A stretch of DNA of 64,000 nt from Edaphobacter acidisoli (lineage in GTDB: Bacteria > Acidobacteriota > Terriglobia > Terriglobales > Acidobacteriaceae), in contig NZ_BMJB01000001.1 of the NCBI RefSeq assembly GCF_014642855.1, positions 2,480,001 to 2,544,000 of the forward strand, written 5' to 3'. Shown here one piece after another: positions 1 to 64,000 of the stretch. The notes below the pieces were generated by a model. The model did no database searches and had not been told where the DNA came from. It saw nothing but the letters and a program-made list of their open reading frames with translations. The translations under genes were made by a program, and so were the position numbers. Positions within the stretch are counted from its first letter, which is position 1, and each line of letters starts with the position of its first letter.

Positions 1-784
1 TGGGGATGTGACCGAACTCGCCGGCGAGCCCATCTTTACCCACGATGATCTGGCCATTGGCGAGAATGGCCGTGCCCACGCCCTCGGAAATGGTAATGAG
101 TGCAGCATTGCGCACACCATCCATGCGGCCGAACCACATCTCCGACAGAAGCGCGGCGTTGGCGGCGTTGCTTAACTCGACGCGCAGACTGATTCTCTTT
201 TCGACAGCGCTCTTGATGTCGTACTGCGACCACTTGAGATTAGGCGAGAGGATTAGCCTCTGCGTGGCTGGATCGACGCGGCCGGGCAGGCTAATGCCAA
301 CGCCCTCGAACGTCTTGCTCGGATGTGACCTCTGCATCCGCTTCATGCACTCGACCATGTTGTTAACACCCCGCTCAGGCTCGGAGACCAGAGGAATGAC
401 CTCGCGGGCGAGGAACCTCCCGTTCAGGTCCACAACTGCAACAATCGCCTGGTTGGGCCGGATGTCTGCGGCGAGCATAACGAGATCGTCGTTCAGCGAG
501 ATGAGTGTTGGTCGGCGTCCACGCGGGCGTTGTACCGCAGCACCTTCGACGACCCATTTCTCAGTGAGCAGCTGCTCGATGATGGCCGAGATCGTGCTTG
601 GTTGGAGTCCCGAGATGCGCGAAAGATCGGCGCGAGAGACGGGCTGACGCGTGCGCACCAACTCCAGCACGATGTCGCGATTGATATCGCGTGCGACTTC
701 GCTGGAGGCGAGTTTGGAGTAGGCAAGATCTACCCGATTCACACCTTTGGCACTTCCATTCGCAACTGAAACCTTTTCAGGCAT
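1..784 (-). CDS. ROK family transcriptional regulator, partial (C-terminus beyond window)
   Basis: No stop codon occurs in this minus-strand frame from the ATG at 784 down to the window edge, so about 261 N-terminal residues are visible. The start has a winged-helix HTH (around residues 35-80, with SRADLSRISGLQPSTISAII), then an RPRGRRPT linker and the ROK sugar-kinase fold, including LPGRVDP and GEFGHI near the cut end. This is the NagC/Mlc/XylR-type arrangement, so a sugar-responsive repressor is expected. The ATG lies only 8 bp beyond the stop of the SDR gene, so the two are probably one transcript. It is clearly paralogous to the ROK gene at 4308-5468, with matching HTH and linker. The effector and operator are unknown. 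Family assignment is secure; kinase activity cannot be judged because the end is missing. Confidence 0.9.
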   Translation of the reverse strand, partial: MPEKVSVANGSAKGVNRVDLAYSKLASSEVARDINRDIVLELVRTRQPVSRADLSRISGLQPSTISAIIEQLLTEKWVVEGAAVQRPRGRRPTLISLNDDLVMLAADIRPNQAIVAVVDLNGRFLAREVIPLVSEPERGVNNMVECMKRMQRSHPSKTFEGVGISLPGRVDPATQRLILSPNLKWSQYDIKSAVEKRISLRVELSNAANAALLSEMWFGRMDGVRNAALITISEGVGTAILANGQIIVGKDGLAGEFGHIP

Positions 785-792
785 CGCGGCTC

Positions 793-1557
793 CTATTGGT
801 TGACCCCACTGGCAAGCTGCCCACCATCCACGACGATGATTTGGCCCGTCGTGTATGAGCTTTCGTCGGAGGCAAAATACACCGCCGCACCTACAACCTC
901 TTCAACTGCTCCGAACCGGCGCATTGGCGAACGCAGGAGCAACTCTTTGCCTCGCGGCGACTCGATAATCTTGCGATTGAGGTCCGTGGGGAAGATGCCT
1001 GGTGCAATTGCATTGACCGAGACTCCGGAGGACGACCACTCGACAGCGAGAGAGCGTGTCAATGCAGCGACAGCAGCTTTGCTGGCGCCATAGGCAGCAA
1101 CTTCGTGAAAGGCAACGAAGGTGGAAAGTGACGCAATATTGATGATTCTGCCGTACCCCCGCTCGAGCATTGATTTGCCGAAGATCTGGCAGGCGCGCAG
1201 CGTTCCAGTCAGATTGACGTCCATGATTCGGTCCCATGTTTCCTCAGAGCATTCAAGCGTTGGGACGCGCGAGGTCATGCCTGCACAATTTACGAGGATA
1301 TCCACCTTGCCGAATGCTGCGATCACGGCATCGTGTAAGGCTTCAAGAGAGCTACGATCTGCCACGTCGGAGACGATCCGGAGCGTGGCAGCCCCGTATG
1401 CCTCCAGGTCTTGCGCCATCTGTTCAACAGACTGCGCGGAGCGGGAGCTTGCAACGACTCCAGCACCTGCGCCAGACAAGCCAAGTGCGATTGCGCGGCC
1501 AATTCCCTGCGTACCTCCAATCACTACTGCCGTCTTCCCGTTCAAACATGCTGTCAT
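793..1557 (-). CDS. SDR family NAD(P)-dependent oxidoreductase
   Basis: Classical short-chain dehydrogenase of about 254 residues. The cofactor motif GGTQGIGRA is near the N-terminus, NCAG follows the fourth strand, the catalytic Ser is in INIASLS, and YGASK is the active-site Tyr/Lys pair. The C-terminal SYTTGQIIVVDGG is typical of the family. A GTG at 1572 opens the frame, but an AAGGA five bases ahead of the ATG at 1557 makes the latter the better start. It lies just upstream of a ROK regulator on the same strand and divergent from glycerol kinase, so a role in polyol or sugar-acid oxidation (gluconate 5-dehydrogenase or KduD-like) is plausible. The substrate cannot be read from the sequence. 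Confidence 0.9.
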   Translation of the reverse strand: MTACLNGKTAVVIGGTQGIGRAIALGLSGAGAGVVASSRSAQSVEQMAQDLEAYGAATLRIVSDVADRSSLEALHDAVIAAFGKVDILVNCAGMTSRVPTLECSEETWDRIMDVNLTGTLRACQIFGKSMLERGYGRIINIASLSTFVAFHEVAAYGASKAAVAALTRSLAVEWSSSGVSVNAIAPGIFPTDLNRKIIESPRGKELLLRSPMRRFGAVEEVVGAAVYFASDESSYTTGQIIVVDGGQLASGVNQ

Positions 1558-1600
1558 CAGCGTCCTTATCACTTTGGCCAGAGAGAGCGATCTATTTATA

Positions 1601-1613
1601 TTTCCATTGGAAA
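1601..1613. promoter_or_regulatory. Inverted repeat upstream of the SDR gene
   Basis: TTTCCA-T-TGGAAA is a perfect inverted repeat with a one-base centre in an AT-rich context, about 45 bp upstream of the SDR start codon. The position suits an operator for the ROK regulator encoded in the same unit. Function is inferred only. Confidence 0.35.
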
Positions 1614-1796
1614 ATATGCCACAATTTTACTGAACTTCCGAGGCTCTCATCATAATATTCGCAAGGATGTTCTTGTAGAAAAAGTTCCATGTGCATAAAT
1701 TTTTCAGCATTTATCTATTGACTTGGAATTTGCGAAGGTGAACAGCAGAACACCTTGATTAATTTATCCAGGTAAAAAACTAATATTTATTTTAGT

Positions 1797-1810
1797 GAGA
1801 ACGTTTTCTC
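1797..1810. promoter_or_regulatory. Palindromic candidate operator upstream of glpK
   Basis: GAGAA-cgtt-TTCTC has perfect 5-bp arms around an AACGTT core, the layout of LacI/GalR-type operators with a central CG. It lies about 110 bp ahead of the glycerol kinase start. No LacI-type gene is in the window, so the regulator is unknown. Confidence 0.4.
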
Positions 1811-1920
1811 CGATGCGGGGCTACGGGTAGAATCCTTTACGGCAAACTTCCAGACCGCAATACGTCGCAAAATAAGGACGTGACTGCTTTCTGAAGCCGA
1901 AACATAGAGGGGTGTTCAAC

Positions 1921-3417
1921 TTGGCCAACAGGCAGTACATTCTTGCACTTGATCAGGGAACAACCAGTTCGCGCGCCATGGTCATCGACGAGACCGGCAG
2001 CGTCGTTTCCATCAAACAGCACCCTTTCCAGCAAATATTTCCCCAACCAGGGTGGGTAGAGCACAACCCCACAGAAATATGGTCCTCACAGAGTGGGGTC
2101 GCTACGGAGGCCCTCGCAGAGGCAAACCTTACTGAGCGCGATATCGCCGCCATCGGCATCACGAATCAGCGTGAAACTACGGTGCTGTGGGACCGCGAGA
2201 CGGGAGAACCGGTCTACAACGCAATCGTCTGGCAGGACCGGAGGACGGCGGAGTTCTGTGATGCGCTGCGGACGCGTGGCGAAGCGGCAATGATCCAAGC
2301 AAAGACTGGCTTGTTACCTGATGCGTACTTCTCCGCCAGCAAGCTGAACTGGCTCTTGAACAACGTTGCGGGCGCACGCGAACGCGCCGAAGCGGGCAAA
2401 CTCGCCTTCGGCACGGTGGATAGCTGGCTCATCTGGAAGCTGACTCAAGGAAGGGCGCACGTCACCGACGCGACAAACGCGTCCCGGACGATGCTCTTCA
2501 ACATCCACACTCTCGATTGGGATGAAGAGTTGCTGAAGCTCTTCTGTGTTCCGCGAGCGGTTTTACCGAAGGTGGTTGCATCGAGCGGTCACTGCGGGAC
2601 GACGAAGGGCATTCTTGACGGAGTTTCGATTGCCGGCATCGCCGGCGATCAGCAGGCCGCACTGTTTGGGCAGATGTGCAGCAAAGCCGGTATGGCAAAG
2701 TGCACCTTCGGCACAGGCAGCTTTATGCTGATGAATACAGGCACGAAACCTGTTTCTTCGCAGAACCGCCTTCTAACAACGATCGCCTGGCAGATCGGCG
2801 ATGCAGTGGAATATGCGCTAGAAGGCAGCATGCTAATGGCAGGCGCAGTGGTGCAATGGCTGCGAGATGAGTTGCAGATCATTCGCACCTCAGCAGAGAT
2901 CGAAGAACTTGCTTCGTCGGTTGTGGACGCTGGCGGCGTAGTCATGGTGCCCGCCTTTGCAGGGCTCGGTGCTCCGCATTGGGATCAGTATGCACGTGGA
3001 GCTCTGCTGGGGATGACGCGGGGAACGACGCGAGCACACATTGCGCGGGCTGCGCTTGAGGGCATTGCGCTTCAGGTGACAGATGTACTGGAGGCCATGC
3101 AGATGGACGCTGGGGTGCCACTGGCCGAACTGCGCGTGGACGGAGGAGCCTCGCAGAATAATCTGCTGATGCAGATTCAGTCAGATGTGCTGGGTATTCC
3201 GGTGGTGCGACCGAAAAACGCTGAAGCTACCGTGCTTGGTGCAGCGTATCTTGCTGGACTTGCTGTGGGCTATTGGCCGAACGTCGACTCCATTGCGCAG
3301 CAATGGCAGGTAGACCGAGTGTTCCAACCGAAAATTGGCGCTGAATCACGGAGTAAGGTTCGCGCGTTGTGGCATAAGGCGCTGGGCCGTGCGCAGGATT
3401 GGGAAGGACACGAATAG
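1921..3417 (+). CDS. glpK: Glycerol kinase
   Basis: FGGY-family kinase that phosphorylates glycerol with ATP to sn-glycerol 3-phosphate in the cytoplasm. [12 protein letters not shown] opens the N-terminal ATPase domain, GWVEHNP and [13 protein letters not shown] follow, and [11 protein letters not shown] plus [15 protein letters not shown] mark the C-terminal domain. Length of about 498 residues is normal for GlpK. The longest frame starts with GTG at 1912, but that codon overlaps the GAGGGG ribosome binding site; the TTG at 1921 sits nine bases beyond it and gives a typical GlpK N-terminus, so I prefer TTG. The gene converges on the glycerol facilitator gene, and two ROK regulators flank the pair. 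A palindrome near 1800 may control it. Confidence 0.95.
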
Positions 3418-3418
3418 T

Positions 3419-3458
3419 AATAGCAGCCGGTGCGATCAGTTAGCACCGTGCGGCTATT
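3419..3458. terminator. Bidirectional terminator between glpK and glpF
   Basis: AATAGC...GCTATT and CGGTGC...GCACCG form a two-part stem with a small internal loop, ending in TTTT on the plus strand and preceded by A-rich sequence. It lies between the convergent glpK and glpF genes and overlaps the glpF stop codon. Confidence 0.6.
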
Positions 3459-4260
3459 TTGATTCGCCGCTCAACGCGCGGAGATGGGCGGGGAGATATG
3501 GACGGATCAAATACTGATAGACTGCGCCACCAAGGGCACCGCCGATCAACGGGCCGACAATTGGTACCCACCAGTAGTTTTGTGGTGATGGCAACGCTGC
3601 GCTTCCCCATCCGGCAAAGAAGCAAAAGAAGCGCGGGCCGAAGTCGCGGGCAGGGTTGATGGCCCAAGCTTCCAGATAGCCCATCGATGCGCCTATCAGG
3701 GCCACGAGCAAGCCGATGATCAGTGCGCCAGAGTTCGCGCCGGGAGCCATCTCGTTGTACTGCTCGGTGATTGCGAAAATTCCGAAGATCAAAGCCGCCG
3801 TAAGGACAATCTCGTCACCGAAGGCGTGCATGGGAGTAATCGCCAGGCCGGGATGGGTGAAGAACACTCCAGCAGCTCCGCCAGCCGCACGTGTCAGGTT
3901 CGAGACCTGATTGAAGTGGTTGATGACGGGTGAGTACAGCATGTAGACGAGCCCCGCACCTAGAAATCCTCCCACCACCTGCGCGATGCAATAGGGAACG
4001 ACCTTGGCCCACGAAAATTTGCGGTACATGGCAAGCGCCAGCGTGACCGCCGGATTTGCGTGCGTGCCCGAGACTGATCCGGTGGCGTAGATCGCCATGG
4101 TCACAGCGAGCCCCCATGCAATGCACACGCCCCAATATGCTCCCTGATACGGGCTGGGAGAGTACAGCGTGTACATGGCGGCCACCGAGTCGCCAAATGC
4201 AATGATGATGAAGACCGCTATCGTCTCCGCAATCAACTCTCCGATATATTGACGCTTCAT
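3454..4260 (-). CDS. glpF: MIP family glycerol uptake facilitator / aquaglyceroporin
   Basis: Integral membrane channel of 268 residues with six predicted hydrophobic helices and both half-helix signatures of the major intrinsic protein family: HANPAVTLA in the first half and NPARDFGPR in the second. The Asp after NPAR is the residue usually linked to glycerol-conducting members. It would carry glycerol passively across the inner membrane, where the convergent glpK product traps it by phosphorylation. It follows the ROK regulator at 4308-5468 by 47 bp on the same strand, suggesting a regulator-transporter operon. An AAAGG lies seven bases before the ATG. Water versus glycerol preference is not certain from sequence. 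Confidence 0.93.
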   Translation of the reverse strand: MKRQYIGELIAETIAVFIIIAFGDSVAAMYTLYSPSPYQGAYWGVCIAWGLAVTMAIYATGSVSGTHANPAVTLALAMYRKFSWAKVVPYCIAQVVGGFLGAGLVYMLYSPVINHFNQVSNLTRAAGGAAGVFFTHPGLAITPMHAFGDEIVLTAALIFGIFAITEQYNEMAPGANSGALIIGLLVALIGASMGYLEAWAINPARDFGPRFFCFFAGWGSAALPSPQNYWWVPIVGPLIGGALGGAVYQYLIRPYLPAHLRALSGESK

Positions 4261-4307
4261 CTGCCGTGCCTTTGGATTGGATTAAGTTGCAGGGCCTTCT
4301 GTCGCAA

Positions 4308-5468
4308 CTATACGGAACTCTCGCTCAGTACCAGCGCCACCGCGCTACGCAGTCGCGCTGCGTTGCCATCGTACGCAGGACGCAAATGCGGCAGCTTGGC
4401 ACGGAGTGAGTTTTTCTTGAGCTCAGCTTCAACGACGGGGCCAAGCGTGTGCCAAGCCGCGGTGACGTCTCCGACAACGATAATCTCGTTTGGCGCAAGA
4501 GCAGAGGAGATCATGCGGATTCCACGCCCAAGCTGAACCGCCATCTTCGAGAGGGCCTCGTTCGCAACCTGGTCGCCAGCCTGGGAAAGACGGAGAAGCT
4601 GATCGAAGGTAGCCTTTGGCTGCGAAGATGCGAGGTCTCCGTAATAACGCAGCGCCGCGCGGTTCGAGGCGAGCGTCTCCCAGCAGCCATGGTTGCCACA
4701 ACCGCAGAGGGGCCCGTCAGGATCAATCTGCACATGGCCGAACTCACCTGCCATGCCATTGTCTCCACGCAGCAATTGACCATTGGCGAAGATTCCGGTA
4801 CCGATGCCTTCAGCAACATTGACCACGACAAGGTCATGCGTGCCATCGCTGTCGCCGAACCAGACTTCAGAGAGCGCGCAGGCATTGGCCACGTTGTCCA
4901 TCTCAACGCGCAGATTAGTAGCACGCTCGATGCGCGATTTGATACCCATGACTGGCCAGTTCAGATTTGGCGCGAAGATGAGCTTCTTAAGGTGGAGGTC
5001 AGCACGGCCGGGAAGGCAGATGCCGATGCCGTCGAATGATTTCTCCTTGTGTGCGGCGATCATCTTCTTAATCCCCGCGATAATCGCCGGCAACGCTTCC
5101 TTCGCGCCGTGTGGGAGCGAGATGACACTCTGAGCAACGATCTTCCCACCCAAGTCAGCTACAGCCACAGTTGTCTGTGAAGGATGGATGTCGAGCGCAA
5201 TGACAGCCCGCTGATCGTTCAGCTGAATCATGGTGGGGCGGCGTCCGCGCGGCAAGCGCCCGGTTGCACCCTCGAGGATCCAGCGGTCAGCGATCAGTTC
5301 TTCAACGATGAGTGAGACCGTGCTACGTTGCAACCCTGAAAGGCGCGCGAGATCGGCGCGCGAGACAGACTGGCGCGTACGGATGAGATTAAAGAGCAGG
5401 TTGCGATTAATCCAGCGTGGCGTCTTGTTCGAGGCGGTCTGCTTGCGCGTAAAGAGAAAACGTTGCAT
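4308..5468 (-). CDS. ROK family transcriptional regulator (NagC/Mlc type)
   Basis: Full-length ROK repressor-type protein of 386 residues. An N-terminal winged helix (around residues 28-75, SRADLARLSGLQRSTVSLIV) is joined by LPRGRRPT to the two-lobed ROK fold. GEFGHVQI is followed by the zinc motif CGCGNHGCWET, with all three Cys present. It probably senses a sugar or sugar phosphate and represses its own unit, which includes glpF 47 bp downstream. It is paralogous to the truncated ROK gene at the left window edge, so the glp genes sit between two related regulators. The ATG has no strong ribosome binding site. The effector is unknown. Confidence 0.92.
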   Translation of the reverse strand: MQRFLFTRKQTASNKTPRWINRNLLFNLIRTRQSVSRADLARLSGLQRSTVSLIVEELIADRWILEGATGRLPRGRRPTMIQLNDQRAVIALDIHPSQTTVAVADLGGKIVAQSVISLPHGAKEALPAIIAGIKKMIAAHKEKSFDGIGICLPGRADLHLKKLIFAPNLNWPVMGIKSRIERATNLRVEMDNVANACALSEVWFGDSDGTHDLVVVNVAEGIGTGIFANGQLLRGDNGMAGEFGHVQIDPDGPLCGCGNHGCWETLASNRAALRYYGDLASSQPKATFDQLLRLSQAGDQVANEALSKMAVQLGRGIRMISSALAPNEIIVVGDVTAAWHTLGPVVEAELKKNSLRAKLPHLRPAYDGNAARLRSAVALVLSESSV

Positions 5469-5631
5469 GGACTGGTCTTTTAGGAAGAAGCTGAAGAGTC
5501 TGATTTAGAATCCCGATGCATTGCTGCCTGCTGAGTATCAGTTAGACGGTACGCGCACGACAACGATTTCATCTGCCAGCCTTTATATCATTGAGTAGAG
5601 CTTTGAGAACGTACCTCTACTAAATATGGCT

Positions 5632-5664
5632 CTGCCCCAGTGGTGAATCTCCTCACTGGGGCAG
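5632..5664. terminator. Hairpin between two minus-strand units
   Basis: CTGCCCCAGTG and CACTGGGGCAG form a perfect 11-bp stem around an 11-nt loop, with TTTATT on the plus-strand side. It lies about 20 bp beyond the stop of the TAT-exported protein gene, so it probably terminates that transcript, although the T-tract on the minus side is poor. Confidence 0.6.
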
Positions 5665-5682
5665 TTTATTGCTACGCAGCCC

Positions 5683-6651
5683 TTACCAAGTACCGGAGGC
5701 TTCAAGCGCTTGCTTCATGCCCGCAAAACTGATGCGGGTGCTCGCCTCAGGAGTGCCAGCGCCACGCCAATGCGTCTCCAAGCTGACGGCCTGGTGATAG
5801 CCAATCTGCTTGAGCGCGCGGAACTGTGCTGTCCAGTCTACGTATCCCTTGCCTACGGGCGCCCAAACCATCTTGCCGGAGGCATCCTTCATGGCGCTCT
5901 TTACGTGACAGTGGAAGATGCGCTTCTTCGGCAGCAAGTTCCAGCCAGCAGGAAAGGCGTCAAGTTCTCCACGCATGACGGCATTGCCAGGGTCCCAGTT
6001 CATGCCGAAATAAGGCGAGGGTACGCCAGCGAGCGTATCGGCAGCTTCGCGCGCAGTAGCCGTGTTGCATTCGAACTCATTCTCGAGCACCAGCAGAGTG
6101 CCCTGCTTGCCGCAGGTGGCCGCAGCCTCAGCCAGCTTGGCGTTAATCCCCGCGCGATAGGGGGCGACGTTCTCTAGTCGCCAGAAGTCGAAGCACCGAA
6201 CCTTATTCGTCTTGAAACGCTTGGCTAGATCGATGTATTTCGCGAGCAGTTCGCTCTGCTGCTTGAATGTCTCGTTCGAACCGAAGTCCTGGCTCTTGTC
6301 CGGATGGCGCTTCGGCGCGCCTGGCCAATCAGTCTTGAACACTGGGCTGGCCATATCGGTCACACGCAGATCGTACTTCGCCAGGATCGACTCTACCTGG
6401 CCAAGCTCCGAGTCGCTCAGCTCATGCAGGCTCTTCTTCCACATGCCGCGTAGTTCGACCCAGCCTAGGCCGAACTCCTTCGATGCGACTGAACAGGCAT
6501 GATCGAAGTCCTGCGAGATCTCGTCAGTGATGACAGAGACTTTAAAAGGTGACCCCGAGGCTGCGGCCATACCAAAGAGCGGTCGCGCCGCGCACGCCGC
6601 GGCCGTCATTCCGGCCCCGGCAAGAAAACTACGTCTGGAAAACTCTTGCAT
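5683..6651 (-). CDS. TAT-exported sugar phosphate isomerase/epimerase-like protein
   Basis: Protein of 322 residues with a twin-arginine signal (SRRSFLAGAGM, close to the N-terminus) followed by an AP-endonuclease-2-type TIM barrel. Barrel metal ligands are suggested by ENEFECNT, GMNWDPGNA, HCHVKS and SLETHWRG. The frame extends 16 codons further, but AAAGGAG is perfectly placed before the ATG at 6651, which also puts the TAT motif at the right distance. The protein would fold in the cytoplasm and act in the periplasm. It is divergent from a second TAT-exported TIM-barrel gene at 6831. Such proteins act in inositol, sugar or uronate metabolism, but the substrate is not predictable here. Confidence 0.85.
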   Translation of the reverse strand: MQEFSRRSFLAGAGMTAAACAARPLFGMAAASGSPFKVSVITDEISQDFDHACSVASKEFGLGWVELRGMWKKSLHELSDSELGQVESILAKYDLRVTDMASPVFKTDWPGAPKRHPDKSQDFGSNETFKQQSELLAKYIDLAKRFKTNKVRCFDFWRLENVAPYRAGINAKLAEAAATCGKQGTLLVLENEFECNTATAREAADTLAGVPSPYFGMNWDPGNAVMRGELDAFPAGWNLLPKKRIFHCHVKSAMKDASGKMVWAPVGKGYVDWTAQFRALKQIGYHQAVSLETHWRGAGTPEASTRISFAGMKQALEASGTW

Positions 6652-6830
6652 TTGTGCTCCTTTGCTGCTTCGCAGCGCATCTCTTTTGAGCGACGCCATC
6701 AGGGGGATTCAAGCGCATGAGCATCTTAAACGCCAGACTTTGCCCCGCACAAGGCTTGCTCCAGGAAATAATCCATATTTACAACAAAAACCCTGGACTA
6801 CGCTACCTTCATGCCGGTACGATGCCGTGC

Positions 6831-7691
6831 ATGAGCCATTCCATCTCCCGGCGCACTGTCCTGCGCGGCGGTGCCATGCTGGGCGCCGCCGCACTTGTCT
6901 CCAAACCTGCAAGCGCGTTCGCAGCGCCCCCGCGCCCGATGCCAGACTCCCCTATCCGGCTGGGGATTGCCAGCTACACCTTCAGGAAATTTGACCAGGC
7001 TCACCTGATCGACTTCATGCATCAACTGAAGACGCCCTACTTGAACCTGAAAGACGTTCACCTGCCCATGAAGCCGCTCGACCAAGTTGCCCCGCGCGCT
7101 GCAGAATATCGCGCAGCTGGATTTAAGCTGACCGCCGCAGGCACCATCACGTTCAACAAGGACGATGATGACGACATGCGAGCAAAGTTCGAATACGTCA
7201 AAGCTGCTGGCATTCCTCTGATCGTCGGCGCACCGACACACGAAGTACTACCGCGCCTCGAGAAGTTCATCAAGCAATACAACATTCGCGTCGGCATCCA
7301 TAATCACGGCCCTGAAGACAAGAACTTTCCTTCGCCATTCGACGTACTGGCCGCCGTCAAGAACATGGACCCGCGCATTGGCTGCTGCATTGACGTGGGC
7401 CATACGATGCGAACGGGAACCGATCCGGTGGAGGCCATCCGCAAGGCGGGCCCGCGCCTGTTCGACATTCACATGAAGGACTTGGCTCAGGCTCGGGTGA
7501 AGGAAAGCCAGGTAGCCGTAGGTGAGGGCTTAATGCCTGTGCGCGATATCTTCCGCACACTCATCGATATACGCTATCCCGGACAGGTGGATCTGGAGTA
7601 TGAAATTCACGAAGACGACCCCATGCCGGGCGTCGTTGAGAGCTTCGCATACATGCGTGGAGTGTTGGCCGGAATGGGTTATAAAGCCTGA
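6831..7691 (+). CDS. TAT-exported sugar phosphate isomerase/epimerase-like protein
   Basis: Protein of 286 residues with a twin-arginine signal (SISRRTVLRGG) and a stretch of small residues ending in ASAFA, a likely cleavage site. The rest is a xylose-isomerase-like TIM barrel: GIASYTFRKF, GIHNHGPEDK, CIDVGHTMRTG, DIHMKDL and DLEYEIHEDDPM carry probable metal ligands. The longest frame begins at 6717; ATGs at 6822 and 6831 give a sensible TAT peptide, and I use 6831. It is divergent from the TIM-barrel gene at 5683-6651, and only about 180 bp separate the two starts, so they may share control. The substrate is unknown. Confidence 0.85.
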   Translation: MSHSISRRTVLRGGAMLGAAALVSKPASAFAAPPRPMPDSPIRLGIASYTFRKFDQAHLIDFMHQLKTPYLNLKDVHLPMKPLDQVAPRAAEYRAAGFKLTAAGTITFNKDDDDDMRAKFEYVKAAGIPLIVGAPTHEVLPRLEKFIKQYNIRVGIHNHGPEDKNFPSPFDVLAAVKNMDPRIGCCIDVGHTMRTGTDPVEAIRKAGPRLFDIHMKDLAQARVKESQVAVGEGLMPVRDIFRTLIDIRYPGQVDLEYEIHEDDPMPGVVESFAYMRGVLAGMGYKA

Positions 7692-7717
7692 CCTAGCAGA
7701 GCAGTACAGGCGGGGTC

Positions 7718-7757
7718 ATCGGGGGTCGTGCGGTATCTAACCGCTGCGGCCCCCGAT
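7718..7757 (+). terminator. Hairpin downstream of the TIM-barrel gene
   Basis: ATCGGGGGTCG pairs with CGGCCCCCGAT (one G-T pair), with an inner GCGGT/ACCGC stem, followed by TTGCATTTGGT. It lies 26 bp after the stop codon and 65 bp before the sigma factor gene. Confidence 0.6.
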
Positions 7758-7821
7758 TTGCATTTGGTCTGGAGCAGAGATAAATTTTCCGCAATCGCGA
7801 CCTAACCGTGGGTGAGAACCG

Positions 7822-8424
7822 TTGTCTAAGTGGCGAATGGACAAAGCGGAGACAGAGGCGATCCGACAGATACTGACCGGCAATCGGGACGCCTACCGTG
7901 TCCTGATGGAACGGAACTTTCACTCCGTCTATCGCATCGCCTTTCGCATCACCGGCAATGAGGCCGACGCCGAGGAGGTTGCGCAAGAAGCATTCCTCCG
8001 CGCTTACAACAAACTTCCGAGCTTCCGACAAGACTCAGCCTTCTCTACCTGGATTACGCGCATCGCCATGAATACCGCCATCAATCTCGTCGAACGCCGC
8101 AACCGTGACCTGAGCTACCACGCACCGCGTATCGCTGACGAGCCCTCAACAGACGGAGGCACAGTGACCGTCGCCGCGACAAACGCGCACAGTCCGGAGA
8201 GTGTGCTGCTCGACGGCGAGGCTGCCAGCTTGCGACGTGCGGCGCTCGATACGCTGACGCCCATGGAGCGCACCGCATTCACACTTCGCCACATGGAGGA
8301 TATGCCTATCTCCGAGATCGCCGCCGCGCTGAATGTGCCGGCAAACTCTGCCAAACAAGCCGTGTTTCGGGCCGTCGGCAAACTTCGCCGGTCACTTGCC
8401 CCACTTGCAGGAGGCGTGCAATGA
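7822..8424 (+). CDS. ECF-type RNA polymerase sigma factor
   Basis: Sigma-70 family protein of about 200 residues with only regions 2 and 4. Region 2 includes ADAEEVAQEAFLRAYNKL and STWITRIAMNTAIN; region 4 includes TPMERTAFTLRHMEDMP and SEIAAALNVPANSAKQAVF, a helix-turn-helix for the -35 element. The frame opens with TTG at 7822, and an ATG at 7837 is an equally plausible start. The stop overlaps the start of the anti-sigma gene by ATGA, so the two are translationally coupled and form a sigma/anti-sigma pair. Two HEAT-repeat exported proteins follow in the same unit. The inducing signal is unknown. Confidence 0.92.
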   Translation: MSKWRMDKAETEAIRQILTGNRDAYRVLMERNFHSVYRIAFRITGNEADAEEVAQEAFLRAYNKLPSFRQDSAFSTWITRIAMNTAINLVERRNRDLSYHAPRIADEPSTDGGTVTVAATNAHSPESVLLDGEAASLRRAALDTLTPMERTAFTLRHMEDMPISEIAAALNVPANSAKQAVFRAVGKLRRSLAPLAGGVQ

Positions 8425-9140
8425 AGCATTTCACCGAAGAGGAACTGATTGCCTATCAGCTTCACGAGAGTGATGATGAGAATGCCATCCGCCGCCATCT
8501 TGACACTTGCGGAGAGTGCGCGGCCGTCTCCGACTCGATCGCCGAAACACTCCGCATCTTCTCGGCCAATCCTGTTCCTCAGCCCAACCTTGAGCACAAC
8601 TGGCAGCGCCTGCGCGGCAACCTGCGCGTACTTGCGCCGGAGAGCAAGAGTTTCCGGTGGACTCGCTGGGTGTGGCCCACCATCGGACTCATGACCGCCG
8701 CGCTCGTTCTGATTGCAGCGATTGGCATTCACTCGCGCAGACTGGTGAAGCCTAACTACGCCATCAACGGCCGTGGTCCGCTGACGACTCAGCCCGTTGA
8801 CCCGAACATTGCGAACCACATCGATGCCGCCGAGCGGTTGCTGACCGAGGTCAACAACACGCAAGGCCCGCTCGACAGCGAGACACGCGACCAAGCCCAC
8901 GCACTTCTCCTGACCAACGCTGTCTATGTGCGGCAAGCGCGCAACAGCGGCGACCTCGCCGAAGCGGCCGTGCTCGACGATCTGGGCCGCGTGCTTACCA
9001 CGCTCGACAACGAGCCACCCACACCCGAAAGCGCCTGGCGACTCCGCATCGAGATGAACACCAGCGGCCTTCTCTTTGACCTTCGCGTGCTGCACCAGAA
9101 CGACACCCCAACCCACCAGCAACAAGGAACGATCCAATGA
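8421..9140 (+). CDS. Zinc-type membrane anti-sigma factor
   Basis: Protein of 239 residues. The N-terminal cytoplasmic part carries HLDTCGEC, the His-x3-Cys-x2-Cys zinc motif of ZAS anti-sigma domains. A single membrane segment follows around residues 76-96 (WVWPTIGLMTAALVLIAAIG), then a mostly polar region predicted to lie in the periplasm. It should hold the sigma factor encoded just upstream (ATGA overlap) at the membrane until a signal arrives. The next gene also overlaps by ATGA, so three genes are translationally coupled. The family call rests on the zinc motif, topology and context. Confidence 0.85.
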   Translation: MKHFTEEELIAYQLHESDDENAIRRHLDTCGECAAVSDSIAETLRIFSANPVPQPNLEHNWQRLRGNLRVLAPESKSFRWTRWVWPTIGLMTAALVLIAAIGIHSRRLVKPNYAINGRGPLTTQPVDPNIANHIDAAERLLTEVNNTQGPLDSETRDQAHALLLTNAVYVRQARNSGDLAEAAVLDDLGRVLTTLDNEPPTPESAWRLRIEMNTSGLLFDLRVLHQNDTPTHQQQGTIQ

Positions 9141-10066
9141 ACACATTTTTCCGAACCGTACTTCTCTCTCCGGCCCTGCTTCTTACGCTCGCCGTCGCGT
9201 CGCCCACGCATGCCCTTGCCGCTCCCAGCGCAAGCAGCGATGCCGACTACGCTGCCGGCACCCGCGCCATGAACCAGCAGCGATGGAGCGACGCCATCGC
9301 CGACTTCGACAAGGTCATCAATGCACACGGCAGACGTGCTGACGCAGCCCTCTACTGGAAGGCATACTCGCTCAACAGGCTGGGCAATCGACAGATCGCT
9401 ATTGGTACCTGCGACCAGCTCCTTGCACAGTTTCCAGACAGCCACTGGAACCGCGACTGCAAGGCGCTCGCGCTTGATATGCACGTCCAGGTGAACATTC
9501 CCGACATCCACGTCGATCCAGATATTCAGGTCAACCCCAATGTCAACGTCACACCGGAGTTTCATTTTCAAATGCACTCCGGCCACGATGATCCGAACGA
9601 AGACATCAAGATGCTCGCGCTGAATTCGCTGCTTCGCCAAGACCCCGCCAAGGCCTTGCCCATCCTGCGTAACATCCTTGCCGACAACAAGTCCTCGCTC
9701 GGGATGAAGCACCGCGCCATCTTCATCCTCGCGCAAAACAAATCGCCCGAAGCCCAATCCATCCTCCACGACGCCGTGATCGGCAAGATGGACCCGGGCC
9801 TTCAACGCGAAGCCATACAGTCCATGGCCGTCTTCGAGGGCAAGAGCGCGAACAATACCCTGGCCGAGGTCTACCGCACCACATCCGACCCCGAGGTCAA
9901 GCGCGCTGTCATCAACGCCTTCTTCATCACGCAGGATGCGCCACGGATGGTTGAGCTTGCCCGCAGCGAGAAGAACCTCGACATGAAGCGCGATATCGTC
10001 AGCCGGCTCGCCCTGATGCATGACAAGGCCGCGACTGACTACATGCTGGAACTGCTGAGCAAGTAA
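9137..10066 (+). CDS. Exported TPR/HEAT-repeat protein
   Basis: Protein of 309 residues with a signal peptide (LLTLAVASPTHALAAP). Residues of about 35-110 look like tetratricopeptide helices (DYAAGTRAMNQQRWSDAIAD and what follows). A stretch near residues 114-145 alternates Val/Ile with Pro, Asp and Asn (for example HVDPDIQVNPNVNV), and the remainder consists of HEAT-like helical repeats. The start overlaps the anti-sigma stop by ATGA. It may sense or scaffold something in the periplasm for the sigma/anti-sigma pair; that role is inference from operon structure alone. No catalytic motif is visible. Confidence 0.8.
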   Translation: MNTFFRTVLLSPALLLTLAVASPTHALAAPSASSDADYAAGTRAMNQQRWSDAIADFDKVINAHGRRADAALYWKAYSLNRLGNRQIAIGTCDQLLAQFPDSHWNRDCKALALDMHVQVNIPDIHVDPDIQVNPNVNVTPEFHFQMHSGHDDPNEDIKMLALNSLLRQDPAKALPILRNILADNKSSLGMKHRAIFILAQNKSPEAQSILHDAVIGKMDPGLQREAIQSMAVFEGKSANNTLAEVYRTTSDPEVKRAVINAFFITQDAPRMVELARSEKNLDMKRDIVSRLALMHDKAATDYMLELLSK

Positions 10067-10107
10067 TCCACGCCAAACATCTCGACCAACACTACAGGAG
10101 CCACACC

Positions 10108-11136
10108 ATGCGCATCCTCACCACTGCTGTTGTCATCGCCGCCCTCGCTGTCGCGCCTGCGATCCACGCGCAGCAGCCAGAAGTCCTCCACGCCCAGGTC
10201 AGCACACAGTCTGCGGGCAATCTTGCCAGCACCATCGATTCACTCGAACATCAAACCGGCCCGCTATGGATTGGCTATGCTGTGCCCACCACGCAGAAAT
10301 TCTCCGCAGGCTGGGGTAACGACCAGGTCGCATACCTTGAAAACGACCACAACTCCGGACGACAATCCACCGGAGACGAGGCGAAGCAGACCTTCGACCA
10401 CACCAATATCCTCTTTCGCATAGAGGCCGGTGCTATCACGAAACTTCGCTTTGAATCGCCCAACCGCCAGCTCGACGCAGGCGGACTCCGCTTCGTCTGG
10501 CTGACGAACGCAAATCCCAATGAGAGCGTTCAACTGCTCAACACGTTGGCGAGTGCAAAGACCGAGTCACATCTTCGTGACAGCGCGATCTTCGCCATTT
10601 CTATCCATGCCGCACCTTCGGCGACAACGACGCTGATCGAGCTTGCCAGTCCAGGAAACGATCTACGGCTACGCGAAAAGTCAGCGTTTTGGCTCGCTAA
10701 TCAACGCGGTCACGATGGACTGTCTGCCATTGAGCATCTCTCTCGTACCGACGCCGATCCCGAGTTCCGAGAAAAGCTTGCCTTTGATCTCACCCTTTCC
10801 AAAGAGCCCGAGGCCCTGACCGAGCTGATTCGCATGGCGCACGAAGACGCTTCGCCCGATGTCCGCAAAAGAGCCCAGTTCTGGATGGCTGCTAAGGGAG
10901 GTAAACTTGTCACGGCTAACCTAACGGACGCAGCTGAAAATGATCCAAATGAACAGGTGCGACGCTCAGCCGTATTCGCTCTCTCCCGCCTGCCCGCACC
11001 CGATGCCGTCACGCAGCTCATTCATGTAGCCGAAACGAACAAAGACCCGATTGTGCGCCGGCAAGCCGTCTTCTGGCTGGGGCAGTCGCAGGACCCGCGG
11101 GCTCTCGATTATCTGACCCACCTACTGAAACAATAA
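10108..11136 (+). CDS. Exported HEAT-repeat protein
   Basis: Protein of 342 residues with a clean signal peptide (MRILTTAVVIAALAVAPA, cut after IHA). The last 200 residues are successive HEAT repeats of about 31 residues, each with the DPxxRxxAxFxL-type pattern (DPEFREKLAFDLT, SPDVRKRAQFWMA, DPIVRRQAVFWLG). AGGAG lies ahead of the ATG. It ends the sigma/anti-sigma/HEAT operon, and a strong terminator follows about 80 bp later. The two HEAT proteins are probably paralogous in their repeat halves. No enzyme signature is visible; a periplasmic protein-protein interaction role is likely. Confidence 0.8.
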   Translation: MRILTTAVVIAALAVAPAIHAQQPEVLHAQVSTQSAGNLASTIDSLEHQTGPLWIGYAVPTTQKFSAGWGNDQVAYLENDHNSGRQSTGDEAKQTFDHTNILFRIEAGAITKLRFESPNRQLDAGGLRFVWLTNANPNESVQLLNTLASAKTESHLRDSAIFAISIHAAPSATTTLIELASPGNDLRLREKSAFWLANQRGHDGLSAIEHLSRTDADPEFREKLAFDLTLSKEPEALTELIRMAHEDASPDVRKRAQFWMAAKGGKLVTANLTDAAENDPNEQVRRSAVFALSRLPAPDAVTQLIHVAETNKDPIVRRQAVFWLGQSQDPRALDYLTHLLKQ

Positions 11137-11214
11137 TTTTGAACCGAACGCCCGCTACCAGCGTATCTAACTGGCAAAAGACATATAGATCTTTTCATAA
11201 AGACCTCCAGTTGA

Positions 11215-11246
11215 CCCGCACGGCAAAACCGTGCGGGCCTTTTTCT
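11215..11246 (+). terminator. Rho-independent terminator of the sigma-HEAT operon
   Basis: CCCGCACGG and CCGTGCGGG form a perfect 9-bp stem around CAAAA, followed by CCTTTTTCT. It lies about 80 bp after the last HEAT gene. Confidence 0.88.
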
Positions 11247-11348
11247 GCTTGCGCAAGGACATCGACTGAAAACGAGAGGAGCCGGATCTCGTCTCAGATG
11301 AATTGCTTAGATGAATTTCTCTAAAGATAAAGTTTTACAAGGGAGGAA

Positions 11349-11424
<76 letters not shown>

Positions 11425-11533
11425 CTGCCTCCATCATTCTAACGGACAACGCTGGCGATGCAAAATCCTCGGCCCTGGATTGCGGTTAAGTTCGAACTTG
11501 ACGGTAGCCTGGCATGCAATGCCCTCCGCATAT

Positions 11534-12973
11534 CTACTGCATCGGAACGAACTTGTCTGTACAGCCTGATAGCGTGTCCGCGCCATTGCTTCCGTCAGAC
11601 GGAACAACCTTGATCTCTGTCTTGCTGAAATCGAGGTTTGTTCCTCCCGACCCCACTGTAACTGTGGCAAATCGGCCATGCACCTGATCAGGCCTGATGC
11701 CATTCACCTTAACACCGTCAAGGGTGATCTCGGTCCGATGCGCATCATCGATACCGGCAATCAGCACGTCCCCAGACGTCGTATCCTCGATGTTCCGAAG
11801 AGTGATCGCCTTGTAGTCGGGGATGCGGTTGCCCGTGTAATGCGGATCCTCAAACCCCTCCGTCGTCTGGTTTGTGTAGTAGGGACTGATGGCGATGGGG
11901 TTCTTCACCCCGCGCATGCAGATGTTCTGATAGACCAGATCGTGCACCAGTCCGCCGCGCGTGACGTTGCTCTTGATGCGGATGCCGCTGGTGGTATGGT
12001 CTTCGGTCAGCCGGTCTACCAGAATGTAGCTGTCGCCGGTGAATGTCTCGCTGCCGATCGACATGCCGTGTCCGTTGTAGAAGTGATTGTCGATCACGCT
12101 CATGTGGGTGACGCCGGTCTTGATGGCGATGTTGTCGTCGCCGTTGTCGATCCAGCTATGTGTGATGGTGATGTTGGTCGAGGAGCCAGGGTCGATGCCG
12201 TCGGTATTGCGCGCGTCCATGCCGCGCGTGGTCGGCGTTTCGAGATGCACTCCCCATGCCGTGAAGCCATCCGTGCCATTCACGCTGACGTGGTAGTTGG
12301 TCGAGTTGTGCAGCGTAATCCGATAGAGCACCAGCCCATCGGCGTGGCTGGCGACGATCATGCGCGGAGTGAAGTAGCGCTGGTTCTTCGGCTCGGCCTT
12401 GCGCGCCATCTGCCACCAGCTATAGTCCTTGCCGATAAGCTGCGCGTAGCCACGGCCATCGATAACGCCGTCGCCCATGATGCCAACATTCTTCGCATTC
12501 ATGATGCTGATGAGAGGCCTGCACCCTCCGCGCAACGGAGCAGGTTTCTGCGGCGCAGGAAAGACCGCTGGAATGACAGGTGCAATGGTCCCACACAAAC
12601 CAGGAGCGACACCTGAACCTTGCCACTCATACACCTTTGGGTCGCGCGAACCGTATAGCGTGACGCCCTTGTCGATCAGGAGTGTAACGCCGGTACGCAT
12701 CTCGAGGGGCCCGGTCAGGAACGCATCGTTGCCTCCTGCAGCCTTCAATTCGACAGCCATTCCTGGCTTGCAGGAGTCCACTGCGGCCTGAATGCGCTCT
12801 GTATCGAGCTTGCTCTCATCCGCTAGAACGATATTGCTGTCCACAGACTTCAAATGCGCGGCGAGTTCCGTACAGGATGCTGGAATCTTCGGCTCCGTCA
12901 CCACACGCGTATCCTGTCCCCAACACAAACCCACTGTTAGAGAGACAAAAATCCACCCCATCGAACGCAACAT
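11534..12973 (-). CDS. Glycoside hydrolase family 28 polygalacturonase
   Basis: Secreted right-handed beta-helix enzyme of 479 residues that hydrolyses alpha-1,4-galacturonan in pectin. A signal peptide ends near residue 19 (SLTVGLCWGQ). All four GH28 signatures are present: NTD at 256-258, DD at 279-280 in DNGDDNIAIK, GHG at 301-303, and RIK at 332-334. Thus the three catalytic Asp and the substrate-binding His, Arg and Lys are intact. Length fits bacterial exo- or endo-polygalacturonases; endo versus exo action cannot be told. AAGGAGG precedes the ATG. It stands alone on the minus strand after tRNA-Thr. It suggests use of plant cell-wall pectin. Confidence 0.94.
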   Translation of the reverse strand: MLRSMGWIFVSLTVGLCWGQDTRVVTEPKIPASCTELAAHLKSVDSNIVLADESKLDTERIQAAVDSCKPGMAVELKAAGGNDAFLTGPLEMRTGVTLLIDKGVTLYGSRDPKVYEWQGSGVAPGLCGTIAPVIPAVFPAPQKPAPLRGGCRPLISIMNAKNVGIMGDGVIDGRGYAQLIGKDYSWWQMARKAEPKNQRYFTPRMIVASHADGLVLYRITLHNSTNYHVSVNGTDGFTAWGVHLETPTTRGMDARNTDGIDPGSSTNITITHSWIDNGDDNIAIKTGVTHMSVIDNHFYNGHGMSIGSETFTGDSYILVDRLTEDHTTSGIRIKSNVTRGGLVHDLVYQNICMRGVKNPIAISPYYTNQTTEGFEDPHYTGNRIPDYKAITLRNIEDTTSGDVLIAGIDDAHRTEITLDGVKVNGIRPDQVHGRFATVTVGSGGTNLDFSKTEIKVVPSDGSNGADTLSGCTDKFVPMQ

Positions 12974-13427
12974 TGGTCCGACCTCCTTGCTCGTTTAGCC
13001 AAAACTAACATAACGGAGGTGATTTGAATCATATGATCTCTTCAAAATTGAACATACAGCCATGTAGATCCATCGCTAGCTCGTTACGTAGATTCTGCCA
13101 GTGCGCTATGCGAGCATTTTCGGCATGTATAGACGAAGAGGCCACCCGGCAACAGGGTGGCCTCTTCATTAGGGAGAATAGTTCCAACGGAGGCAAAGCC
13201 ATCAGAACTTTCTGGCGAAATACTATGGTTGGCAAAATCCGGTGTCAAGGCCAAATCTGGTTCAAAATAAGTCGTTATTTAGGAGATAGTTACGGGAGTT
13301 ACTCATTCTACAACAACGACACCCATTTTCTCTTTTTGTTCGCTTTTTGGCAGAGAGCGCACCTTCAAACAACTATCAAATCAGCCGCTTAGCCTCATCG
13401 TTGCACCAATGTATGTGCAGTACCGAT
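12974..13427. other. Gene-free stretch upstream of the GH28 gene
   Basis: About 450 bp holding the GH28 promoter region at its left end and a strong hairpin at 13135-13167. One open frame of 122 codons crosses it (13024-13392, plus), but it runs through the hairpin and has no recognisable features, so I do not call it a gene. Confidence 0.6.
13135..13167 (-). terminator. Strong hairpin, likely terminator of the 13428-14582 gene
   Basis: GAAGAGGCCACCC and GGGTGGCCTCTTC form a perfect 13-bp stem around a 7-nt loop. Directionality is uncertain because neither side has a long T-tract. Confidence 0.65.
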
Positions 13428-14582
13428 TTAACTAGGAGGCTCAGTACCCGGAGAGCCGGTTCGCAACTTGGTTGAGCTTCCACTCAGGTCGATGCGCAAA
13501 AACTCTGGCTCGCTTGCAGCCGGTTTGCCCTGCAACACCCTGATGGCTGCTCGACCTGCACCAAAAAACAGCCCGAGCACAATTGCCGCCAGCGCGCCCA
13601 TGCCGCAGAAAATGGCGATGCTTGTCAGGAGACTATATGTCTTCGTGACTTCGGTATGAAAGTCGGGTGGCAAAGGTCTGTTCCAGGTCATCACCTCGCG
13701 CAGATGGATGCCTTCCACCATCTTTTGCGCGTCGACAAGCCTCCACGGTCCAGTTGTAAGCATCAGCAACGGCCCATCGCGACGAAGTCGCACGGTTCCT
13801 GCAGCGCGACCTTCATGGTTCATCTCCACCTCGATCAACTTGCCATGGATACCGGCGATCTGCGGTGTCGGGTACATCAGCAAAGTCAGCGTGCCTTCAC
13901 CCTCATAGCTTCCCATCACAGCCTCGGCTGCTTTGTCGAAACCGACGATCTCAGGGGGAAGCACACCACCCATTGCCTTGTAACCAATAGGCCCCACCGC
14001 GTACTTCACAGTTTCGGTTCTGAGACCCTTAGCAGGAAGATATGTAGGAAGGAGTGGCGCCAAGCCCTTCGATCCGCCGATCTTCGGCAACCGCTGCGAC
14101 AGATCTTGGAGCATGGCATCTGTAGCAACCGCGCTGATCTTTGAGTCAGCCGAGACTACCGTTGCGCCACTGCGAAAGAGATAGCCATCACCTGTCTCAT
14201 CGCCGATCTTCGGTCCTCGATACTGCCGCCCGGGACGCAGGAAGTAACTGAAAGCCGCATGCGCGCCCGTTGCATCTACAAACTGGTAGGCAGTGACAGA
14301 GACGGATTCGGTTGTGTTCGATGACGAATGATAGACCGCGCGTTCACTGCGCTGAATGCCGTCTTCGGCCAACAGAGGAGCGTCTGAGCTCGCTTGCACT
14401 TGTGCGCCGCTCACGCCGGATGCACTTGCCTTGACCCACTTGCCGAGCTTAGCTGGCAACAAAGGCGCAGGAGGTTCAACGAGCCTTGTGGCTTGCGCAC
14501 TCAGACATGTCGACACCCCACCTAGTCCAAGGCACAGCAACAGCGTAGTCATTACTCGGAATTTCATCGGACGGCGCAACAT
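13428..14582 (-). CDS. Exported membrane-anchored hypothetical protein (DUF6599-like)
   Basis: Protein of 384 residues with an N-terminal signal (RVMTTLLLCLGLGGV, cut near LSAQA) and one C-terminal membrane helix (around 325-348, SIAIFCGMGALAAIVLGLFFGA), so most of it should lie in the periplasm. It resembles acidobacterial proteins of the DUF6599 type; I recall the pattern but cannot verify the match. YQFVDATGAHAAFSYFLRPG and a GYLFRSGATVVSAD segment are the most distinctive parts. Codon 6 is an alternative ATG. The neighbour downstream on the same strand is the GH28 gene; upstream is the amidase gene, 76 bp away. The function is unknown. Confidence 0.7.
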   Translation of the reverse strand: MLRRPMKFRVMTTLLLCLGLGGVSTCLSAQATRLVEPPAPLLPAKLGKWVKASASGVSGAQVQASSDAPLLAEDGIQRSERAVYHSSSNTTESVSVTAYQFVDATGAHAAFSYFLRPGRQYRGPKIGDETGDGYLFRSGATVVSADSKISAVATDAMLQDLSQRLPKIGGSKGLAPLLPTYLPAKGLRTETVKYAVGPIGYKAMGGVLPPEIVGFDKAAEAVMGSYEGEGTLTLLMYPTPQIAGIHGKLIEVEMNHEGRAAGTVRLRRDGPLLMLTTGPWRLVDAQKMVEGIHLREVMTWNRPLPPDFHTEVTKTYSLLTSIAIFCGMGALAAIVLGLFFGAGRAAIRVLQGKPAASEPEFLRIDLSGSSTKLRTGSPGTEPPS

Positions 14583-14658
14583 CGAACTCGAACCTGCTAC
14601 CGGTCAGACTACACCAGAGGAGATAAGTAAGCGAGACGCCTACCACCGGTGCTTCTGC

Positions 14659-16872
14659 CTAGTTTGCACTCGCTCTCTCCATCTTGATCCGCGTTCCGCT
14701 CAAACCGGACTCATACTTGGCCACGCCACGATAGAGGCTCTCGGCAACTCGCTCGCGGTATGCGGGCTCCTGAAGCTTTTCTGCATCTTCAGGATTGGTG
14801 ACAAAGGAGATCTCAGCCAGGATAGATGGCATGTTTGCGCCGATCAGCACCACAAATGGAGCCTTCTTCACGCCACGATTTTTCAGACCAGCGTTTCCTT
14901 TACGCAGGCCATCATAGAGGCTCTGTTGCACGTCGGCGGCAAACTCCCGCGATTCGTCGATCTTGTCCTTAAGAGTGATTTTCTTGACCAGATCGCTCAA
15001 TTGGTGAATTGACTGATCGCTGACTGCGTTCTCTCGTGCTGCCACTTCCAGAGCATCCGGCTGCGTCGTGAAGTTCAGGTAGTAGGTCTCGACTCCGCGC
15101 GCATCGGGATCGGACGAAGAGTTGGCATGAATCGAGATGAATAGATCCGCCTGCGCCTTGTTCGCAATAGCGGTTCGAGTCTCGAGCGGGATGAACGTAT
15201 CGTCAGAGCGAGTGTAGATGATTTCTGCGCCGAGACGATCGTGAAGCAATTTTCCCAGCCGTAGTGCAACGTCAAGCACAATATCCTTTTCTTCAATGCC
15301 GCCCACGCCCAACGTGCCTGAATCGTGTCCCCCATGACCTGCATCGATCACAATACGCCCAATCTTCAGGCCAAGCGCGCGTACCAATGAAGTTTCACCG
15401 TCAGCAGTCGGTATGGCTGCCCGAGCAGGAGTTCCGGGAGTCTCAACTTTTCGATGCCTCAGGCGGCGATCCGCATTTTTCGTCGAATTAGCGGACTCTT
15501 TTACAACCGCCGAGATAGGCTGCGATGTTGGCTGTGCAGTTGCATCCACACGTCCCGGCAGCGCGCTTAGATCAGCCACATCGGCCGCGTTTGCGGTCTT
15601 CTCGGCAACGGTGTTCGGCACAGGACGGCTCGCTGTCGGCTGCGTCACCACAGCAGCTGCAGGAGCAGGCGCAGAGCCATTAGCGGCCACCTCGGTATTT
15701 TGAGCGCCCGACTCTCCGCTCCCGGGCTTGCCTCCGTGAATATCGATAATCAGCCGATAAGGATTCGGCAACAGAAACGCTGAATACTCCGTCACATCGT
15801 TCACATCGAGCACGACGCGGGTCATGTCATTCGAGAATTGCGCCGCGCGAATCCGTTTCAGAAAACCATCATCCGTAACAGCAAAACTTTTGCCCGCCAA
15901 ACCCGGAGCAAGCTTCGTCCCGTGCAGGTCGAAGTAGATGCGATCGGGATTGGGCACGCGTGCCGCCTCGTATGTCACATCGTCCCCCAGGTCAATGGCT
16001 ACTCGTGTGTAGGTTGGCGTAGACCAATGCCGAATGCCTGTGACCAGCGCCAACTGCCCATGGCGTCGCGCACGAGCGTTGGCAACATGCATGGGAACGG
16101 CTTGCGAAGGGACACCTGCAGAGTCAAGCGCTGCAGCCGTATCGCCGCTGGCATTCGCAGAGGGGGCTGGTTCGACGCGATCGGCTGCGCCGGTTGTAGG
16201 CATCGGAGCAAATGAACCCGCACTAGCACTCGTATCTACATTGCGATGAGTGGGGCTCAGAGCAACTGAAGGGTTCGAACCTGTTCGTTTGCTGTTCCCT
16301 GATCCATCTTCTCCAGCCCCACGTTCCTGATTCAAAGAATCGAGCCCTGCACGAGCCTCCTCGGCCAACTCGCTTCCTGGATACTTCTTCAGGAACAACG
16401 CATAGGTTGCCCGTGCGGCTTTCTTGTTGTGCAGATCGTTCTCGTAGATCTGCGCCTCGGCCAGCAGCGCAGGCACGCGGAGTGAGCTGCCGGGATACTG
16501 CGTCCGCAAAAACTCGTATTGTCCGATGGCATCTTTCAAATATTTCTGATCGTGCAGCTTGCGGCCTTGCTCGGCCAGCAACTCAGCCACTGCGTTCACG
16601 CTGTCCGGTGCATGTATGTCCGCAGGATTCGTGTGATAGACAGCACGAAATTCGTCCATGACTCGTGTATAGTCGGCACGTGTACGGCTATCTTCAGGAG
16701 TCGCCTCCAACGCTTCACGCCCGCGCTCGGCCTGCTCCCACAGACTTAACTCCACATGATGCCGCATAGGGGTCCTCCCCACTCTTGCCGCACATGCGCT
16801 TCCCACCGATAGGCCGCAGCACAAAACTGCCGCGCAAACCCCACATCCAGACCAATTCCACGTTCTCTTCAT
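14659..16872 (-). CDS. N-acetylmuramoyl-L-alanine amidase with AMIN and TPR-like regions
   Basis: Exported protein of about 737 residues that cleaves the amide bond between muramic acid and the peptide stem of peptidoglycan. The C-terminal third is an amidase_3 domain: IVIDAGHGGHDSG gives the first zinc His, GGIEEKD the Glu ligand, FISIHANSS the second His, and PSILAEISFVTN the catalytic Glu. Ahead of it lies an AMIN-type beta domain (YTRVAIDLGDDVTYEA, NPYRLIIDIHG) that targets septal peptidoglycan, then a Pro/Ala/Thr-rich linker. The N-terminal 200 residues hold TPR-like helices, which is unusual for plain AmiC. The frame opens with GTG at 16884; ATG at 16872 gives a better signal peptide. 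Confidence 0.9.
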   Translation of the reverse strand: MKRTWNWSGCGVCAAVLCCGLSVGSACAARVGRTPMRHHVELSLWEQAERGREALEATPEDSRTRADYTRVMDEFRAVYHTNPADIHAPDSVNAVAELLAEQGRKLHDQKYLKDAIGQYEFLRTQYPGSSLRVPALLAEAQIYENDLHNKKAARATYALFLKKYPGSELAEEARAGLDSLNQERGAGEDGSGNSKRTGSNPSVALSPTHRNVDTSASAGSFAPMPTTGAADRVEPAPSANASGDTAAALDSAGVPSQAVPMHVANARARRHGQLALVTGIRHWSTPTYTRVAIDLGDDVTYEAARVPNPDRIYFDLHGTKLAPGLAGKSFAVTDDGFLKRIRAAQFSNDMTRVVLDVNDVTEYSAFLLPNPYRLIIDIHGGKPGSGESGAQNTEVAANGSAPAPAAAVVTQPTASRPVPNTVAEKTANAADVADLSALPGRVDATAQPTSQPISAVVKESANSTKNADRRLRHRKVETPGTPARAAIPTADGETSLVRALGLKIGRIVIDAGHGGHDSGTLGVGGIEEKDIVLDVALRLGKLLHDRLGAEIIYTRSDDTFIPLETRTAIANKAQADLFISIHANSSSDPDARGVETYYLNFTTQPDALEVAARENAVSDQSIHQLSDLVKKITLKDKIDESREFAADVQQSLYDGLRKGNAGLKNRGVKKAPFVVLIGANMPSILAEISFVTNPEDAEKLQEPAYRERVAESLYRGVAKYESGLSGTRIKMERASAN

Positions 16873-16988
16873 CAGGCTCTGCACAACCCAAGTTTAAGAG
16901 GTCGCATGAACACCCCTCCTGTGAAAACAACGCCGGTTACTCCCGCCGATACCCCTTACCGGCGAAATTTCCTCATACTTTTCTTCAA

Positions 16989-17255
16989 TTACTTCGTCTC
17001 GCAGTGCGCGTCCGGGTCAGCGTGTTGCTCATTCATCCAGCGATCGAGCAGCATCCCCGCGCAGCGCGCGCCGCATAGATGCTTCACTCCGTCAGTCCGA
17101 GCCTGGTGCGGTTCCCACCGGGTCAGCTTAATTAACGGTTGATTGTCTTCTGGCTTCGATCCCTGAAAGCAATCCACCCAGGCCAGCCACCAATCTCCTT
17201 CTTCGCCCTTTTGGTCGCCACACACATCACATTCGTAGTTCTCGCTGTAAGACAT
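16989..17255 (-). CDS. Small Cys-rich putative zinc-binding protein
   Basis: Protein of 88 residues with CDVCG near the N-terminus and CGARCAG near the C-terminus, separated by about 50 residues. The four Cys, plus a nearby His, could form one zinc site. The middle is polar with several Trp (EGDWWLAWVDCFQG, LTRWEPHQ), which is not what a random shadow frame looks like. It is probably cytoplasmic, as no signal or membrane segment is visible. It lies between the amidase gene and an exported hypothetical gene, both on the same strand. I do not recognise the family. Confidence 0.65.
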   Translation of the reverse strand: MSYSENYECDVCGDQKGEEGDWWLAWVDCFQGSKPEDNQPLIKLTRWEPHQARTDGVKHLCGARCAGMLLDRWMNEQHADPDAHCETK

Positions 17256-17341
17256 CCCGCATCTCTCCTGCCGCTGAAGCTATCACAGATAGCGGCAGAA
17301 ATTGAACTCCTCAGGGCGTGCGCAACGCGCTTTGGTCGTAA

Positions 17342-18226
17342 CTACTTCGTCTGCTTGCCTGAATCATCCGGCGTTTTGTTGTTGGTGATGTCCTGTCCGT
17401 TGTAGATGATGCGAGATGAAGTGTGGAACTGCTTGTAGTCGGTGTACTTGACGACGCTACGAAGATGCACATCTCCACCACCCTCTAGTCCAAAATGGAG
17501 AATGCCCTCTGCTTTGGTATAGATAGGAAACCAGTACTTGCCATCGACCTGGCCGTAGTAGGTCGTGAACGGTGGTGAGAGATCTTCGTGCCCCTTACGC
17601 AGATCGTCAGGAACATTTTTCCCGTTAACAAGCACAATCTGGAAGTCTTGCTGGTCGACCCAAACGCGGCCTTGGAAGTAACGATGGTTTTTCTCAATGA
17701 CTTTGGGCTTGGCATCGAAGACGTATGTGTCGATCTCGTCCACATGTTGGCGGCCAACGTAAGTAATGTCGTACTGGGGTAGATCTTCGGTGGTCAAAAT
17801 GAAGGGCAATCGGTGCTCGATGTCCTGGAAGTCCGCTGGCGACATCATGACACGCTGGAGTGTATTTTGTGGCGCAAAAACCACGTGTTCTGCACGTTTG
17901 CCATCTTCACCGAAGACGATGTCTGTGACCTCGTAATACTCGCCATCCACCTTATTGGTGTCGTCGTTGATAGTGTCCACCTTTACTGACCGCTGCCACG
18001 TGTAGTTGCGGCGTGCCACATCGAAGACGCTCTCGCGCGCCGCAAACTTGTCGACGATCTGCTGTGAAGTCAGCCCAGCGGGCAGGGTGGCGTCAATCGG
18101 ACCAAAACCCTCCTGTGCGGAAGCGTATGGATTTGCGACAGATGCAAGCAGAAACACCACGACCGCCGATACCACAACAAGACCAGGCAAAGAAGCTGGA
18201 GTAAACCGAGTGGAGAGGTTTTTCAT
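17342..18226 (-). CDS. Exported hypothetical protein, outer-membrane lipoprotein-sorting-like
   Basis: Protein of about 294 residues with a signal peptide (LPGLVVVSAVVVFLLASV, cut near ASAQE). The body is rich in beta-type segments with RRNYTWQRSVKVDTI, GEYYEVTDIVFGEDGKR and GRVWVDQQDFQIVLVNGK, which resembles the LolA/LolB-like half-barrel of outer-membrane lipoprotein-sorting proteins common in acidobacteria. That comparison is by eye only. The longest frame starts at 18262; the ATG at 18226 begins with MKNLS and gives a normal signal peptide, with GGGAG nine bases before it. It is divergent from the histidine kinase gene. The function is unknown. Confidence 0.75.
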   Translation of the reverse strand: MKNLSTRFTPASLPGLVVVSAVVVFLLASVANPYASAQEGFGPIDATLPAGLTSQQIVDKFAARESVFDVARRNYTWQRSVKVDTINDDTNKVDGEYYEVTDIVFGEDGKRAEHVVFAPQNTLQRVMMSPADFQDIEHRLPFILTTEDLPQYDITYVGRQHVDEIDTYVFDAKPKVIEKNHRYFQGRVWVDQQDFQIVLVNGKNVPDDLRKGHEDLSPPFTTYYGQVDGKYWFPIYTKAEGILHFGLEGGGDVHLRSVVKYTDYKQFHTSSRIIYNGQDITNNKTPDDSGKQTK

Positions 18227-18311
18227 CGCATGGAACTCCCGTTCAAGATGACGCAAGCTCATTATGCGTCGCGAAGCATCCTAACCAAGGATAGACGCTA
18301 TTTGTGGAGGT

Positions 18312-19727
18312 TTGGTGATGTGGGCATCGCCGTATCTTGAAGCCTGGCCTGCGGCCGTGCGCTGGCTCTGGCCTGGGGCAGTCGCCTGTCTGGCTGGATC
18401 GGCATGGATTGCGCGACGCAAGGCCGGCGTTCAGGATGCCCGGCAACGGCAGAAAACACGACTGCATGAAGAGTTAGAAGCCTACACCCGGCTAGATACC
18501 CGCATTCCTGACGAAGGAGAGATGCGAGGCTTGGCACACCGAGTATGCCGCATGGTGGCCGAAAAGAGTGCGTTTTCCCGCGCTGCAATGCTTGTTCGCG
18601 GCGCTACAGGTCGTCTGCAAACCGAAGATAGCAAAGGTCTGGACGAACAAACCGCACAAGCGCTGGATGCCTGGTGTGAATCGTTGATGGAAGTTGAGCG
18701 CGGCCAGACTGCAAATCACGGGACCTACGAATTCGGTATGCGTATTACGCCGAACAGCTTTGCTATCGTGCTGGGCAAAGGTGCCGAAGACACAGGCTGT
18801 GGACGCGCAGTCTTCACCCCCATGTGGGGCTCCAGCGGTCGAATTCTAGGTGCGCTGGTTGTCTGCGCCGATGGCCTGTTGAGCGTACGACGAAGCGCTG
18901 TGGTCGAAGCAATGGCAAACATCGAAGCACTCGCAGCCAAACTGGCACGGGCCATAGAGAACGCGGCGTTGGCTGAGCGTCTGCTCAAGGCGGAGAAGCT
19001 GGCAGGACTCGGCCTGCTTGCAGGAGGCGTCGCCCATGCCCTGGGCAATCCGTTGACCTCGGTGCTGGGTTTCGCCGAGCTGATTGCCGACACCACACAA
19101 GAGCCGCGCGTGCGCGAAGATGCCCAGATGATTGCACGAGAAGCCCGACGAATGCGCGAGACCGTAGACAGCCTTTCCAACTACTGGCAGCCCATTGCTG
19201 GCGGTGACGAGTTAGTCGAGATACCATCTCTACTCGATGAGTTGTCTGTCGTGTGCTCGGAAAAACTTGAGCGACGCGGAATCCGGCTGGTTGTCGAAAC
19301 AGCAGACGCGGTTCCGATCATTCGCGGCAATAAGGAGCGGCTGCGACAGGTCATGGAGCATCTCTTGAACAATGCAGCCCAGGCAGTGGGCAAGGCTATG
19401 GAACTCGGCGTCGCTTCGCCACTAGACGATGACAGCGAGGCACACCTAATTCGAGTGACGGTCAACTGCGATGAGCGCACGTTGCACCTGATCATCAGCG
19501 ACACCGGACCTGGTTTCCGCGAACCCGCGCGGGTCTTCGATCCGTTCTACACCGGCGCTGACGTGGAGGCGGGCGAAGGCGCGAAGATTGGGCTGAGCCT
19601 CTGTCACGGCATTGTTCGCGAGCACGGCGGTGAGATCAGCGCCTTCAACCTGCACCCTCACGGAGCAGCTGTCATGGTAGAGCTGCCCGTTGGCAGCGCC
19701 TCGCATCCTGCACGCGAAGTAGCTTAA
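18312..19727 (+). CDS. Sensor histidine kinase
   Basis: Protein of 471 residues. One N-terminal membrane helix (about 15-34) is followed by a GAF-like sensory region (about 65-215). The dimerisation/phosphoacceptor helix has LAGGVAHALGNPLTSVLGF with the phospho-His at 242. The ATPase domain has the N-box HLLNNAAQAVG, the G1 box SDTGPGF and GLSLCHGIVREHGG. The H-box reads HALGNPL instead of the usual HEINNPL, a recurrent variant. No response regulator gene is adjacent, so it is an orphan in this window; the partner is unknown. AGG-rich sequence precedes the ATG. The recX gene follows about 110 bp later. Confidence 0.92.
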   Translation: MVMWASPYLEAWPAAVRWLWPGAVACLAGSAWIARRKAGVQDARQRQKTRLHEELEAYTRLDTRIPDEGEMRGLAHRVCRMVAEKSAFSRAAMLVRGATGRLQTEDSKGLDEQTAQALDAWCESLMEVERGQTANHGTYEFGMRITPNSFAIVLGKGAEDTGCGRAVFTPMWGSSGRILGALVVCADGLLSVRRSAVVEAMANIEALAAKLARAIENAALAERLLKAEKLAGLGLLAGGVAHALGNPLTSVLGFAELIADTTQEPRVREDAQMIAREARRMRETVDSLSNYWQPIAGGDELVEIPSLLDELSVVCSEKLERRGIRLVVETADAVPIIRGNKERLRQVMEHLLNNAAQAVGKAMELGVASPLDDDSEAHLIRVTVNCDERTLHLIISDTGPGFREPARVFDPFYTGADVEAGEGAKIGLSLCHGIVREHGGEISAFNLHPHGAAVMVELPVGSASHPAREVA

Positions 19728-19837
19728 GATCAGGCACTGGCGCTCGCGCCCTCAGCCTCGTAGACTTGCGCGATGAGATATCGGATGCATTGCTGCTCAA
19801 ATCGCAGATTCCAAGAGCAGATGGCAGGGACACACTG

Positions 19838-20404
19838 ATGGCGTTCACCTCCCGAAAGAGTAAGCAACCCCTCGGCGAAGACGCCTTGTTCGAGTATGCC
19901 GTCGCCACACTGGCGCGCAAGATGCGTACCGTGCGCGACCTCAAGCGCCTGATGAAGACACGCGCCCAAGCGGGCGAGGCTGGCGAACGCGACATGGACC
20001 GCGTGGTGGCGCGTCTGAAAGAACGGCAGTACCTCTCCGACACGCGCTTTGCCGCCGATTACACGCGCCTGCGTAAAGAGAACGAGAAGTACGGCCGCCG
20101 CCGAGTCCAGCAGGACCTGATGCAAAAAGGCGTCCACAAAGACCTCATCGCAAAGACGATCGAATCGGTCTACGAAGACGTGGACGAGGCCGCGCTTGCC
20201 CGCGAATACATCGCGCGCAAACGGATCAAGCAGCCAAGCGACGAGAACCGTCAAAAGGAGACTGCCCGCGTAATGGGCCGGTTACAGCGGGCAGGCTTCT
20301 CAGCGGGGGCCATCTACAAAGTCCTGCGCGAATGGGACATTGAGGTTGACGAGGTTGCCGTGGAAGAATCCCTTGAGGACAGCGGGCCCGATAGCTCTGT
20401 TTAA
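19838..20404 (+). CDS. recX: Regulatory protein RecX
   Basis: RecX-family protein of 188 residues that modulates RecA filaments in recombination and the SOS response. It is nearly all helical, with the typical three-helix repeats: LFEYAVATLARKMRTVRDLK, DRVVARLKERQYLSDTRFAA and RRRVQQDLMQKGVHKDLI. DTRFA is the family core motif. The longest frame begins at 19766; the ATG at 19838 has AGGGA eight bases upstream and yields a normal RecX length. recA is not adjacent. The stop overlaps the stop of the small membrane protein gene on the other strand. Confidence 0.88.
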   Translation: MAFTSRKSKQPLGEDALFEYAVATLARKMRTVRDLKRLMKTRAQAGEAGERDMDRVVARLKERQYLSDTRFAADYTRLRKENEKYGRRRVQQDLMQKGVHKDLIAKTIESVYEDVDEAALAREYIARKRIKQPSDENRQKETARVMGRLQRAGFSAGAIYKVLREWDIEVDEVAVEESLEDSGPDSSV

Positions 20405-20592
20405 ATCGCTCGCACAAGCCGCGCGGGCAGATAAAAGAGCGCGGCAATCAATTCAAACGTTCCACCAACGACGACCCCCACCAGCCGGAACGGCAGCAAT
20501 ACCAGCCAGATGAGTGGATACAGCAGAAGCGCAGCAATCGCAAGTGGCCAACAAAAAAGCAACAACAGACAGAAGAGCAGGAGTTTGAGCAT
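20401..20592 (-). CDS. Small hydrophobic membrane protein
   Basis: Protein of 63 residues, almost entirely hydrophobic, with two likely membrane helices (about 2-26 and 28-55) and a basic C-terminus (ARLVRAI). It overlaps the end of recX tail to tail by 4 bp. The composition strongly favours a real membrane protein over a chance frame. No family is recognised. Confidence 0.6.
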   Translation of the reverse strand: MLKLLLFCLLLLFCWPLAIAALLLYPLIWLVLLPFRLVGVVVGGTFELIAALFYLPARLVRAI

Positions 20593-20661
20593 CGATTCGT
20601 CTCCACTGCAAGATACGCCGCACGAAGATGAAAAGTTCCGGCGTCGGTGGGATGATTCAAG

Positions 20662-21588
20662 ATGATGCCGTCGAATGACTTACAAAGGGTGGTCGCGGTC
20701 GATTGGTCAGGCGATAAGGGATCAGGCCAGCGCAAAAAGATCTGGGCAGGGGTATGGACGGCTTCAACCGGGCGAGTGGCGCTCGAATCAGGTCGCACGC
20801 GCGATGAGTTGGCCGCATGGCTGATCGAGATGGCACGCGAGACTCCGCGCATGGTCGTCGGCGTGGACTGCTGCTTCAGCTTTCCGGCGTGGTTTCTTGA
20901 AGAGCACCAATGCGCAACCGTGTTTGACTTCTGGCGCTTCGCCTCCGCAGGCCAAGGCGAGCGATGGCTCGCACGGGAATGCAAGGAAGTCGCCCGCGAT
21001 GAACGTTTCTGGGGCGCGCCGCACAAACGGCCAGCACAGTTCTGCGGCGAAGGGCTTGCGCGCTCGATGCGCTTCACCGACATGGATAACAAGATCACCC
21101 CGAAGATGCTCACAGGCGATCCCGAGCGCGCAGCAAAAGTAAAAGGCATCACGCCGAAGTCGCCGTTTCAGATCGGCGGCAGCGGCAGCGTAGGTACTGG
21201 CTCTCTCCGCGCAATGCCGTTTCTGCTGAGGCTGCACGAAGCGGGCTTTCGCGTCTGGCCATTTGAGCACTCCGCAATCGGAGCGAAGAAGCCCGCGCCG
21301 CTGCTGGTCGAGATGTATACGCGCCTTCTGACGGGAGCGGTCGCCAAGAGCAACGCAATTGCACGCAAGTCCTATCTTGCGGCGAAGCGGAGAAACGACG
21401 TGGCTTATGCAACGCTCTCGCGCAACGTGCTGGCGAAGGCTTACGCCAGCGAAGATGCATTCGACGCGCTGGTCTGCGCGATGGAGATGGTTCAGGTGCG
21501 TGAAGAGTTTTCAGCTCTTCGTGCCACACGCAAGCCGCTGCTGCGCCTCGAAGGAATCACATGGCGCCCCGGAGTAGGCGGTCACTGA
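20662..21588 (+). CDS. DUF429-like protein
   Basis: Protein of 308 residues. VVAVDWSGDKGSG at the N-terminus, MVVGVDCCFSFPAWF around residue 65-80, and EDAFDALVCAMEM near the C-terminus give the spaced acidic residues of the RNase-H-like fold found in DUF429 proteins. A nuclease role has been suggested for the family, but the substrate is unknown. It is cytoplasmic with no signal. It lies 27 bp upstream of alaS on the same strand, so the two may be co-transcribed. The assignment is from motif pattern only. Confidence 0.65.
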   Translation: MMPSNDLQRVVAVDWSGDKGSGQRKKIWAGVWTASTGRVALESGRTRDELAAWLIEMARETPRMVVGVDCCFSFPAWFLEEHQCATVFDFWRFASAGQGERWLARECKEVARDERFWGAPHKRPAQFCGEGLARSMRFTDMDNKITPKMLTGDPERAAKVKGITPKSPFQIGGSGSVGTGSLRAMPFLLRLHEAGFRVWPFEHSAIGAKKPAPLLVEMYTRLLTGAVAKSNAIARKSYLAAKRRNDVAYATLSRNVLAKAYASEDAFDALVCAMEMVQVREEFSALRATRKPLLRLEGITWRPGVGGH

Positions 21589-21615
21589 GCTGTCGCTGAT
21601 AAACTTGAACCATCT

Positions 21616-24291
21616 ATGATCAATCGTTCAGGCAACCAGATTCGGGAAGATTTTCTGCGTTTTTTTGAAGGCAAGGGACACCGGAGGGTGCACTCTTCTT
21701 CGCTGGTGCCGGCGAACGATCCCACGCTGCTGTTCACCAACGCGGGCATGAACCAGTTTAAGGACGTCTTCCTTGGTGCGGAGAAGCGTGACTACTCGCG
21801 CGCAACTACCTCGCAGAAGTGCGTCCGCGCGGGCGGCAAGCACAATGACCTCGAAAACGTCGGCTTCACTCGCCGCCATCACACCTTCTTCGAGATGCTG
21901 GGCAACTTCAGCTTCGGCGACTACTTCAAAAAAGACGCCATCGCCTACGCGTGGGAGTTGCTTACTTCGCCGGACTGGTTCGGCATCGATACGAAGAAGA
22001 TGTACGTGACCATCTTCGAGGGCGATGCGAAGGTGCCGCGCGACGCCGAGGCGTACCAGTTCTGGCTCGACGTGGGGGTGCCCAAAGAGCGCATCTTCGA
22101 GATGGGCGCTAAGGACAACTTCTGGGCCATGGGCGACACCGGGCCTTGCGGGCCGTGCTCGGAGATTTATTACGATCTCGGTCAGGCTGCTGGTGAAGAT
22201 CCGTCCGTCGATAAGCTGTTTGGTGAAGATGATGCGCGGTATGTCGAGATCTGGAACCTCGTGTTCATGCAGTTCGACCGCTCAAGTGACGGTGTGCTGA
22301 CTCCGCTGCCGAAGCCTTCGATTGACACTGGAATGGGGCTTGAGCGCATCGCCTGCGTGCTGCAGGGCGTGCTCTCGAACTTTGAGACCGACCTGTTCAC
22401 TCCTCTCATCAAGCGCGCCGAAGAGCTGACCAGGCACAAAGTGGAAGCAGACCACGAGATCGACGAGCGTTCGCGAGCTTCTCTGCGCATTATCGCGGAC
22501 CACTCGCGCGCGGCCACGTTCCTCATCTCCGACGGCGTGCTTCCTGCCAACGAAGGACGCGGCTACGTGCTGCGTAAGATCATGCGGCGCGGGATTCGGC
22601 ACGGTCGGCTGCTCGGGCAGGAGAAGCCGTTCATGCACGAGATGGTCTACGCCGTGCGCGATGAGATGGCTGCGGCTTATCCCGAACTGAAGGAGACCGC
22701 TGATCGCGTGGCGAAGGTTGTGCTCGCCGAAGAACAGCAGTTTGCACGCACGCTGGAGCTAGGCTTGCGGCAGATGACCGAAGAAACGCTGCGATCTGGA
22801 GCGGCTGCGTTTCACCTATATGAAACCTTCGGCATGCCGCTCGACTTCATGGTCGATGCAGCGCGTGACGCAGGCGTCGCTTTCGACATGGAAGGCTTCG
22901 AGCAAGCACGTGCTGAAGAACAGACCCGTGCTCGCGCTTCGTGGAAGGGTGGTTCGCAGAAGACTGCGGCTCCTGTCTATCGTGAGTTGCCGAAGACGGA
23001 GTTTGAAGGCTACTCCGCGCTGCGGGTGGATGGCGCTCGCGTTCTTGCGCTGGTGAAAGACGGCGTCGGCGTGCCTGAGCTGAAGGCTGGCGACGAGGGC
23101 GAGGTTGTGCTGGACGCGACGAGCTTCTATGCGGACTCGGGCGGCCAGGTTGGCGACATCGGCTGGCTGTATTCGGGCGATCACAACTCCGTCGTGGCCG
23201 AGGTGCGCGGCGCGACCAAGCCGGTGCAGGGCGTCTTTGCGCATAAGGTTGTGGCGCGCCAGACGCTTGCGGTTGGCGATACGGTCGATACCGTCGTCGA
23301 TGCTGTGAACCGGCGCGCGACCGAGCGGAATCACACCGGAACGCACCTGCTCCATGCGGCGCTTCGGCAGACTCTCGGGACGCATGTGAAGCAGGCTGGT
23401 TCGCTGAACGATGCTTCGCGGCTGCGCTTCGATTTTTCGCACTTCTCCGCTGTGGCTGATGAGGAGTTGCAGGACATTGAAGACATCGTGAACCGCGAGG
23501 TGATGGGCAATACCAAAGTCGAGACGCTGGTCGATGTTCCGATCGATGTTGCCGTGAACGAGCTGGGCGCGATGGCGCTGTTTGGCGAGAAGTATGGCGA
23601 CCGCGTCCGCGTGGTGAAGATTGGCGATTTTTCGACTGAGCTCTGCGGCGGCACACATACGGCTGCTACCGGCGAGATCGGGTTGCTGAAGCTGGTTGGC
23701 GAAAGCTCGGTTTCGAGCGGTGTACGGCGTGTCGAGGCGGTCTCGGGCACGGGCGCGCTGAGTGAGTTCCGGCGCGGGTTTGATGTGACGCGCGTCGTTG
23801 GGCAGGTGGTTGGCGCGACCGACGCAGCTCCGGCGGACGCGCTTCGGCACAGGCTCGCCGCACAGGACGAGGAGATGAAGAAGCTGCGGCGCGAGCTGGA
23901 TGCTGTCCGGATGAAGGCTGCTTCTTCGTCTGTGGCCGATGCGGCTTCCTCGGCCGTTGAGGTGAAGGGCGTGAAGGTGCTGGCGCAGCGGGTGGATGGG
24001 ATCGAGAAGGCGCAGATGCGGGAGCTGGTGGACCAGCTTCGCGGCAAGCTCGGCTCGGGCGTCGTCGTGCTGGGCGCGGCGGTGGATGGCAAGGTGTCGC
24101 TGATCGTGGGGGTGACTAAGGACCTGACCTCGCGAGTCCAGGCGGGGAAAGTGGTTGGGCAGCTTGCGGCGCTGGTGGGCGGTAAGGGCGGTGGGCGGCC
24201 TGATCTGGCCGAGGCCGGCGGATCGGACGCCGGCGCTCTCGATGGGACTCTGGCCAAGGCGGCTGGTGTGGTGGAGGAGTGGCTCAAGTAA
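21616..24291 (+). CDS. alaS: Alanine--tRNA ligase
   Basis: Full-length AlaRS of 891 residues that charges tRNA-Ala. Class II motif 1 lies in the N-terminus ([20 protein letters not shown]), followed by [16 protein letters not shown] and [18 protein letters not shown], which are near-invariant. The editing domain has the [13 protein letters not shown] and [13 protein letters not shown] metal-binding motifs, with both His and the Cys present. The C-Ala domain ends with [15 protein letters not shown]. Length and order are those of bacterial AlaS. It follows the DUF429-like gene closely. Nothing is unusual. Confidence 0.98.
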
Positions 24292-24398
24292 TCGCTGGGG
24301 TTCCACCCGTGGTGTGAGTTCTTTTCCTGGTGGACAACCGGGTTGCGTGTACCACACTCTAAACTTGGAACTTACGTCCACGGAAGGGACTCTGACGG

Positions 24399-24893
24399 AT
24401 GGCGACTCCCCATGACCACGCTGAGCATGAACCGGTCACGCCTGAATCCAGCCTGACTCTCGACCTCTTTGGGTCTCTCATCACCTTTCAGGTGCGCAGT
24501 GCTGAGACGGAGGGGGCTTACGCGATCCTTGAGGCTGCCGTGCCTCCGGGCCGGGCGAAGGTGCTGATGCACAGTCACGCGGCTGCGGAGACGTTCCAGA
24601 TTCTTGATGGGGAGTTCGAGTTCCACGCGGTGCGGGATGGGCAGGTTTCGGTCTTTCGGGCCTCGGCGGGGGACATGGTACACATGCCGCCGAACGTGCC
24701 GCACGGGTACCGGAATGTGGCGAAGGAGGTTTCGAGCTTCCAGACGGTGGTCGCCCCGGGGTCGATGGAGGGGTACTTCCTGGAGCTGGGGATGCCGACT
24801 GCCGCGACCCGTCCGACGAAGCCCACCGCTCCGGATCTCGAGCTGCTGGGGACCGTTGGGGAGAAGTATGGGGTGGCGCTGTACGAGGAGTGA
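24399..24893 (+). CDS. Cupin domain-containing protein
   Basis: Protein of 164 residues with a single conserved beta-barrel. LMHSHAAAETFQILDGEFEF supplies the first cupin motif (His, His, Glu) and PPNVPHGYRNVAKE the second (His), so a mononuclear metal site is complete. GGAAGGGA lies ahead of the ATG. Single-domain cupins of this type act as isomerases, dioxygenases or small-molecule binding regulators, and the choice cannot be made here. It follows alaS by about 100 bp. Confidence 0.85.
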   Translation: MATPHDHAEHEPVTPESSLTLDLFGSLITFQVRSAETEGAYAILEAAVPPGRAKVLMHSHAAAETFQILDGEFEFHAVRDGQVSVFRASAGDMVHMPPNVPHGYRNVAKEVSSFQTVVAPGSMEGYFLELGMPTAATRPTKPTAPDLELLGTVGEKYGVALYEE

Positions 24894-24920
24894 CCCCCCT
24901 CCCCCGTCTTTAATTGCTAA

Positions 24921-25015
24921 GTCTTCGATTGAAATGGTTTAGGCTGCGCGAGATTTGGCAAAGTCTTCATTTGATTGGGCTTGAAGGTAAAGTCTTCTGA
25001 AGAAATGGTTTAGGC
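24921..25015. repeat. Imperfect direct repeats beginning GTCTTC
   Basis: Copies begin at 24921, 24963 and 24992. The first and third share GTCTTC plus GAAATGGTTTAGGC with a four-base variable middle; the second matches more loosely (GTCTTC, then TTGATTGGGC). The spacing is irregular (42 and 29 bp). Confidence 0.6.
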
Positions 25016-25021
25016 GTGCAA

Positions 25022-25047
25022 AAGCCCCGGAGTTCTTCCGGGGCCTT
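25022..25047 (+). terminator. Rho-independent terminator after the cupin gene
   Basis: GCCCCGGA and TCCGGGGC form an 8-bp stem around GTTCT, followed by CTTCTTGTGTTCT. It lies about 130 bp after the cupin stop. Confidence 0.75.
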
Positions 25048-25246
25048 CTTGTGTTCTATCTCTCTATTTTAGCGGGGTGGGAGAAACTAAACCGCCAGGT
25101 TTTCCTGAAAAATATCCTGTTTTGTTTGTGATGGTTACGGGGCTTTTCAGCAGTTTGGGGGCTTGACAGCGGTTTTGTCTTCTATTTCGTGCTCAAACGC
25201 TTTACCTCTGCTATAGAATTGCCGCGAAACGAAAATGGAGAGTGCA

Positions 25247-26065
25247 ATGGTTCGTGGTCAGCAGCTTGCAGTGTATCTTCTGGCGGCCGGAATCTTCGCC
25301 ATGGGTGTCGTCTCGGTTGTGTCTCGGGACTTTGCGTATACGTGGCAGCCAGTTCCGGCGTTTGCCGGTCGCGGAATGGTTGCCGTGGCCTGCGGGCTCT
25401 TCATGATGGCGCTCAGTGTTCTGCTGGTGTTTCGTCCGACGTTCCGCATCGCTGTGCGTGTGCTCTTCCCTTTTCTGATTGTGTGGCAGTGCCTGAAGGT
25501 TCCTGCGCTGATTGCGGCCCCGAAGATTCTGGGCGTCTGGCTTGGGTTTGGCGAGACTGCGGTACTGCTGGCTGGCGGGTGGGTGCTGTTTGCGCGCTTC
25601 TCGGAAGTGGAGAGTCGTGGTTTTTTCAGGTACATCACGGGTGAGCGCGGAGTGCGCGCGGCGACGATCCTGATGGGAGCGGCGTTGCTTCCTATCGGAC
25701 TTTCACACCTGGTTTATGCGCAGATCACGGCCAGCCTGGTTCCGGCGTGGCTGCCCTCGCGGATAAGCTGGGCTTATATCACCGGCATTGGGCAGATGGC
25801 CTGTGGGCTGGGATTGCTGGCGAATGTGCTGGCGCGGAAGGCGGCCTTTATCGAAACGGCGATGCTGGCGATCTTTGCGTTTCTGGTGTGGGGTCCGGAT
25901 ACGTGGTTTGCTTCTGTGCCGAAGCTGGTTGGATCGCCTGCGGGGTTCCGGTTTCCCTTTACGGCGTTTTTGATTACGTGGGTGATTGGTGCGGCGGCCT
26001 TGATTGTGGCGGTGAATATTGGGGTAAAGCGTAGTGCCCGGGAGCCTGTACGGGATTTGGTTTAG
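25247..26065 (+). CDS. DoxX-like multi-pass membrane protein
   Basis: Protein of 272 residues with about eight hydrophobic helices. The second half contains LPIGLSHLVYAQITASLVPA and SWAYITGIGQMACGLGLL, the pattern seen in DoxX-type membrane proteins. The frame opens four codons earlier, but GGAGA six bases before the ATG at 25247 decides this start. It is isolated on the plus strand between the cupin gene and a convergent DHFR-like reductase gene. A role in redox or envelope homeostasis is common for DoxX relatives, but nothing here points to a substrate. Confidence 0.75.
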   Translation: MVRGQQLAVYLLAAGIFAMGVVSVVSRDFAYTWQPVPAFAGRGMVAVACGLFMMALSVLLVFRPTFRIAVRVLFPFLIVWQCLKVPALIAAPKILGVWLGFGETAVLLAGGWVLFARFSEVESRGFFRYITGERGVRAATILMGAALLPIGLSHLVYAQITASLVPAWLPSRISWAYITGIGQMACGLGLLANVLARKAAFIETAMLAIFAFLVWGPDTWFASVPKLVGSPAGFRFPFTAFLITWVIGAAALIVAVNIGVKRSAREPVRDLV

Positions 26066-26103
26066 GCGATGAGCCGGCGCAGTCCGTCGGACGAGTCGCA
26101 CGA

Positions 26104-26637
26104 TTACGCAGGAACGTATGTCAGCCTGATCACGTCCTCGACAATTCGATCGCTGGCGACCAGGTGAAGCGGCGGCCGAGGGCCGGTGAAGAATGGCCTG
26201 CCATGACCGAGCACGACGGGGTGGAGGTAGATTCGATACTCGTCAATAAGACCAAGGCCGGTCAGGCTTCCTGCCAAGACTGGTCCGGCAACTTCAATCT
26301 CCCCGTCATGCTGAATCTTCAGCCCGCGTATCGCCGCCTCCACGTCGCCTTCGACGAGTGTGGCGTTGGGACCGACAGACTTCAGGGAGCGTGACACAAC
26401 CCACTTCGGCTGGGCTCGCCATGCCGCAGCGTAGTCGCGTTCCTCCGCATCCCAATCCGGAAGGTCATCGTCCCAATAACGCATGACTTCATACATGCCG
26501 CGACCGTATATCATGCCGGTCAAGCCGCGCACCCGCTGGATGAAATGACGAAAGAGCGCGGGACGGGGTGGTCCCATTTTCTGGTGGTCGACGTATCCGT
26601 CCAGGGACTGGTTCAATTCATACACGAGCTTCGCCAT
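26104..26637 (-). CDS. Dihydrofolate reductase family protein (RibD C-terminal type)
   Basis: Protein of 177 residues of the RibD-C/DHFR-like fold. LVYELNQSLDGYVD opens the first strand, YGRGMYEVMRYW is the nucleotide-side motif, and the second half has EIEVAGPVLAGSLTGLGLID and DEYRIYLHPVVLGHGRPFF, both family hallmarks. Such stand-alone proteins are NADPH-dependent reductases of unknown substrate, not true folate enzymes. GGAGG lies nine bases before the ATG. It is convergent with the DoxX-like gene. Confidence 0.88.
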   Translation of the reverse strand: MAKLVYELNQSLDGYVDHQKMGPPRPALFRHFIQRVRGLTGMIYGRGMYEVMRYWDDDLPDWDAEERDYAAAWRAQPKWVVSRSLKSVGPNATLVEGDVEAAIRGLKIQHDGEIEVAGPVLAGSLTGLGLIDEYRIYLHPVVLGHGRPFFTGPRPPLHLVASDRIVEDVIRLTYVPA

Positions 26638-26711
26638 GCTACAAGACCTCCACGCCGGGCTCTTCTGAATAGCTTAAGCCGACGTTGCGCGGCGAGTTGG
26701 ACGATCCTGGC

Positions 26712-27920
26712 TTATTGCGCTCGGAAGTTGACTCTGCCGCCGCGAATTGTGTAGAGCACTTTCGTAAACGCAATGGGATCGCCTGACGCGGGGTCTTCCG
26801 TTAGCACCGTAAGATCGCCGCGCATGCCGGGTGCGACTTTGCCTTGATTGCTGGCTACTTTAAACAATTCGGCGGGAGCAGTCGTCAACATGGCGAGGAC
26901 TTCGCGAAAACCGAGGCCGGCCTGGCTCAACTGGCGGAATTCTTCGCTCTGGTCGTAGTCGGGCAAGAAGCCGGTGTCCGTGCCGTAGACCAGCCGTCCT
27001 CCCATGGTGTGAAATTGGTTCACCAGGTCGCGGATCTGGGCAATGGTCTTGTCTTGTGAGAAGAGTTTCAGCGTCGGAATCATTGTCATATGCTGCGCAA
27101 CCATTTTGCGCAGGAACGGCTCGTCGATGCCGCGGGTTGCCTCGGGAGCGTGTGCGAGCACATCCACGCCAGCTTCTACCGCGACGCGCGTCCCCTCCAA
27201 GTTGGACGGGTGGGCAAAGACAAGTTGGCCGTGGCGGTGTGCCTCTTCGGCTGCGGCTCGCGCTATGGGCAGGGCCATGGGAGTGATCTGATCGGGTTTC
27301 ACGATCGAGCCGGTGAAGAGCTTCGTGATATCGGTGCCCAAGGCAACGTTCTTATCCACGAAGGCCGCCGCTTCGGCGGGAGTTTCGGGCTGGCCTAGTT
27401 TGGATCGCAAGGCAACGGGGATGCCGTCGAGGTAATAGGGGAGTGCGTGCGCAGGAAAGATGGGCACGCCTGCGGTGTAGATCTTTGGTCCCGCGATTTC
27501 GCCGCTTTCGATACGGCGGCGGAGAGCAATGGTGTTTTCTCCGTCCGATCCGCAATCGACGACGGTGGTGAAGCCGGAGTGCGTCAGCATTGCTTGAAGC
27601 TGGCCTTCGAGCTTCTCCGCGGGCTGATGGGCAGCGTCGTCCCACTTCGGCTCCATGAAATGCACATGAGCATTCCAGAAGCCAGCCAGTACTACGCAAC
27701 CATTGCATTGCAGTGTGTCCGCTCCCTGTGGCACATGCACGTGCTGGCCGACAGCAGTGATTGTTCCATCGTGGATTACGACGGTCGCGTGGTGAAGCGC
27801 AGGCGCATGAGGCGAGGTGTAGACGGTTGCGTCTGCAATGGCCAGATTTTGTGCAGCGAGACGTGATGCGCCCGAAGTGATCATCAGCGCAGATATCAGC
27901 AGGAAAAGAACAGCTCTCAT
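26712..27920 (-). CDS. Exported amidohydrolase family protein
   Basis: Metal-dependent hydrolase of 402 residues with a signal peptide (LFLLISALMITSGASRLAAQ). The TIM-barrel metal ligands are visible: NAHVHF after the first strand, FAHPSN and LAHAPEATRG for the next His residues, and YGTDTGF for the terminal Asp. IHDGTITAVG and RGDLTVL form the flanking beta-sandwich. Position and length fit the imidazolonepropionase/prolidase-like branch of secreted amidohydrolases common in acidobacteria. The carboxylated Lys typical of some members may be in DITKLFTGS. The substrate is not predictable; it may act on peptides or lactams in the periplasm. Confidence 0.88.
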   Translation of the reverse strand: MRAVLFLLISALMITSGASRLAAQNLAIADATVYTSPHAPALHHATVVIHDGTITAVGQHVHVPQGADTLQCNGCVVLAGFWNAHVHFMEPKWDDAAHQPAEKLEGQLQAMLTHSGFTTVVDCGSDGENTIALRRRIESGEIAGPKIYTAGVPIFPAHALPYYLDGIPVALRSKLGQPETPAEAAAFVDKNVALGTDITKLFTGSIVKPDQITPMALPIARAAAEEAHRHGQLVFAHPSNLEGTRVAVEAGVDVLAHAPEATRGIDEPFLRKMVAQHMTMIPTLKLFSQDKTIAQIRDLVNQFHTMGGRLVYGTDTGFLPDYDQSEEFRQLSQAGLGFREVLAMLTTAPAELFKVASNQGKVAPGMRGDLTVLTEDPASGDPIAFTKVLYTIRGGRVNFRAQ

Positions 27921-27996
27921 GCGCTAATCTTACGGGCCTGGATTGATATATGTTCCCTGAGCGGCGCGAATCTTATCGAGATGTTTTCGCTGATCG

Positions 27997-28110
27997 CTAG
28001 TCTTGTGGTTTTCGGTATTTGAAGAACCATCCGATGGAAGCCGTCGCGATGAAACCAAAACCAAAGAGAACCACTACAGCAATCAGAATTCCTACAGTGA
28101 ACGTAAGCAT
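27997..28110 (-). CDS. Very small single-pass membrane protein
   Basis: A frame of 37 codons starting at the ATG at 28110 with GGGAGG five bases upstream. The product has one strongly hydrophobic segment (FTVGILIAVVVLFGFGFIAT) followed by a short basic tail (FFKYRKPQD). Ribosome binding site, hydrophobicity and positive-inside tail together support a real gene. It lies about 75 bp upstream of the amidohydrolase start on the same strand and could be its leader cistron. No family is recognised. Confidence 0.55.
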   Translation of the reverse strand: MLTFTVGILIAVVVLFGFGFIATASIGWFFKYRKPQD

Positions 28111-28330
28111 GCTGCCTCCCTGGTCTTTAGCTGCTCTGTGTCCGTGCTTCCGGACAGCGCTCAGGAATGACCAGCAAAACGAGACTCTTCAGGAATCACA
28201 TTACGCTGATTGCTTTGGAATTAAATCCCACAAACGGGGCAAGGGATTGGCTTGAGACGTGCGGATGGGCGGCAAGGTATTGGGCGCGGACGAATCGTGT
28301 GCTTCGAGAGAATTGCCCTTCAACGAAAAA

Positions 28331-28386
28331 CCCCACGTCTCAAAGCGAGACCCTTCGACAGGCTCAGGGCAGGCTGTGGGGCACCC
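28331..28386. repeat. Dispersed REP-like element (CTTCGACAGGCTCAGGGC type)
   Basis: Contains CCCTTCGACAGGCTCAGGGC, a hairpin-forming element found in many copies in diverse bacterial genomes (established knowledge). Outer arms CCCCAC and GTGGGG enclose it. It sits just downstream of the GH35-type gene. Confidence 0.65.
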
Positions 28387-28405
28387 GCATCCGTGTGTGC
28401 GGTGA

Positions 28406-30058
28406 TTATTTGTACTCGTAGAGGACGACGCGTTCGATGTGGACTTCGCGCTGGTCGAAGCGCCAGTAGCCGCCCTGGTCGCTTTCGTCGCCGTTGAGGC
28501 GGCGGCCTGCGATCCATGTTCCGTTGTCGAAGCGGCCTTCGTCGATGGAGGCGATGCCGACCTCGGGGGCTTTGGTGTCGCGAGGCGTGAAGGAGACGCG
28601 GAAGCCCTTGCCTGCTCCGAGGAAGTGGCCGGGGCTTTCTTCGAGGATGAGGCCGTAGCCGCTCTTTGCGCCGTTGCCGAAGATCTGGTCGAGGCTGACG
28701 TGGACGGTGAGGCCGTGCATGACGAAGTCAACCATGGGGTGGTCCTGGCTGAGCACGAAGCCGTGGATGTCGCCGGATTGCTGGCCGGTGAGGATGAAGG
28801 GTTCGATCTGGGCGATTGCGTGATAGCTGGCGGCGAGTTCGTCTCTTCCCTGTGTGATCTTTTCGAGGCTGAGCCCGGGCCAGGTGTCGCCGTGCATTCC
28901 GGCGTCGATGGCGAAGGGAGAGAAGCCGAGGGAAGCCTGCTCACCGAAGGCGTAGAAGACGTTGGCTGCGCCGGTGCTGCCGCCGTTGGTTTCCGGGATA
29001 AAGAGCGGGTTGTCGGGGCGGTGGTAGCGGCTGGTCCAGCCGGAGAAGTCGGAGGCGTAGAGGTCGGGGCACTGCATGTCGAGCGAGTTGCCGGCGGCCT
29101 TCCAGATGTCGATGACGCGGGGCTGCGAGCCGCCGCTGGGGTAGTTGCCGGGAGGCGTGTCGCCGCCGCCGAGCCAGGTGTTGTTATACATGGGCAGCGG
29201 GTAGGCGCTTTTGCCGGCGGCTGCGATGGCCTGGAGGTAGCGGGCGTAGTGCCAGGCCATGAAGATCTCGTCGGCGCGGGCGCTGTCGCCGAAGACCTCG
29301 GTCCAGGTGCCGCGGGTTTTGGCGCCGTTGGCGTCCCAGAGGGTGCGGAGCTCGTCGTTGAGCGAGGCTTTGTGCGTGGTGAGGTAGCTCATCAACTGCT
29401 CGGGGACCTGGCCGGCGAATGCCTGCTCGGCGGCGGGCGAGTGGTCACGCGAGGCTCCGAGGACGCCGACTTCGTTTTCGACCTGCATCATGAGGACGGT
29501 GTGGTCGGTGTCGACGGTGCGGAGATGCTCCATGAGCGCGTGGAAGGCTTTGGCGTCGGCCTCGCGCAGGGCGGACGAGAAGGTGCTGAGCGTGGTGGTG
29601 GGGCGGCCGTCGATGATGACGCGCGGAAAACGTTGGGTGTCGCGCTTGACCCAGACGGGCGGGTAGCTGGAGACGCCGTTCTTCCACGCGGCGAGCCAGA
29701 GAAAGACGATGTGGACGTGCTGCTCGCGGGCTTGTGCGATGAGGCCGTCGACGAGCGTGAAGTCGTAGCGGCCCTCTTCGGGCTCGACGAGCTCCCAGGA
29801 GACGGGCGTGAGGACGGTGTTGATGCCCATGTCGGCGAGCTGCTTCCACTCGGGCTTCATGTAGTCGAGGCTGGAGGAGCTGGAGTTGTAGAGCTCGCCG
29901 GCGATCATGAGCATGGGGTGGCCGTCGACGATGAGTTGCGTGGTGGCTCCGCGCTTTTCGAGATGGGGGATGGAGGCGGTCGTCTGGGATCGCGCGCCGG
30001 GCAGAGCGAGAGTTGCTGCAAGGATGGCGATTGAGAAAACGTTTGCAGAGGTTTTCAT
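28406..30058 (-). CDS. GH35-type beta-galactosidase family hydrolase
   Basis: Secreted glycoside hydrolase of about 550 residues. A signal peptide (NVFSIAILAATLALPGARSQ) precedes a clan-A TIM barrel: LMIAGELYNSSSSS at strand 1, NTVLTPVSWELVEPEEGRYD at strand 2, MMQVENEVG with the likely acid/base Glu, and NPLFIPETNGG with the likely nucleophile Glu. The C-terminal 180 residues form a beta domain of the DUF5597 kind seen in bacterial GH35-like enzymes. The frame opens 20 codons earlier, but MKTSAN at 30058 begins a normal signal peptide. It probably removes terminal beta-galactose from plant polysaccharide. It fits with the GH28 enzyme in a pectin-degrading lifestyle. Confidence 0.88.
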   Translation of the reverse strand: MKTSANVFSIAILAATLALPGARSQTTASIPHLEKRGATTQLIVDGHPMLMIAGELYNSSSSSLDYMKPEWKQLADMGINTVLTPVSWELVEPEEGRYDFTLVDGLIAQAREQHVHIVFLWLAAWKNGVSSYPPVWVKRDTQRFPRVIIDGRPTTTLSTFSSALREADAKAFHALMEHLRTVDTDHTVLMMQVENEVGVLGASRDHSPAAEQAFAGQVPEQLMSYLTTHKASLNDELRTLWDANGAKTRGTWTEVFGDSARADEIFMAWHYARYLQAIAAAGKSAYPLPMYNNTWLGGGDTPPGNYPSGGSQPRVIDIWKAAGNSLDMQCPDLYASDFSGWTSRYHRPDNPLFIPETNGGSTGAANVFYAFGEQASLGFSPFAIDAGMHGDTWPGLSLEKITQGRDELAASYHAIAQIEPFILTGQQSGDIHGFVLSQDHPMVDFVMHGLTVHVSLDQIFGNGAKSGYGLILEESPGHFLGAGKGFRVSFTPRDTKAPEVGIASIDEGRFDNGTWIAGRRLNGDESDQGGYWRFDQREVHIERVVLYEYK

Positions 30059-30109
30059 GACGCTGACCAATGTATCACTCGTGGGTGCTGGGTGGGTCGA
30101 GAAAACAAG

Positions 30110-30186
30110 CAACAGCAAAAGCGAAATGCGGGGGTCTCTCCACTGCGCAGCGCGATACTACCGCGCTGCTCCGGTCGAGATGACGT
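30110..30186. repeat. Dispersed intergenic repeat, copy 1 (GGGGGTCTCT...GATGACG)
   Basis: AAAAGCGAAATGCGGGGGTC begins an element ending CCGGTCGAGATGACGT, with an internal perfect hairpin GCAGCGCG/CGCGCTGC (30147-30154 with 30162-30169). A related element lies at 55047-55102. Both are in intergenic DNA. Confidence 0.65.
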
Positions 30187-30190
30187 GAAT

Positions 30191-30257
30191 TTTGGGGCGC
30201 GATACACCTGTGCTATCTCTGTCGGATGGCGTGCTTTGGGGCACGATACACCTGTGC
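30191..30257. repeat. Two direct repeats downstream of plsX
   Basis: A 23-bp unit occurs at 30191-30213 and again at 30235-30257, with one mismatch (GGGGCGCG versus GGGGCACG). Both contain CGATACACCTGTGC. The period is 44 bp. The second copy ends 2 bp before the plsX stop. Confidence 0.75.
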
Positions 30258-30259
30258 CT

Positions 30260-31294
30260 TCAGGCGGATTGGAGGGTGGATTCGATGGCGGAGTTGACTT
30301 CGGCCTGGGCGAATTCGGCGGCTACGCGGATGCCGTTCATGATGGCGCGTTCGTTTGAGGAGCCGTGACCTACGATGCAGACTCCGCGCACGCCTAGCAG
30401 TGGTGCGCCGCCGTACTCGGAGTAGTCGAGACGCTTTTTGAAGTCGGCGAAGGCGCGGCGGGAGAGCAGCGCGCCGACCTGCGAGGTGACGGTGGATTTG
30501 AGCGATTCGCGCAGGGACTGGCTCATCAGGTGGGCGCAGCCTTCGATCGATTTGATGGCGACGTTGCCGACGAAGCCGTCGCAGACGGTCACGTCGGAGT
30601 GGCCGTTGAAGAGGTCGCGGCCTTCGACGTTGCCGATGAAGTTGATGCCTTGAAGGGCGCGGAGCATGGGGAGCGTGTCGCGGGTGAGCGAGTTGCCTTT
30701 GGAGTCCTCTTCGCCGATGGAGAGCAGGCCGACGCGTGGGGTGTTGATGTGCAGGACGTTCTTTGCGTAGATGTTGCCCATGACGGCGAACTGGACCAGA
30801 TTGTCGGGGTCGCAGTCTACGTTGGCGCCGACGTCGAGCAGCAGCGAGGGGACGCCGCGCGAGGTGGGCATGATGGTGGCGAGCGCAGGGCGATGCACTC
30901 CGCCGAGCATGCCGAGCACCATCTTGGCCGTGGCCATGGCCGCTCCGGTGTTGCCTGCGGTGAAGAACGCGGCGGCCTTGCCGGGACCGTGGGTCGAGCC
31001 GGAGACGAGGCCTTCGCGCACCATGCGGAGGCCGACGCGCATGGAAGAGTCGCGCTTGGCGCGGACGGCCTGGGCGGCCTTGTCGTCCATGGTGATCCAC
31101 TCGCTGGCGGGGACGATGAAGACGGGCAGGCGCTGGCCGCGGAGGGCTTGGCGGAGCAGAGGACGGATCTTGTCTTCGGGGCCGACGAGGTGGACGCGGA
31201 CGTCGTACTGGCGGGCAGCAAGAACAGCCCCGCGAACCTCTGGTTCGGGGGCCTTGTCGGAACCCATCGCGTCTACAACGATGTCAATCGGCAT
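30260..31294 (-). CDS. plsX: Phosphate acyltransferase PlsX
   Basis: Protein of 344 residues that converts acyl-ACP to acyl-phosphate, the first step of phospholipid synthesis in most bacteria. It begins IDIVVDAMGSDKAPEPEVRG, and has SGSTHGPGKAAAFFTAGNTG, VLHINTPRVGLLSIGEEDSKG, NFIGNVEGRDLF and VCDGFVGNVAIKSIEG, all family signatures. It is the last gene of the conserved yceD-rpmF-plsX order, 34 bp after rpmF. It is a peripheral membrane protein in other species. Nothing is unusual. Confidence 0.97.
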   Translation of the reverse strand: MPIDIVVDAMGSDKAPEPEVRGAVLAARQYDVRVHLVGPEDKIRPLLRQALRGQRLPVFIVPASEWITMDDKAAQAVRAKRDSSMRVGLRMVREGLVSGSTHGPGKAAAFFTAGNTGAAMATAKMVLGMLGGVHRPALATIMPTSRGVPSLLLDVGANVDCDPDNLVQFAVMGNIYAKNVLHINTPRVGLLSIGEEDSKGNSLTRDTLPMLRALQGINFIGNVEGRDLFNGHSDVTVCDGFVGNVAIKSIEGCAHLMSQSLRESLKSTVTSQVGALLSRRAFADFKKRLDYSEYGGAPLLGVRGVCIVGHGSSNERAIMNGIRVAAEFAQAEVNSAIESTLQSA

Positions 31295-31328
31295 CAGCGA
31301 ATCGTAGCAGGGTTTGGGGTTGTGAGTG

Positions 31329-31517
31329 TTAAGCTACGGCTTCTTTGGTGGCGATGACGGAGCGGCCCTTGTACTCGCCGCACTTCTTGCAGGCGCGGTG
31401 CGGGAGCTTGCGCTCGTGGCAGTTCGGGCACTCGGAGGTGCCGGTCGGGGTGAGGAAGTCGTGGCTGCGGCGCTTTGCGGTGCGCTGCTTGGAGTGACGC
31501 CGTTTTGGATTAGGCAT
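31329..31517 (-). CDS. rpmF: 50S ribosomal protein L32
   Basis: Protein of 62 residues beginning MPNPKRRHSKQRTAKRR, the invariant L32 N-terminus. CPNCHERKLPHRACKKCG gives four Cys, so this is the zinc-binding (C+) form. AAAGGGA precedes the ATG. It sits between the yceD-like and plsX genes, the standard arrangement in many bacteria that couples ribosome and lipid synthesis. Confidence 0.98.
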   Translation of the reverse strand: MPNPKRRHSKQRTAKRRSHDFLTPTGTSECPNCHERKLPHRACKKCGEYKGRSVIATKEAVA

Positions 31518-31568
31518 TGCTGTTCCCTTTCGATGGCCGCCGCCGAATGGTGCTGGCGCGGCAAAACC

Positions 31569-32150
31569 TTATTTGTGCTTCGGCTCGAGCTTTTCGGCCA
31601 GACCGGCAAGCGCATTCCAGCGTGGATCGTCGGGGACCGACGAGCAGGAACATTTCGCTTGATTCAGGTTCTGACCACAGCGCGGGCAAAGCCCCTGGCA
31701 GTCTGGTTTGCAGAGAATACGGCTGGGCAGGGAGAGCAACACCTGCTCGCGCACCACATCCTCGAGCAAAAGACCGCTGTCTTGATAATAACCGATTTCG
31801 GTCTCGTCGGGGGTAATGGCGTGCTCGCCGGAGTAGGTTTCGGCGGAGTTGGGGCGGAAGATGAGATCGAAGTCGCCCTCGACGGGAACCTGGACGGGCT
31901 CAAGGCAACGACCGCACTGGACCTCGAACCCGGCGGCGAAGTGGGCGCGGAGGCGGATGTCGTTGACATCGTGGGCGGCGCCGCGGGTGAAGGGGTCGGC
32001 GCCGTGGTGCTCGACGACGAGGTCGGCCTGGCCTTTGATGGGGAGTGGGGTGATCTGGCGGACGTCTGGAGCGTAGTCGAGCGCGCCGGGGGCGATGGTC
32101 TCGTCGAAGTGGAGCGGCTCTTCGACTAGTTGGATGGGGGTGATAAGCAC
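31569..32150 (-). CDS. YceD/DUF177 family protein
   Basis: Protein of 193 residues linked in other bacteria to 23S rRNA accumulation. The N-terminal half is beta-rich; CGRCLEPVQVPVEGDFDLIF and the C-terminal CKPDCQGLCPRCGQNLNQ are family signatures. The start codon is GTG at 32150, with only a weak upstream purine run (AAAAA). It leads the yceD-rpmF-plsX operon; the gap to rpmF is 51 bp. Assignment rests on motif and gene order. Confidence 0.92.
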   Translation of the reverse strand: MLITPIQLVEEPLHFDETIAPGALDYAPDVRQITPLPIKGQADLVVEHHGADPFTRGAAHDVNDIRLRAHFAAGFEVQCGRCLEPVQVPVEGDFDLIFRPNSAETYSGEHAITPDETEIGYYQDSGLLLEDVVREQVLLSLPSRILCKPDCQGLCPRCGQNLNQAKCSCSSVPDDPRWNALAGLAEKLEPKHK

Positions 32151-32242
32151 TTTTTAAGGGTATGCAGGTTGAGGGTGGGGGTCAAATGCTGAACTGTGGA
32201 GAGCTGCGGCAATGCTAAGATGGCTGCCTACGACACCTGACT

Positions 32243-33076
32243 ATGAATTTGGACCGTAAGTTACTGTGTACCTCGGTTTGCCTGATGCTGGTCGGGCTGA
32301 CTTCGTGCGGGACCGCTACTGCGCCAGTTTCGGGTGCGGGATTGAATGGAAATTGGAATCTGGTTGCAGATTCACAGCTCAAACATCCGCCGCTATCGAC
32401 AACTCTGACAGTCAATGGCAATCAAATAACAGGCGGTGGCTTCTTAGAAATTCAATGCCAATCGGGCACACCGCTCATTGGAGGATACTCTCTGGCATTT
32501 ACCGGCACGCTTGCGCCTGATGGCACATTTCATGTGACAGAGCCAGTAGCCGACACCGTTCAGGTCACGATTGATGGGACTGTTCCGGTGAACAACAGCA
32601 GTTCGTGGAACGGAACTTATACGATCAATCTTGCCGCGGCGTCCGGCTGCAGTTTGAACCAGACAGAGACGTTCACAGCAGTTCCCTTTGCGCCGGTCGC
32701 TGGAACCTATGCCGGAGCGATTAGCGGCGTGCAGCTTGGTTCTGGCGTCAGCGCGAGTGTGCAGATCTCCGAGGATATCCCGCAGACGATTCAATCGACG
32801 AACGGGAGCACACGTACTCGATATCCATTGAGCGGAACTATTTCGGTGCAGGGATCATCATGCTTCAAACAGGGTACGACCACAGGCAGCCTATATCTGA
32901 ATGAGATCGCTGGAAACTTCGTCACCATGGGTTTTGTTATGGACGATGGGTCAAATTTGACTTTCTATGGACCGTTTACAGACATGAGTGAAACGGAGAT
33001 CAATCCTGTAATGTTCACCGTTTCCGGCGGTCAGTGTGCCAACAAAAGCGGCGGATCTGATCTAACAAAGCAGTAG
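32243..33076 (+). CDS. Putative lipoprotein of unknown function
   Basis: Protein of 277 residues with a lipoprotein signal peptide: a hydrophobic core (CTSVCLMLVGLTSC) ends in the lipobox LTSC, so Cys 22 would be lipidated. The mature part is Ser/Thr/Gly-rich and beta-like (GLNGNWNLVADSQLKHPPLS, PVAGTYAGAISG). This architecture is frequent among acidobacterial surface lipoproteins. It converges on the Hcp gene with a gap of 3 bp. The function is unknown. Confidence 0.72.
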   Translation: MNLDRKLLCTSVCLMLVGLTSCGTATAPVSGAGLNGNWNLVADSQLKHPPLSTTLTVNGNQITGGGFLEIQCQSGTPLIGGYSLAFTGTLAPDGTFHVTEPVADTVQVTIDGTVPVNNSSSWNGTYTINLAAASGCSLNQTETFTAVPFAPVAGTYAGAISGVQLGSGVSASVQISEDIPQTIQSTNGSTRTRYPLSGTISVQGSSCFKQGTTTGSLYLNEIAGNFVTMGFVMDDGSNLTFYGPFTDMSETEINPVMFTVSGGQCANKSGGSDLTKQ

Positions 33077-33079
33077 TCA

Positions 33080-33544
33080 CTACCACTGGCCGTGGGCTTC
33101 GGTGTGGGCGGTGAGGCTGGTGATCTCGATTTTCTCGAAGCGGAAGCCGATCTCGTGGAGGTAGCGGGTGTCGATGAGGGGGCCGTCGTGCTGGCCGGCG
33201 TGGACGGATTGACGCGAGAGGGAGACGGTCGCGTTGGAGAGCAGGATGGTGTGGTCGAGGGATTGGCTGCCGTCAGAGAGTGGCAGGAAGAACTCGAAGA
33301 GGACCGAGGTGAGGACTTCGCCCGTGTAGGCGGCCTGGTAGAACTGCGGTGAGGACGCTCCCCAGAGCTTGGTGAAGAGGACGGGCCGCTGCTGGCATTT
33401 CGTGGTGGCTGCGCCTTCGGGTTCGAGGACGCTGTAGCTGAGGGCTACGCCGGGAATCTTGTTGGCGAGCTTGGTGGAGAGGGTTTCGCCTTTGAATGCG
33501 CCTTGAATGCTGCCGGTGACTGTGGCGAAGAACTGGAGTGTCAT
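33080..33544 (-). CDS. Hcp family type VI secretion tube protein (orphan)
   Basis: Protein of 154 residues of the Hcp/TssD family, which forms hexameric rings of the T6SS inner tube. TLQFFATVTGSIQGAFKGE opens the tight beta-barrel; YTGEVLTSVLFEFFLP and the C-terminal GFRFEKIEITSLTAHTEAHG are typical. No other T6SS gene (tssB, tssC, tssM, clpV, vgrG) is in the window, so it is an orphan here. Orphan Hcp genes may serve distant T6SS clusters or carry effectors. It is convergent with the lipoprotein gene. Confidence 0.82.
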   Translation of the reverse strand: MTLQFFATVTGSIQGAFKGETLSTKLANKIPGVALSYSVLEPEGAATTKCQQRPVLFTKLWGASSPQFYQAAYTGEVLTSVLFEFFLPLSDGSQSLDHTILLSNATVSLSRQSVHAGQHDGPLIDTRYLHEIGFRFEKIEITSLTAHTEAHGQW

Positions 33545-33645
33545 TTGGTCTGCCTTGCTTCGGACGAAACGATGAAGCGGCCTTTTGGCTCTTTGTCAGG
33601 GAGCCGCTGAAGGCCGCTGATGTTTAGATGCAGTGGGATGCCGGT

Positions 33646-34188
33646 TTATTGCTTGTCGAAGATGTATGTGACATCAAACTCGCCGAGGTCGAGAGAGTAG
33701 TGCGTCTGGCGCGTGAGGGTTTTGCCGTCGGCGGAGAGCGAGTAGACGGAGTGGACGGTGCCGTTGGAGCCCTTGTAGTTCATCTTCTGGTCGACGACGA
33801 GGGTTGCTCCTTGCCACTGGGCTTTTGAGCTAAGGATTTTGAAATCGTCGGTGGTGGAGAAGTTTCCGGCGGGCGTGGATGCTTCAGTTGCGGCGATGGG
33901 GATGGGCAGGATGTAGATCTGCTTGCCGGTGTCGTCACTGTCGTTGGCGGCGGCGATGGTGATGGCAGTGGCGGTCTGCTGAATGATCTCGAGTTCGCTG
34001 TTGGGCGGCGGAACCTGGCCAAAGTCGCTCTTCGCGACGTTGAGTTTCCAGGCGCCGGAGAGGTTGGGTTGGGCCGCTGCTGTTGCGGCTGCTGGAGCCT
34101 GGGCCGGGGCTGTTTGCGGTGTGGTTTGGGCTGGCAGCGCAGCGGTGGCTACGGCGAGAAAGGCTGTGGCGAGGGTGAGTCGGATCAT
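33646..34188 (-). CDS. Exported lipocalin-like hypothetical protein
   Basis: Protein of 180 residues with a signal peptide (LTLATAFLAVATAALPAQ), an Ala/Pro/Gln-rich linker, then a beta-rich domain starting LSGAWKLNVAKSDFGQVPPP. That WKLNVAKSDFG pattern recurs in many exported acidobacterial proteins. An AGGAC precedes the ATG at 34188, which is preferred over the longer frame to 34233. The function is unknown; binding of a small hydrophobic ligand is a guess from the fold type. Confidence 0.72.
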   Translation of the reverse strand: MIRLTLATAFLAVATAALPAQTTPQTAPAQAPAAATAAAQPNLSGAWKLNVAKSDFGQVPPPNSELEIIQQTATAITIAAANDSDDTGKQIYILPIPIAATEASTPAGNFSTTDDFKILSSKAQWQGATLVVDQKMNYKGSNGTVHSVYSLSADGKTLTRQTHYSLDLGEFDVTYIFDKQ

Positions 34189-34355
34189 GTCATGGTCCTC
34201 GGAAATGGGTTCAGGGCCCGGCCGCAACATCATACTGGATTCCTGAGCAACGGGATTTAAACGTGCCGGTGAAGGCTGCTGACAGGAGGGTGTCAGCAGG
34301 GAGAGGATACTTTCAGGTCGTGGGCGAATCGAATCGGCATGGAGGATGAACAGCG

Positions 34356-34862
34356 ATGAAGATGACGGAGATGTTTCTGGATGAGCTGAAGCAGGAAGCG
34401 GCGGGAACGCGAAAGACGCTGGAGCGCGTGCCTGAGGGACGGAATGACTGGAAGCCGCATGAGAAGTCGATGCCGCTGGGGTATCTGGCTTCGCTGGTGG
34501 CGTCGATGCCGGGGTGGATTGACGCGATGATCAATCGCGATGAGCTGGACTTCGCTCCTGTGGGCGAGAACAAAGACAAGCCGAAGGAGTGGACGACGCG
34601 CGCGGAGCTGCTGGCGCAGTTCGATGAGAATCTTGCCAAGGCCGAGGCTGCGCTGAAGAGCACGACCGATGAGCACCTGATGACGAACTGGCGGCTGCTT
34701 GCGCATGGATATGAGGTGAGCAATCTGCCGCGGTACAAAAATATTCGTACGGGCGTGATCAATCACTGGGCGCACCATCGCGGGCAGTTGACGGTGTATC
34801 TCAGGCTGAATGAAGGGCTGGTCCCGGCGCTGTATGGGCCTTCGGCGGATGAGCGGTTTTAG
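34356..34862 (+). CDS. DinB family protein
   Basis: Protein of 168 residues of the DinB/YfiT-like four-helix bundle. MFLDELKQEAAGTRKTLER opens helix 1, LGYLASLVASMPGWIDAMI is helix 2, and INHWAHHRGQLTVYLRL carries the metal-binding His residues of the last helix. GGAGG lies nine bases before the ATG. DinB-like enzymes include bacillithiol and mycothiol transferases, but most acidobacterial copies have unknown substrates. Confidence 0.9.
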   Translation: MKMTEMFLDELKQEAAGTRKTLERVPEGRNDWKPHEKSMPLGYLASLVASMPGWIDAMINRDELDFAPVGENKDKPKEWTTRAELLAQFDENLAKAEAALKSTTDEHLMTNWRLLAHGYEVSNLPRYKNIRTGVINHWAHHRGQLTVYLRLNEGLVPALYGPSADERF

Positions 34863-34901
34863 CGGGCAGTAAGATAGTGGGTGCTATTCTGGCACCCACT
34901 T

Positions 34902-35156
34902 ATGGCCGCGAAGAAATCCATCTGGAAGAACTTTCTGCAAGGTGCCGCGTGGCTGCTGTTCTTCATCGGCGGCATGGCCTGCCTGGATGGGGACAAAGGA
35001 AAAGGATGGGCCATCCGGAGCTTCACGGGGGCGAATCGGCTGTCTGCTGAGATGGGCGACCTATGCCTCGCTGTCCTGTGTGGGCTACTAGGCATCTTTG
35101 CGATGTCTGCGGCAAACCGGAACCCTCGAAAGGACAGTGAATCACCCCAGAAATAG
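34902..35156 (+). CDS. Small two-helix membrane protein
   Basis: Protein of 84 residues with two hydrophobic segments (about 11-25, GAAWLLFFIGGMACL, and 51-68, LCLAVLCGLLGIFAMS) and charged ends. The frame opens seven codons earlier with GTG; the ATG at 34902 is preferred because the product begins MAAKKS. No ribosome binding site is clear. The 3' end overlaps the ThiE-like gene tail to tail by 15 bp. No family is recognised, so the call rests on hydrophobicity and reading frame. Confidence 0.5.
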   Translation: MAAKKSIWKNFLQGAAWLLFFIGGMACLDGDKGKGWAIRSFTGANRLSAEMGDLCLAVLCGLLGIFAMSAANRNPRKDSESPQK

Positions 35157-35747
35157 GCGGATGGCGGCGATACCTGCCGCTCCGGCTTTCATGCAGGATG
35201 GAGTGTTTTCGTGGGTGATGCCGCCTAGCGCGTAGACCGGGATTGGGGCTGCGGCGATGCAGGCTTCGCGGAGCTTGTCGAGACCTGCGGCTGGGAGGTC
35301 GGCTTCGCCCGCTATCTTTTTGCCGAAGACTGGCGCGAAGAGGATTGCGGACGGCTTGTGCTGGATGGCGCGGCGGACTTCTTCGATGGTGTGGCAGGAG
35401 ATGGTGATGATTGGCTCTGGTGCGTTGGCTGTTGCGTAAAGCTGACGGACCTGCGTGGGTGTGAGTTCTCCGGGTGCGGCGGTGAGGTGGACTCCGTGGG
35501 CGGCGGTGGCGAGGGCTACGTCGGCGCGGGTGTTGATGAGGAGTTTGGTTTTGCTTCCGGCGATGGTTTGGAGGATGTCTCGTGCGAGCTGGGATTGTGC
35601 GGCTGCGGGAAGATCTTTTTCGCGGAGCTGGATGAAGTCGGTGCCTTCGCGGGACCAGCGGGCGCATTGGGTGATGAGCGCGGCCTGCTTTTCGGATTCG
35701 TCGCCTGAGAAGAGTGCTCGACTGGTGATGGCGTAGCGGTGCATCAT
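35142..35747 (-). CDS. ThiE/TenI family thiamine phosphate synthase-like protein
   Basis: Protein of 201 residues. FIQLREKDLPA, LLINTRADVALA, GVHLTAAPGELTP, ILFAPVFGKK and PVYALGGI follow the order of the ThiE TIM barrel, which joins the pyrimidine and thiazole halves of thiamine. The length is slightly short for ThiE (about 210), and TenI-type proteins without synthase activity share the motifs, so the exact activity is uncertain. The start MMHRYAI is conventional. No other thi gene is adjacent. Neighbours on both sides are unrelated. Confidence 0.78.
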   Translation of the reverse strand: MMHRYAITSRALFSGDESEKQAALITQCARWSREGTDFIQLREKDLPAAAQSQLARDILQTIAGSKTKLLINTRADVALATAAHGVHLTAAPGELTPTQVRQLYATANAPEPIITISCHTIEEVRRAIQHKPSAILFAPVFGKKIAGEADLPAAGLDKLREACIAAAPIPVYALGGITHENTPSCMKAGAAGIAAIRLFLG

Positions 35748-35820
35748 CTTTTGAGTTTAGGACCAGCGGAAGATTCGGTGGATGGGAGCGCCAAAATCAG
35801 GCTGGGCAGAGTTGTACATT

Positions 35821-35850
35821 CCCACCCATCGCAAAAACGCGATGGATGGG
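35821..35850. repeat. Inverted repeat, dispersed hairpin element
   Basis: CCCACCCATCGC and GCGATGGATGGG form a 12-bp stem with one mismatch around AAAAAC, followed by CACC. From experience such (C/A)CCCATC...GATGGATGGGGCACC hairpins recur in acidobacterial intergenic DNA. One copy is seen here. Confidence 0.6.
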
Positions 35851-35888
35851 CACCAGGAGACTCACCCGCGTAGCAGTAGACTTGCAGG

Positions 35889-36257
35889 ATGGATGACGAT
35901 GATATTTTCCCTCTGAGTGAAGAGGATGCTGCCAGAGTTGAGCGGATTCATCAACTCATCCTCGCGCAGCAGATGTTCGATCCTCCGCTGGGGTATGGCT
36001 TGATTGCGGGACGACCCCTCTGCCTGATTCCAGATTCCGATATTAAGTACAAGAGCTTTCTGGAGTGGTGGTTTGCGGTGGGCCGGAAGGACCCACGAAC
36101 TACCAGAGAGGGATGGGGTATTGTGTCCGGGCCGCATGCTAAAAGAGGCCGGAGCGAGATCATTCCGAAGGAAGATTGGGAATCCCTGCCGGAAAACGAG
36201 CGCGAAGCCATTCGGGCCTGGGCGACTGGGATTGAGACAGCGATGTTCTACGACTGA
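35889..36257 (+). CDS. Hypothetical protein, acidic and soluble
   Basis: Protein of 122 residues with no signal or membrane segment, rich in Asp and Glu (DDDDIFPLSEEDAARVERIH) and containing a Trp-rich middle (SFLEWWFAVGRKDPRTTREG). The C-terminal third is probably helical (EREAIRAWATGIETAMFY). Composition is protein-like over the full length and the opposite strand is not. I do not recognise the family. It stands alone upstream of the transhydrogenase gene. Confidence 0.6.
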   Translation: MDDDDIFPLSEEDAARVERIHQLILAQQMFDPPLGYGLIAGRPLCLIPDSDIKYKSFLEWWFAVGRKDPRTTREGWGIVSGPHAKRGRSEIIPKEDWESLPENEREAIRAWATGIETAMFYD

Positions 36258-36485
36258 TTCGTGGCGCAGCGACAACGTCTCCCATTTTCGGTGTACTTGT
36301 TCTTTCGCCGCCTCAAATCGCTGCAAAGCGGAAGGCGTAATATCCTTGTGGTAGTTTCGCTTGTGCAGAGATTCGGCGGCGTGGTCGATAAGCGGCCTCC
36401 TCACGACGGGGACTGACAGGGCCGATAACGGGAATGACCATCTGCGCCGTCGTGGGATGGTGTCGTTTTGTGAGCCATTGAAGAT

Positions 36486-37883
36486 ATGAGTAGCGTTTAC
36501 GATCTGATCGTTATTGGCAGCGGGCCTGCCGGGCAGAGGGCGGCCATCTATGCCGCCAAGCTGGGCAAGAAAGTTGCCCTGGTGGAGATGCGCGAGGTGG
36601 TGGGTGGAGCGTGCATCAATACGGGCACGATTCCTTCGAAGACGATGCGCGAGGCGGTGCTGCATCTTTCGGGATACAACTACAAGTCGATCTATGGGAT
36701 GAACTATCGGGTGAAAGAAAAGATCACGATGGCGGACCTGGCGTTTCGGGTGCAGCATGTGATCAAGACCGAGATCGATGTGACTGACGCGCAGCTTTCG
36801 CGCAACAACATTGACATGCTGGTGGGCGTGGCGAGCTTTGAGGACGCGACGCATATCAAGGTGACGAACTCGCGCGGCTCGTCGGTGTATGAGACGAAGA
36901 ATGTGCTGATTGGCACGGGGACCAAGCCGGCGTCGTCGCCGAAGGTGCCGATCAATGGGCACAGCATTATTAATAGCGATCTGGTGCTGGACCTGGTAAA
37001 CCTGCCGAAGACGATGATTGTGGTGGGCGGCGGTGTGATTGGCGTGGAGTATACGTGCATGTTTGCTGCGCTGGGTGTGCGGGTGACGCTGATTGAGAAG
37101 CGTCCGCGGCTGCTGGAGTTTGCCGATCAGGAGATTGTGGAGGCACTGAGCTATCACCTGCGCGATTCGCGGGTGACGATGCGGCTGAATGAAGAGGTCG
37201 AGTCGGTGGAGGAGATGCCGGATGGGTCGGTTGTGGCCAATCTGGAGAGTAAGAAAAAAGTGCAGGGCGATGCGCTGCTGTATGCGGTTGGGCGGCAGGG
37301 GAATGTGGATGAGTTGAACCTGGCGGCTGTGGGGATTGATGCCGACTCGCGCGGGCGCATTCCGGTGGACAAGGACTTTCGCACGAAGGTGCCGACGATC
37401 TTCGCGGTGGGCGATGTGATTGGGTTTCCTTCGCTGGCTTCGGTTTCGATGGAGCAGGGTCGCGTGGCGGCGGCGCGGGCGTTTGGCGATGAGCAGATGC
37501 TGTCGAATCCGGGGCTGTATCCGTATGGGATTTATACGATTCCGGAGATCAGTTTTATTGGCAAGACCGAGGAGCAGTTGACGGAAGAGGACGTGCCGTA
37601 CGAGGTGGGCGTGGCGTACTATCGCGAGATTGCGCGCGGGCAGATTCGCGGCGACACGACGGGGCGGCTGAAGCTGATCTTTCATCGCAAGGACCACTCG
37701 ATTCTGGGCGTGCACATTATTGGCGAAGGAGCGAGCGAGCTGCTGCACATTGGCCAGGCGGTGATGGCGCTGGGCGGCAAGCTGGACTACTTCGTGGATA
37801 CGGTGTTCAACTATCCAACGCTGGCGGAGTGTTACAAAGTGGCCGCATTCAATGGGCTGAACCGTGTAAGCAAGCTCGATTAG
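36486..37883 (+). CDS. sthA: Soluble NAD(P) transhydrogenase (Si-specific)
   Basis: Flavoprotein of 465 residues in the pyridine-nucleotide disulfide oxidoreductase fold, which moves hydride between NADH and NADP+. The FAD site is VIGSGPAGQRAA, the NAD site VVGGGVIGVEYTCMFAALGV, and the second FAD motif TIFAVGDVIG. In GACINTGTIPSK the first Cys (43) is kept but position 48 is Thr, so the redox disulfide of lipoamide dehydrogenase is absent. The C-terminal active-site segment reads FNYPTLAE without the catalytic His, as in SthA. Both exclude lipoamide dehydrogenase. A ROK kinase gene follows after 36 bp, so NADPH balance and sugar phosphorylation may be co-regulated. Confidence 0.92.
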   Translation: MSSVYDLIVIGSGPAGQRAAIYAAKLGKKVALVEMREVVGGACINTGTIPSKTMREAVLHLSGYNYKSIYGMNYRVKEKITMADLAFRVQHVIKTEIDVTDAQLSRNNIDMLVGVASFEDATHIKVTNSRGSSVYETKNVLIGTGTKPASSPKVPINGHSIINSDLVLDLVNLPKTMIVVGGGVIGVEYTCMFAALGVRVTLIEKRPRLLEFADQEIVEALSYHLRDSRVTMRLNEEVESVEEMPDGSVVANLESKKKVQGDALLYAVGRQGNVDELNLAAVGIDADSRGRIPVDKDFRTKVPTIFAVGDVIGFPSLASVSMEQGRVAAARAFGDEQMLSNPGLYPYGIYTIPEISFIGKTEEQLTEEDVPYEVGVAYYREIARGQIRGDTTGRLKLIFHRKDHSILGVHIIGEGASELLHIGQAVMALGGKLDYFVDTVFNYPTLAECYKVAAFNGLNRVSKLD

Positions 37884-37919
37884 CGGGCGCGCATGCACGG
37901 GAAAGGGCAAGGGCTGTCG

Positions 37920-38816
37920 ATGGCGAAGACGATTGGTGTGAATTTATCGGAGCGGATTGCGGTGGGGCTTGTGATAGACCACAAGCTGGCGGGGCCGGTG
38001 CGCCGTTTTCCGGAGAACCACGATGAGGATGATGCACTGATCGAGCTGCACACCGAGGCGCTGGTGGACAAAATTGCGGAGCTTGCCGGGATGGTGGCAG
38101 GTGGCGCGAAGGACATTGCAGCTGTAGGACTGGCGCTGCCGGGACTGGTAAAGGATGGCGTGGTGGAAGAGTCGCCGAATCTGCCGCAGTTGAAGGGCGC
38201 GCGGATGCGAGACCTGCTGTCGGCACAGTTGAAGGCGCGCGGGATTGACGCTCCCGTGACGGTGCTGAACGATGCCGATGGCATGGCAGCGGGGCTGGCT
38301 TCGGCGCATGGCAAGCTGGACAGCATGATTCGGGTCTGGACGCTGGGCAATGGGATTGGGTATGGGCGGTATCCGTTTGCTCCGGGACCGTGGGAGGGTG
38401 GACATACGGTGGTGACGCTCGACGAGAAGGAGCGCTACTGCGGATGCGGTGGGCACGGACATCTTGAAGGCATCATGGGGCATCGCGCGATGCGGCTGCG
38501 GTTTCTCGACATGGAGCCGGAAGAGGTGTTTGCTGGCGCGAAGAAGGGCGATCCGCGCTGCGTTGAGTTCAAGCGGCTGTGGCATCGCGCGTTGGCGGCA
38601 GCGACGGCGACTTCGATTCATATGAGCGGGCCAAGCAAGGTTTATTTGACGGGGCCGAATCTACACTTTCTCGACATCACGATGCTGCGGCTCTATATGC
38701 AGGAGATGGTGAAGATGAGTCCGCTGCAAAGCTACTCGCTGGAAGCGGTGGACGATGTGCCGGAGATGCGGGTGATTGGCGCGGCGGTGACGGCGGAGCA
38801 GGCGGCGGGGATTTAA
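37920..38816 (+). CDS. ROK family sugar kinase-like protein
   Basis: Cytoplasmic protein of 298 residues without an HTH, so a kinase-type ROK member. GVNLSERIAVGLVID is the phosphate-1 region, VLNDADGMAAGLA contains the catalytic Asp, and RYCGCGGHGHLEG is the zinc motif. In the latter the third Cys is His (GHGHLE instead of GxxGCxE), a natural variation to check. The ATG at 37920 has AAGGG seven bases upstream; the frame opens slightly earlier. It lies 36 bp after the transhydrogenase gene and is likely co-transcribed with it. The sugar, probably glucose or a related hexose, is not certain. Confidence 0.8.
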   Translation: MAKTIGVNLSERIAVGLVIDHKLAGPVRRFPENHDEDDALIELHTEALVDKIAELAGMVAGGAKDIAAVGLALPGLVKDGVVEESPNLPQLKGARMRDLLSAQLKARGIDAPVTVLNDADGMAAGLASAHGKLDSMIRVWTLGNGIGYGRYPFAPGPWEGGHTVVTLDEKERYCGCGGHGHLEGIMGHRAMRLRFLDMEPEEVFAGAKKGDPRCVEFKRLWHRALAAATATSIHMSGPSKVYLTGPNLHFLDITMLRLYMQEMVKMSPLQSYSLEAVDDVPEMRVIGAAVTAEQAAGI

Positions 38817-38893
38817 GGCACTCGCCGGAGGATTTCGCAACGAAGCTGCTTTCTGGTAGTCGTGCGGTCTCCGGCCGACGATACGCCTTGTCT

Positions 38894-39562
38894 TTAAGGC
38901 CTTAGCGCCGGCATTCCCGAGCTGACGAACGTCCGCTCCTCCCCTTGCTGCGCCTTCTTCTTCAGCACCCACGTTGTCATGCACCGCTGCCTCTGCACCA
39001 CGGTTGTCTTGAGCGGGTCCACCAGTTCGCCGCCCAGGGTGCGCGTTAGTTCCATCAACAGCGCTTCGTCCACCAGCAGCCACTCTACCCCATGTGACAT
39101 TCGGAAGCGCCGTCCGCCGCGCGGCTCGAACGCCATCCCTGGCACCGCGCCGATCGTCGACGCTAGCCGGCAGAACAGCATCCCGCCCGGCCGCAGCACA
39201 CGCCACAGCTCTCGCACCATCGCCTCCAGTTGCGCCTCATCCTGCGCAAAGTGCAGCACCGAGTGGCACACCACTACGTCAGCAAACTCATCTGTGAACG
39301 GCATTGCCTCTACACGGGCCACCTGGAAGTTCTCAGCCGACAGTCCCGGCGCCAGCTCACTTGCCATCTTCCGCACCGCTGCGACCGCTTCGGCGCTTAC
39401 ATCCACGCCGAAGACCTGATACCCCTCGCGCAGCAGATATTGAATATTCCGGCCGCCGCCGCACCCCGCGTCCACCACCCGCATCCCCGGCGAGATATTC
39501 CCTCGCAATATCTGGTCGAACAGGTAGACATCAATCTGCCCGAACTGCTCCTGCAGAGTCAT
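38894..39562 (-). CDS. Class I SAM-dependent methyltransferase
   Basis: Protein of 222 residues with the seven-strand methyltransferase fold. VVDAGCGGGRNIQYLL is motif I for SAM, VFGVDVSAEAV has the acidic residue at the end of strand 2, and FADVVVCHSVLHFA and LWRVLRPGGMLF are motifs post-I to III. GAGAGAGG lies five bases before the ATG at 39562. The substrate cannot be told. It stands between the ROK kinase and mutM on the opposite strand. Confidence 0.88.
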   Translation of the reverse strand: MTLQEQFGQIDVYLFDQILRGNISPGMRVVDAGCGGGRNIQYLLREGYQVFGVDVSAEAVAAVRKMASELAPGLSAENFQVARVEAMPFTDEFADVVVCHSVLHFAQDEAQLEAMVRELWRVLRPGGMLFCRLASTIGAVPGMAFEPRGGRRFRMSHGVEWLLVDEALLMELTRTLGGELVDPLKTTVVQRQRCMTTWVLKKKAQQGEERTFVSSGMPALRP

Positions 39563-39674
39563 CCTCACCTCTCTCCATCTCGGACGGAGATCACCTCAGC
39601 CCGCAAGTTTATACCGTGCGTGGGGTTTTGGCGGGGTAACCGGCCAACTGGAGATGCGCTCTTACCGCTTCTCT

Positions 39675-40493
39675 TCACTTCTGGCAGCTGGGGCAGTAGT
39701 GAGTGCTGCGGCCTGCGAGGACGATGCGCTTGATGGGGGTTTTGCAGACGCGGCAGGGTTCGCCGGTGCGGCTGTAGACGTGGTGGTGGAGTTGGAAGAA
39801 GCCGGCTACACCTTCGGCGTCGACATAATCGGAGACGGATGAGCCGCCTAGTTTGATTGCGGCTTTGAGGACTTTGATGAGCGCGGCGCGGAGGCGGGTG
39901 AGCTCGTCGTGAGTGAGGCGTCCGGCGTGGCGGGTAGGGCGGATTTTTGCGTGGAACAAGGCTTCGTCGGCGTAGATGTTGCCGACGCCGTGCAGCAGCG
40001 ACTGGTTGAGCAACGCGGCTTTGATGGGGGTTTTGCGTTTGCGGAAGAGCGCGATGAAGTCTTCGATGGAGATGGTGAGCGGCTCGCGGCCTGGGCCTGT
40101 GTACTCGGCCTCGGTGACGGAGAGGCGGCCGAAGCGGCGCGGGTCGACGAAGCGGAGTTCTTTGATTCCATCTGGGCCGCCGTCGAGCGTGAGGATGGCG
40201 TGGGTGTGGGGCGGGTGCGGGGTCTCGGGCGTGGAGACGAGCAGGCGGCCGGTCATGCCGAGATGCACGAGGAACTGCGCCGGACGCTGGCCATGCGTGA
40301 GGTCGAGGACGATGGTCTTGCCGACGCGGTGGACGCGGTCGATGCGCGACTGGGTGAGGACTTCGGCGATTTGCGCGGGGGGCGACTTGAAGGTCTGGGG
40401 TTTGTTGCTGGTCCAGACGGCGAGGATGGTCTGGCCGTGGGTGCGCTGGTGGACGCCGTTGGCGATGGTCTCTACTTCGGGAAGTTCGGGCAT
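39675..40493 (-). CDS. mutM: Formamidopyrimidine-DNA glycosylase
   Basis: Base-excision repair enzyme of 272 residues that removes 8-oxoguanine and cuts the DNA backbone. The true start is the ATG at 40493 because the product must begin MPELPEVETI: after Met removal, Pro is the nucleophile and the next Glu is catalytic. The longer frame would bury both. RVHRVGKTIVLDL supplies the conserved Lys, and a C-terminal zinc finger (CRVCKTP...HYCPSCQK) is complete. Length is typical. Confidence 0.96.
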   Translation of the reverse strand: MPELPEVETIANGVHQRTHGQTILAVWTSNKPQTFKSPPAQIAEVLTQSRIDRVHRVGKTIVLDLTHGQRPAQFLVHLGMTGRLLVSTPETPHPPHTHAILTLDGGPDGIKELRFVDPRRFGRLSVTEAEYTGPGREPLTISIEDFIALFRKRKTPIKAALLNQSLLHGVGNIYADEALFHAKIRPTRHAGRLTHDELTRLRAALIKVLKAAIKLGGSSVSDYVDAEGVAGFFQLHHHVYSRTGEPCRVCKTPIKRIVLAGRSTHYCPSCQK

Positions 40494-40675
40494 GGCGATG
40501 GTGCAAGTATAGGTGGTCGGGTAAAACCGCACTCACCACCCAACTTTGCCTTGAGCCTTGGATTGTCGCAGCGGCTGCGGGGGGAAAGCTGTAGGATGTA
40601 GTGGCTTGGCGCGGCGGTTTACGGTGCTTCGCTTTCGTGCGGAAGCGACGCTGCGACGCCAGCGGGGAGACTGCG

Positions 40676-41752
40676 ATGAAGAGCTATGGAACGTGGCTGT
40701 GTCTGCTGTGCCTTTCTCTCACTGCCCTGGCACAACAGCCTGAGGCTGCGAATCAGCAAACGACGGAAGCGGCGCCCGAAACCACGTTGACGCTGAATGT
40801 GGCCGTGACGGACAAGTCTGGCAAATTGGTGCGGGGGCTGCACCAGCAGGACTTTGCGGTGTTCGATAACAAGAAGCCGCAGAAGGTGGACTCGTTCCGC
40901 GAGGTTGAGCCGAATAGCAGCGATCCGGTGAAGGTGATTCTGCTGGTGGACGAGGTGAACACGGCGTACAGCGTGGTTGCCTATGAGCGCGAGCAGTTGA
41001 AGAATTTCTTCATGCAGAACGGTGGCAAGATGACGCAGCCGATTACGCTGGCTTTCTTCAGCGATAACGGAGTTCAGATGCAGAATGCGCCCTCGGCAGA
41101 TGGTGCTGCGCTGCTGGCGACCCTGGACTCGCACGAGGCGAGGATGCGCACGATTCGCCGGTCGGCGGGATTCTATGGCGCGGCTGAGCGATATCAGCTT
41201 TCGCTGCAGACGCTGGAGTCGCTGACCGATGCAGAGGCGCGCACGCCGGGGCGCAAGCTGGTGGTGTGGATCAGCCCGGGATGGCCGATGCTCTCCGGAC
41301 CGAATATCGAGATGACGAACAGAGAGCTGAACGGACTCTTCCGGAATGTAGTGGCCATGTCGGCGCTGCTGCGGCGGGCTGAGATCACGCTGTATGCGGT
41401 CGATCCGCTGGGCATGTCGGATGCGGGATCGACGCAGCAGTTCTACTACAAGTCATTTCTCGATGGCGTGAAGAAGATCAATAATGTGCAGTCGGGCAAC
41501 CTGGCGCTGCAGGTGCTGGCGGTGCAGAGCGGAGGCATGGTGCTGAATTCGAGCAACGATATCGCGGGCGAGATTGCGCGGTGTGTTGCCGATGCCGATG
41601 GATATTACGTGCTGCAATTGCAGATGGCGCCGGCGGAGAAGCCGGATGAGTACCACAGCATCGTGGTGCAGGTGAACCGCGCGGGACTTATTGCCCGGAC
41701 ACGGACCGGCTACTACGCTCAGACTCCGTCGAGTAGAGTTCTTCTTCACTGA
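40676..41752 (+). CDS. Exported VWA domain-containing protein
   Basis: Protein of 358 residues with a signal peptide (LCLLCLSLTALAQQ). It starts with a beta region (TLTLNVAVTDKSGKLVRGL) followed by a von Willebrand factor type A-like domain: VILLVDEVNTAYS gives a degenerate MIDAS, and KLVVWISPGWPMLSGP a core strand. Acidobacteria carry many such paralogues, often called VWFA-related. GGGGAG lies six bases before the ATG at 40676, which overrules the longer frame from 40601. Its 3' end overlaps the DUF4188 gene by 65 bp tail to tail. The function is unknown. Confidence 0.85.
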   Translation: MKSYGTWLCLLCLSLTALAQQPEAANQQTTEAAPETTLTLNVAVTDKSGKLVRGLHQQDFAVFDNKKPQKVDSFREVEPNSSDPVKVILLVDEVNTAYSVVAYEREQLKNFFMQNGGKMTQPITLAFFSDNGVQMQNAPSADGAALLATLDSHEARMRTIRRSAGFYGAAERYQLSLQTLESLTDAEARTPGRKLVVWISPGWPMLSGPNIEMTNRELNGLFRNVVAMSALLRRAEITLYAVDPLGMSDAGSTQQFYYKSFLDGVKKINNVQSGNLALQVLAVQSGGMVLNSSNDIAGEIARCVADADGYYVLQLQMAPAEKPDEYHSIVVQVNRAGLIARTRTGYYAQTPSSRVLLH

Positions 41753-42236
41753 TGGCTGGCTTCAGGTCGCCTGGCTGTGACTGGCTCGCGCGGTGGGCGG
41801 CCGAGAACATGGGGCCTCGCGCTGGAACGATCGGGGCGAAGTGCATGAAGCCTATTTTGACTGGCACGTCGACATAGACGCCCTCCATGCCGCCCTTGCG
41901 CAGATAGGTTTCGTGCCAGAAGCCGGTGCCTCCGGAATCTTTGAGAAAGTTTGTCCACCAGATGCGGTGCGGCTCCGAGCGCGTCCAGCGCAGCAGCGAG
42001 TCCAGATCGCGCCAATACTGACGCATTCCTGCGTGAGTGGGAAACAGCGAGAAGAGGAAGTTTTCGTGCAGGAGAAGGCCGTCGGGACGGGCTTCTACAG
42101 ATTTGGCAATCTCCGGGCCCTGGCCTATCAGGGTCTTGAGGCCGGTGAGGCGCTTGACGCGCATTCCCAGATAGATGACGACAAGGTCGGGATATGCGGA
42201 GAGATCGACGGTCTGGCGGTTGACTTTGGCTGGCAT
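41688..42236 (-). CDS. DUF4188-type monooxygenase family protein
   Basis: Protein of 182 residues. YPDLVVIYLGMRVKRLTGLK opens the domain; LLLHENFLFSLFPTHAGMRQ, YWRDLDSLLRWTRSEPHRIW and FWHETYLRKGGMEGVYVD are the core, matching the DUF4188 pattern of small alpha-beta-barrel proteins annotated as monooxygenase family. No signal or membrane segment is present. The C-terminal tail reads into the end of the VWA gene on the other strand (65-bp overlap). The activity is not established for the family. Confidence 0.75.
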   Translation of the reverse strand: MPAKVNRQTVDLSAYPDLVVIYLGMRVKRLTGLKTLIGQGPEIAKSVEARPDGLLLHENFLFSLFPTHAGMRQYWRDLDSLLRWTRSEPHRIWWTNFLKDSGGTGFWHETYLRKGGMEGVYVDVPVKIGFMHFAPIVPARGPMFSAAHRASQSQPGDLKPAISEEELYSTESERSSRSVSGQ

Positions 42237-42364
42237 GGTATCGGCTCCGGCTATTCGATGCAGTCACTGGGGACTCGGACACGATATCATTAGATGTAAG
42301 CGCGCGATCGACCAGGTTGCGCGACTTCCGGCCGTACCAATCCTTTTCGGAGAATTTACCTCAA

Positions 42365-43675
42365 GTGACTCAACCGAGATCAGCGGTTATTTTGGGTGCC
42401 CAGTGGGGCGATGAAGGCAAAGGCAAGATTGTGGACGTGCTGTCGGAGAAGTTCTCCGTGGTAGCGCGTTACGCGGGCGGCCACAATGCCGGGCATACCG
42501 TCATTATTCAGGGCAAGAAGTTCGTTCTCCAGTTGATTCCGTGCGGCGTGTTGCGGCCGGGGTGCAAGGGCGTGATCGGCAATGGCGTGGTGCTGGACCC
42601 GATGGCCTTTTTGAACGAGGTGAAGAAGCTGAAAGATGCGGGGCTTCCGGTGGATGGGCAGCTCTTTGTGTCGAACCGCGCGCAGGTGATTCTGCCCTAT
42701 CACCGCATGATTGAGCTGGCGGCGGAGAATGCGCCGGGGCGCACGAAGATTGGCACGACCAGTCGCGGCATTGGTCCGGCCTATGAGGACAAGATGCATC
42801 GCAGCGGGCTGCGCGTGGTCGATCTGCTGAACTCGGCGCTGCTGCGGACGCACATCGAAAATGCCTGCCATGAGAAGAACACGATCGCTCATGCTCTTTT
42901 CGGTACCGAGCCGCTGGACCCGAAGACGATGTATGAGGAGTACGCGCGCGCGGCGGAGCAGGTAGCTCCGTTCGTGACCGACACGGCCGTGATGCTGAAC
43001 GATGCGATTCGCAATGGCGAGAAGGTGATGTTTGAGGGAGCGCAGGGCGCGCTGCTGGATATCGACCATGGGACGTATCCGTTTGTGACGTCTTCGTCGG
43101 CTACGGCTGGCGGCGCGGTGACGGGTACGGGCGTGGGCCCGACGCAGATTGGCACAGTGATCGGCGTGACGAAGGCTTATGTGACGCGCGTGGGTGAAGG
43201 GCCGTTCCCGACCGAGATTCATGACGATACGGCCGACCTGCTACGGGCGCGCGGGCAGGAGTATGGTGCGGTGACGGGGCGTCCGCGGCGTTGCGGATGG
43301 CTGGACCTGCCGCTGCTGCGTTACAGCAATATGATTAATGGCACAGAGTGGCTGGTCGTAACCAAGATGGACGTGATGGACGAGTGCGCGGAGATTCCTG
43401 TGTGCACCGGGTACAAGATCGATGGCAAGGTCACAGACGTGATTCCCGCGGACATGCGCGGGTTTGACGCGATTGAGCCGATCTATACGAAGCTGAAGGG
43501 CTGGCAGGCTTCGACCGAGGGCATCACGGAGTTCGACAAGCTGCCGAAGCTGGCGCAGGAGTACCTGCACTTTATCGAGAAGGAATCGGGTGCGAAGATC
43601 GGCATGGTTTCGACTGGGCCTGACCGTGAACAGACGATGAACCTGCCTGCGTTTGAAGAAGCGCTGAAGGCATAA
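42365..43675 (+). CDS. purA: Adenylosuccinate synthase
   Basis: Protein of 436 residues that joins IMP and aspartate with GTP in AMP synthesis. The N-terminus has GAQWGDEGKGKIVD (phosphate loop) and GGHNAGHTVI; TSRGIGPAYEDK, FEGAQGALLDIDHG and VGEGPFPTEI follow in the usual order. The longest frame begins with TTG at 42317, but GTG at 42365 gives VTQPRSAVILG, the usual PurA N-terminus; GGAGA lies 12 bases upstream. A small ABM gene follows after 10 bp. Nothing is unusual. Confidence 0.97.
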   Translation: MTQPRSAVILGAQWGDEGKGKIVDVLSEKFSVVARYAGGHNAGHTVIIQGKKFVLQLIPCGVLRPGCKGVIGNGVVLDPMAFLNEVKKLKDAGLPVDGQLFVSNRAQVILPYHRMIELAAENAPGRTKIGTTSRGIGPAYEDKMHRSGLRVVDLLNSALLRTHIENACHEKNTIAHALFGTEPLDPKTMYEEYARAAEQVAPFVTDTAVMLNDAIRNGEKVMFEGAQGALLDIDHGTYPFVTSSSATAGGAVTGTGVGPTQIGTVIGVTKAYVTRVGEGPFPTEIHDDTADLLRARGQEYGAVTGRPRRCGWLDLPLLRYSNMINGTEWLVVTKMDVMDECAEIPVCTGYKIDGKVTDVIPADMRGFDAIEPIYTKLKGWQASTEGITEFDKLPKLAQEYLHFIEKESGAKIGMVSTGPDREQTMNLPAFEEALKA

Positions 43676-43685
43676 GCGAGGCTGT

Positions 43686-43973
43686 ATGGTGAGCTTTACT
43701 GTCCGGATGAAGTTCGAGCATGAAGACCAGGCGGAGATTGCCGCGATTCTGCGGAAGCTGACCGAGGAGACCCGGAAGGAAGAGGGCTGCATCAGCTATA
43801 TTCCGCACTTCGTCGAAGGCGAACCCTGCACGGTGCTGCTGTATGAGCAATATGTGGACGAGGCGGCGCTGGACCATCATCGCGCGTCGGCGCACTTCCA
43901 GAAGTATGCGGCGGGTGGGCTGTACCAAAAGATGCTTGGCCGCGAGATGGAAGACCTGGCTGCGATCTGTTAA
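43686..43973 (+). CDS. Antibiotic biosynthesis monooxygenase (ABM) domain protein
   Basis: Protein of 95 residues of the dimeric alpha-beta ABM fold. FTVRMKFEHEDQAEIAAILR, EEGCISYIPHF and LYEQYVDEAALDHHRASAHF follow the YgiN/YqjZ family pattern. It is cytoplasmic. It lies 10 bp after purA and is probably co-transcribed with it. Family members act as quinone or heme monooxygenases or have no known activity. Confidence 0.88.
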   Translation: MVSFTVRMKFEHEDQAEIAAILRKLTEETRKEEGCISYIPHFVEGEPCTVLLYEQYVDEAALDHHRASAHFQKYAAGGLYQKMLGREMEDLAAIC

Positions 43974-44106
43974 TGCGATTTTCGTCGGCCAGTGCTCGTA
44001 CAGCGCGGTTGCGTCCTCTGAGCGTCTAATAAAGAGACTGGTAACGAGATGCCACGAAAGTTGTTTTGACTTGAGGAGCTAAATCGGTCTACCATCCGGT
44101 ACGCCT

Positions 44107-44658
44107 ATGAGGTTCAGTGGTCGTCCAATTCGGGGCTCTCTGGTGGCGGCCACGGTGTTACTGGCAACAGTGGGACAAGCGGCGCGGCCAGCTTTTGCCA
44201 ATCAAGGCCTGCACGAGCGGAAACATGATGCCAAAAAGCAGGTCGAGGCGCTTGAAGAACAATGGCGTACGGCCCGGTTGGCAGGCGACATTGCCACCAT
44301 GGACAAGATGCTCTCTGACGACTACATCGGCATCTCGATGACAGGACAGGTGAGCACGAAGGCGCAGCAGTTGAGCCGCGTGCGCGACCACCGCGTCGTG
44401 CTGACACGGATTGACCTGGGCGATATGCAGATTAAGCTGGTGGGCGCCATCGCCATTGTGACCTCGCGCGCCGATGTAACGGGAACAAATGACGGCGTCA
44501 CGATCCAAGGCACCTATCGGTACACGCGGGTTTACCAGCGGCAGCCGAATGGGGTCTGGAAGATCACCAGCTTTGAGGCGACACGCGTGCCTTCGCGAGA
44601 TATGCACCACCATCGTGAAGACGCCAGCAGCGCACCGCCTTCAGCGTCGCAGCCTTAG
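44107..44658 (+). CDS. Exported NTF2-like (SnoaL/DUF4440) protein
   Basis: Protein of 183 residues with a signal peptide (GSLVAATVLLATVGQAARPA). The body is an NTF2-like cone: VEALEEQWRTARLAGDIATM, LSDDYIGISMTGQVSTKAQQ and GTYRYTRVYQRQPNGVWKIT match the DUF4440 pattern. Such proteins bind small ligands or act as isomerases and scaffolds; no catalytic residue can be named. It ends before a terminator hairpin. Confidence 0.82.
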   Translation: MRFSGRPIRGSLVAATVLLATVGQAARPAFANQGLHERKHDAKKQVEALEEQWRTARLAGDIATMDKMLSDDYIGISMTGQVSTKAQQLSRVRDHRVVLTRIDLGDMQIKLVGAIAIVTSRADVTGTNDGVTIQGTYRYTRVYQRQPNGVWKITSFEATRVPSRDMHHHREDASSAPPSASQP

Positions 44659-44699
44659 TTCTCCGCGCGCGTCATGGAATGAGATTGGTGCAAAGCGAA

Positions 44700-44722
44700 A
44701 GGCCTCGCCAGTGGCGAGGCCT
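44700..44722. terminator. Terminator hairpin between convergent genes
   Basis: AGGCCTCGCC and GGCGAGGCCT form a perfect 10-bp stem around AGT, followed by CTTCACTTTT. It lies between the convergent NTF2-like gene and the hypothetical gene at 44759. Confidence 0.8.
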
Positions 44723-44758
44723 CTTCACTTTTCAAGGTTCAAACAACCAGAGTAGGGT

Positions 44759-45085
44759 TCAGGCAATCTTCGAGCGCGAACGTCCGAAAAGACCCTGAAT
44801 GATCTCGCATTTAAGCTCCTGCGAGACATTCACATCTGCCTGGGCATTGGGAAGATTCAAAGCCAACAGCCTGCGAAAAAGCGAGCGAGTCGAACCGGTG
44901 AGGCGCGCATCTTCGGCCTCGTGAGGAAACAGGGAGAGATATTGCTGCACAGAGGAAGCAGGCTTACGACGTTGACCGTTAATAATGTAAGGACGCTGAT
45001 CAGAAACCAAGCCGCCGCGGTGTTCGCGTACAGACGGGGAACCTGACCTAAGAGAGGCGGGGGAGGTGCTCTGCAACGATGTCAT
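44759..45085 (-). CDS. Hypothetical protein
   Basis: Protein of 108 residues, soluble and basic in its centre (NGQRRKPASSVQQYLSLFPH), with a C-terminal helical region (ELKCEIIQGLFGRSRSKIA). GAGGG lies five bases before the ATG, which supports expression. It is convergent with the NTF2-like gene. No family is recognised and no motif stands out. Confidence 0.55.
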   Translation of the reverse strand: MTSLQSTSPASLRSGSPSVREHRGGLVSDQRPYIINGQRRKPASSVQQYLSLFPHEAEDARLTGSTRSLFRRLLALNLPNAQADVNVSQELKCEIIQGLFGRSRSKIA

Positions 45086-45160
45086 TGGACCCTCGATACT
45101 GGCGAGTAGTCGTCGCCTTCTTACTAACTTTCGATGGGCTTGACGTGCATGTTGGTTGTA

Positions 45161-45736
45161 TCAACTGCGGAACGCGCTCCGCAATTTCGTCCATGTTACA
45201 TCCAGTGCCTCGGGAAGTACACGAGTTTCTGCAGTGACAGTCATAAAATTTGTGTCGCCCGTCCAGCGTGGCAGAGCGTGCAGGTGAAGGTGTCCGGCGA
45301 CCCCTGCACCTGCCGCTTCACCCAGGTTCAAACCAATGTTCAGACCACTTGGGCGATAGACCTCCCGTAACACTGTTTCGGCGCGCTGTGCGATCTCAAT
45401 CAACTCGTGCGCTTCCTCCGGCGAGAGCTTCGCGAGCGAGTCGACGTGCCGGTACGGCGAGATGAGCACGTGCCCGGTTGAATATGGATACGCATTCAAG
45501 CACACAAAGCAGTGCAGACCGCGATGGACGATGTTGGCTGCCTTCTCTGCGTCGTCGCGCTGCATTCCACGGGCAATGGCGTAGTCGGTGGCGGCAACCA
45601 TGTTGCAGAAGACACAGTGGCGATCCTCGGCCTCCGATGGTGGCCAGGCATTCAGCGCGGGTGGAACCCCGGTGCGTGCCTGAGGTTCGGCTTGAGTCAC
45701 ATAGTTGTAACGCCAGGGGGTCCAGAGACGATCCAT
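45161..45736 (-). CDS. HIT family protein
   Basis: Protein of 191 residues with the histidine triad HLHLHAL near the C-terminus, the nucleotide-phosphate-binding and catalytic motif of HIT hydrolases and transferases. The N-terminus MDRLWTPWRYNYVTQ and the CVFCNM segment are typical of the actinobacterial and acidobacterial Ap4A-phosphorylase-like branch, and the Cys pair may bind zinc. LNAYPYSTGHVLISPYRHVD is the usual central strand pair. It is divergent from rpsA. Confidence 0.92.
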   Translation of the reverse strand: MDRLWTPWRYNYVTQAEPQARTGVPPALNAWPPSEAEDRHCVFCNMVAATDYAIARGMQRDDAEKAANIVHRGLHCFVCLNAYPYSTGHVLISPYRHVDSLAKLSPEEAHELIEIAQRAETVLREVYRPSGLNIGLNLGEAAGAGVAGHLHLHALPRWTGDTNFMTVTAETRVLPEALDVTWTKLRSAFRS

Positions 45737-46010
45737 ATCGAGGAGTATAGCGGCGGGAAGAATGTAGAAGCCTAGTGAATTCGCCGCACGTTTGTTGACT
45801 CGGGTAGGCCAAAGTTCTATCCTTTATCTGTGAGCCATTGCGTGTGGGAGCCAGGCAATGGATTCAAAGCAAGACCTGATTCATCTCTTCCCGCCCAAGC
45901 TGTTCCGGGGATGAAAAACGGCCAGCCAAACCAGCCGGCCGCCTCATCGTCTCCGCCACAACCGACGTCCGGATGGGATGGGTCCACTGGATCCCGGAGT
46001 CCGCGTACAC

Positions 46011-47945
46011 ATGCCAGACAACCATTCCGATCATAACGAGAGCAAACCCCTGACCACCGAAACCGAAGTCCTCGCGCCCGAAGCGACAGCGGAGCATACC
46101 GCGCTGTCTGATTCCACCTCAACCCAGACCCATGAGACCGCCCATGAAGCATCCGCTGCGCATGGCCACACCGCTACGGTGACGGCTGCCGCAGAGATCT
46201 CCGACGACGACCTGAATTATGACGCAGCAGACTTCGCCGCGGCACTCGCCAACTTTGACCGCGAGCAGGCCGCTGAGTCCGCAGCTGCACAGACGCTGAC
46301 CGCCGAAGAGGTGATCGTCAACGGAACTGTCATCAAGATCACCGATAAGCATGTGGTCGTCGATATCGGACTGAAGTCCGAGGGCCTTATTCCGCTTGAC
46401 CAGGTACTGGACATTAACGGCGTGCCGAAGTTCCAGGCCGGCGATGTCGTCGAAGTGGTCGTCGAGCGCGAGGAACCAGAGGGCGGATATCTCGTCAGCT
46501 ACGAGAAAGCGTTGCGCCACAAGGTTTGGGACAAGCTCGAACAGGCCGCGACCGACAAGACCCCGGTGAAGGGCCTGGTGCTCAGCCGCGTCAAGGGCGG
46601 TCTGACCGTGGACATCGGCATCAAGGCATTTCTGCCTGGGTCGCAGGTGGAGATTCGCCCGGTCCGCAATCTGGACGGGTACATCGGCACCGAGATCGAA
46701 GTCCGCGTCATCAAGCTGAATAAGAAGCGCGGCAATGTCGTGATCTCTCGTAAGGAAATGCTCGAAGAGGAGCAGAACGAGAAGAAGTCCGTCACGCTCC
46801 AGACGCTTGAAGAGGGCAGCGTGCTGACGGGCACCGTGAAGAACCTGACCGACTACGGCGCGTTCGTTGATCTGGGCGGCCTCGATGGCTTGCTGCATAT
46901 CACCGATATGAGCTGGGGACGGCTGACGCATCCCCGTGACCTGGTCAACGTCGGCGACGAGATTCAGGTGAAGGTGCTGAAGTTCGATAAGGATAAGCAG
47001 CGCGTCTCGCTTGGCTTCAAGCAGTTGACGCCTGATCCATGGTTGGACGCGATCGAGCGTTATCCGATTGGCGCGCAGGTGCGCGGTCGCGTGCTTTCTG
47101 TGACCGACTACGGCGCGTTTGTCGAGCTGGAACAGGGCATCGAAGGCCTCGTCCACGTTTCGGAGATGACCTGGTCGAAGCGGATGAAGCATCCTTCGAA
47201 GCTGGTCAAGCCCAACGACGAGGTTGACACGATCATTCTGAGCGTGAACCCGTCGGATCGCCGCATCTCGCTTGGCATGAAGCAGCTTCAGGACAATCCC
47301 TGGGAGCAGCTAGAGGACAAGTATCCTACCGGCTCGATCGTCGAGGGTCGCGTGCGCAACCTGACCGACTTCGGTGCCTTCATTGAGATCGAGGATGGCA
47401 TCGATGGCCTGGTTCACGTCTCGAACCTGAGCTGGACCAAGCGCATCAAGCATCCTTCTGAGGTTCTCAAGAAGGGCGAGAAGGTGAAGGCGATTGTTCT
47501 GGGCGTTGAGCCGGAAAACCGCCGCCTGTCACTCGGCGTCAAGCAGCTTCAGCCGGATGTGTGGGATACGTTCTTCGCACAACACCGCGTGGGCGATGTC
47601 ATCAAGGGCAAGGTCCTGCGCACGGCGCAGTTCGGCGCTTTTGTTGAGATTGCTGAAGGCGTCGAGGGCCTGTGCCATGTGTCGGAGGCAGTCGACCAGA
47701 GCAACCACCCTGTGCATCTGGATGTGGACTCGGAGCACGAGTTCAAGATCGTCAAGATGAATCAGGAAGAGAAGAAGGTTGGCCTGAGCATTCGCGCCGT
47801 GGGCGAGGAAGCCAGCCGCGCCGAGGTGGAGAGCTACAAGGAGCGCGAGAAGTCGCCGAAGGGCAGCTCGTCGTCGTCCTCGTCGAGCAGCACCACGCTG
47901 GGAGACCTGATCAACTGGAAGCGGTCGGAGTCCGAACGCGAGTAG
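46011..47945 (+). CDS. rpsA: 30S ribosomal protein S1
   Basis: Protein of about 644 residues that brings mRNA to the 30S subunit. After an acidic Ala/Thr/Glu-rich leader of about 90 residues come six S1 (OB-fold) repeats; repeats 3 to 6 show [60 protein letters not shown] and [20 protein letters not shown]. The C-terminus is a run of Ser. The frame opens at 45978; the ATG at 46011 is chosen as start, but neither has a strong ribosome binding site. A terminator lies directly downstream, so it is probably monocistronic. Confidence 0.96.
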
Positions 47946-47963
47946 TTCAACGCAACAAGAAAT

Positions 47964-47995
47964 AAGGAGGCCGTCCCGAGTGGGACGGCCTTCTT
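47964..47995 (+). terminator. Rho-independent terminator of rpsA
   Basis: GGCCGTCCC and GGGACGGCC form a 9-bp core around GAGT; AAGGA and TTCTT extend the stem by five pairs (one G-T). Followed by GTTGG. It lies 18 bp after the rpsA stop. Confidence 0.88.
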
Positions 47996-48041
47996 GTTGG
48001 TGCTTATTGCGTCTGTCTTCTTAGAAGAGAAGTTGAAAACT

Positions 48042-48944
48042 CTATGCCGATAGCGAGTGCATTGCGGCCGGAGGTTCGAGCGCGGGCTGCATCTTGGCAG
48101 AGGCACGGCGCATGATCTCAAGCTCGGCAGGAGCGAAGACGTCCGGGGAAACTTCGCCAAGAGCAACATAGCCCGGCTCGTCGCCGAGAACCATTGCGAT
48201 CTGGTTCCAACGGAGGAAGGGCGATGTTGTCGGCAGCAGAATCATCTTGCGCTGCGGCTCCGGGAAGGTGAAGTACGCCGACCAGGTGAGGAGCGCGGAG
48301 CACTCAGCGATTACACAGACGATGCTCAGCGTCGTATACATGTTCCCACTGTGCGAGATCATGGCGGCAGTGCAGAGACTCGCCGTGGCCATCATGCCAA
48401 GACCGAGGCTAACTCCGAAGATACGGCTGCGGTAAGAGAGACCCATCGGACGAATCGCGAAGCAGACAAATAGCAACAAGCAGAGTGTGAGGATACTCGT
48501 AGTTTGCTGTAGCTGAGTGATTGTCGCCGTCATGAACTTGATGCCTGATGCATGAGGCGTGAAGGCAACCCCGAGCGCCACTGCGATAGAGATGGCGCCG
48601 ACCCAGCGGAAGATGAGCACGCCTAGCTTTTTCAGGCCTGGCAATGGATCCATCGCAAGCAGGAAGATGCCATAGATGACAAAAAGTGCGAGAACACCCT
48701 CAACTGCGAAGCTCGACCAATACGTGTAGAAGTAGATGGGGTACAGCTTGTATTTGCTCACGCCGTGGCCAACAAGATAGAGCAAAGCCACCAGGCCACA
48801 TGTGCTAAGAGCCTTTACAGAAAGCAGAGCCACCAAATACAGGTATGCACGAGCCACTTTAGAGCGCAGCAGCAGATAGACGACAACAATGCAAAGTATT
48901 GGTGATAAGCAAGTCAGGAAATGTATAACCGACATTTCGGTCAT
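48042..48944 (-). CDS. Multi-pass membrane protein of unknown function
   Basis: Protein of 300 residues with seven or so hydrophobic helices in the first 230 residues and a soluble C-terminal tail (ILLPTTSPFLRWNQIAMVLG and beyond). GAGGGG lies eight bases before the ATG. The topology resembles a 7TM family common in acidobacteria, which I cannot name. The tail contains no visible enzyme motif. It converges with rpsA. The secreted-peptide gene lies upstream on the same strand but is separated by a terminator. Confidence 0.7.
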   Translation of the reverse strand: MTEMSVIHFLTCLSPILCIVVVYLLLRSKVARAYLYLVALLSVKALSTCGLVALLYLVGHGVSKYKLYPIYFYTYWSSFAVEGVLALFVIYGIFLLAMDPLPGLKKLGVLIFRWVGAISIAVALGVAFTPHASGIKFMTATITQLQQTTSILTLCLLLFVCFAIRPMGLSYRSRIFGVSLGLGMMATASLCTAAMISHSGNMYTTLSIVCVIAECSALLTWSAYFTFPEPQRKMILLPTTSPFLRWNQIAMVLGDEPGYVALGEVSPDVFAPAELEIMRRASAKMQPALEPPAAMHSLSA

Positions 48945-49038
48945 GGTCGATCCCCTCTACGGCAACCTCAAGCGTAGCCTAGAGTTGGGACGGACACAAG
49001 AAAAATCTAAGGAATTCTGCAAGAATTTGCATTACTAC

Positions 49039-49066
49039 TGGCGGTCTGCCACCCAGCAGACCGCCA
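49039..49066 (-). terminator. Hairpin terminator after the secreted-peptide gene
   Basis: TGGCGGTCTG and CAGACCGCCA form a perfect 10-bp stem with an 8-nt loop, 21 bp after the stop of the peptide gene. The T-tract is weak. Confidence 0.65.
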
Positions 49067-49087
49067 ATCACGTCAATAGAACTGGTC

Positions 49088-49267
49088 TTACCAGCCCTTC
49101 ATGCCACAGGCATTGGGATCATCTGGGGGGCAGCTTGGGACAGGGGCAGCACTGACTTTGGCCATCGTGACCTTGCTGGAGGTCGAGGCTGTGTTGGTGA
49201 TCTGCGTGGAGGCCGCGAAACCGGTGAGAGCGAGAGCAACGACGAAAGCGCGGACAATGTTCTTCAT
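49088..49267 (-). CDS. Small secreted peptide precursor
   Basis: A frame of 59 codons from the ATG at 49267, with AGGGG nine bases upstream. The product has a textbook signal peptide (MKNIVRAFVVALALTGFAAS) and a short mature part ending CPPDDPNACGMKGW, with two Cys that could form a disulfide. It has its own hairpin terminator and an upstream region full of inverted repeats, so it looks like an independent short transcript. The small size keeps it out of most annotations. The function is unknown; an envelope or signalling peptide is possible, but that is a guess. Confidence 0.65.
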   Translation of the reverse strand: MKNIVRAFVVALALTGFAASTQITNTASTSSKVTMAKVSAAPVPSCPPDDPNACGMKGW

Positions 49268-49292
49268 GATGACTACCCCTAAAGTTGTATTT

Positions 49293-49328
49293 ACCTAGTA
49301 ACGAATTTGCTGGACAATCCAGCTAGGT
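49293..49328 (-). promoter_or_regulatory. Stem-loop in the leader of the secreted-peptide gene
   Basis: GCTGGA-caa-TCCAGC (49309-49323) is a perfect inverted repeat, and ACCTAG (49293-49298) pairs with CTAGGT (49323-49328) around it. Both lie 25-60 bases upstream of the peptide start codon and would fold in its mRNA leader. Confidence 0.45.
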
Positions 49329-49379
49329 GTACTCTAGGATGACTCCGGGTATAAGTCCAATGGTTTCAAAAACATACAG

Positions 49380-49412
49380 CACTATAAATAGTGTAATGTT
49401 ACCGAGGTAACA
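49380..49412. promoter_or_regulatory. Two adjacent palindromes
   Basis: CACTAT-aa-ATAGTG (49380-49393) and TGTTACC-ga-GGTAACA (49397-49412) are both perfect inverted repeats with 2-bp centres, three bases apart. They lie about 115-145 bp upstream of the peptide start and look like protein-binding sites. Confidence 0.5.
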
Positions 49413-49785
49413 GTTAACTGATCGTATACGCAAACCATTGCATAGTGACCATGATGGTAGTGGAACGGAAGTGCCCAATTCCCTCGTCCGGAGCATCTTC
49501 ACGCTTGCATTTTGCGGAATAAAGTTCCGGATTCAGACGTGCGGAAGCGGCTTATGGGCGGTGAAGAGGCCTCAGGGCAGTCAAGTGCAAAATCGGTTGC
49601 AATTTGGGCGAGCAACCGCTGTCACGCCAGGTTTTAGCCAGCTTGTAGACACATGATCGAGGCTTGCGGCCTTTCTTGAGGGCTACAAGGCCCTACGTAC
49701 GCCGGCAAAGGCTTGTGTGGCGCACAAACGGTACTTCGCCGTTGAGAGCGCCATGCGATGGATGATGTAGGGTGTAGGAAATGCG

Positions 49786-49828
49786 ACACCCCCGCACGCG
49801 ACCGAGACGGTCACTGTAGCGGGGGTGT
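49786..49828 (-). terminator. Hairpin terminator of infC
   Basis: ACACCCCCGC and GCGGGGGTGT form a perfect 10-bp outer stem; GACCG/CGGTC forms an inner stem. It lies 8 bp after the infC stop. Confidence 0.7.
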
Positions 49829-49835
49829 TATGAGA

Positions 49836-50447
49836 TCAGGCTTCGATGGCAGCAGGAGGATTTGAGGCAGGTGCGGCCGGAGCTGGAGCTGGCTTCTTGG
49901 GAGCCGCTTCGCTCTTTTTGCCCGGAGCAAGGATGGCGTGGAGCGTGGTGCCCTCCATGCGTGGCATGAACTCGACGACGGCGGCTTCGCCCAGGTCGCC
50001 GATGAGACGGTTGATGATCTTGTAGCCCAGGTCGCGGTGGGCCATCTGACGGCCCTTGAAGCGCAGCGAAGCCTTGACCTTGTCGCCTTCCGTCAGGAAG
50101 CGCAGGGCCTGGTTCTTCTTGGTCTGGTAATCGTGCTCGTCTACCGTGACCGAGAATTTGACCTCTTTGATGGTGATGACCTTCTGCTTCTTACGCGCGG
50201 CACGCTCGCTCTTGTCCTTCTCGTAGAGGAACTTGCCGTAGTCCTGGATCTTGCAGACGGGCGGGACGGCGTTTGGGGAGATCTCGACGAGGTCGAGTGA
50301 ACGTTCGCGAGCGATCTTCAGTGCCTCGAAGGGAGCCATGACGCCAAGCTGTTCGCCATTCTCGTCGATGACGCGGACTTCGCGTGCGCGAATACGTTCG
50401 TTGGTGCGGATAAAAGACTTTGCGGAGCGTTTGTCGATTGGTGGAAT
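49836..50447 (-). CDS. infC: Translation initiation factor IF-3
   Basis: IF-3 binds the 30S subunit and checks the start codon-initiator tRNA pair. The C-terminal domain has KEVKFSVTVDEHDYQTKKNQ, KASLRFKGRQMAHRDLGY and VVEFMPRMEG; the N-terminal domain has TNERIRAREVRVIDENGEQL. The first ATG in frame (50339) would remove 36 residues, including the conserved TNERIRAREV block. Reading upstream, an ATT at 50447 follows GGAGG after six bases and yields a full-length protein of 203 residues. AUU is the known autoregulated start of infC in enterobacteria, so I choose it. rpmI and rplT do not follow. The tail is Ala/Pro-rich. Confidence 0.9.
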   Translation of the reverse strand: MPPIDKRSAKSFIRTNERIRAREVRVIDENGEQLGVMAPFEALKIARERSLDLVEISPNAVPPVCKIQDYGKFLYEKDKSERAARKKQKVITIKEVKFSVTVDEHDYQTKKNQALRFLTEGDKVKASLRFKGRQMAHRDLGYKIINRLIGDLGEAAVVEFMPRMEGTTLHAILAPGKKSEAAPKKPAPAPAAPASNPPAAIEA

Positions 50448-50645
50448 AAGTCGCCTCCACAGCGGAGTTCATCTCCGCCATGCCTGGTTAAAATTTGATG
50501 CGCGAACCCCTGACTACGGAGCCACCGCGCCGTAAGGTGAAGTATAGCACCAGTGACAACGCCGTATTTTGACGGTGAAAGCCTTTGGCGTTCGTTGCAG
50601 CTATGCTGTATGGTGACTTGCAAACCGCATCGAGGAGTTTTCGTA

Positions 50646-51185
50646 ATGGCGCGACGCATTCTGTTGGTGGACGATGAGGTGGCCGTGCTGCTGACCATGA
50701 AGGCTGTGCTTGAGATCAGCGGCTTCGAGGTGGACACTGCTGCCTCGGCGCGCGAGGGCAAGCTGATGCTGCACAAGAACGACTACCAGATGATCATCAC
50801 CGACATGCGCATGGAGAACGATGAGGCTGGCAGAGAGGTAATCGAAGCGGCGCGCTCAGCGGCGAACCACCCTGCCGTCGCGCTGCTGACAGCGTTTCCA
50901 GTGGCTGATGAAGACTGGCAGGAGATGGGCGCGGACAAGCTGCTGGTCAAGCCTGTCCATACGCGCATTCTGATTGAACAGATTGAGAACCTGATGTCTG
51001 CTCATGAGGCCAAGCTGGCGAAGATGAATGGCAGCAAGGTTAATTCCAGGAAGAAGAAGCCGACAGCGAAGGCACCTAAGAAGACTGCGGTGAGACCTCG
51101 CGCCAAGAAAGCCGCCGCTAAAAAGCCGGCGAAGAAGCCTGCCAAGGCTGCTACGAAAAAGCGGGTGGCTTCGCGGTCCCGCTAG
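50646..51185 (+). CDS. Response regulator receiver with histone-H1-like tail
   Basis: Protein of 179 residues. Residues 1-125 are a receiver domain: LLVDDE with the acidic pair at 9-11, the phosphoacceptor Asp 53 in IITDMRMEND, and KPVHT with the conserved Lys. No HTH or enzyme output domain follows. Instead the last 45 or so residues are Lys/Ala/Pro-rich (PTAKAPKKTAVRPRAKK, AAAKKPAKKPAKAATKK), like eukaryotic histone H1 tails or bacterial AlgP/Hc1-type DNA-binding tails. GAGGAG lies eight bases before the ATG at 50646. A phospho-controlled DNA or nucleoid binding role is inferred. It is tail to tail with a stand-alone histidine domain gene. Confidence 0.85.
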   Translation: MARRILLVDDEVAVLLTMKAVLEISGFEVDTAASAREGKLMLHKNDYQMIITDMRMENDEAGREVIEAARSAANHPAVALLTAFPVADEDWQEMGADKLLVKPVHTRILIEQIENLMSAHEAKLAKMNGSKVNSRKKKPTAKAPKKTAVRPRAKKAAAKKPAKKPAKAATKKRVASRSR

Positions 51186-51445
51186 GCTGGTGTGTGCTCT
51201 TTGATGTAGGTGCGGAGTGCAAGGTTCAACTCGAGGGCGCGGCTGACTCCACTGTCGAGCATTTCGAGCCAGTCTTTGGCGGGGGCCTTCAGTTCGACCG
51301 TGCTGAGCAGGTAGCTGGTCTGGAGGATGATCTCCAGTGCGTTGCTGAGGTCGTGGGCCAGACGGCGAATCTCGACCGCGTGCTCTTCGGGTATGTTCTC
51401 ATCACCGGACAGCGCCGGGATACTTCTGTGGTTCGAGTCCGTCAT
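51182..51445 (-). CDS. Stand-alone histidine-kinase dimerisation-domain-like protein
   Basis: Protein of 87 residues, nearly all helical. RRLAHDLSNALEIILQTSYL around His 31 resembles the H-box and first helix of a HisKA/DHp domain, and the second helix (WLEMLDSGVSRALELNLALR) would complete the hairpin. No ATPase domain follows. The frame opens at 51547, but the ATG at 51445 begins a compact product. Its stop codon and that of the response regulator gene overlap within CTAG. It may pass phosphate to that regulator or act as a decoy; this is inference from motif and position. Confidence 0.6.
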   Translation of the reverse strand: MTDSNHRSIPALSGDENIPEEHAVEIRRLAHDLSNALEIILQTSYLLSTVELKAPAKDWLEMLDSGVSRALELNLALRTYIKEHTPA

Positions 51446-51603
51446 GCCAGACACATTACCTCTTGAGGGTAGACGCGATCCAGTTGAGGAAGTCTCAGAG
51501 AGTACCGCGCGAGCGCAGTTTGACACGGAGGCCGCTGTTTGTAACACTAAAACTTCGCGGTGAGTGTGTCCCGGTCATCAAGATCAGAGGCGCTTCGATC
51601 GCT

Positions 51604-51690
51604 GCCGAAGTGGCGGAATTGGCAGACGCGCATGGTTCAGGTCCATGTATTCGCAAGGATGTGGGGGTTCGAGTCCCCCCTTCGGCACCA
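51604..51690 (+). tRNA. tRNA-Leu (anticodon CAG)
   Basis: GCCGAAG/CTTCGGC is the acceptor stem, with GCGG...-type D arm, anticodon arm CATGG-TTCAGGT-CCATG with CAG, a long variable arm typical of Leu tRNAs, T arm GGGGG-TTCGAGT-CCCCC, and encoded CCA. 87 nt. The 3' 22 nt are repeated at 52535-52556, marking an integration site. Confidence 0.96.
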
Positions 51691-51735
51691 GAGATTAGTT
51701 GTTTGCTGTGAATGGGATAGGAAGCAAATCGAAAA

Positions 51736-51759
51736 ATACGTGTGTGGGATACGTGTGTG
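51736..51759. repeat. Tandem ATACGTGTGTG repeats near the left end of the element
   Basis: ATACGTGTGTG occurs at 51736-51746 and 51749-51759 (13-bp period). Similar GCGTGTGTA and ATACGTGTGTT units lie at 52433-52452 near the right end. They may be arm-type recombinase sites. Confidence 0.5.
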
Positions 51760-51821
51760 AAGTCGGTTCTATCTCACGACATAAATTCAGTTACACGCTC
51801 TAAAAACTTGGGGCGGTTAGT

Positions 51822-52082
51822 TTATTCGACTTCTGTCCAATCTTCTGCGATCAAATCGACCATTGATGGCGACCATGTGCCTATCGTTCCGTCCGCACCA
51901 CACATGTCTATGTGCGGGCGATACTCTACCTCTGTACCTGCTGGGAAGAACTCGTTGAGCGGTTCGCGGCTCACCTCGAACTTGCTACCTGGCACCAAAA
52001 ATACATACCGGGCGTTCTTCCATTCGGTACGCCCAATGCGCTTGCCCGCCTTGATAGCGTCAAGGGCTTTTGAAAAATCCAT
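51822..52082 (-). CDS. DUF2829 protein, Tad2-like anti-Thoeris family
   Basis: Protein of 86 residues. MDFSKALDAIKAGKRIGRTE, WKNARYVFLVPGSKFEVSRE, GTEVEYRPHIDMCGADGTIG and PSMVDLIAEDW match the DUF2829 pattern over its full length, including the REP...FPAGTE...PHIDM block. In phages, this family includes Tad2, which blocks the Thoeris defence system by sequestering its cyclic ADP-ribose signal. Ligand-binding ability here cannot be proven from sequence. The gene lies within the tRNA-Leu-bounded element, as expected for phage cargo. No ribosome binding site is visible before the ATG at 52082. Confidence 0.82.
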   Translation of the reverse strand: MDFSKALDAIKAGKRIGRTEWKNARYVFLVPGSKFEVSREPLNEFFPAGTEVEYRPHIDMCGADGTIGTWSPSMVDLIAEDWTEVE

Positions 52083-52172
52083 TTAAATGTTGTGTAGTAC
52101 CCCAAGTTTTCAAAGGACGAACCTAACTTAATCAAAGCATATCCATGCGGTATTGCAAGTACACTTATCCCC

Positions 52173-52427
52173 ATGCACTGGCTGAAAGATAATGTGTACC
52201 TGGCGAGCTGGCTTGCAATTCCGGTCGCGTTGATCGGGATGGTTTATCAAAACCGAGGTAAGACGAGTGCCGAGGTAGATTGGAACCGTTCGCTTCTCTA
52301 TATCGCTTTTCTGGTCGCGCTCGCGGCGGCGTTCACGCCGATATTCGATACTTCAGCAAGAACGACCGCGGGTCTGCTCGTGTCCATGCTGATTCCATTT
52401 CTCATTATTGATCGCAAGCCACGCTGA
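52173..52427 (+). CDS. Small membrane protein in the tRNA-Leu element
   Basis: Protein of 84 residues with about three hydrophobic segments (LASWLAIPVALIGMVY, SLLYIAFLVALAAAF and TTAGLLVSMLIPFLII) separated by short charged loops, ending in DRKPR. No ribosome binding site precedes the ATG; the short AT-rich stretch TACACTTATCCCC upstream could mark a leaderless start. It is divergent from the Tad2-like gene with 90 bp between starts. Holin-like or membrane-sensor functions are possible, but no family is recognised. Confidence 0.55.
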   Translation: MHWLKDNVYLASWLAIPVALIGMVYQNRGKTSAEVDWNRSLLYIAFLVALAAAFTPIFDTSARTTAGLLVSMLIPFLIIDRKPR

Positions 52428-52534
52428 ATCCCGCGTGTGTAATACGTGTGTTAATACCGCGTAAGTGCCGTTTTTCGCGTTTCGTGCGGCTCGTGTTTTC
52501 TGTAACTTACGTGTTTTCAGTGAGCCTCGATAAA

Positions 52535-52556
52535 TCGAGTCCCCCCTTCGGCACCA
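52535..52556. repeat. Displaced 3' end of tRNA-Leu (att repeat)
   Basis: Exact 22-bp copy of the last 22 bases of the tRNA-Leu gene at 51669-51690, in the same orientation, with differing bases immediately on both sides. This is the distal attachment-site copy. Confidence 0.85.
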
Positions 52557-52571
52557 AGTGATTCCAATGAG

Positions 52572-52590
52572 ATGAGCACCCGTGTGGTGC

Positions 52591-52598
<8 letters not shown>
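52572..52598 (+). terminator. Rho-independent terminator, probably original to tRNA-Leu
   Basis: ATGAGCACC and GGTGCTCAT form a perfect 9-bp stem around CGTGT, followed by TTTTCTG. It lies 15 bp after the displaced tRNA 3' end, where the terminator of an uninterrupted tRNA-Leu gene would be. Confidence 0.85.
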
Positions 52599-54171
<1,573 letters not shown>

Positions 54172-54247
54172 CGTTCCCCCAAGTTACTCGCAAACTGGTG
54201 ATCCCGCTAGATGATCGACGGAGATCCTGACGGATTTATCGGGCAGA

Positions 54248-54757
54248 CTATCTGTCGTAGGCGACCAGTTCGAGCCGGACAGGGGTAACGCCGCGGTTGA
54301 CCATGTGGAGCTGGCGTGCGGCCTCAAGCGAGAGGTCGATGACCCGGCTATCGGGAACGGGACCGCGATCGGTGATCGTTACGACTACGGAGCGCTTGTT
54401 GCGGAGGTCCGTCACCCGCACCTTGCTGCCGAAGGGCAGCGTGCGGTGGGCGGCGGTGAGCTCATGCATGTCGAACGGACGGCCGCTGGCGGTGGGCTGG
54501 CCCTGAAACATCTTCCCGTAAAAGCTTGCCAGACCGCTCTTGATGCGACCGATGACCCGAAGCTTGGGCGCATTCGCGGCCATATTTGCCAAGGTCGGTT
54601 CCTGGTCGCGTCGGACTGCCGTGGTGGGCGAGGTGCGCGCGAACACCGGGATGGCGTCCTTGGCGAAGGCTGTCATGATGACCATGGCCGCGATGGTGCA
54701 GGCGGTCCGGTACACTCCTGGCAGAGTTCGTGTACGTCTTCCGAGTGAGATTTCCAT
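54248..54757 (-). CDS. RlpA-like septal ring / lytic transglycosylase family protein
   Basis: Exported protein of 169 residues with a signal peptide or N-terminal anchor (RTACTIAAMVIMTAFAKDA). The double-psi beta-barrel domain covers about 75-165: GLASFYGKMFQGQPTASGRP, AAHRTLPFGSKVRVTDL and TITDRGPVPDSRVIDLS contain the conserved Asp and Gly of the RlpA family. In some species RlpA cuts glycan strands lacking stem peptides at the septum. No SPOR domain is present, so recruitment to the septum is uncertain. The ATG at 54757 is chosen over a longer frame. Confidence 0.88.
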   Translation of the reverse strand: MEISLGRRTRTLPGVYRTACTIAAMVIMTAFAKDAIPVFARTSPTTAVRRDQEPTLANMAANAPKLRVIGRIKSGLASFYGKMFQGQPTASGRPFDMHELTAAHRTLPFGSKVRVTDLRNKRSVVVTITDRGPVPDSRVIDLSLEAARQLHMVNRGVTPVRLELVAYDR

Positions 54758-55162
54758 ACCCTTAAGTATAAGAAATTCAAGCCAGATACGGGATACTTTC
54801 GACTGAAAAAACGCCAACAGACGACCACAGCAAGAAAGGTTTGTCAACCCTGAAATTGTGGCTTGAAGCTGGCGGATGGCGGGGTTTTGATGGGATCAAA
54901 TTGTCAATTTATAGAAAGGATTAGCCTTAGCTGGCTAAACGGTCGAAAACCCCGACAAAACCCCATATTACAATTTTTTCCGACGGCGCACCCTATTCAG
55001 TGCAGTCGCCAAGGTCCTTGAATTAGAGGGTCAAGCGCAGGGTTCAAAAAGCAAAATACGGGGGTCTCTTTACGGCCTTCACCCCCGGTCGGGATGACGT
55101 GGTCTGGGAGTGTATGGGAGTGTCCGATCGAAAGCGCGTGGGTTTGGAGACGACGGCGCCCC
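54758..55162. other. AT-rich and repeat-containing intergenic region
   Basis: About 400 bp upstream of the RlpA gene. The right half holds a dispersed repeat (listed at 55047-55102); the left half is AT-rich with CAATTTATAG-type sequence and may hold the rlpA promoter. No gene is seen. Confidence 0.55.
55047..55102. repeat. Dispersed intergenic repeat, copy 2 (GGGGGTCTCT...GATGACG)
   Basis: AAAGCAAAATACGGGGGTCT begins an element ending CCGGTCGGGATGACGT, related to that at 30110-30186 but lacking its central hairpin; CGGGGGT and ACCCCCG can pair instead. Confidence 0.62.
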
Positions 55163-55867
55163 TCAACTTATAGAGGACGAGGTCTTGCCGCGAGTGCGGA
55201 GCATTCCGCTGACTGCTCCTCCTAAAATGGACAGAGCCAGCAGGAAGAGACCGGCCATGGAGACTCCTGTGAGCATGAAGCCTGACCGGAACTCAGGCGT
55301 CGTGATGAATTTGAGTATTTGGGGAAGCTCGGGGCTGTCGGCCCCGCTGCGCTGGAGTTGGTCGCGGAGCTGGCCAAGCTGGGTGGTGAGCTGGGCGTCG
55401 AAGTTGGCCATGTTGTGGAGGCCATAGCGGGCTACGAGACCAGCTATGGCTCCGGAGACGGCCAGTCCGACCACCAACATCAGCCCTGCAACAAGCCCAA
55501 TCCGGGCGCCGATGGCGGCGTCCATCCAGGCCTCAGGACGGCGGCGGCGGTAAAAGCCGAGGGTAATGATCGAGCCGGAGATGCTCCAAAGCCAGCTCAG
55601 AGGCGAGACCACTGCTATGCGCGAGGATGCGAGACTGAGCACGATTGCAACTGCTGCAACGGCTAAGGCGCAGCGAATGGCGGTCTTCCATTCGACCCGC
55701 TGCGGGTGCGGAGGTGGGAGGGTGCCGGTGGTTTCACCGTCGGAGAGACTCGTCTGCTGCTGATATTCCTGAAGATAGAGCTGCGGCGAACCGCAGTGGG
55801 GGCAAAATGGCGAGATGCCGTCACCGCCAGGGAGCTCGCCGCCACAACGGTGACAATATTGATGCAT
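55163..55867 (-). CDS. Zinc-ribbon membrane protein
   Basis: Protein of 234 residues. The N-terminal zinc ribbon has CHRCGGELP and CPHCGSPQ, four Cys in CxxC pairs. Three or four hydrophobic helices follow (around 67-84, 92-104, 121-146 and 200-222). The middle has LTTQLGQLRDQLQRSGADSP, a possible short coiled coil. It is probably a membrane protein with a cytoplasmic zinc head; similar acidobacterial proteins are unstudied. It lies upstream of the repeat region and 80 bp from the ASCH gene on the same strand. Confidence 0.75.
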   Translation of the reverse strand: MHQYCHRCGGELPGGDGISPFCPHCGSPQLYLQEYQQQTSLSDGETTGTLPPPHPQRVEWKTAIRCALAVAAVAIVLSLASSRIAVVSPLSWLWSISGSIITLGFYRRRRPEAWMDAAIGARIGLVAGLMLVVGLAVSGAIAGLVARYGLHNMANFDAQLTTQLGQLRDQLQRSGADSPELPQILKFITTPEFRSGFMLTGVSMAGLFLLALSILGGAVSGMLRTRGKTSSSIS

Positions 55868-55950
55868 ATCTTGAAGCTACCGCAGGCGGAGTGGGCGGGC
55901 AAGCCTTGACTGGCCTCTGCACCTTCCATGCGTGCGCGGAATCCGTGCCT

Positions 55951-56259
55951 TCAAGGCTTCACCGCAGATACCCGCTTTTTGCGCGGACGGATGTAGTGAA
56001 ACCGGATCAGGTAGATTTTCTCGCCCGGGCCATGCTTTGCGACCTTGAGCAGGTCAATGACGCCAAGAAAGCCTGATTCACGCGCCAGCTCCGGAGTTAT
56101 ATCGGGCAGCCCGATGGGCGTGATTGAATCGATCTCAATCTGGCCTTCTTCCATTTGATAGCGGTGACCGACGACTACGTGAGGCCGCATCCAGATGCGA
56201 ACGCTACAGGTAATCTCTCCTCGGCGAACTCCCTCACGAAGACGTTTGGTGAAGACCAT
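55951..56259 (-). CDS. ASCH domain-containing protein
   Basis: Protein of 102 residues with a single beta-barrel ASCH/PUA-like domain: MVFTKRLREGVRRGEITCSV opens, RPHVVVGHRYQMEEGQIEID forms the central barrel, and ESGFLGVIDLLKVAKHG is the closing helix. ASCH proteins bind RNA or modified nucleosides. The longer frame begins at 56343, but the ATG at 56259 starts 4 bp after the stop of the lipoprotein gene, which suggests translational coupling and settles the start. The target is unknown. Confidence 0.85.
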   Translation of the reverse strand: MVFTKRLREGVRRGEITCSVRIWMRPHVVVGHRYQMEEGQIEIDSITPIGLPDITPELARESGFLGVIDLLKVAKHGPGEKIYLIRFHYIRPRKKRVSAVKP

Positions 56260-56263
56260 GGGC

Positions 56264-56854
56264 CTATTCGGTCGATTTGCTGTGGCTGCCCATATCTCCT
56301 GGCAGGTCGAGAGCGACGAGGCCGAATTTCGTTCCGGAGCCATCCGGGGTGATCTCGACGAGGTGCTGATGTTGCCTGGAGCCGGTCTTCAGCTGGGTCT
56401 TGCCGGAGTTGTCATCGTTGACGCTGATGTGGCCGCCGCCGTTGTCATCGCAGGTCAGGCCCTGAGAGGTCTGCACAGGCGTGCCGACTACCTTGCTGCC
56501 CTTGCACTCGATTACGTCACCGTACTTTTCAAGAGCCTTGCGGTAGAAAGCCTGCACCATCTCGGGGCTGTCTGTTGTGCGATAGCTGACAGCGTTCACC
56601 TTCAGCTGGAACTTGCCAAAGCTGAAGTTTACGTCGGCTGCCCCCTTGTCATTGTCGTTTTTGACAATCGTGGCACCGGGGTATTGGGGCAGGCCAATGT
56701 TCTGGAGCACGGCAGCGTCATCTGTCTTAACCTGCATGCCTCCAAATGGAGTCGAGATCTTTACTTCCTTGTCGCCCTGCTTATCGGACGAGACGTGGCA
56801 ACCGGCCAGGAGTGCCATACTAACTATCATTGTCACTGCCAGCGTCCGCTTCAT
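56264..56854 (-). CDS. Putative lipoprotein
   Basis: Protein of 196 residues with a lipoprotein signal peptide (TLAVTMIVSMALLAGCHVSS) whose lipobox LLAGC places the lipid Cys at 19. The mature part is soluble: KISTPFGGMQVKTDDAAVLQ, PQYPGATIVKNDNDK, FYRKALEKYGDVIECKGSK. GGAGG lies about eight bases before the ATG at 56854. The gene overlaps in context with the ASCH gene downstream (4 bp apart). The family is unknown; similar lipoproteins occur in acidobacteria. Confidence 0.78.
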   Translation of the reverse strand: MKRTLAVTMIVSMALLAGCHVSSDKQGDKEVKISTPFGGMQVKTDDAAVLQNIGLPQYPGATIVKNDNDKGAADVNFSFGKFQLKVNAVSYRTTDSPEMVQAFYRKALEKYGDVIECKGSKVVGTPVQTSQGLTCDDNGGGHISVNDDNSGKTQLKTGSRQHQHLVEITPDGSGTKFGLVALDLPGDMGSHSKSTE

Positions 56855-56946
56855 TCTGCTTCCTCCACTTTTTCCTTCAGAAACGATACGCCATTTATGG
56901 GCATCTGGTTCATGCGGCAGTCTATCCAAAATAAACTGGCTAAACC

Positions 56947-58101
56947 ATGCTTACCAGCATCCAACCCTCCGTGACCGAGAACGCAAGCCATCTGTTTGCC
57001 CCCTTGAAACTACGCAATTTAACTCTTCCCAACCGCATCGCGGTTTCGCCGATGTGCGAGTACTCCTCGGCTGACGGCTTTGCCAGCGATTGGCACCTGG
57101 TCCACCTGGGCAGCCGCGCTGTCGGCGGCGCAGGGCTCGTTATGACCGAGGCGACCGCCGTCAGTCCGGAGGGACGTATCAGTCCGGGCGACCTCGGTAT
57201 CTGGAAGGATGAACACATCCCTGCGTTCAGGCGCATCACGGACTTCCTCCACCAACAGGGAGCGTATGCGGGAATGCAATTGGCACACGCCGGACGTAAA
57301 GCGAGTATGGCTGTGCCGTGGGAGAAGACCCACACTGTTGCTTCTGCGGATGGCGGATGGCAGGCGGTGGCTCCTTCGGCGATACGGTTTGCCGATGCCT
57401 ACCCGATGCCTGTGGAGTTGGACTCTGCTGGACTGGAGAAGGTCGTTGCCGACTTTGCTTCCGCGGCAAAGCGGGCCTTGTCGGCTGGCTTCGATGTGGT
57501 GGAGATCCATGCAGCCCATGGGTATCTGCTGCACGAGTTTCTCTCGCCGCTCTCCAATCATCGCACCGACAAGTATGGTGGCTCGTTTGAGAACAGAGTG
57601 CGCTTTCCGCTTGAGGTTGTCCGAGCCGTGCGGGCGATATGGCCGCAACACCTGCCCGTCTTCGTTCGCATCTCGGCTACGGACTGGGCACCGGAATCTC
57701 TGGGCGCGAGCTGGACGCTGCCGGAGTCGGTGTCCTTTGCCAGGCTGCTGAAGGAGGCCGGCGTGGACCTGATTGATGTTTCGACCGGAGGGAACCATCC
57801 GGCACAGCAGATTCCTCTCGGGCCGGGCTATCAGGTGACGCATTCGGAGACCATTCATCATGAGGCAGGGATTGCGACGGGTGCGGTGGGGATGCTTACC
57901 GCTCCAGCGCAGGCTGACCAGATTGTTCGCAATGACCAGGCAAGCCTGGTCCTGCTGGCGCGAGAGATGTTACGCGATCCGTACTGGCCGCTCCATGCTG
58001 CGGAGCAGTTGCAGCAGCAGATTGCGTGGCCGGTGCAGTATCTGCGCGCGGCGCGCACCAAGCCAGAGACGCGCCGGCCGGTCTCGACACCAACGGCTTA
58101 A
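56947..58101 (+). CDS. NADH:flavin oxidoreductase, old yellow enzyme family (YqjM/NamA type)
   Basis: FMN enzyme of 384 residues that reduces activated C=C bonds of enones or nitro compounds with NADPH. RIAVSPMCEYSSADGFASDW contains the Cys that modulates the flavin in YqjM-type members; HLVHLGSRAVGGAGLVMTEA follows. AHAGRKAS and EIHAAHGYLLHEFLSPLSNH give the substrate-binding His pair region, and FENRVRFPLEVVRAVRA binds the flavin side. Length and order match YqjM. The MerR gene follows about 120 bp later. Confidence 0.93.
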   Translation: MLTSIQPSVTENASHLFAPLKLRNLTLPNRIAVSPMCEYSSADGFASDWHLVHLGSRAVGGAGLVMTEATAVSPEGRISPGDLGIWKDEHIPAFRRITDFLHQQGAYAGMQLAHAGRKASMAVPWEKTHTVASADGGWQAVAPSAIRFADAYPMPVELDSAGLEKVVADFASAAKRALSAGFDVVEIHAAHGYLLHEFLSPLSNHRTDKYGGSFENRVRFPLEVVRAVRAIWPQHLPVFVRISATDWAPESLGASWTLPESVSFARLLKEAGVDLIDVSTGGNHPAQQIPLGPGYQVTHSETIHHEAGIATGAVGMLTAPAQADQIVRNDQASLVLLAREMLRDPYWPLHAAEQLQQQIAWPVQYLRAARTKPETRRPVSTPTA

Positions 58102-58219
58102 GTTGCAAGAGTTGTGTGCTGCGTCAAATAAATGCCAGTCATCCCGCGTCTGGTGGCCTATACTTACATGCAGCCGGACGACAGCATCCCGCATCGCTCG
58201 CGCGCACGGAGCTTCTGGC

Positions 58220-58744
58220 ATGGCGCAGCACCAGCCAATCCGCAGATCGTCACCACCCTCCGGGGCCGAGATTCCGGACAAGCTCTACTTCCGCATCGGC
58301 GAAGTTGCCCGATTGGTGGATGTTCCTGCGTACGTGCTGCGCTTCTGGGAGAGCGAGTTTCCTAACCTGAAACCGCACAAGGGAGGCACCGGTCAGCGGC
58401 TGTATCGTCGCCGTGATGTCGAGACAGCATTGCGCATCAAGTCGCTGCTCTACTCCGAGGGCTATACCATCCCAGGCGCGCGGCAGGCCTTTAAGCTGGA
58501 GACGAAGCAGAAAGAGCCGCAACTGGCGCTTGGCATTGCTGACGCTACCAACGCCGGTGGAGATGCGCGTTCGTTGCGCAAGCTGCAAAAGGAACTCCGC
58601 GATCTTCTCGATCTGCTTTCAAAGCCGGCCACGGCGCGGAGGGCGGTGCAGCCTATTCGCGCTCCGCGTCCGCCTGCTGCGCCACGACGCACAACTGCAG
58701 GACTGTTTGATATGTCGCTATCCCCGGAAGATAGAAAGCTCTAG
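58220..58744 (+). CDS. MerR family transcriptional regulator
   Basis: Protein of 174 residues. The N-terminal MerR-type winged helix is YFRIGEVARLVDVPAYVLRF followed by WESEFPNLKPHKGGTGQRLY, and RRRDVETALRIKSLLYSEGY is the second helix pair. A short coiled coil (LRKLQKELRDLLDLLSK) would mediate dimers. No C-terminal metal or drug-binding Cys set is visible, so the effector is unknown. ACGGAG lies eight bases before the ATG at 58220; the longer frame upstream overlaps the flavoenzyme gene and is not used. The zinc-ribbon gene follows 2 bp later. Confidence 0.9.
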   Translation: MAQHQPIRRSSPPSGAEIPDKLYFRIGEVARLVDVPAYVLRFWESEFPNLKPHKGGTGQRLYRRRDVETALRIKSLLYSEGYTIPGARQAFKLETKQKEPQLALGIADATNAGGDARSLRKLQKELRDLLDLLSKPATARRAVQPIRAPRPPAAPRRTTAGLFDMSLSPEDRKL

Positions 58745-58746
58745 CT

Positions 58747-59130
58747 ATGGGCGCACCCGATTCTTCGAATCCGACTGCGGGCCGTTCCAACAGAAAACAC
58801 CGCTCCCGGTCGGGCGCGCGCAAGACCGTCAACCTCAATGCAGGGGGAGGGGCTTTGCCGATTCAATGCCAGTACTGCTCTGGCCAGAGCTTTCGCAGGT
58901 CGCGGCTGCGTGGGGAGGACTTCTGGCAGTTGTTCCTGATGCGCTACCCGGTGCGGTGTCTGCGCTGCAGCCAACGCCAGATGGTCAGCTTCACGGTTGC
59001 GGGACTCTCACTGTCATCCCTGACACACCATCCTCGGCCCGCTCGCACAGAAGATTCCTGGAAGCACTGGACTGAACCGAGCGAGAGTAGCGCTCACGTC
59101 GCAATGCAGCCGCCGCGACGCGACGAGTAG
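58747..59130 (+). CDS. Small zinc-ribbon hypothetical protein
   Basis: Protein of 127 residues with CQYCSGQSF and CLRCSQRQ, two CxxC pairs about 30 residues apart, as in zinc ribbons. The N-terminus is basic (NRKHRSRSGARKTV). It starts 2 bp after the MerR stop and ends 2 bp before the YeiH stop on the other strand. It is probably co-transcribed with MerR. The flanking parts look disordered. No family is recognised. Confidence 0.6.
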   Translation: MGAPDSSNPTAGRSNRKHRSRSGARKTVNLNAGGGALPIQCQYCSGQSFRRSRLRGEDFWQLFLMRYPVRCLRCSQRQMVSFTVAGLSLSSLTHHPRPARTEDSWKHWTEPSESSAHVAMQPPRRDE

Positions 59131-59132
59131 CG

Positions 59133-60065
59133 TTACAACGCAATCCAGCCCGTGTGGATAGCCCACAGCGACAGCGTGGCGATGACGATCCAAAGCGCAA
59201 CACCTTGAACCATGGGCCTTACGCCAACTTCGCGTAACGTGTTGCGCGTGATTCCGGTACCGATCAGGAACAACACCACCGTCAAAGCTACCTTGCCAAG
59301 ATGGCTGAGCGAAGCCAGCGCACCGACTGATTGCGGAATGTAGCGCGGCAGATAGGTCGCCACCACCGCGGCCAGGCAGAAGTAGAGGATGAACCAGGGC
59401 CAGTTGATCTTCGCCTTGCTCTTCTTCATCATGGCCGTTGCGATGGCCAGCGGCACAATCCACAGTGCGCGGGCGAGCTTTACTGTAGTCGCCACAGCCA
59501 ACGCGATGTTGCCGTATTTTGCTCCGGCACCGACGACGGAACTCGTGTCGTGAATCGCCAGCGCCGCCCAGAGACCGAACTGTGTCTGCGAGAGATGCAG
59601 ACGCCAGCCGATGAACGGGAACAGGAGGAGAGCGACGGAGTTCAACACAAACACCGTACCGAGAGAGACCGCCATCTCCTCGTCATCAGCCTGAACAATC
59701 GGAGCCATAGCAGCGATAGCACTGCCGCCGCAGATCGCCGTACCGCAACTGATCAGCAGAGACTGCGTCTTACCTACCTTGAGCAGCTTTCCCAGAAGAA
59801 TCCCCAGGCTGAGCACAAATGTGATGCTGATGGCGGTGTACATGAAGCCCGACCGCCCCGCGTGTACGACTTCCTTCAGGTTCATACCGAAGCCCAGGCA
59901 GACCACCGCCGCCTGCAGGAGGAACTTCGACAGGCCGCGGCTCTCGGAGTGAAACGTGTGCACTGTCGTCAATCCGTAAACCAACCCCAGGGCCAGTGCG
60001 AGCGGAGGCCCTATCAGACCGCTGGCTGAAACGATGATGCCGATGAAGAAGAGCGTCCGTACCAT
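59133..60065 (-). CDS. YeiH family putative sulfate exporter
   Basis: Integral membrane protein of 310 residues with about ten hydrophobic helices, including LSLGILLGKLLKVGKTQSLL, SCGTAICGGSAIAAMAPIVQ and HDTSSVVGAGAKYGNIALAV; these are family signatures of the YeiH/YadS group. Family members are described as putative sulfate exporters but substrates are not firmly known. A LysR gene lies 62 bp upstream on the same strand, the YeiE/YeiH arrangement of enterobacteria, so the regulator probably controls this gene. Confidence 0.9.
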   Translation of the reverse strand: MVRTLFFIGIIVSASGLIGPPLALALGLVYGLTTVHTFHSESRGLSKFLLQAAVVCLGFGMNLKEVVHAGRSGFMYTAISITFVLSLGILLGKLLKVGKTQSLLISCGTAICGGSAIAAMAPIVQADDEEMAVSLGTVFVLNSVALLLFPFIGWRLHLSQTQFGLWAALAIHDTSSVVGAGAKYGNIALAVATTVKLARALWIVPLAIATAMMKKSKAKINWPWFILYFCLAAVVATYLPRYIPQSVGALASLSHLGKVALTVVLFLIGTGITRNTLREVGVRPMVQGVALWIVIATLSLWAIHTGWIAL

Positions 60066-60127
60066 GTACTCAGCATGGCCGTGTCGCCGTGCATAGTCGA
60101 GACGGAGTTTTGAATTACCGATAAGAA

Positions 60128-61042
60128 TTACTTATCGGCATGATTATCCTGGGCAAAGCGCTGAAACGCTGCCGCTGCTCCATGGGTCTCAGTGCCGGCG
60201 AGCCAGACAAAGCTGAAATCGCGCACAATCTCCAGGCCCTTGACCCGCACCACGCGCACTGTGCCGAGCCGTCGCGCCTTGCCGATGGCGAAGCGAGAGA
60301 CGAAGCCTACGCCTAACTCTGCCTCGACACCGGAGACGATGGCCTCGGTCGAGTCGAGATCCATCGCCACGCGCAGTGAGCGGAGCGGGAGGCCGGCCTG
60401 CTTCAATGCGCGCTCGACCACGCGGCGTGAACCGGAGCCTCGCTCGCGCAGAAGCATGGGGGCGCTGGCTAGCTCTCCAGGGGAGATTGCGCCAGCCTTT
60501 GCCCAGGGATGGTTGGGATTCACAATCAGCACCATCTCGTCCTGCGTCATGCGTTCGGTCTTGACCTCGCGCCGCATGGCCGGGCCTTCGATGATGCCAA
60601 GTGCGATCTTCTCTTCGGCAACCGCTTCCACGATGTGTTCTGTGTTGCCGCTGATTAGAGAGAGCTCCACCTGTGGATACTGGCGCAGGAACGCGCCGAG
60701 GATGCGCGGAAGGACATACTGCGCCACGGTCGTCGAGGCCCCCAGGTGCAGGTCGCCGGTCACGCCGCTTTGGAGCGCAGCCAGTGCATGGCGAGCTTCG
60801 TCCATGGTCGCGGCGGCCTTCTTTGCATAGCGCAACAGAACACGGCCGGCTTCGGTGAGAGCAATCTGCGTGCCGTGGCCTTCGCCTGCGCCGCGGTCGA
60901 AGAGGCGGACACCTGCCTCTTCTTCGAGCGCGCGGATCTGCTGGCTGACCGCGGGCTGGCTCAGATGCAACAACTCGGCCGCCTTGCGGAAACTCATCTC
61001 GTCCGCCACCGCACGAAAGACCCTCAGCCGAAAGTTCTCCAA
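60128..61042 (-). CDS. LysR family transcriptional regulator
   Basis: Protein of 304 residues with the N-terminal winged helix ENFRLRVFRAVADEMSFRKA and LLHLSQPAVSQQIRALEEEA (recognition helix), followed by a two-lobe periplasmic-binding-like effector domain (PRILGAFLRQYPQVELSLIS). The frame opens at 61135, but a TTG at 61042 gives LENFRLRVF with GGAG seven bases upstream, the normal LysR N-terminus, so I choose TTG. The YeiH gene follows, so sulfur-compound sensing is possible, as in YeiE. The effector is unknown. Confidence 0.9.
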   Translation of the reverse strand: MENFRLRVFRAVADEMSFRKAAELLHLSQPAVSQQIRALEEEAGVRLFDRGAGEGHGTQIALTEAGRVLLRYAKKAAATMDEARHALAALQSGVTGDLHLGASTTVAQYVLPRILGAFLRQYPQVELSLISGNTEHIVEAVAEEKIALGIIEGPAMRREVKTERMTQDEMVLIVNPNHPWAKAGAISPGELASAPMLLRERGSGSRRVVERALKQAGLPLRSLRVAMDLDSTEAIVSGVEAELGVGFVSRFAIGKARRLGTVRVVRVKGLEIVRDFSFVWLAGTETHGAAAAFQRFAQDNHADK

Positions 61043-61186
61043 TCCCTCGCTCCTCACCGCACTGATAGCCCATTGATATTGCCGAGGGCGAACCACACCC
61101 GCTACCTCACGAGCATAAGCCCCCGAAGCGCACACCCGATAGAATCAACCAAAGCTACTGCTCTGAACAAACGAGACTCCCCACCC

Positions 61187-62905
61187 TTGCCATCGACTCC
61201 AGACTCCAACACGACCCCGCAAAATGGCCCGGAGCTTGAGCCTGAACTCACGCCCGAACCGACGCCTGAAGCAGCGATCCAGAATATTCCGACCCCGAGC
61301 CAGGGATTGTTTTCGTGGCTGCGGCCTTCAGCGAAGCACTCGGCGTACTCGGCCACGCTGCTCATCATGGTCTCGACGCTTTGCTCCGGCGTGCTGGGCC
61401 TGGTCAAGTTAAAGATCCTCAACCACATCTTCGGGGCAGGGCCGCAGGCCGACGCCTACTACGCTGCCTTTGAGCTGCCTGACATGCTCGCCTATTTTCT
61501 GGTCGGCGGCGTTGCGTCGATTTCTCTGGTCACGATTCTCGACCGCTATCGCGCGGCAGGCGACGAAGAGGGCGGCGACCGCGCCATCTCCGCCGTTCTC
61601 AACGCGATGATTATCGTCTTCGGCGCCGCAGTCCTGCTGGCCGAATTCTTCGCGCCTATCTATGTTCACTGGAAGTTTCACGGCTTCCCTCCGGCGAAAG
61701 CCGCCCTCACTACCTCGCTGACGCGGCTGCTGCTGCCCGCGCAACTTTTCTTTTTCATCGGCGGCGTCATCGGATCGAAGCTGCTGGTGCGCAAAATCTT
61801 CATCTATCAGGCCATTACGCCGCTCATCTACAACCTCGGCATTATCTTCGGGGCCGTGTTCCTCGCGCGGCGGTTCGGCATCTACTCGCTGGCGATCGGC
61901 GTGCTGGCCGGAGTCATTCTCGGCCCGGCGGCGCTCAACGCCTTTGGCGCGCGACGCATCGGACTGCGCTATTACCCGATCTTCAACCTGCGGCATCCGG
62001 CGTTTATCGAGTGGCTGAAGCTGTCGCTGCCACTGATGATCGGCGTCTCGCTGGTGACGGCGGACAAGTGGATACTGAGCACCTTCGCTTCTTTCGATAA
62101 CGGTGGCGTCACTCACCTGAACGTCGCCAAGGCGCTTTTCAATGCTCCAATGGGCATCCTGGGCCAGGCTGCCGGGGCTGCGTCGCTGCCGTTCTTCTCG
62201 ACCCTGTTCAGCCAGCGGCGCCTCGGCGACTTCTCAGGAGCGGTGAACCGCGCTGTCTCACGTGTGTTCTGCGCGTCGCTGATCGCCGCGGCCTGGATGA
62301 TTGCACTCGCCGCGCCCATCGTCGATCTGTTTCGCGGAGGGCACTACAGCCGCCTGGATGCCGCCGACACGGCACAGTACTTCGCCATCTTCGCCATCAC
62401 GCTTGCGCTATGGACCTCGCAGGGCATCTACGCACGCGCCTTCTACGCTGCGCGCAATACGCTGACGCCAGCCGTCGCCGGGTCGATCATCACGCTCGTC
62501 TCGATTCCGATCTACCGCTACTTCTTCCACTCGGTCGGTATGGCGGGGCTGGCCATCGCGTCGGACGTGGGCATCGTGACCCAGACTGTCACGCTGGCTG
62601 TGCTGTTGCACCGGCGCAAGCTTGTACCCATCACGGGGCTTGAGGGCGGAGAGCTTGCACGCTCGCTGCTGGCTGCGCTCATCAGCTTTGCCGGAGTGAC
62701 AGCCGTGGTGCGCTATGTCCACGTTTCACACGGACATCTAGGCAACCTGCTCATCATCGTGGCGCACTCTGTCCATGTTCCACGCGCGTATCTGGGCGAT
62801 GCGCTCATCATTGCGGCGGCAAGCGTCGTCTGGGCAGCACTCTCATGGGGCGCGCTGATGCTGACTGGCTCGAAGCTGCCGCGTCAGCTGCTCTCACGAA
62901 GATAG
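61187..62905 (+). CDS. murJ: Lipid II flippase MurJ-like protein
   Basis: Integral membrane protein of the MviN/MurJ family, about 570 residues, with some fourteen hydrophobic helices. VSTLCSGVLGLVKLKILNHI, ADAYYAAFELPDMLAYFLVG and SLPLMIGVSLVTADKWILST are the core segments of the flippase that turns lipid II to the periplasmic side. The first 60 residues are Pro/Glu-rich (TPEAAIQNIPTPSQG) and unusual. The longest frame starts at 60746, inside the LysR gene on the other strand; the TTG at 61187 is a guess, with no clear ribosome binding site. It converges with the HNH gene 2 bp later. Confidence 0.88.
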   Translation: MPSTPDSNTTPQNGPELEPELTPEPTPEAAIQNIPTPSQGLFSWLRPSAKHSAYSATLLIMVSTLCSGVLGLVKLKILNHIFGAGPQADAYYAAFELPDMLAYFLVGGVASISLVTILDRYRAAGDEEGGDRAISAVLNAMIIVFGAAVLLAEFFAPIYVHWKFHGFPPAKAALTTSLTRLLLPAQLFFFIGGVIGSKLLVRKIFIYQAITPLIYNLGIIFGAVFLARRFGIYSLAIGVLAGVILGPAALNAFGARRIGLRYYPIFNLRHPAFIEWLKLSLPLMIGVSLVTADKWILSTFASFDNGGVTHLNVAKALFNAPMGILGQAAGAASLPFFSTLFSQRRLGDFSGAVNRAVSRVFCASLIAAAWMIALAAPIVDLFRGGHYSRLDAADTAQYFAIFAITLALWTSQGIYARAFYAARNTLTPAVAGSIITLVSIPIYRYFFHSVGMAGLAIASDVGIVTQTVTLAVLLHRRKLVPITGLEGGELARSLLAALISFAGVTAVVRYVHVSHGHLGNLLIIVAHSVHVPRAYLGDALIIAAASVVWAALSWGALMLTGSKLPRQLLSRR

Positions 62906-62907
62906 GT

Positions 62908-63579
62908 TCAGGCGGCGGGTTCGGTTTCGAAGTAGAGATACTTGCGCCAGGTGGCGTCGGCGCTGCCGATCATGCGCATGATGTGGCGCGAGGTGTGGAG
63001 CGTAAACGGGCGCGGCTCGCGCTGGAGCTTCATATCGGTCAGCTCGTGCAGCAGCTGGTTGCCCTTGCGGCGGTTGCAGTCGTGGCAGCAGGCGACGAGG
63101 TTCTCCCACGTGGAGAGGCCGCCGCGCGAACGCGGGATCACGTGGTCGAGCGTCAGTTCGCTGGCCGTCAGAACTATATTGCAGTACTGGCAGGCGTTGC
63201 GGTCGCGGAGCAGGATGTTCTTGCGCGAGAGAGCGCGCGTCTGGTGCGGGATGCGGCGATACTCCAGCAGGCGGATGACGCTGGGCATGGCAATCGCCAT
63301 ACGCGCGGCATGGAGCGTAGCTCCCTGCGCTTCTTCCGTACGGGCGACACCTTTGAGCACGAGGACAAGTGCGCGGCGTGCGCCACAAATATTAATCGGC
63401 TCATAGGAGGCATTGAGGACGAGGACCGGCGTCTGCATGGCCGGTTGGCGAAAGACGCCTATGCGAGGGTCGGCTTCAGACGGAGACGATGCGTGTCCGT
63501 GGGCGTGTCCTGCATGTCCGAGGTGGCGCTTCGCGTTGTGCCCATGCTTGCCCATCTTGCCCAGTTTTCCCGAATGCAT
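62908..63579 (-). CDS. HNH endonuclease with His-rich N-terminus
   Basis: Protein of 223 residues. The C-terminal half has the HNH nuclease fold: [20 protein letters not shown] with the general-base His, [18 protein letters not shown] with Asn, and HDCNRRKG with the last His and Cys ligands. The N-terminus is rich in His, Gly and Lys ([20 protein letters not shown]), which may bind metal. GGAGGAAGCA precedes the ATG at 63579 and overrules longer frames. Proteins of this HNH type are common and often of unknown role. The ComF gene ends 15 bp upstream. Confidence 0.85.
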
Positions 63580-63593
63580 TGCTTCCTCCGGCC

Positions 63594-64000
63594 TCAGTTT
63601 CGTTCGTGGGTCTCCATGTCCCAGGCTGCAATCATCTCTGGCTGCGCCCGCGATACTGTCGCTACCCAAACTTTTGTTGCTCCCGCTCGCTTGAGCACAC
63701 TCGCACATGCGCGCGCCGTGGCTCCGGTGGTGTAGATGTCGTCCACCAACAGGACCTCGCGGCCTTTAATCGGCTGCTCGTGCGCCACGGCAAATGCGCC
63801 TTGCAGATTTCTCCTGCGTCCTTTTGGCGTGAGCGAGAACTGGCTTTGTGTGTTCTTCACACGGCGCAAGGTGCTGTGCGCGGCTACGAGCTTCCACGCT
63901 GGCCTTGTGCGGCGGAGTTCTTTGAGCGCGGATTCGGCCAGGAGCACGCTCTGGTTGTAGCCTCGCTGACGTTCGCGGGAGGAAAACAGCGGCACTGCGA
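63594..64000 (-). CDS. ComF family protein, partial (N-terminus beyond window)
   Basis: The frame is open to the window edge, so only the last 135 or so residues are seen. [20 protein letters not shown] is the PRPP-binding motif of a type I phosphoribosyltransferase, and [20 protein letters not shown] is the upstream ComF signature. The GTG at 63995 is an internal codon, not a start. ComFC-type proteins aid DNA uptake in competent bacteria or salvage. It probably shares an operon with the HNH gene 14 bp downstream. Confidence 0.88.

What the first reader, a model, noticed from the sequence alone, without database searches (positions are those of the whole stretch)
51604..52598. Mini integrative element bounded by tRNA-Leu and a displaced tRNA 3' end
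A complete tRNA-Leu(CAG) is followed 866 bp later by an exact 22-bp copy of its own 3' end, and 15 bp after that by a strong terminator suited to a tRNA gene. Integration by a tyrosine recombinase at a tRNA 3' end explains all three features. The insert carries only two small genes and no integrase, so it is either a decayed prophage/island or a very small satellite moved in trans. Such short tRNA-borne cargo cassettes are rarely annotated.
Basis: partly seen in the sequence, partly recalled or inferred. Interest (0 to 1): 0.85.

Follow-up and report, generated by a model that had tools for sequence, protein, structure and literature searches.

The report
Tiny phage-site hitchhiker in tRNA-Leu
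An 866-base piece of foreign DNA, carrying a likely anti-immunity gene and one other small gene but no enzyme to move itself, sits at the end of a tRNA gene, and it belongs to a previously unnamed family of such miniatures that carry the landing sites of Acidobacteriaceae phages and are probably moved by those phages' integrases.

Summary
In detail: an 866-bp insert (51691-52556) lies between tRNA-Leu(CAG) and an exact 22-bp copy of its 3' end, and congeners have the empty site. It is not a one-off decayed prophage. It is one of at least 18 bounded mini-elements (705-1,674 bp) in 17 Acidobacteriaceae genomes and 9 genera, at tRNA-Leu, tRNA-Ser and ssrA; the home genome has a second one at ssrA. 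They share paired tandem "arm" repeats near both ends, a conserved ~118-bp right end and, in most, a conserved control region between two small divergent cargo genes. None has an intact integrase. The same right end and arm layout occur in full-size elements (40-62 kb; the 52-kb one is a clear tailed prophage) with one integrase family, and in the attP of the isolated acidobacterial phage Tunturi_4. The mini-elements are thus that family's attL plus attR with cargo in place of the phage; here a Tad2 (anti-Thoeris) homologue and a small membrane-like protein. Most likely they are moved in trans, or jointly with a neighbouring prophage; movement is not shown, and the home genome has no matching integrase. 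New variant of a known kind (CIME-like hitchers).

The parts
51604..51690 (+). tRNA-Leu(CAG), target gene, 3' end restored by the element
   Evidence: ARAGORN; orthologous empty loci in congeners
51669..51690 (+). attL core (T-loop to CCA)
   Evidence: exact 22-bp direct repeat
51736..51758 (+). left arm pair ATACGTGTGT-GGG-ATACGTGTGT (putative integrase arm-type sites)
   Evidence: same place and 11-13 bp period in other minis and in attL of integrase-bearing elements
51803..51813 (+). AAAACTTGGGG, one arm of an inverted repeat that brackets ORF A
   Evidence: sequence; same bracket in prophage L058 and virus contig L067
51822..52082 (-). ORF A, 86 aa, Tad2-like (anti-Thoeris sponge family)
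   Evidence: Pfam PF11195 E 2.1e-19; PDB 8v3e Tad2 E 1.6e-16 over residues 2-86
52098..52173 (.). conserved central region R1 between the divergent genes (probable promoter/regulatory region); contains CCCCAAGTTTT at 52100-52110
   Evidence: 79-84% identical in elements of three other genera; profile finds 23 of 398 family genomes
52173..52427 (+). ORF B, 84 aa, predicted membrane-like protein, no family
   Evidence: weak PADLOC PycTM hit E 0.027 not taken as a match
52434..52451 (+). right arm pair CGTGTGTAATACGTGTGT
52425..52538 (+). conserved right end R3 (P'-arm of the attachment site)
   Evidence: profile R3, window hit E 7.4e-23 (this element is among the 17 the profile was built from); R3-type ends in attR of full-size integrase elements and in attP of phage Tunturi_4
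52535..52556 (+). attR core, displaced original tRNA 3' end
52569..52597 (+). displaced tRNA-Leu terminator
   Evidence: similar hairpin directly after tRNA-Leu in congener L007

Best explanation
It is a non-autonomous integrative mini-element made of the two halves of a phage attachment site (core and arm pair at attL; arm pair, conserved P' tract and core at attR) enclosing two divergently transcribed cargo genes around a conserved control region. SHOWN: insertion at the tRNA 3' end, empty sites in congeners, membership of a family of like elements, absence of an integrase, and the same att architecture as the tyrosine integrases with a MLxLYRRH N-terminus ('YRRH' here) of Acidobacteriaceae prophages. 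INFERRED: a YRRH-family integrase (with its directionality factor), supplied by a co-resident prophage or an incoming phage, recombines attL x attR to excise an 866-bp circle, or recombines the outermost att sites of a tandem array so that the mini-element leaves joined to a neighbouring prophage (accretion). Because it adds only 1-2% to a 40-60 kb phage genome it could be packaged with it. In a new host the same integrase inserts it at a tRNA or ssrA 3' end. The cargo here, Tad2, would by homology sequester the Thoeris signal and help an infecting phage past host immunity.
For: Empty site in congeners. Of 19 central-region profile hits, 12 are spanned by an exact repeat of 19-25 nt, which is a tRNA/tmRNA 3' end wherever that gene was read, against 14 of 1995 random positions. 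In all 18 bounded elements of 705-1,674 bp, including a second one in the home genome at ssrA (G000:C1 ~1118358-1119302, span 923 bp). Arms match left to right within minis in two flavours, CGTGTG.. and CGTGTAC../CGTAC... Full-size elements with a YRRH integrase, matching tRNA core and R3-type right end: G141 62.5 kb and G106 about 40 kb at tRNA-Ala, G220 52.1 kb at tRNA-Met with portal, terminase and tape-measure genes; in G106 the arms TGTACAAATTTTGTACAACCGA are identical at both ends. Isolated phage Tunturi_4: its integrase, a full-length relative at 26% identity, is preceded by arm pair, left tract, tRNA-like core, R3-like tract and the identical arm pair. Tandem arrays in ssrA: two minis (L163), and R3-ended units followed by a YRRH integrase start (L108, L169). 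Two minis in different genera share left 257 bp (87.5%) and right 131 bp (95.4%) with different ORF B.
Against: No excision, circle or transfer observed. The home genome has no YRRH integrase (best 23% identity, E 7e-4) and no other copy of its arm motif, so it may be stranded now. No integrase was found whose arms match ATACGTGTGT exactly. In G220 the left arms (CTGTTTACAAT) differ from the right ones. Some R3 right ends bound 3-18 kb stretches of ordinary cargo without a YRRH integrase, which this model does not fully explain. No free phage carrying a whole mini was found.
Confidence: 0.78

Rival explanations
1. Decayed prophage: internal deletion of a YRRH prophage left attL, attR and two passenger genes; it is dead DNA.
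For: Same ends and the same ORF A bracket as prophages; G116 still holds an integrase fragment; no resident integrase here.
Against: Eighteen elements in 9 genera share the same plan: arms, divergent genes, right end, size and mostly the control region. Independent deletions would not converge on it. Open frames intact; shared ends with exchanged middle between genera.
Confidence: 0.16
2. Gene-cassette system with a dedicated trans-acting recombinase, like integron CALINs or pdif modules, rather than phage-linked.
For: One or two genes per unit, tandem arrays, exchange of ORF B between shared ends.
Against: Ends match attP/attR of phage integrases, and no attC or dif was recognised; the integrase family is in a tailed prophage and an isolated phage.
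Confidence: 0.05
3. tRNA-end duplication by rearrangement or assembly error, without site-specific recombination.
For: None beyond the repeat itself.
Against: Empty sites in congeners, displaced terminator, and homologues with the same ends at other tRNA genes.
Confidence: 0.01

Closest known systems
Cis-mobilizable elements (CIMEs), including integrase-less ssrA islands of Dehalococcoides (PMC3146451)
   Same: attL and attR retained, no integration genes, tandem accretion beside integrase-bearing elements, ssrA/tRNA target.
   Different: The Dehalococcoides ones use a serine recombinase and belong to large islands; these are phage-att based, 0.7-1.7 kb, with a conserved control region and arm sites in many genera.
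Phage satellites (PICI, P4-like, PICMI, tycheposons; listed in PMC11389934)
   Same: Integrated, linked to tailed phages, and (own knowledge) often tRNA-targeted with defence or counter-defence cargo.
   Different: To my knowledge those encode their own integrase and are several kb or more; these have no integrase, no known packaging signal and are far smaller.
MITEs
   Same: Short, ends recognised by a recombinase made by a relative elsewhere.
   Different: MITEs have inverted ends for a transposase and no protein genes (PMC11389934); these use attL/attR of a tyrosine integrase and carry genes.
Tad2 anti-Thoeris proteins (PF11195; PDB 8v3e, 9eib)
   Same: ORF A aligns end to end.
   Different: To my knowledge reported in phages and prophages, not on an integrase-less mini-element of this size.

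Membership tests
Integrative element at a tRNA 3' end (tyrosine-integrase type) | tRNA 3' end duplicated at the far boundary, empty site in relatives | tested here: met
Elements using the YRRH integrase attachment system | tandem arm pairs on both sides of the core plus R3-type right end | tested here: met
Elements using the YRRH integrase attachment system | recombination by that integrase | not testable with these tools
   needs experiment; no exact arm match to any integrase element found
CIME (cis-mobilizable element) | attL and attR present, no recombination or transfer genes | tested here: met
   two small ORFs, no integrase in the insert
CIME (cis-mobilizable element) | tandem accretion beside an integrase-bearing element | tested here: inconclusive
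   seen for relatives L108, L169, and two minis in L163; not at this locus
Phage satellite of the PICI, P4 or PICMI kind | own integrase | tested here: not met
   no integrase in the insert
Phage satellite of the PICI, P4 or PICMI kind | packaging of the element by a helper phage | not testable with these tools
   no packaging motif identified; the cassette shared with phages is only suggestive
Tad2 anti-Thoeris protein | full-length PF11195 domain | tested here: met
Tad2 anti-Thoeris protein | binds the Thoeris signal | not testable with these tools
   binding residues and activity not examined

The most novel reading that the evidence does not exclude
These are the smallest phage hitchhikers known: attachment-site-only mini-elements that excise with, and are packaged inside, a neighbouring prophage's genome, repaying it with counter-defence genes such as Tad2; their sub-2-kb size is set by the packaging slack of the helper.
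Probability: 0.33. Interest if true: 0.9.

Novelty: new variant of a known kind. Interest (0 to 1): 0.74.

Why it matters
If true, a widespread class of mobile DNA has gone unseen because it has no integrase and is shorter than what island finders look for. It links phage attachment sites to the exchange of single accessory genes, including counter-immunity genes, in common soil bacteria. Bounded minis in near-complete genomes and an isolated phage with the same attachment architecture make the question of movement directly testable.

Tried and rejected
A viral scan for the arm doublet gave 7 hits with none of the flanking anatomy: chance. Viral scans with the second half of the central region and with the ssrA core found no phage carrying a whole mini; the latter gave one contig, L293, with a YRRH-type integrase next to an ssrA core and arm-like tandem repeats on both sides. 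Three genome hits of the central-region pattern (L060, L062, L066) lack the family's anatomy and are chance matches. That an integrase already in the home genome serves the element was rejected as far as the YRRH family goes: none belongs to it. The idea of an inverted-repeat-bounded transposon was dropped: the inverted repeat brackets only ORF A, not the element. PADLOC hits for ORF B are too weak. A simple promoter scan of the region found nothing above shuffles. One paper lookup failed on a term-length rule and was not repeated.

Full report
OBSERVATION. ARAGORN places tRNA-Leu(CAG) at 51604-51690. Its last 22 bases recur exactly at 52535-52556, and a hairpin terminator follows at 52569-52597. 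In three congeners the orthologous locus (upstream response-regulator region 73-76% identical) carries the tRNA without the insert; in L007 the tRNA is followed directly by a hairpin like the one that here lies beyond the second copy. So an 866-bp insertion at a tRNA 3' end is well supported.

ANATOMY. The insert holds ATACGTGTGT twice, 13 bp apart, 45 bp after the tRNA, and CGTGTGTAATACGTGTGT 83 bp before the second core; these three ATACGTGTGT copies are the only exact ones in the 4.2-Mb genome, and the doublet is absent from 397 other family genomes at up to 2 mismatches. ORF A (51822-52082, -) is a full-length Tad2-like protein (Pfam 2.1e-19; PDB 8v3e 1.6e-16). ORF B (52173-52427, +) is a small membrane-like protein without a family. 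The two genes diverge from a 76-bp region that turned out to be conserved.

A FAMILY. That region matched other genera, and inspection showed the matches lie in similar short elements at tRNA-Ser and ssrA. A sequence profile of it (R1) hit 23 of 398 family genomes at E 0.01. Of 19 hits examined, 12 are spanned by an exact 19-25 nt repeat, which is a tRNA/tmRNA 3' end wherever that gene was read; 4 of the 7 others have under 400 bp of contig on one side. Random positions give 14 in 1995. With elements found through the right-end profile, and five read directly, the count of bounded elements is 18 (window 866, G000 ssrA 923, G114 733, G016 1339, G116 1674, G228 873, G186 1382, G377 1153, G217 862, G226 848, G204 890, G251 1242, G196 1127, G271 968, G386 824, G225 802, G097 1097, G199 705 bp between cores) in 17 genomes and 9 genera. 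R1 was not found outside the family in 386 genomes drawn from the phylum. Targets are tRNA-Leu, tRNA-Ser (TGA, GCT) and ssrA.

COMMON PLAN. Core; about 45 bp; arm pair (two flavours, CGTGTG.. and CGTGTAC/CGTAC.., period 11-13 bp, same flavour left and right in most); ORF A on minus, often bracketed by GAAAACTTGGGG/CCCCAAGTTTTC; R1; ORF B on plus; arm pair; about 80 bp conserved tract; core. A few members depart from this (G116 and G386 have other left ends; G116 keeps an integrase fragment). Cargo varies: Tad2 twice (window and G186), GIY-YIG-like and HNH nucleases, small membrane-like proteins, unknowns. ORF A of two minis matches ORF A of a prophage (L058) at the DNA level, and the bracket also occurs in virus contig L067, each not far from a tyrosine integrase. 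Minis in two genera share both ends (87.5% over 257 bp, 95.4% over 131 bp) but not ORF B: mosaic exchange.

THE ATTACHMENT SYSTEM. A right-end profile (R3) matches 132 of 398 family genomes at E 1e-3. Integrases of the L058 family (here 'YRRH', for MLxLYRRH) lie directly after tRNA-Leu, -Ser, -Ala, -Met, -Phe and ssrA, many with tandem arm-like repeats in the corresponding place. Three full-size elements have the integrase at the left and an R3-type end with the same core at the right: 62.5 kb (G141), about 40 kb (G106; arms identical at both ends) and 52.1 kb (G220; portal, terminase, tape-measure genes). The isolated acidobacterial phage Tunturi_4 has, upstream of its annotated integrase, arm pair TTGGGAAAGTTTTGGGAAAGTCCCC, an R3-like tract (profile E 0.0013, partial), a tRNA-like core, a left tract, and the same arm pair again. 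Thus the mini-elements look like the two halves of such an attP with cargo in place of a phage.

HOW IT LIKELY WORKS. Shown: insertion, family, like att architecture, lack of integrase. Inferred: mobilisation in trans by a YRRH integrase, or jointly with a neighbouring prophage through the outer att sites. Tandem arrays in ssrA (L163 two minis; L108 and L169, R3 end followed by a YRRH integrase start) fit the second route. The home genome now has no such integrase.

PRIOR ART. Integrase-less ssrA islands in Dehalococcoides were proposed to be cis-mobilizable elements (PMC3146451). A 2024 review of hitcher elements lists PICI, P4-like, PICMI, tycheposons, MITEs and CALIN (PMC11389934), none of this type. 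Searches for Tad2 with satellites and for acidobacterial islands found no description of this family in the held library; papers not held could contain one.

LIMITS. Elements in draft MAGs depend on assembly, though several are in near-complete or one-contig genomes (G000, G217, G271). R1 and R3 were built from family members, so their hits in those members are by construction; the tRNA-end repeats are the independent evidence. Some R3 ends bound longer stretches without a YRRH integrase. Function of ORF A is by homology only.

Noticed in passing
home genome G000:C1:1118358-1119302 (L110:3759-4702), outside the window: Second mini-element of the same family in the home genome, span 923 bp at ssrA, with CGTGTAC/CGTAC arms and different cargo.
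   Followed up: yes
L168 (G075:C2:38200-48400), L199/L156 (G335:C5), L164/L203 (G323:C37): R3-type right ends bounding 3-14 kb stretches at ssrA or tRNA-Leu with ordinary cargo (katG-like gene plus a Fur-like gene; a catabolic cluster; an RND efflux-like operon) and no YRRH integrase. Possibly integrase-less islands or old scars.
   Followed up: partly
L058:7340-7660 and L067:1658-1885: A small gene bracketed by inverted copies of CTTTGAAAACTTGGGG in phage genomes near the integrase, the same bracket as ORF A of the mini-elements; role unknown (regulatory site or cassette end).
   Followed up: partly
L067:1865-1955 and L058:7631-7720: Conserved tract at and beyond the right bracket of the ORF A cassette in two otherwise different acidobacterial phages (78% over 91 bp).
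   Followed up: no

Follow-up and report, generated by a model that had tools for sequence, protein, structure and literature searches.

A tad2-like gene in a putative integrase-less mini-element at a tRNA-Leu gene of Edaphobacter acidisoli

Introduction

Among mobile DNAs, a 2024 review describes MITEs and CALINs as hitchers that have no integrase or transposase of their own (PMC11389934). The mini-elements considered here resemble both of them (PMC11389934) in being short and enzyme-less and in using, as we suppose, the recombinase of another element; however, MITEs are gene-less and use transposases, and CALINs combine attC sites with the integron integrase, whereas for the mini-elements a phage-type tyrosine integrase is presumed. 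The closest integrated relatives are the CIMEs and the tandem ssrA islands of Dehalococcoides (PMC3146451), which share with the mini-elements att sites at both ends, the lack of integrase and transfer genes, and tandem arrays at tmRNA. CIMEs adjoin ICEs or IMEs, and the Dehalococcoides ssrA islands use serine recombinases (PMC3146451); unlike either, the mini-elements are ~1 kb long, carry tyrosine-integrase attP arms, and are found in 21 genera and at several tRNA targets. PICMIs (PMC10803314) and the tmRNA islands I23, I44 and I55 (PMC12595487) are likewise small or helper-dependent. PICMIs belong to the phage satellites and have a reduced gene set (PMC10803314). The tmRNA islands, flanked by direct repeats at the tmRNA 3′ end, have putative defence genes as cargo, but they are far larger and have their own tyrosine integrase (PMC12595487), which the mini-elements lack. 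In the open-access literature we met no account of a recurrent family of integrase-less elements of ~1 kb that bear tyrosine-integrase arms, and such a class may be described elsewhere.

Phages have small accessory genes, tad2 among them, that are found singly in unrelated genomes, which raises the question of how they move alone. The locus compared here with the above systems lies in a 64,000-nucleotide stretch of the Edaphobacter acidisoli genome (contig NZ_BMJB01000001.1), the whole of which is referred to as the window.

Results

The insert at tRNA-Leu(CAG)

The features of the tad2-like locus are given below in window positions.

51604..51690, plus strand: tRNA-Leu (CAG), the integration target, intact (ARAGORN)
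51669..51690, plus strand: left att core, which is the tRNA 3′ end, TCGAGTCCCCCCTTCGGCACCA; 22-nt perfect direct repeat
51739..51761, plus strand: left (P) arm, tandem arm-type repeat CGTGTGTGGGATACGTGTGTG, ~48-49 bp from the core
51803..51813, no strand: inverted repeat, left arm AAAACTTGGGG, 11 bp, bracketing the tad2 slot
51822..52082, minus strand: tad2-like gene (PF11195), an ATG ORF of 86 aa spanning exactly these positions
52100..52110, no strand: inverted repeat, right arm CCCCAAGTTTT, bracketing the tad2 slot
52111..52172, no strand: conserved intergenic block between the divergent ORFs, 75-84% identical to its counterpart in L064, L051 and L120
52173..52427, plus strand: ORF of 84 aa, small, hydrophobic and membrane-type, divergent from tad2
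52427..52533, plus strand: right (P′) arm region, GTGTGT-N5-GTGTGT (52435-52451) and then a conserved ~80 bp to the core
52535..52556, plus strand: right att core, a displaced copy of the tRNA 3′ end, same 22-nt repeat
52569..52597, plus strand: terminator hairpin GAGCACCCGTGTGGTGCTC-TTTTT, directly behind the right core

The original prediction had placed the gene in a tRNA-bounded insert, and the boundaries proved exact to the base: the 22-nt repeats at 51669-51690 and 52535-52556 are spaced by 866 bp (shuffle expectation 0.00), and the 4.2-Mb genome contains only two copies of this core, both at the window element. A counterpart of the tRNA-Leu(CAG) with 97-98% identity is present in most genomes of the genus, and in one congener (G017, locus L021) an equivalent hairpin stands directly behind the intact tRNA, marking an empty site; the hairpin at 52569-52597 is the terminator that originally belonged to the tRNA and was moved away from it when the element inserted. 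With the tRNA 3′-end repeat on both sides, an intact tRNA and a relative with the empty site, the insert has the features of an integrative element, and it shares with CIMEs the att sites at both ends and the lack of recombinase and transfer genes. Only tad2 and the 84-aa ORF lie between the 22-nt cores, and no integrase is encoded. Close to either end of the element lies a tandem repeat, CGTGTGT...ACGTGTGT, that resembles the arm-type sites of a lambda-type integrase. As in a lambda-type attP, arms are found on both sides, about one helical turn apart, in the same manner as in an integrase-bearing phage; read from the sequence, this layout at both ends is the anatomy of an attP with its P and P′ arms.

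The block at 52111-52172 is probably the promoter region of both divergent ORFs, and a search for a sigma-70 promoter within it gave no convincing match. The 84-aa ORF has relatives in 5 more genomes of the bacterial family, and in one case the relative lies 180 bp from a tRNA-Val. When the DNA of the 866-bp element was compared with plasmids and phages, no match was obtained beyond the tRNA itself.

Upstream of this locus in the window, the ATG ORF of infC (IF-3; 49836-50468, minus strand) lacks the first 25 profile positions, and the open frame runs on upstream (IRTNERIRAREVRVIDENGEQLGVMA), which suggests the usual non-ATG start of this gene.

The Tad2-like protein

The 86-aa protein had been predicted to match DUF2829 from end to end, and it does so: residues 1-85 align with the complete PF11195 profile (Tad2-like, DUF2829; positions 1-73 of 73) at E 2e-19 and 70.3 bits, against a curated cut-off of 25. 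The plus strand over 51822-52082 is non-coding. The nearest solved chains are 8v3e and 9eib, both of ModTad2 (E 2e-16), with further matches to the solved Tad2 proteins SptTad2 (1e-7) and SPO1 Gp34.65 (1e-5); identity amounts to 33 of 83 residues with ModTad2, 27 of 83 with SptTad2 and 23 of 82 with SPO1 Tad2. ModTad2 has reportedly been examined in connection with type II Thoeris (His-ADPR). Six Tad2 sequences were aligned, namely the window protein, the three with solved structures and two relatives found here; 12 residues are invariant (F3, A6, K11, G13, R18, W21, W70, S73, D76, A79, D81 and W82), and the window protein has lost none of them. Tad2 tetramers hold two gcADPR molecules in pockets between protomers, and a long insertion confers CDN binding (PMC12043709). 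An insertion of ~9 residues is present in SptTad2 and missing from the window Tad2, so CDN binding is less likely for the latter. An AlphaFold model built on the 86-aa protein and one relative (two sequences) had a pLDDT of 41 and was discarded.

The window had been said to hold no Thoeris genes; extended to the whole host genome, a search with the ThsB TIR profile PF08937 gave no match either, and because of this the beneficiary of the tad2 element need not be this host. PADLOC gave no match for the two genes of the element. The protein might have the Tad2 fold with some other job, for example an AcrIIA7-like one or the binding of DNA or protein, in which case the cargo would not be anti-Thoeris, a reading compatible with the mini-element model set out below. 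The missing ThsB TIR would fit such a job, and PF11195 relatives do include 9kzr, deposited as AcrIIA7, and 8kbi, deposited as an inhibitor of type II CRISPR-Cas; but the closest solved relatives are Tad2 proteins, ModTad2 foremost (E 2e-16), and the residues invariant among the compared Tad2s are retained, and we consider another job rather unlikely.

The distribution of the gene was then compared at several levels. The window tad2 is the single PF11195 match in the host genome and the only Tad2 relative in the genus (1/62 genomes; absent from the 61 other species), and within the bacterial family such relatives were found in 5 of 300 genomes. The best relative found is a 77% identical Tad2 on an IMG/VR viral contig, near terminase-region genes, and by this relationship the window tad2 gene is of phage ancestry. 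A search for close relatives of P0001 among genome contigs yielded only a distant 28% match. Measured against phage satellites (PICI, P4 and PICMI), the window element showed no integrase of its own and no capsid- or packaging-redirecting ORF. PICMIs carry an integrase.

The presence of the gene in only one of 62 genus genomes points to a recent or transient acquisition. It also weighs on the original view of an anti-defence gene kept by the host, here taken to mean a chromosomal Tad2 that serves the host and lies in an insert which has lost its mobility. The gene is indeed intact and stands alone in a bacterial chromosome, but its absence from the 61 other species and its rarity in the family (5/300), the intact att and arm sites around it and the position of its nearest relative on a phage contig make a host-kept gene very improbable.

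The mini-element family

When the insert was compared with other loci by BLAST, three of its parts turned up again beside tmRNA or tRNA ends elsewhere: the right end, the intergenic block and the 3′ flank of tad2. One element of this kind, L064 (1.38 kb, at tmRNA), carries another tad2 (28/84 identical) along with two further genes, and L051, which measures 1.13 kb and sits at a tRNA-type end, carries three small ORFs that are unrelated. The right end was modelled from sequence alone (R1; 110 positions, five sequences), and the R1 match to the window right end (89 bits, E 4e-26) is to one of these five. At E 1e-3, R1 matched in 46 of 300 family genomes, belonging to 21 of 79 genera. Outside the family R1 is rare: a scan of 396 genomes drawn from the phylum added just three, of which two had two matches each; in G449, outside the family, the two R1 copies form a tandem spaced by 912 bp with a tRNA-Ser-type core. 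Almost every R1 match led to a tmRNA- or tRNA-type 3′ end within 0-20 bp.

Both core copies were found for seventeen elements, which measure 610-1404 bp including the cores (median 911) and have a GC content below that of their flanks; neither of the two tested integrases showed similarity to any of the 17. The targets are the 3′ ends of tmRNA, tRNA-Ser, tRNA-Leu and similar genes, the cargo differs, and some elements stand in tandem (L105, G449). Similar ends were found at different targets with different cargo. The window genome itself has a second mini-element at tmRNA (L098, G000:C1:1118358-1119301, 923 bp). The arms of L098 are of the GTAC class and those of the window element of the GTGTG class, and with this difference L098 would need another integrase than the window element.

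The arms of the family were then compared in sequence and position. The right arm consists of two hexamers 11 bp apart, of the classes GTGTGT, GTACYY, GTGCAA and GTGCTA. Its two copies within one element agree in 88% at the four variable positions, compared with 44% on shuffling and a maximum of 69% in 20,000 rounds (n=38, with fixed alignment columns and elements treated as independent). The left arm is a tandem repeat with 11-bp spacing at +47 to +52 from the core (+26 in L120), and its class equals that of the right arm in all 15 of the 15 elements readable at both ends. The distance from the right arm to the core was 99-104 bp in all measured cases.

Several other loci were recorded beside this family. 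L113, in which KatG and Fur lie between two tmRNA-type repeats (3.3 kb), was left out of the mini-element count. Longer putative ORFs in some elements (e.g. L098, L121 and L127) may be antisense and were left uninterpreted. Four larger elements with an R1 right end (L102, L107, L112 and L116) have a common module of two TraD-like P-loop ATPases and a replication-relaxation-like protein, as judged by eye. L103 and L111, also with an R1 end, carry a gene resembling one with homing-endonuclease-associated repeats (HNH_repeat; the profile comparison covered L103); this cargo is of another kind than tad2.

Prophages with matching arms

Two independent prophages, likely helpers of the mini-elements, were found to have ends of this type together with an integrase. 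The first is a prophage of ~52 kb at tRNA-Met on contig C67 of G273, with portal, major head and tape-measure genes (PHROGs), att cores at both ends and an R1 arm at its right end; its 360-aa tyrosine integrase, P0002, starts inside the left arm region, beside the left core. The second is the 51.6-kb IMGVR_UViG_3300050119_000364, which is bounded on either side by a tRNA-Met core like that of the first and has an R1 arm at the far end and, beside the left core, an integrase 69% identical to P0002. In both prophages the distance to the core is 47 bp for the left arm, with its 11-bp spacing, and ~102 bp for the right one, which is the geometry of the mini-elements, and both belong to the GTAC class.

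The window genome yielded no P0002-like integrase at a threshold of 1e-10, and its ten other integrase-domain matches are distant from P0002; the mini-elements would on this account need an outside enzyme. A helper with an integrase of the GTGTG class, that of the window element, was sought and not found. R1 had no match on three other viral contigs with P0002-like integrases or on the phage contig of the 77% identical Tad2, all of which may be fragments. Strict arm patterns gave no exact match in viral contigs, and such patterns are too strict because the arms vary. One candidate helper was rejected: a 41-kb insertion in the same tRNA-Leu of a congener (L047/L048, G035:C1:1003300-1045500), with an integrase at its left end, at whose right end R1 fails. 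This insertion is apparently a prophage with its own integrase, and its different right end marks the tRNA-Leu as a hot spot used by unrelated integrases.

A further feature common to mini-elements and prophage is the cargo slot: an inverted repeat, TGAAAACTTGGGGC...GCCCCAAGTTTTCA, 11-14 bp long with its arms 280-316 bp apart, flanks the first cargo gene of the window element and of several others. The same inverted repeat surrounds different cargo in L117, L118, L125, L064 and the G273 prophage (L144), and in L064 it shows a paired change, GGAGC/GCTCC. The slot of the G273 prophage holds another gene, the C-terminal region of which resembles the cargo of the mini-element L099. Pairing at mRNA ends, an operator and a recombination boundary are candidate roles of the repeat. 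In the same prophage, a 395-aa protein (L144, 11357-12544) adjoins the integrase, and its C-terminal part matches the TIR effector model PDLC00733 (PADLOC) at E 5e-9, which would put a defence-type gene close to the inverted-repeat slot.

The likeness to prophages raises the alternative that the mini-elements are dead prophage remnants that have lost all between the arms save a moron gene or two, with the att ends surviving. An internal prophage deletion could in principle yield the same geometry, and the identical arm geometry of prophages and mini-elements, the inverted-repeat slot that the prophages have in common with them, and a decayed integrase following one copy (L122/G280) agree with such an origin. 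It does not readily account, however, for 17 elements from many genera that converge on 0.6-1.4 kb with co-varying arms at both ends, for tandem arrays (L105, and G449 with its 912-bp spacing), for similar ends at different targets with different cargo, or for two elements of different arm class in the window genome. Remnants are an improbable explanation, and movement as mini-elements is the reading that we follow.

Discussion

On the present sequence evidence, the window region 51669-52556 is likely to be a non-autonomous mini-element that is moved in trans by a phage tyrosine integrase and carries Tad2 as anti-defence cargo. The tad2 gene lies in an 866-bp integrase-less insert with arms at both ends, and the insert belongs to a widespread family with ends like those of temperate phages, which argues for hitch-hiker cargo and not for a domesticated gene. 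The circular form of the element would be 866 bp long and consist of an attP together with a cargo of one or two small genes, in this case tad2 and that of a small membrane-type protein. In this attP, the core would be the tRNA-Leu 3′ end, with the P arm ~48 bp away on one side and the P′ arm ~100 bp away on the other. The enzyme would come from outside: a tyrosine integrase, most probably that of a temperate phage group with the same arms, would bind the tandem arm sites and act in trans to recombine the core with a tRNA or tmRNA 3′ end, by which the target gene would be restored. Within the carrier, Tad2 would act as a sponge that sequesters the signal nucleotides made by a TIR protein (Thoeris), and the carrier cell or a phage would be relieved of that defence. 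The action of the integrase in trans, excision, the route of cell-to-cell transfer and ligand binding by Tad2 are steps that we infer.

More tentatively, and with rather less confidence than we place in the mini-element itself, the family may be a phage-integrase counterpart of integron cassettes, that is, circles of ~1 kb, each with attP arms and a gene or two of the anti-defence or another moron type, which temperate-phage integrases would insert at tRNA or tmRNA ends. Such circles might stack in tandem, be excised together with prophages at the same site, and constitute a swappable pool of phage genes such as tad2.

Island finders that rely on an integrase beside a tRNA will readily overlook mini-elements, which have none. 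If the proposed reading is true, cassettes of ~1 kb, dependent on nothing but a phage integrase borrowed from elsewhere, would directly answer how such lone genes move.
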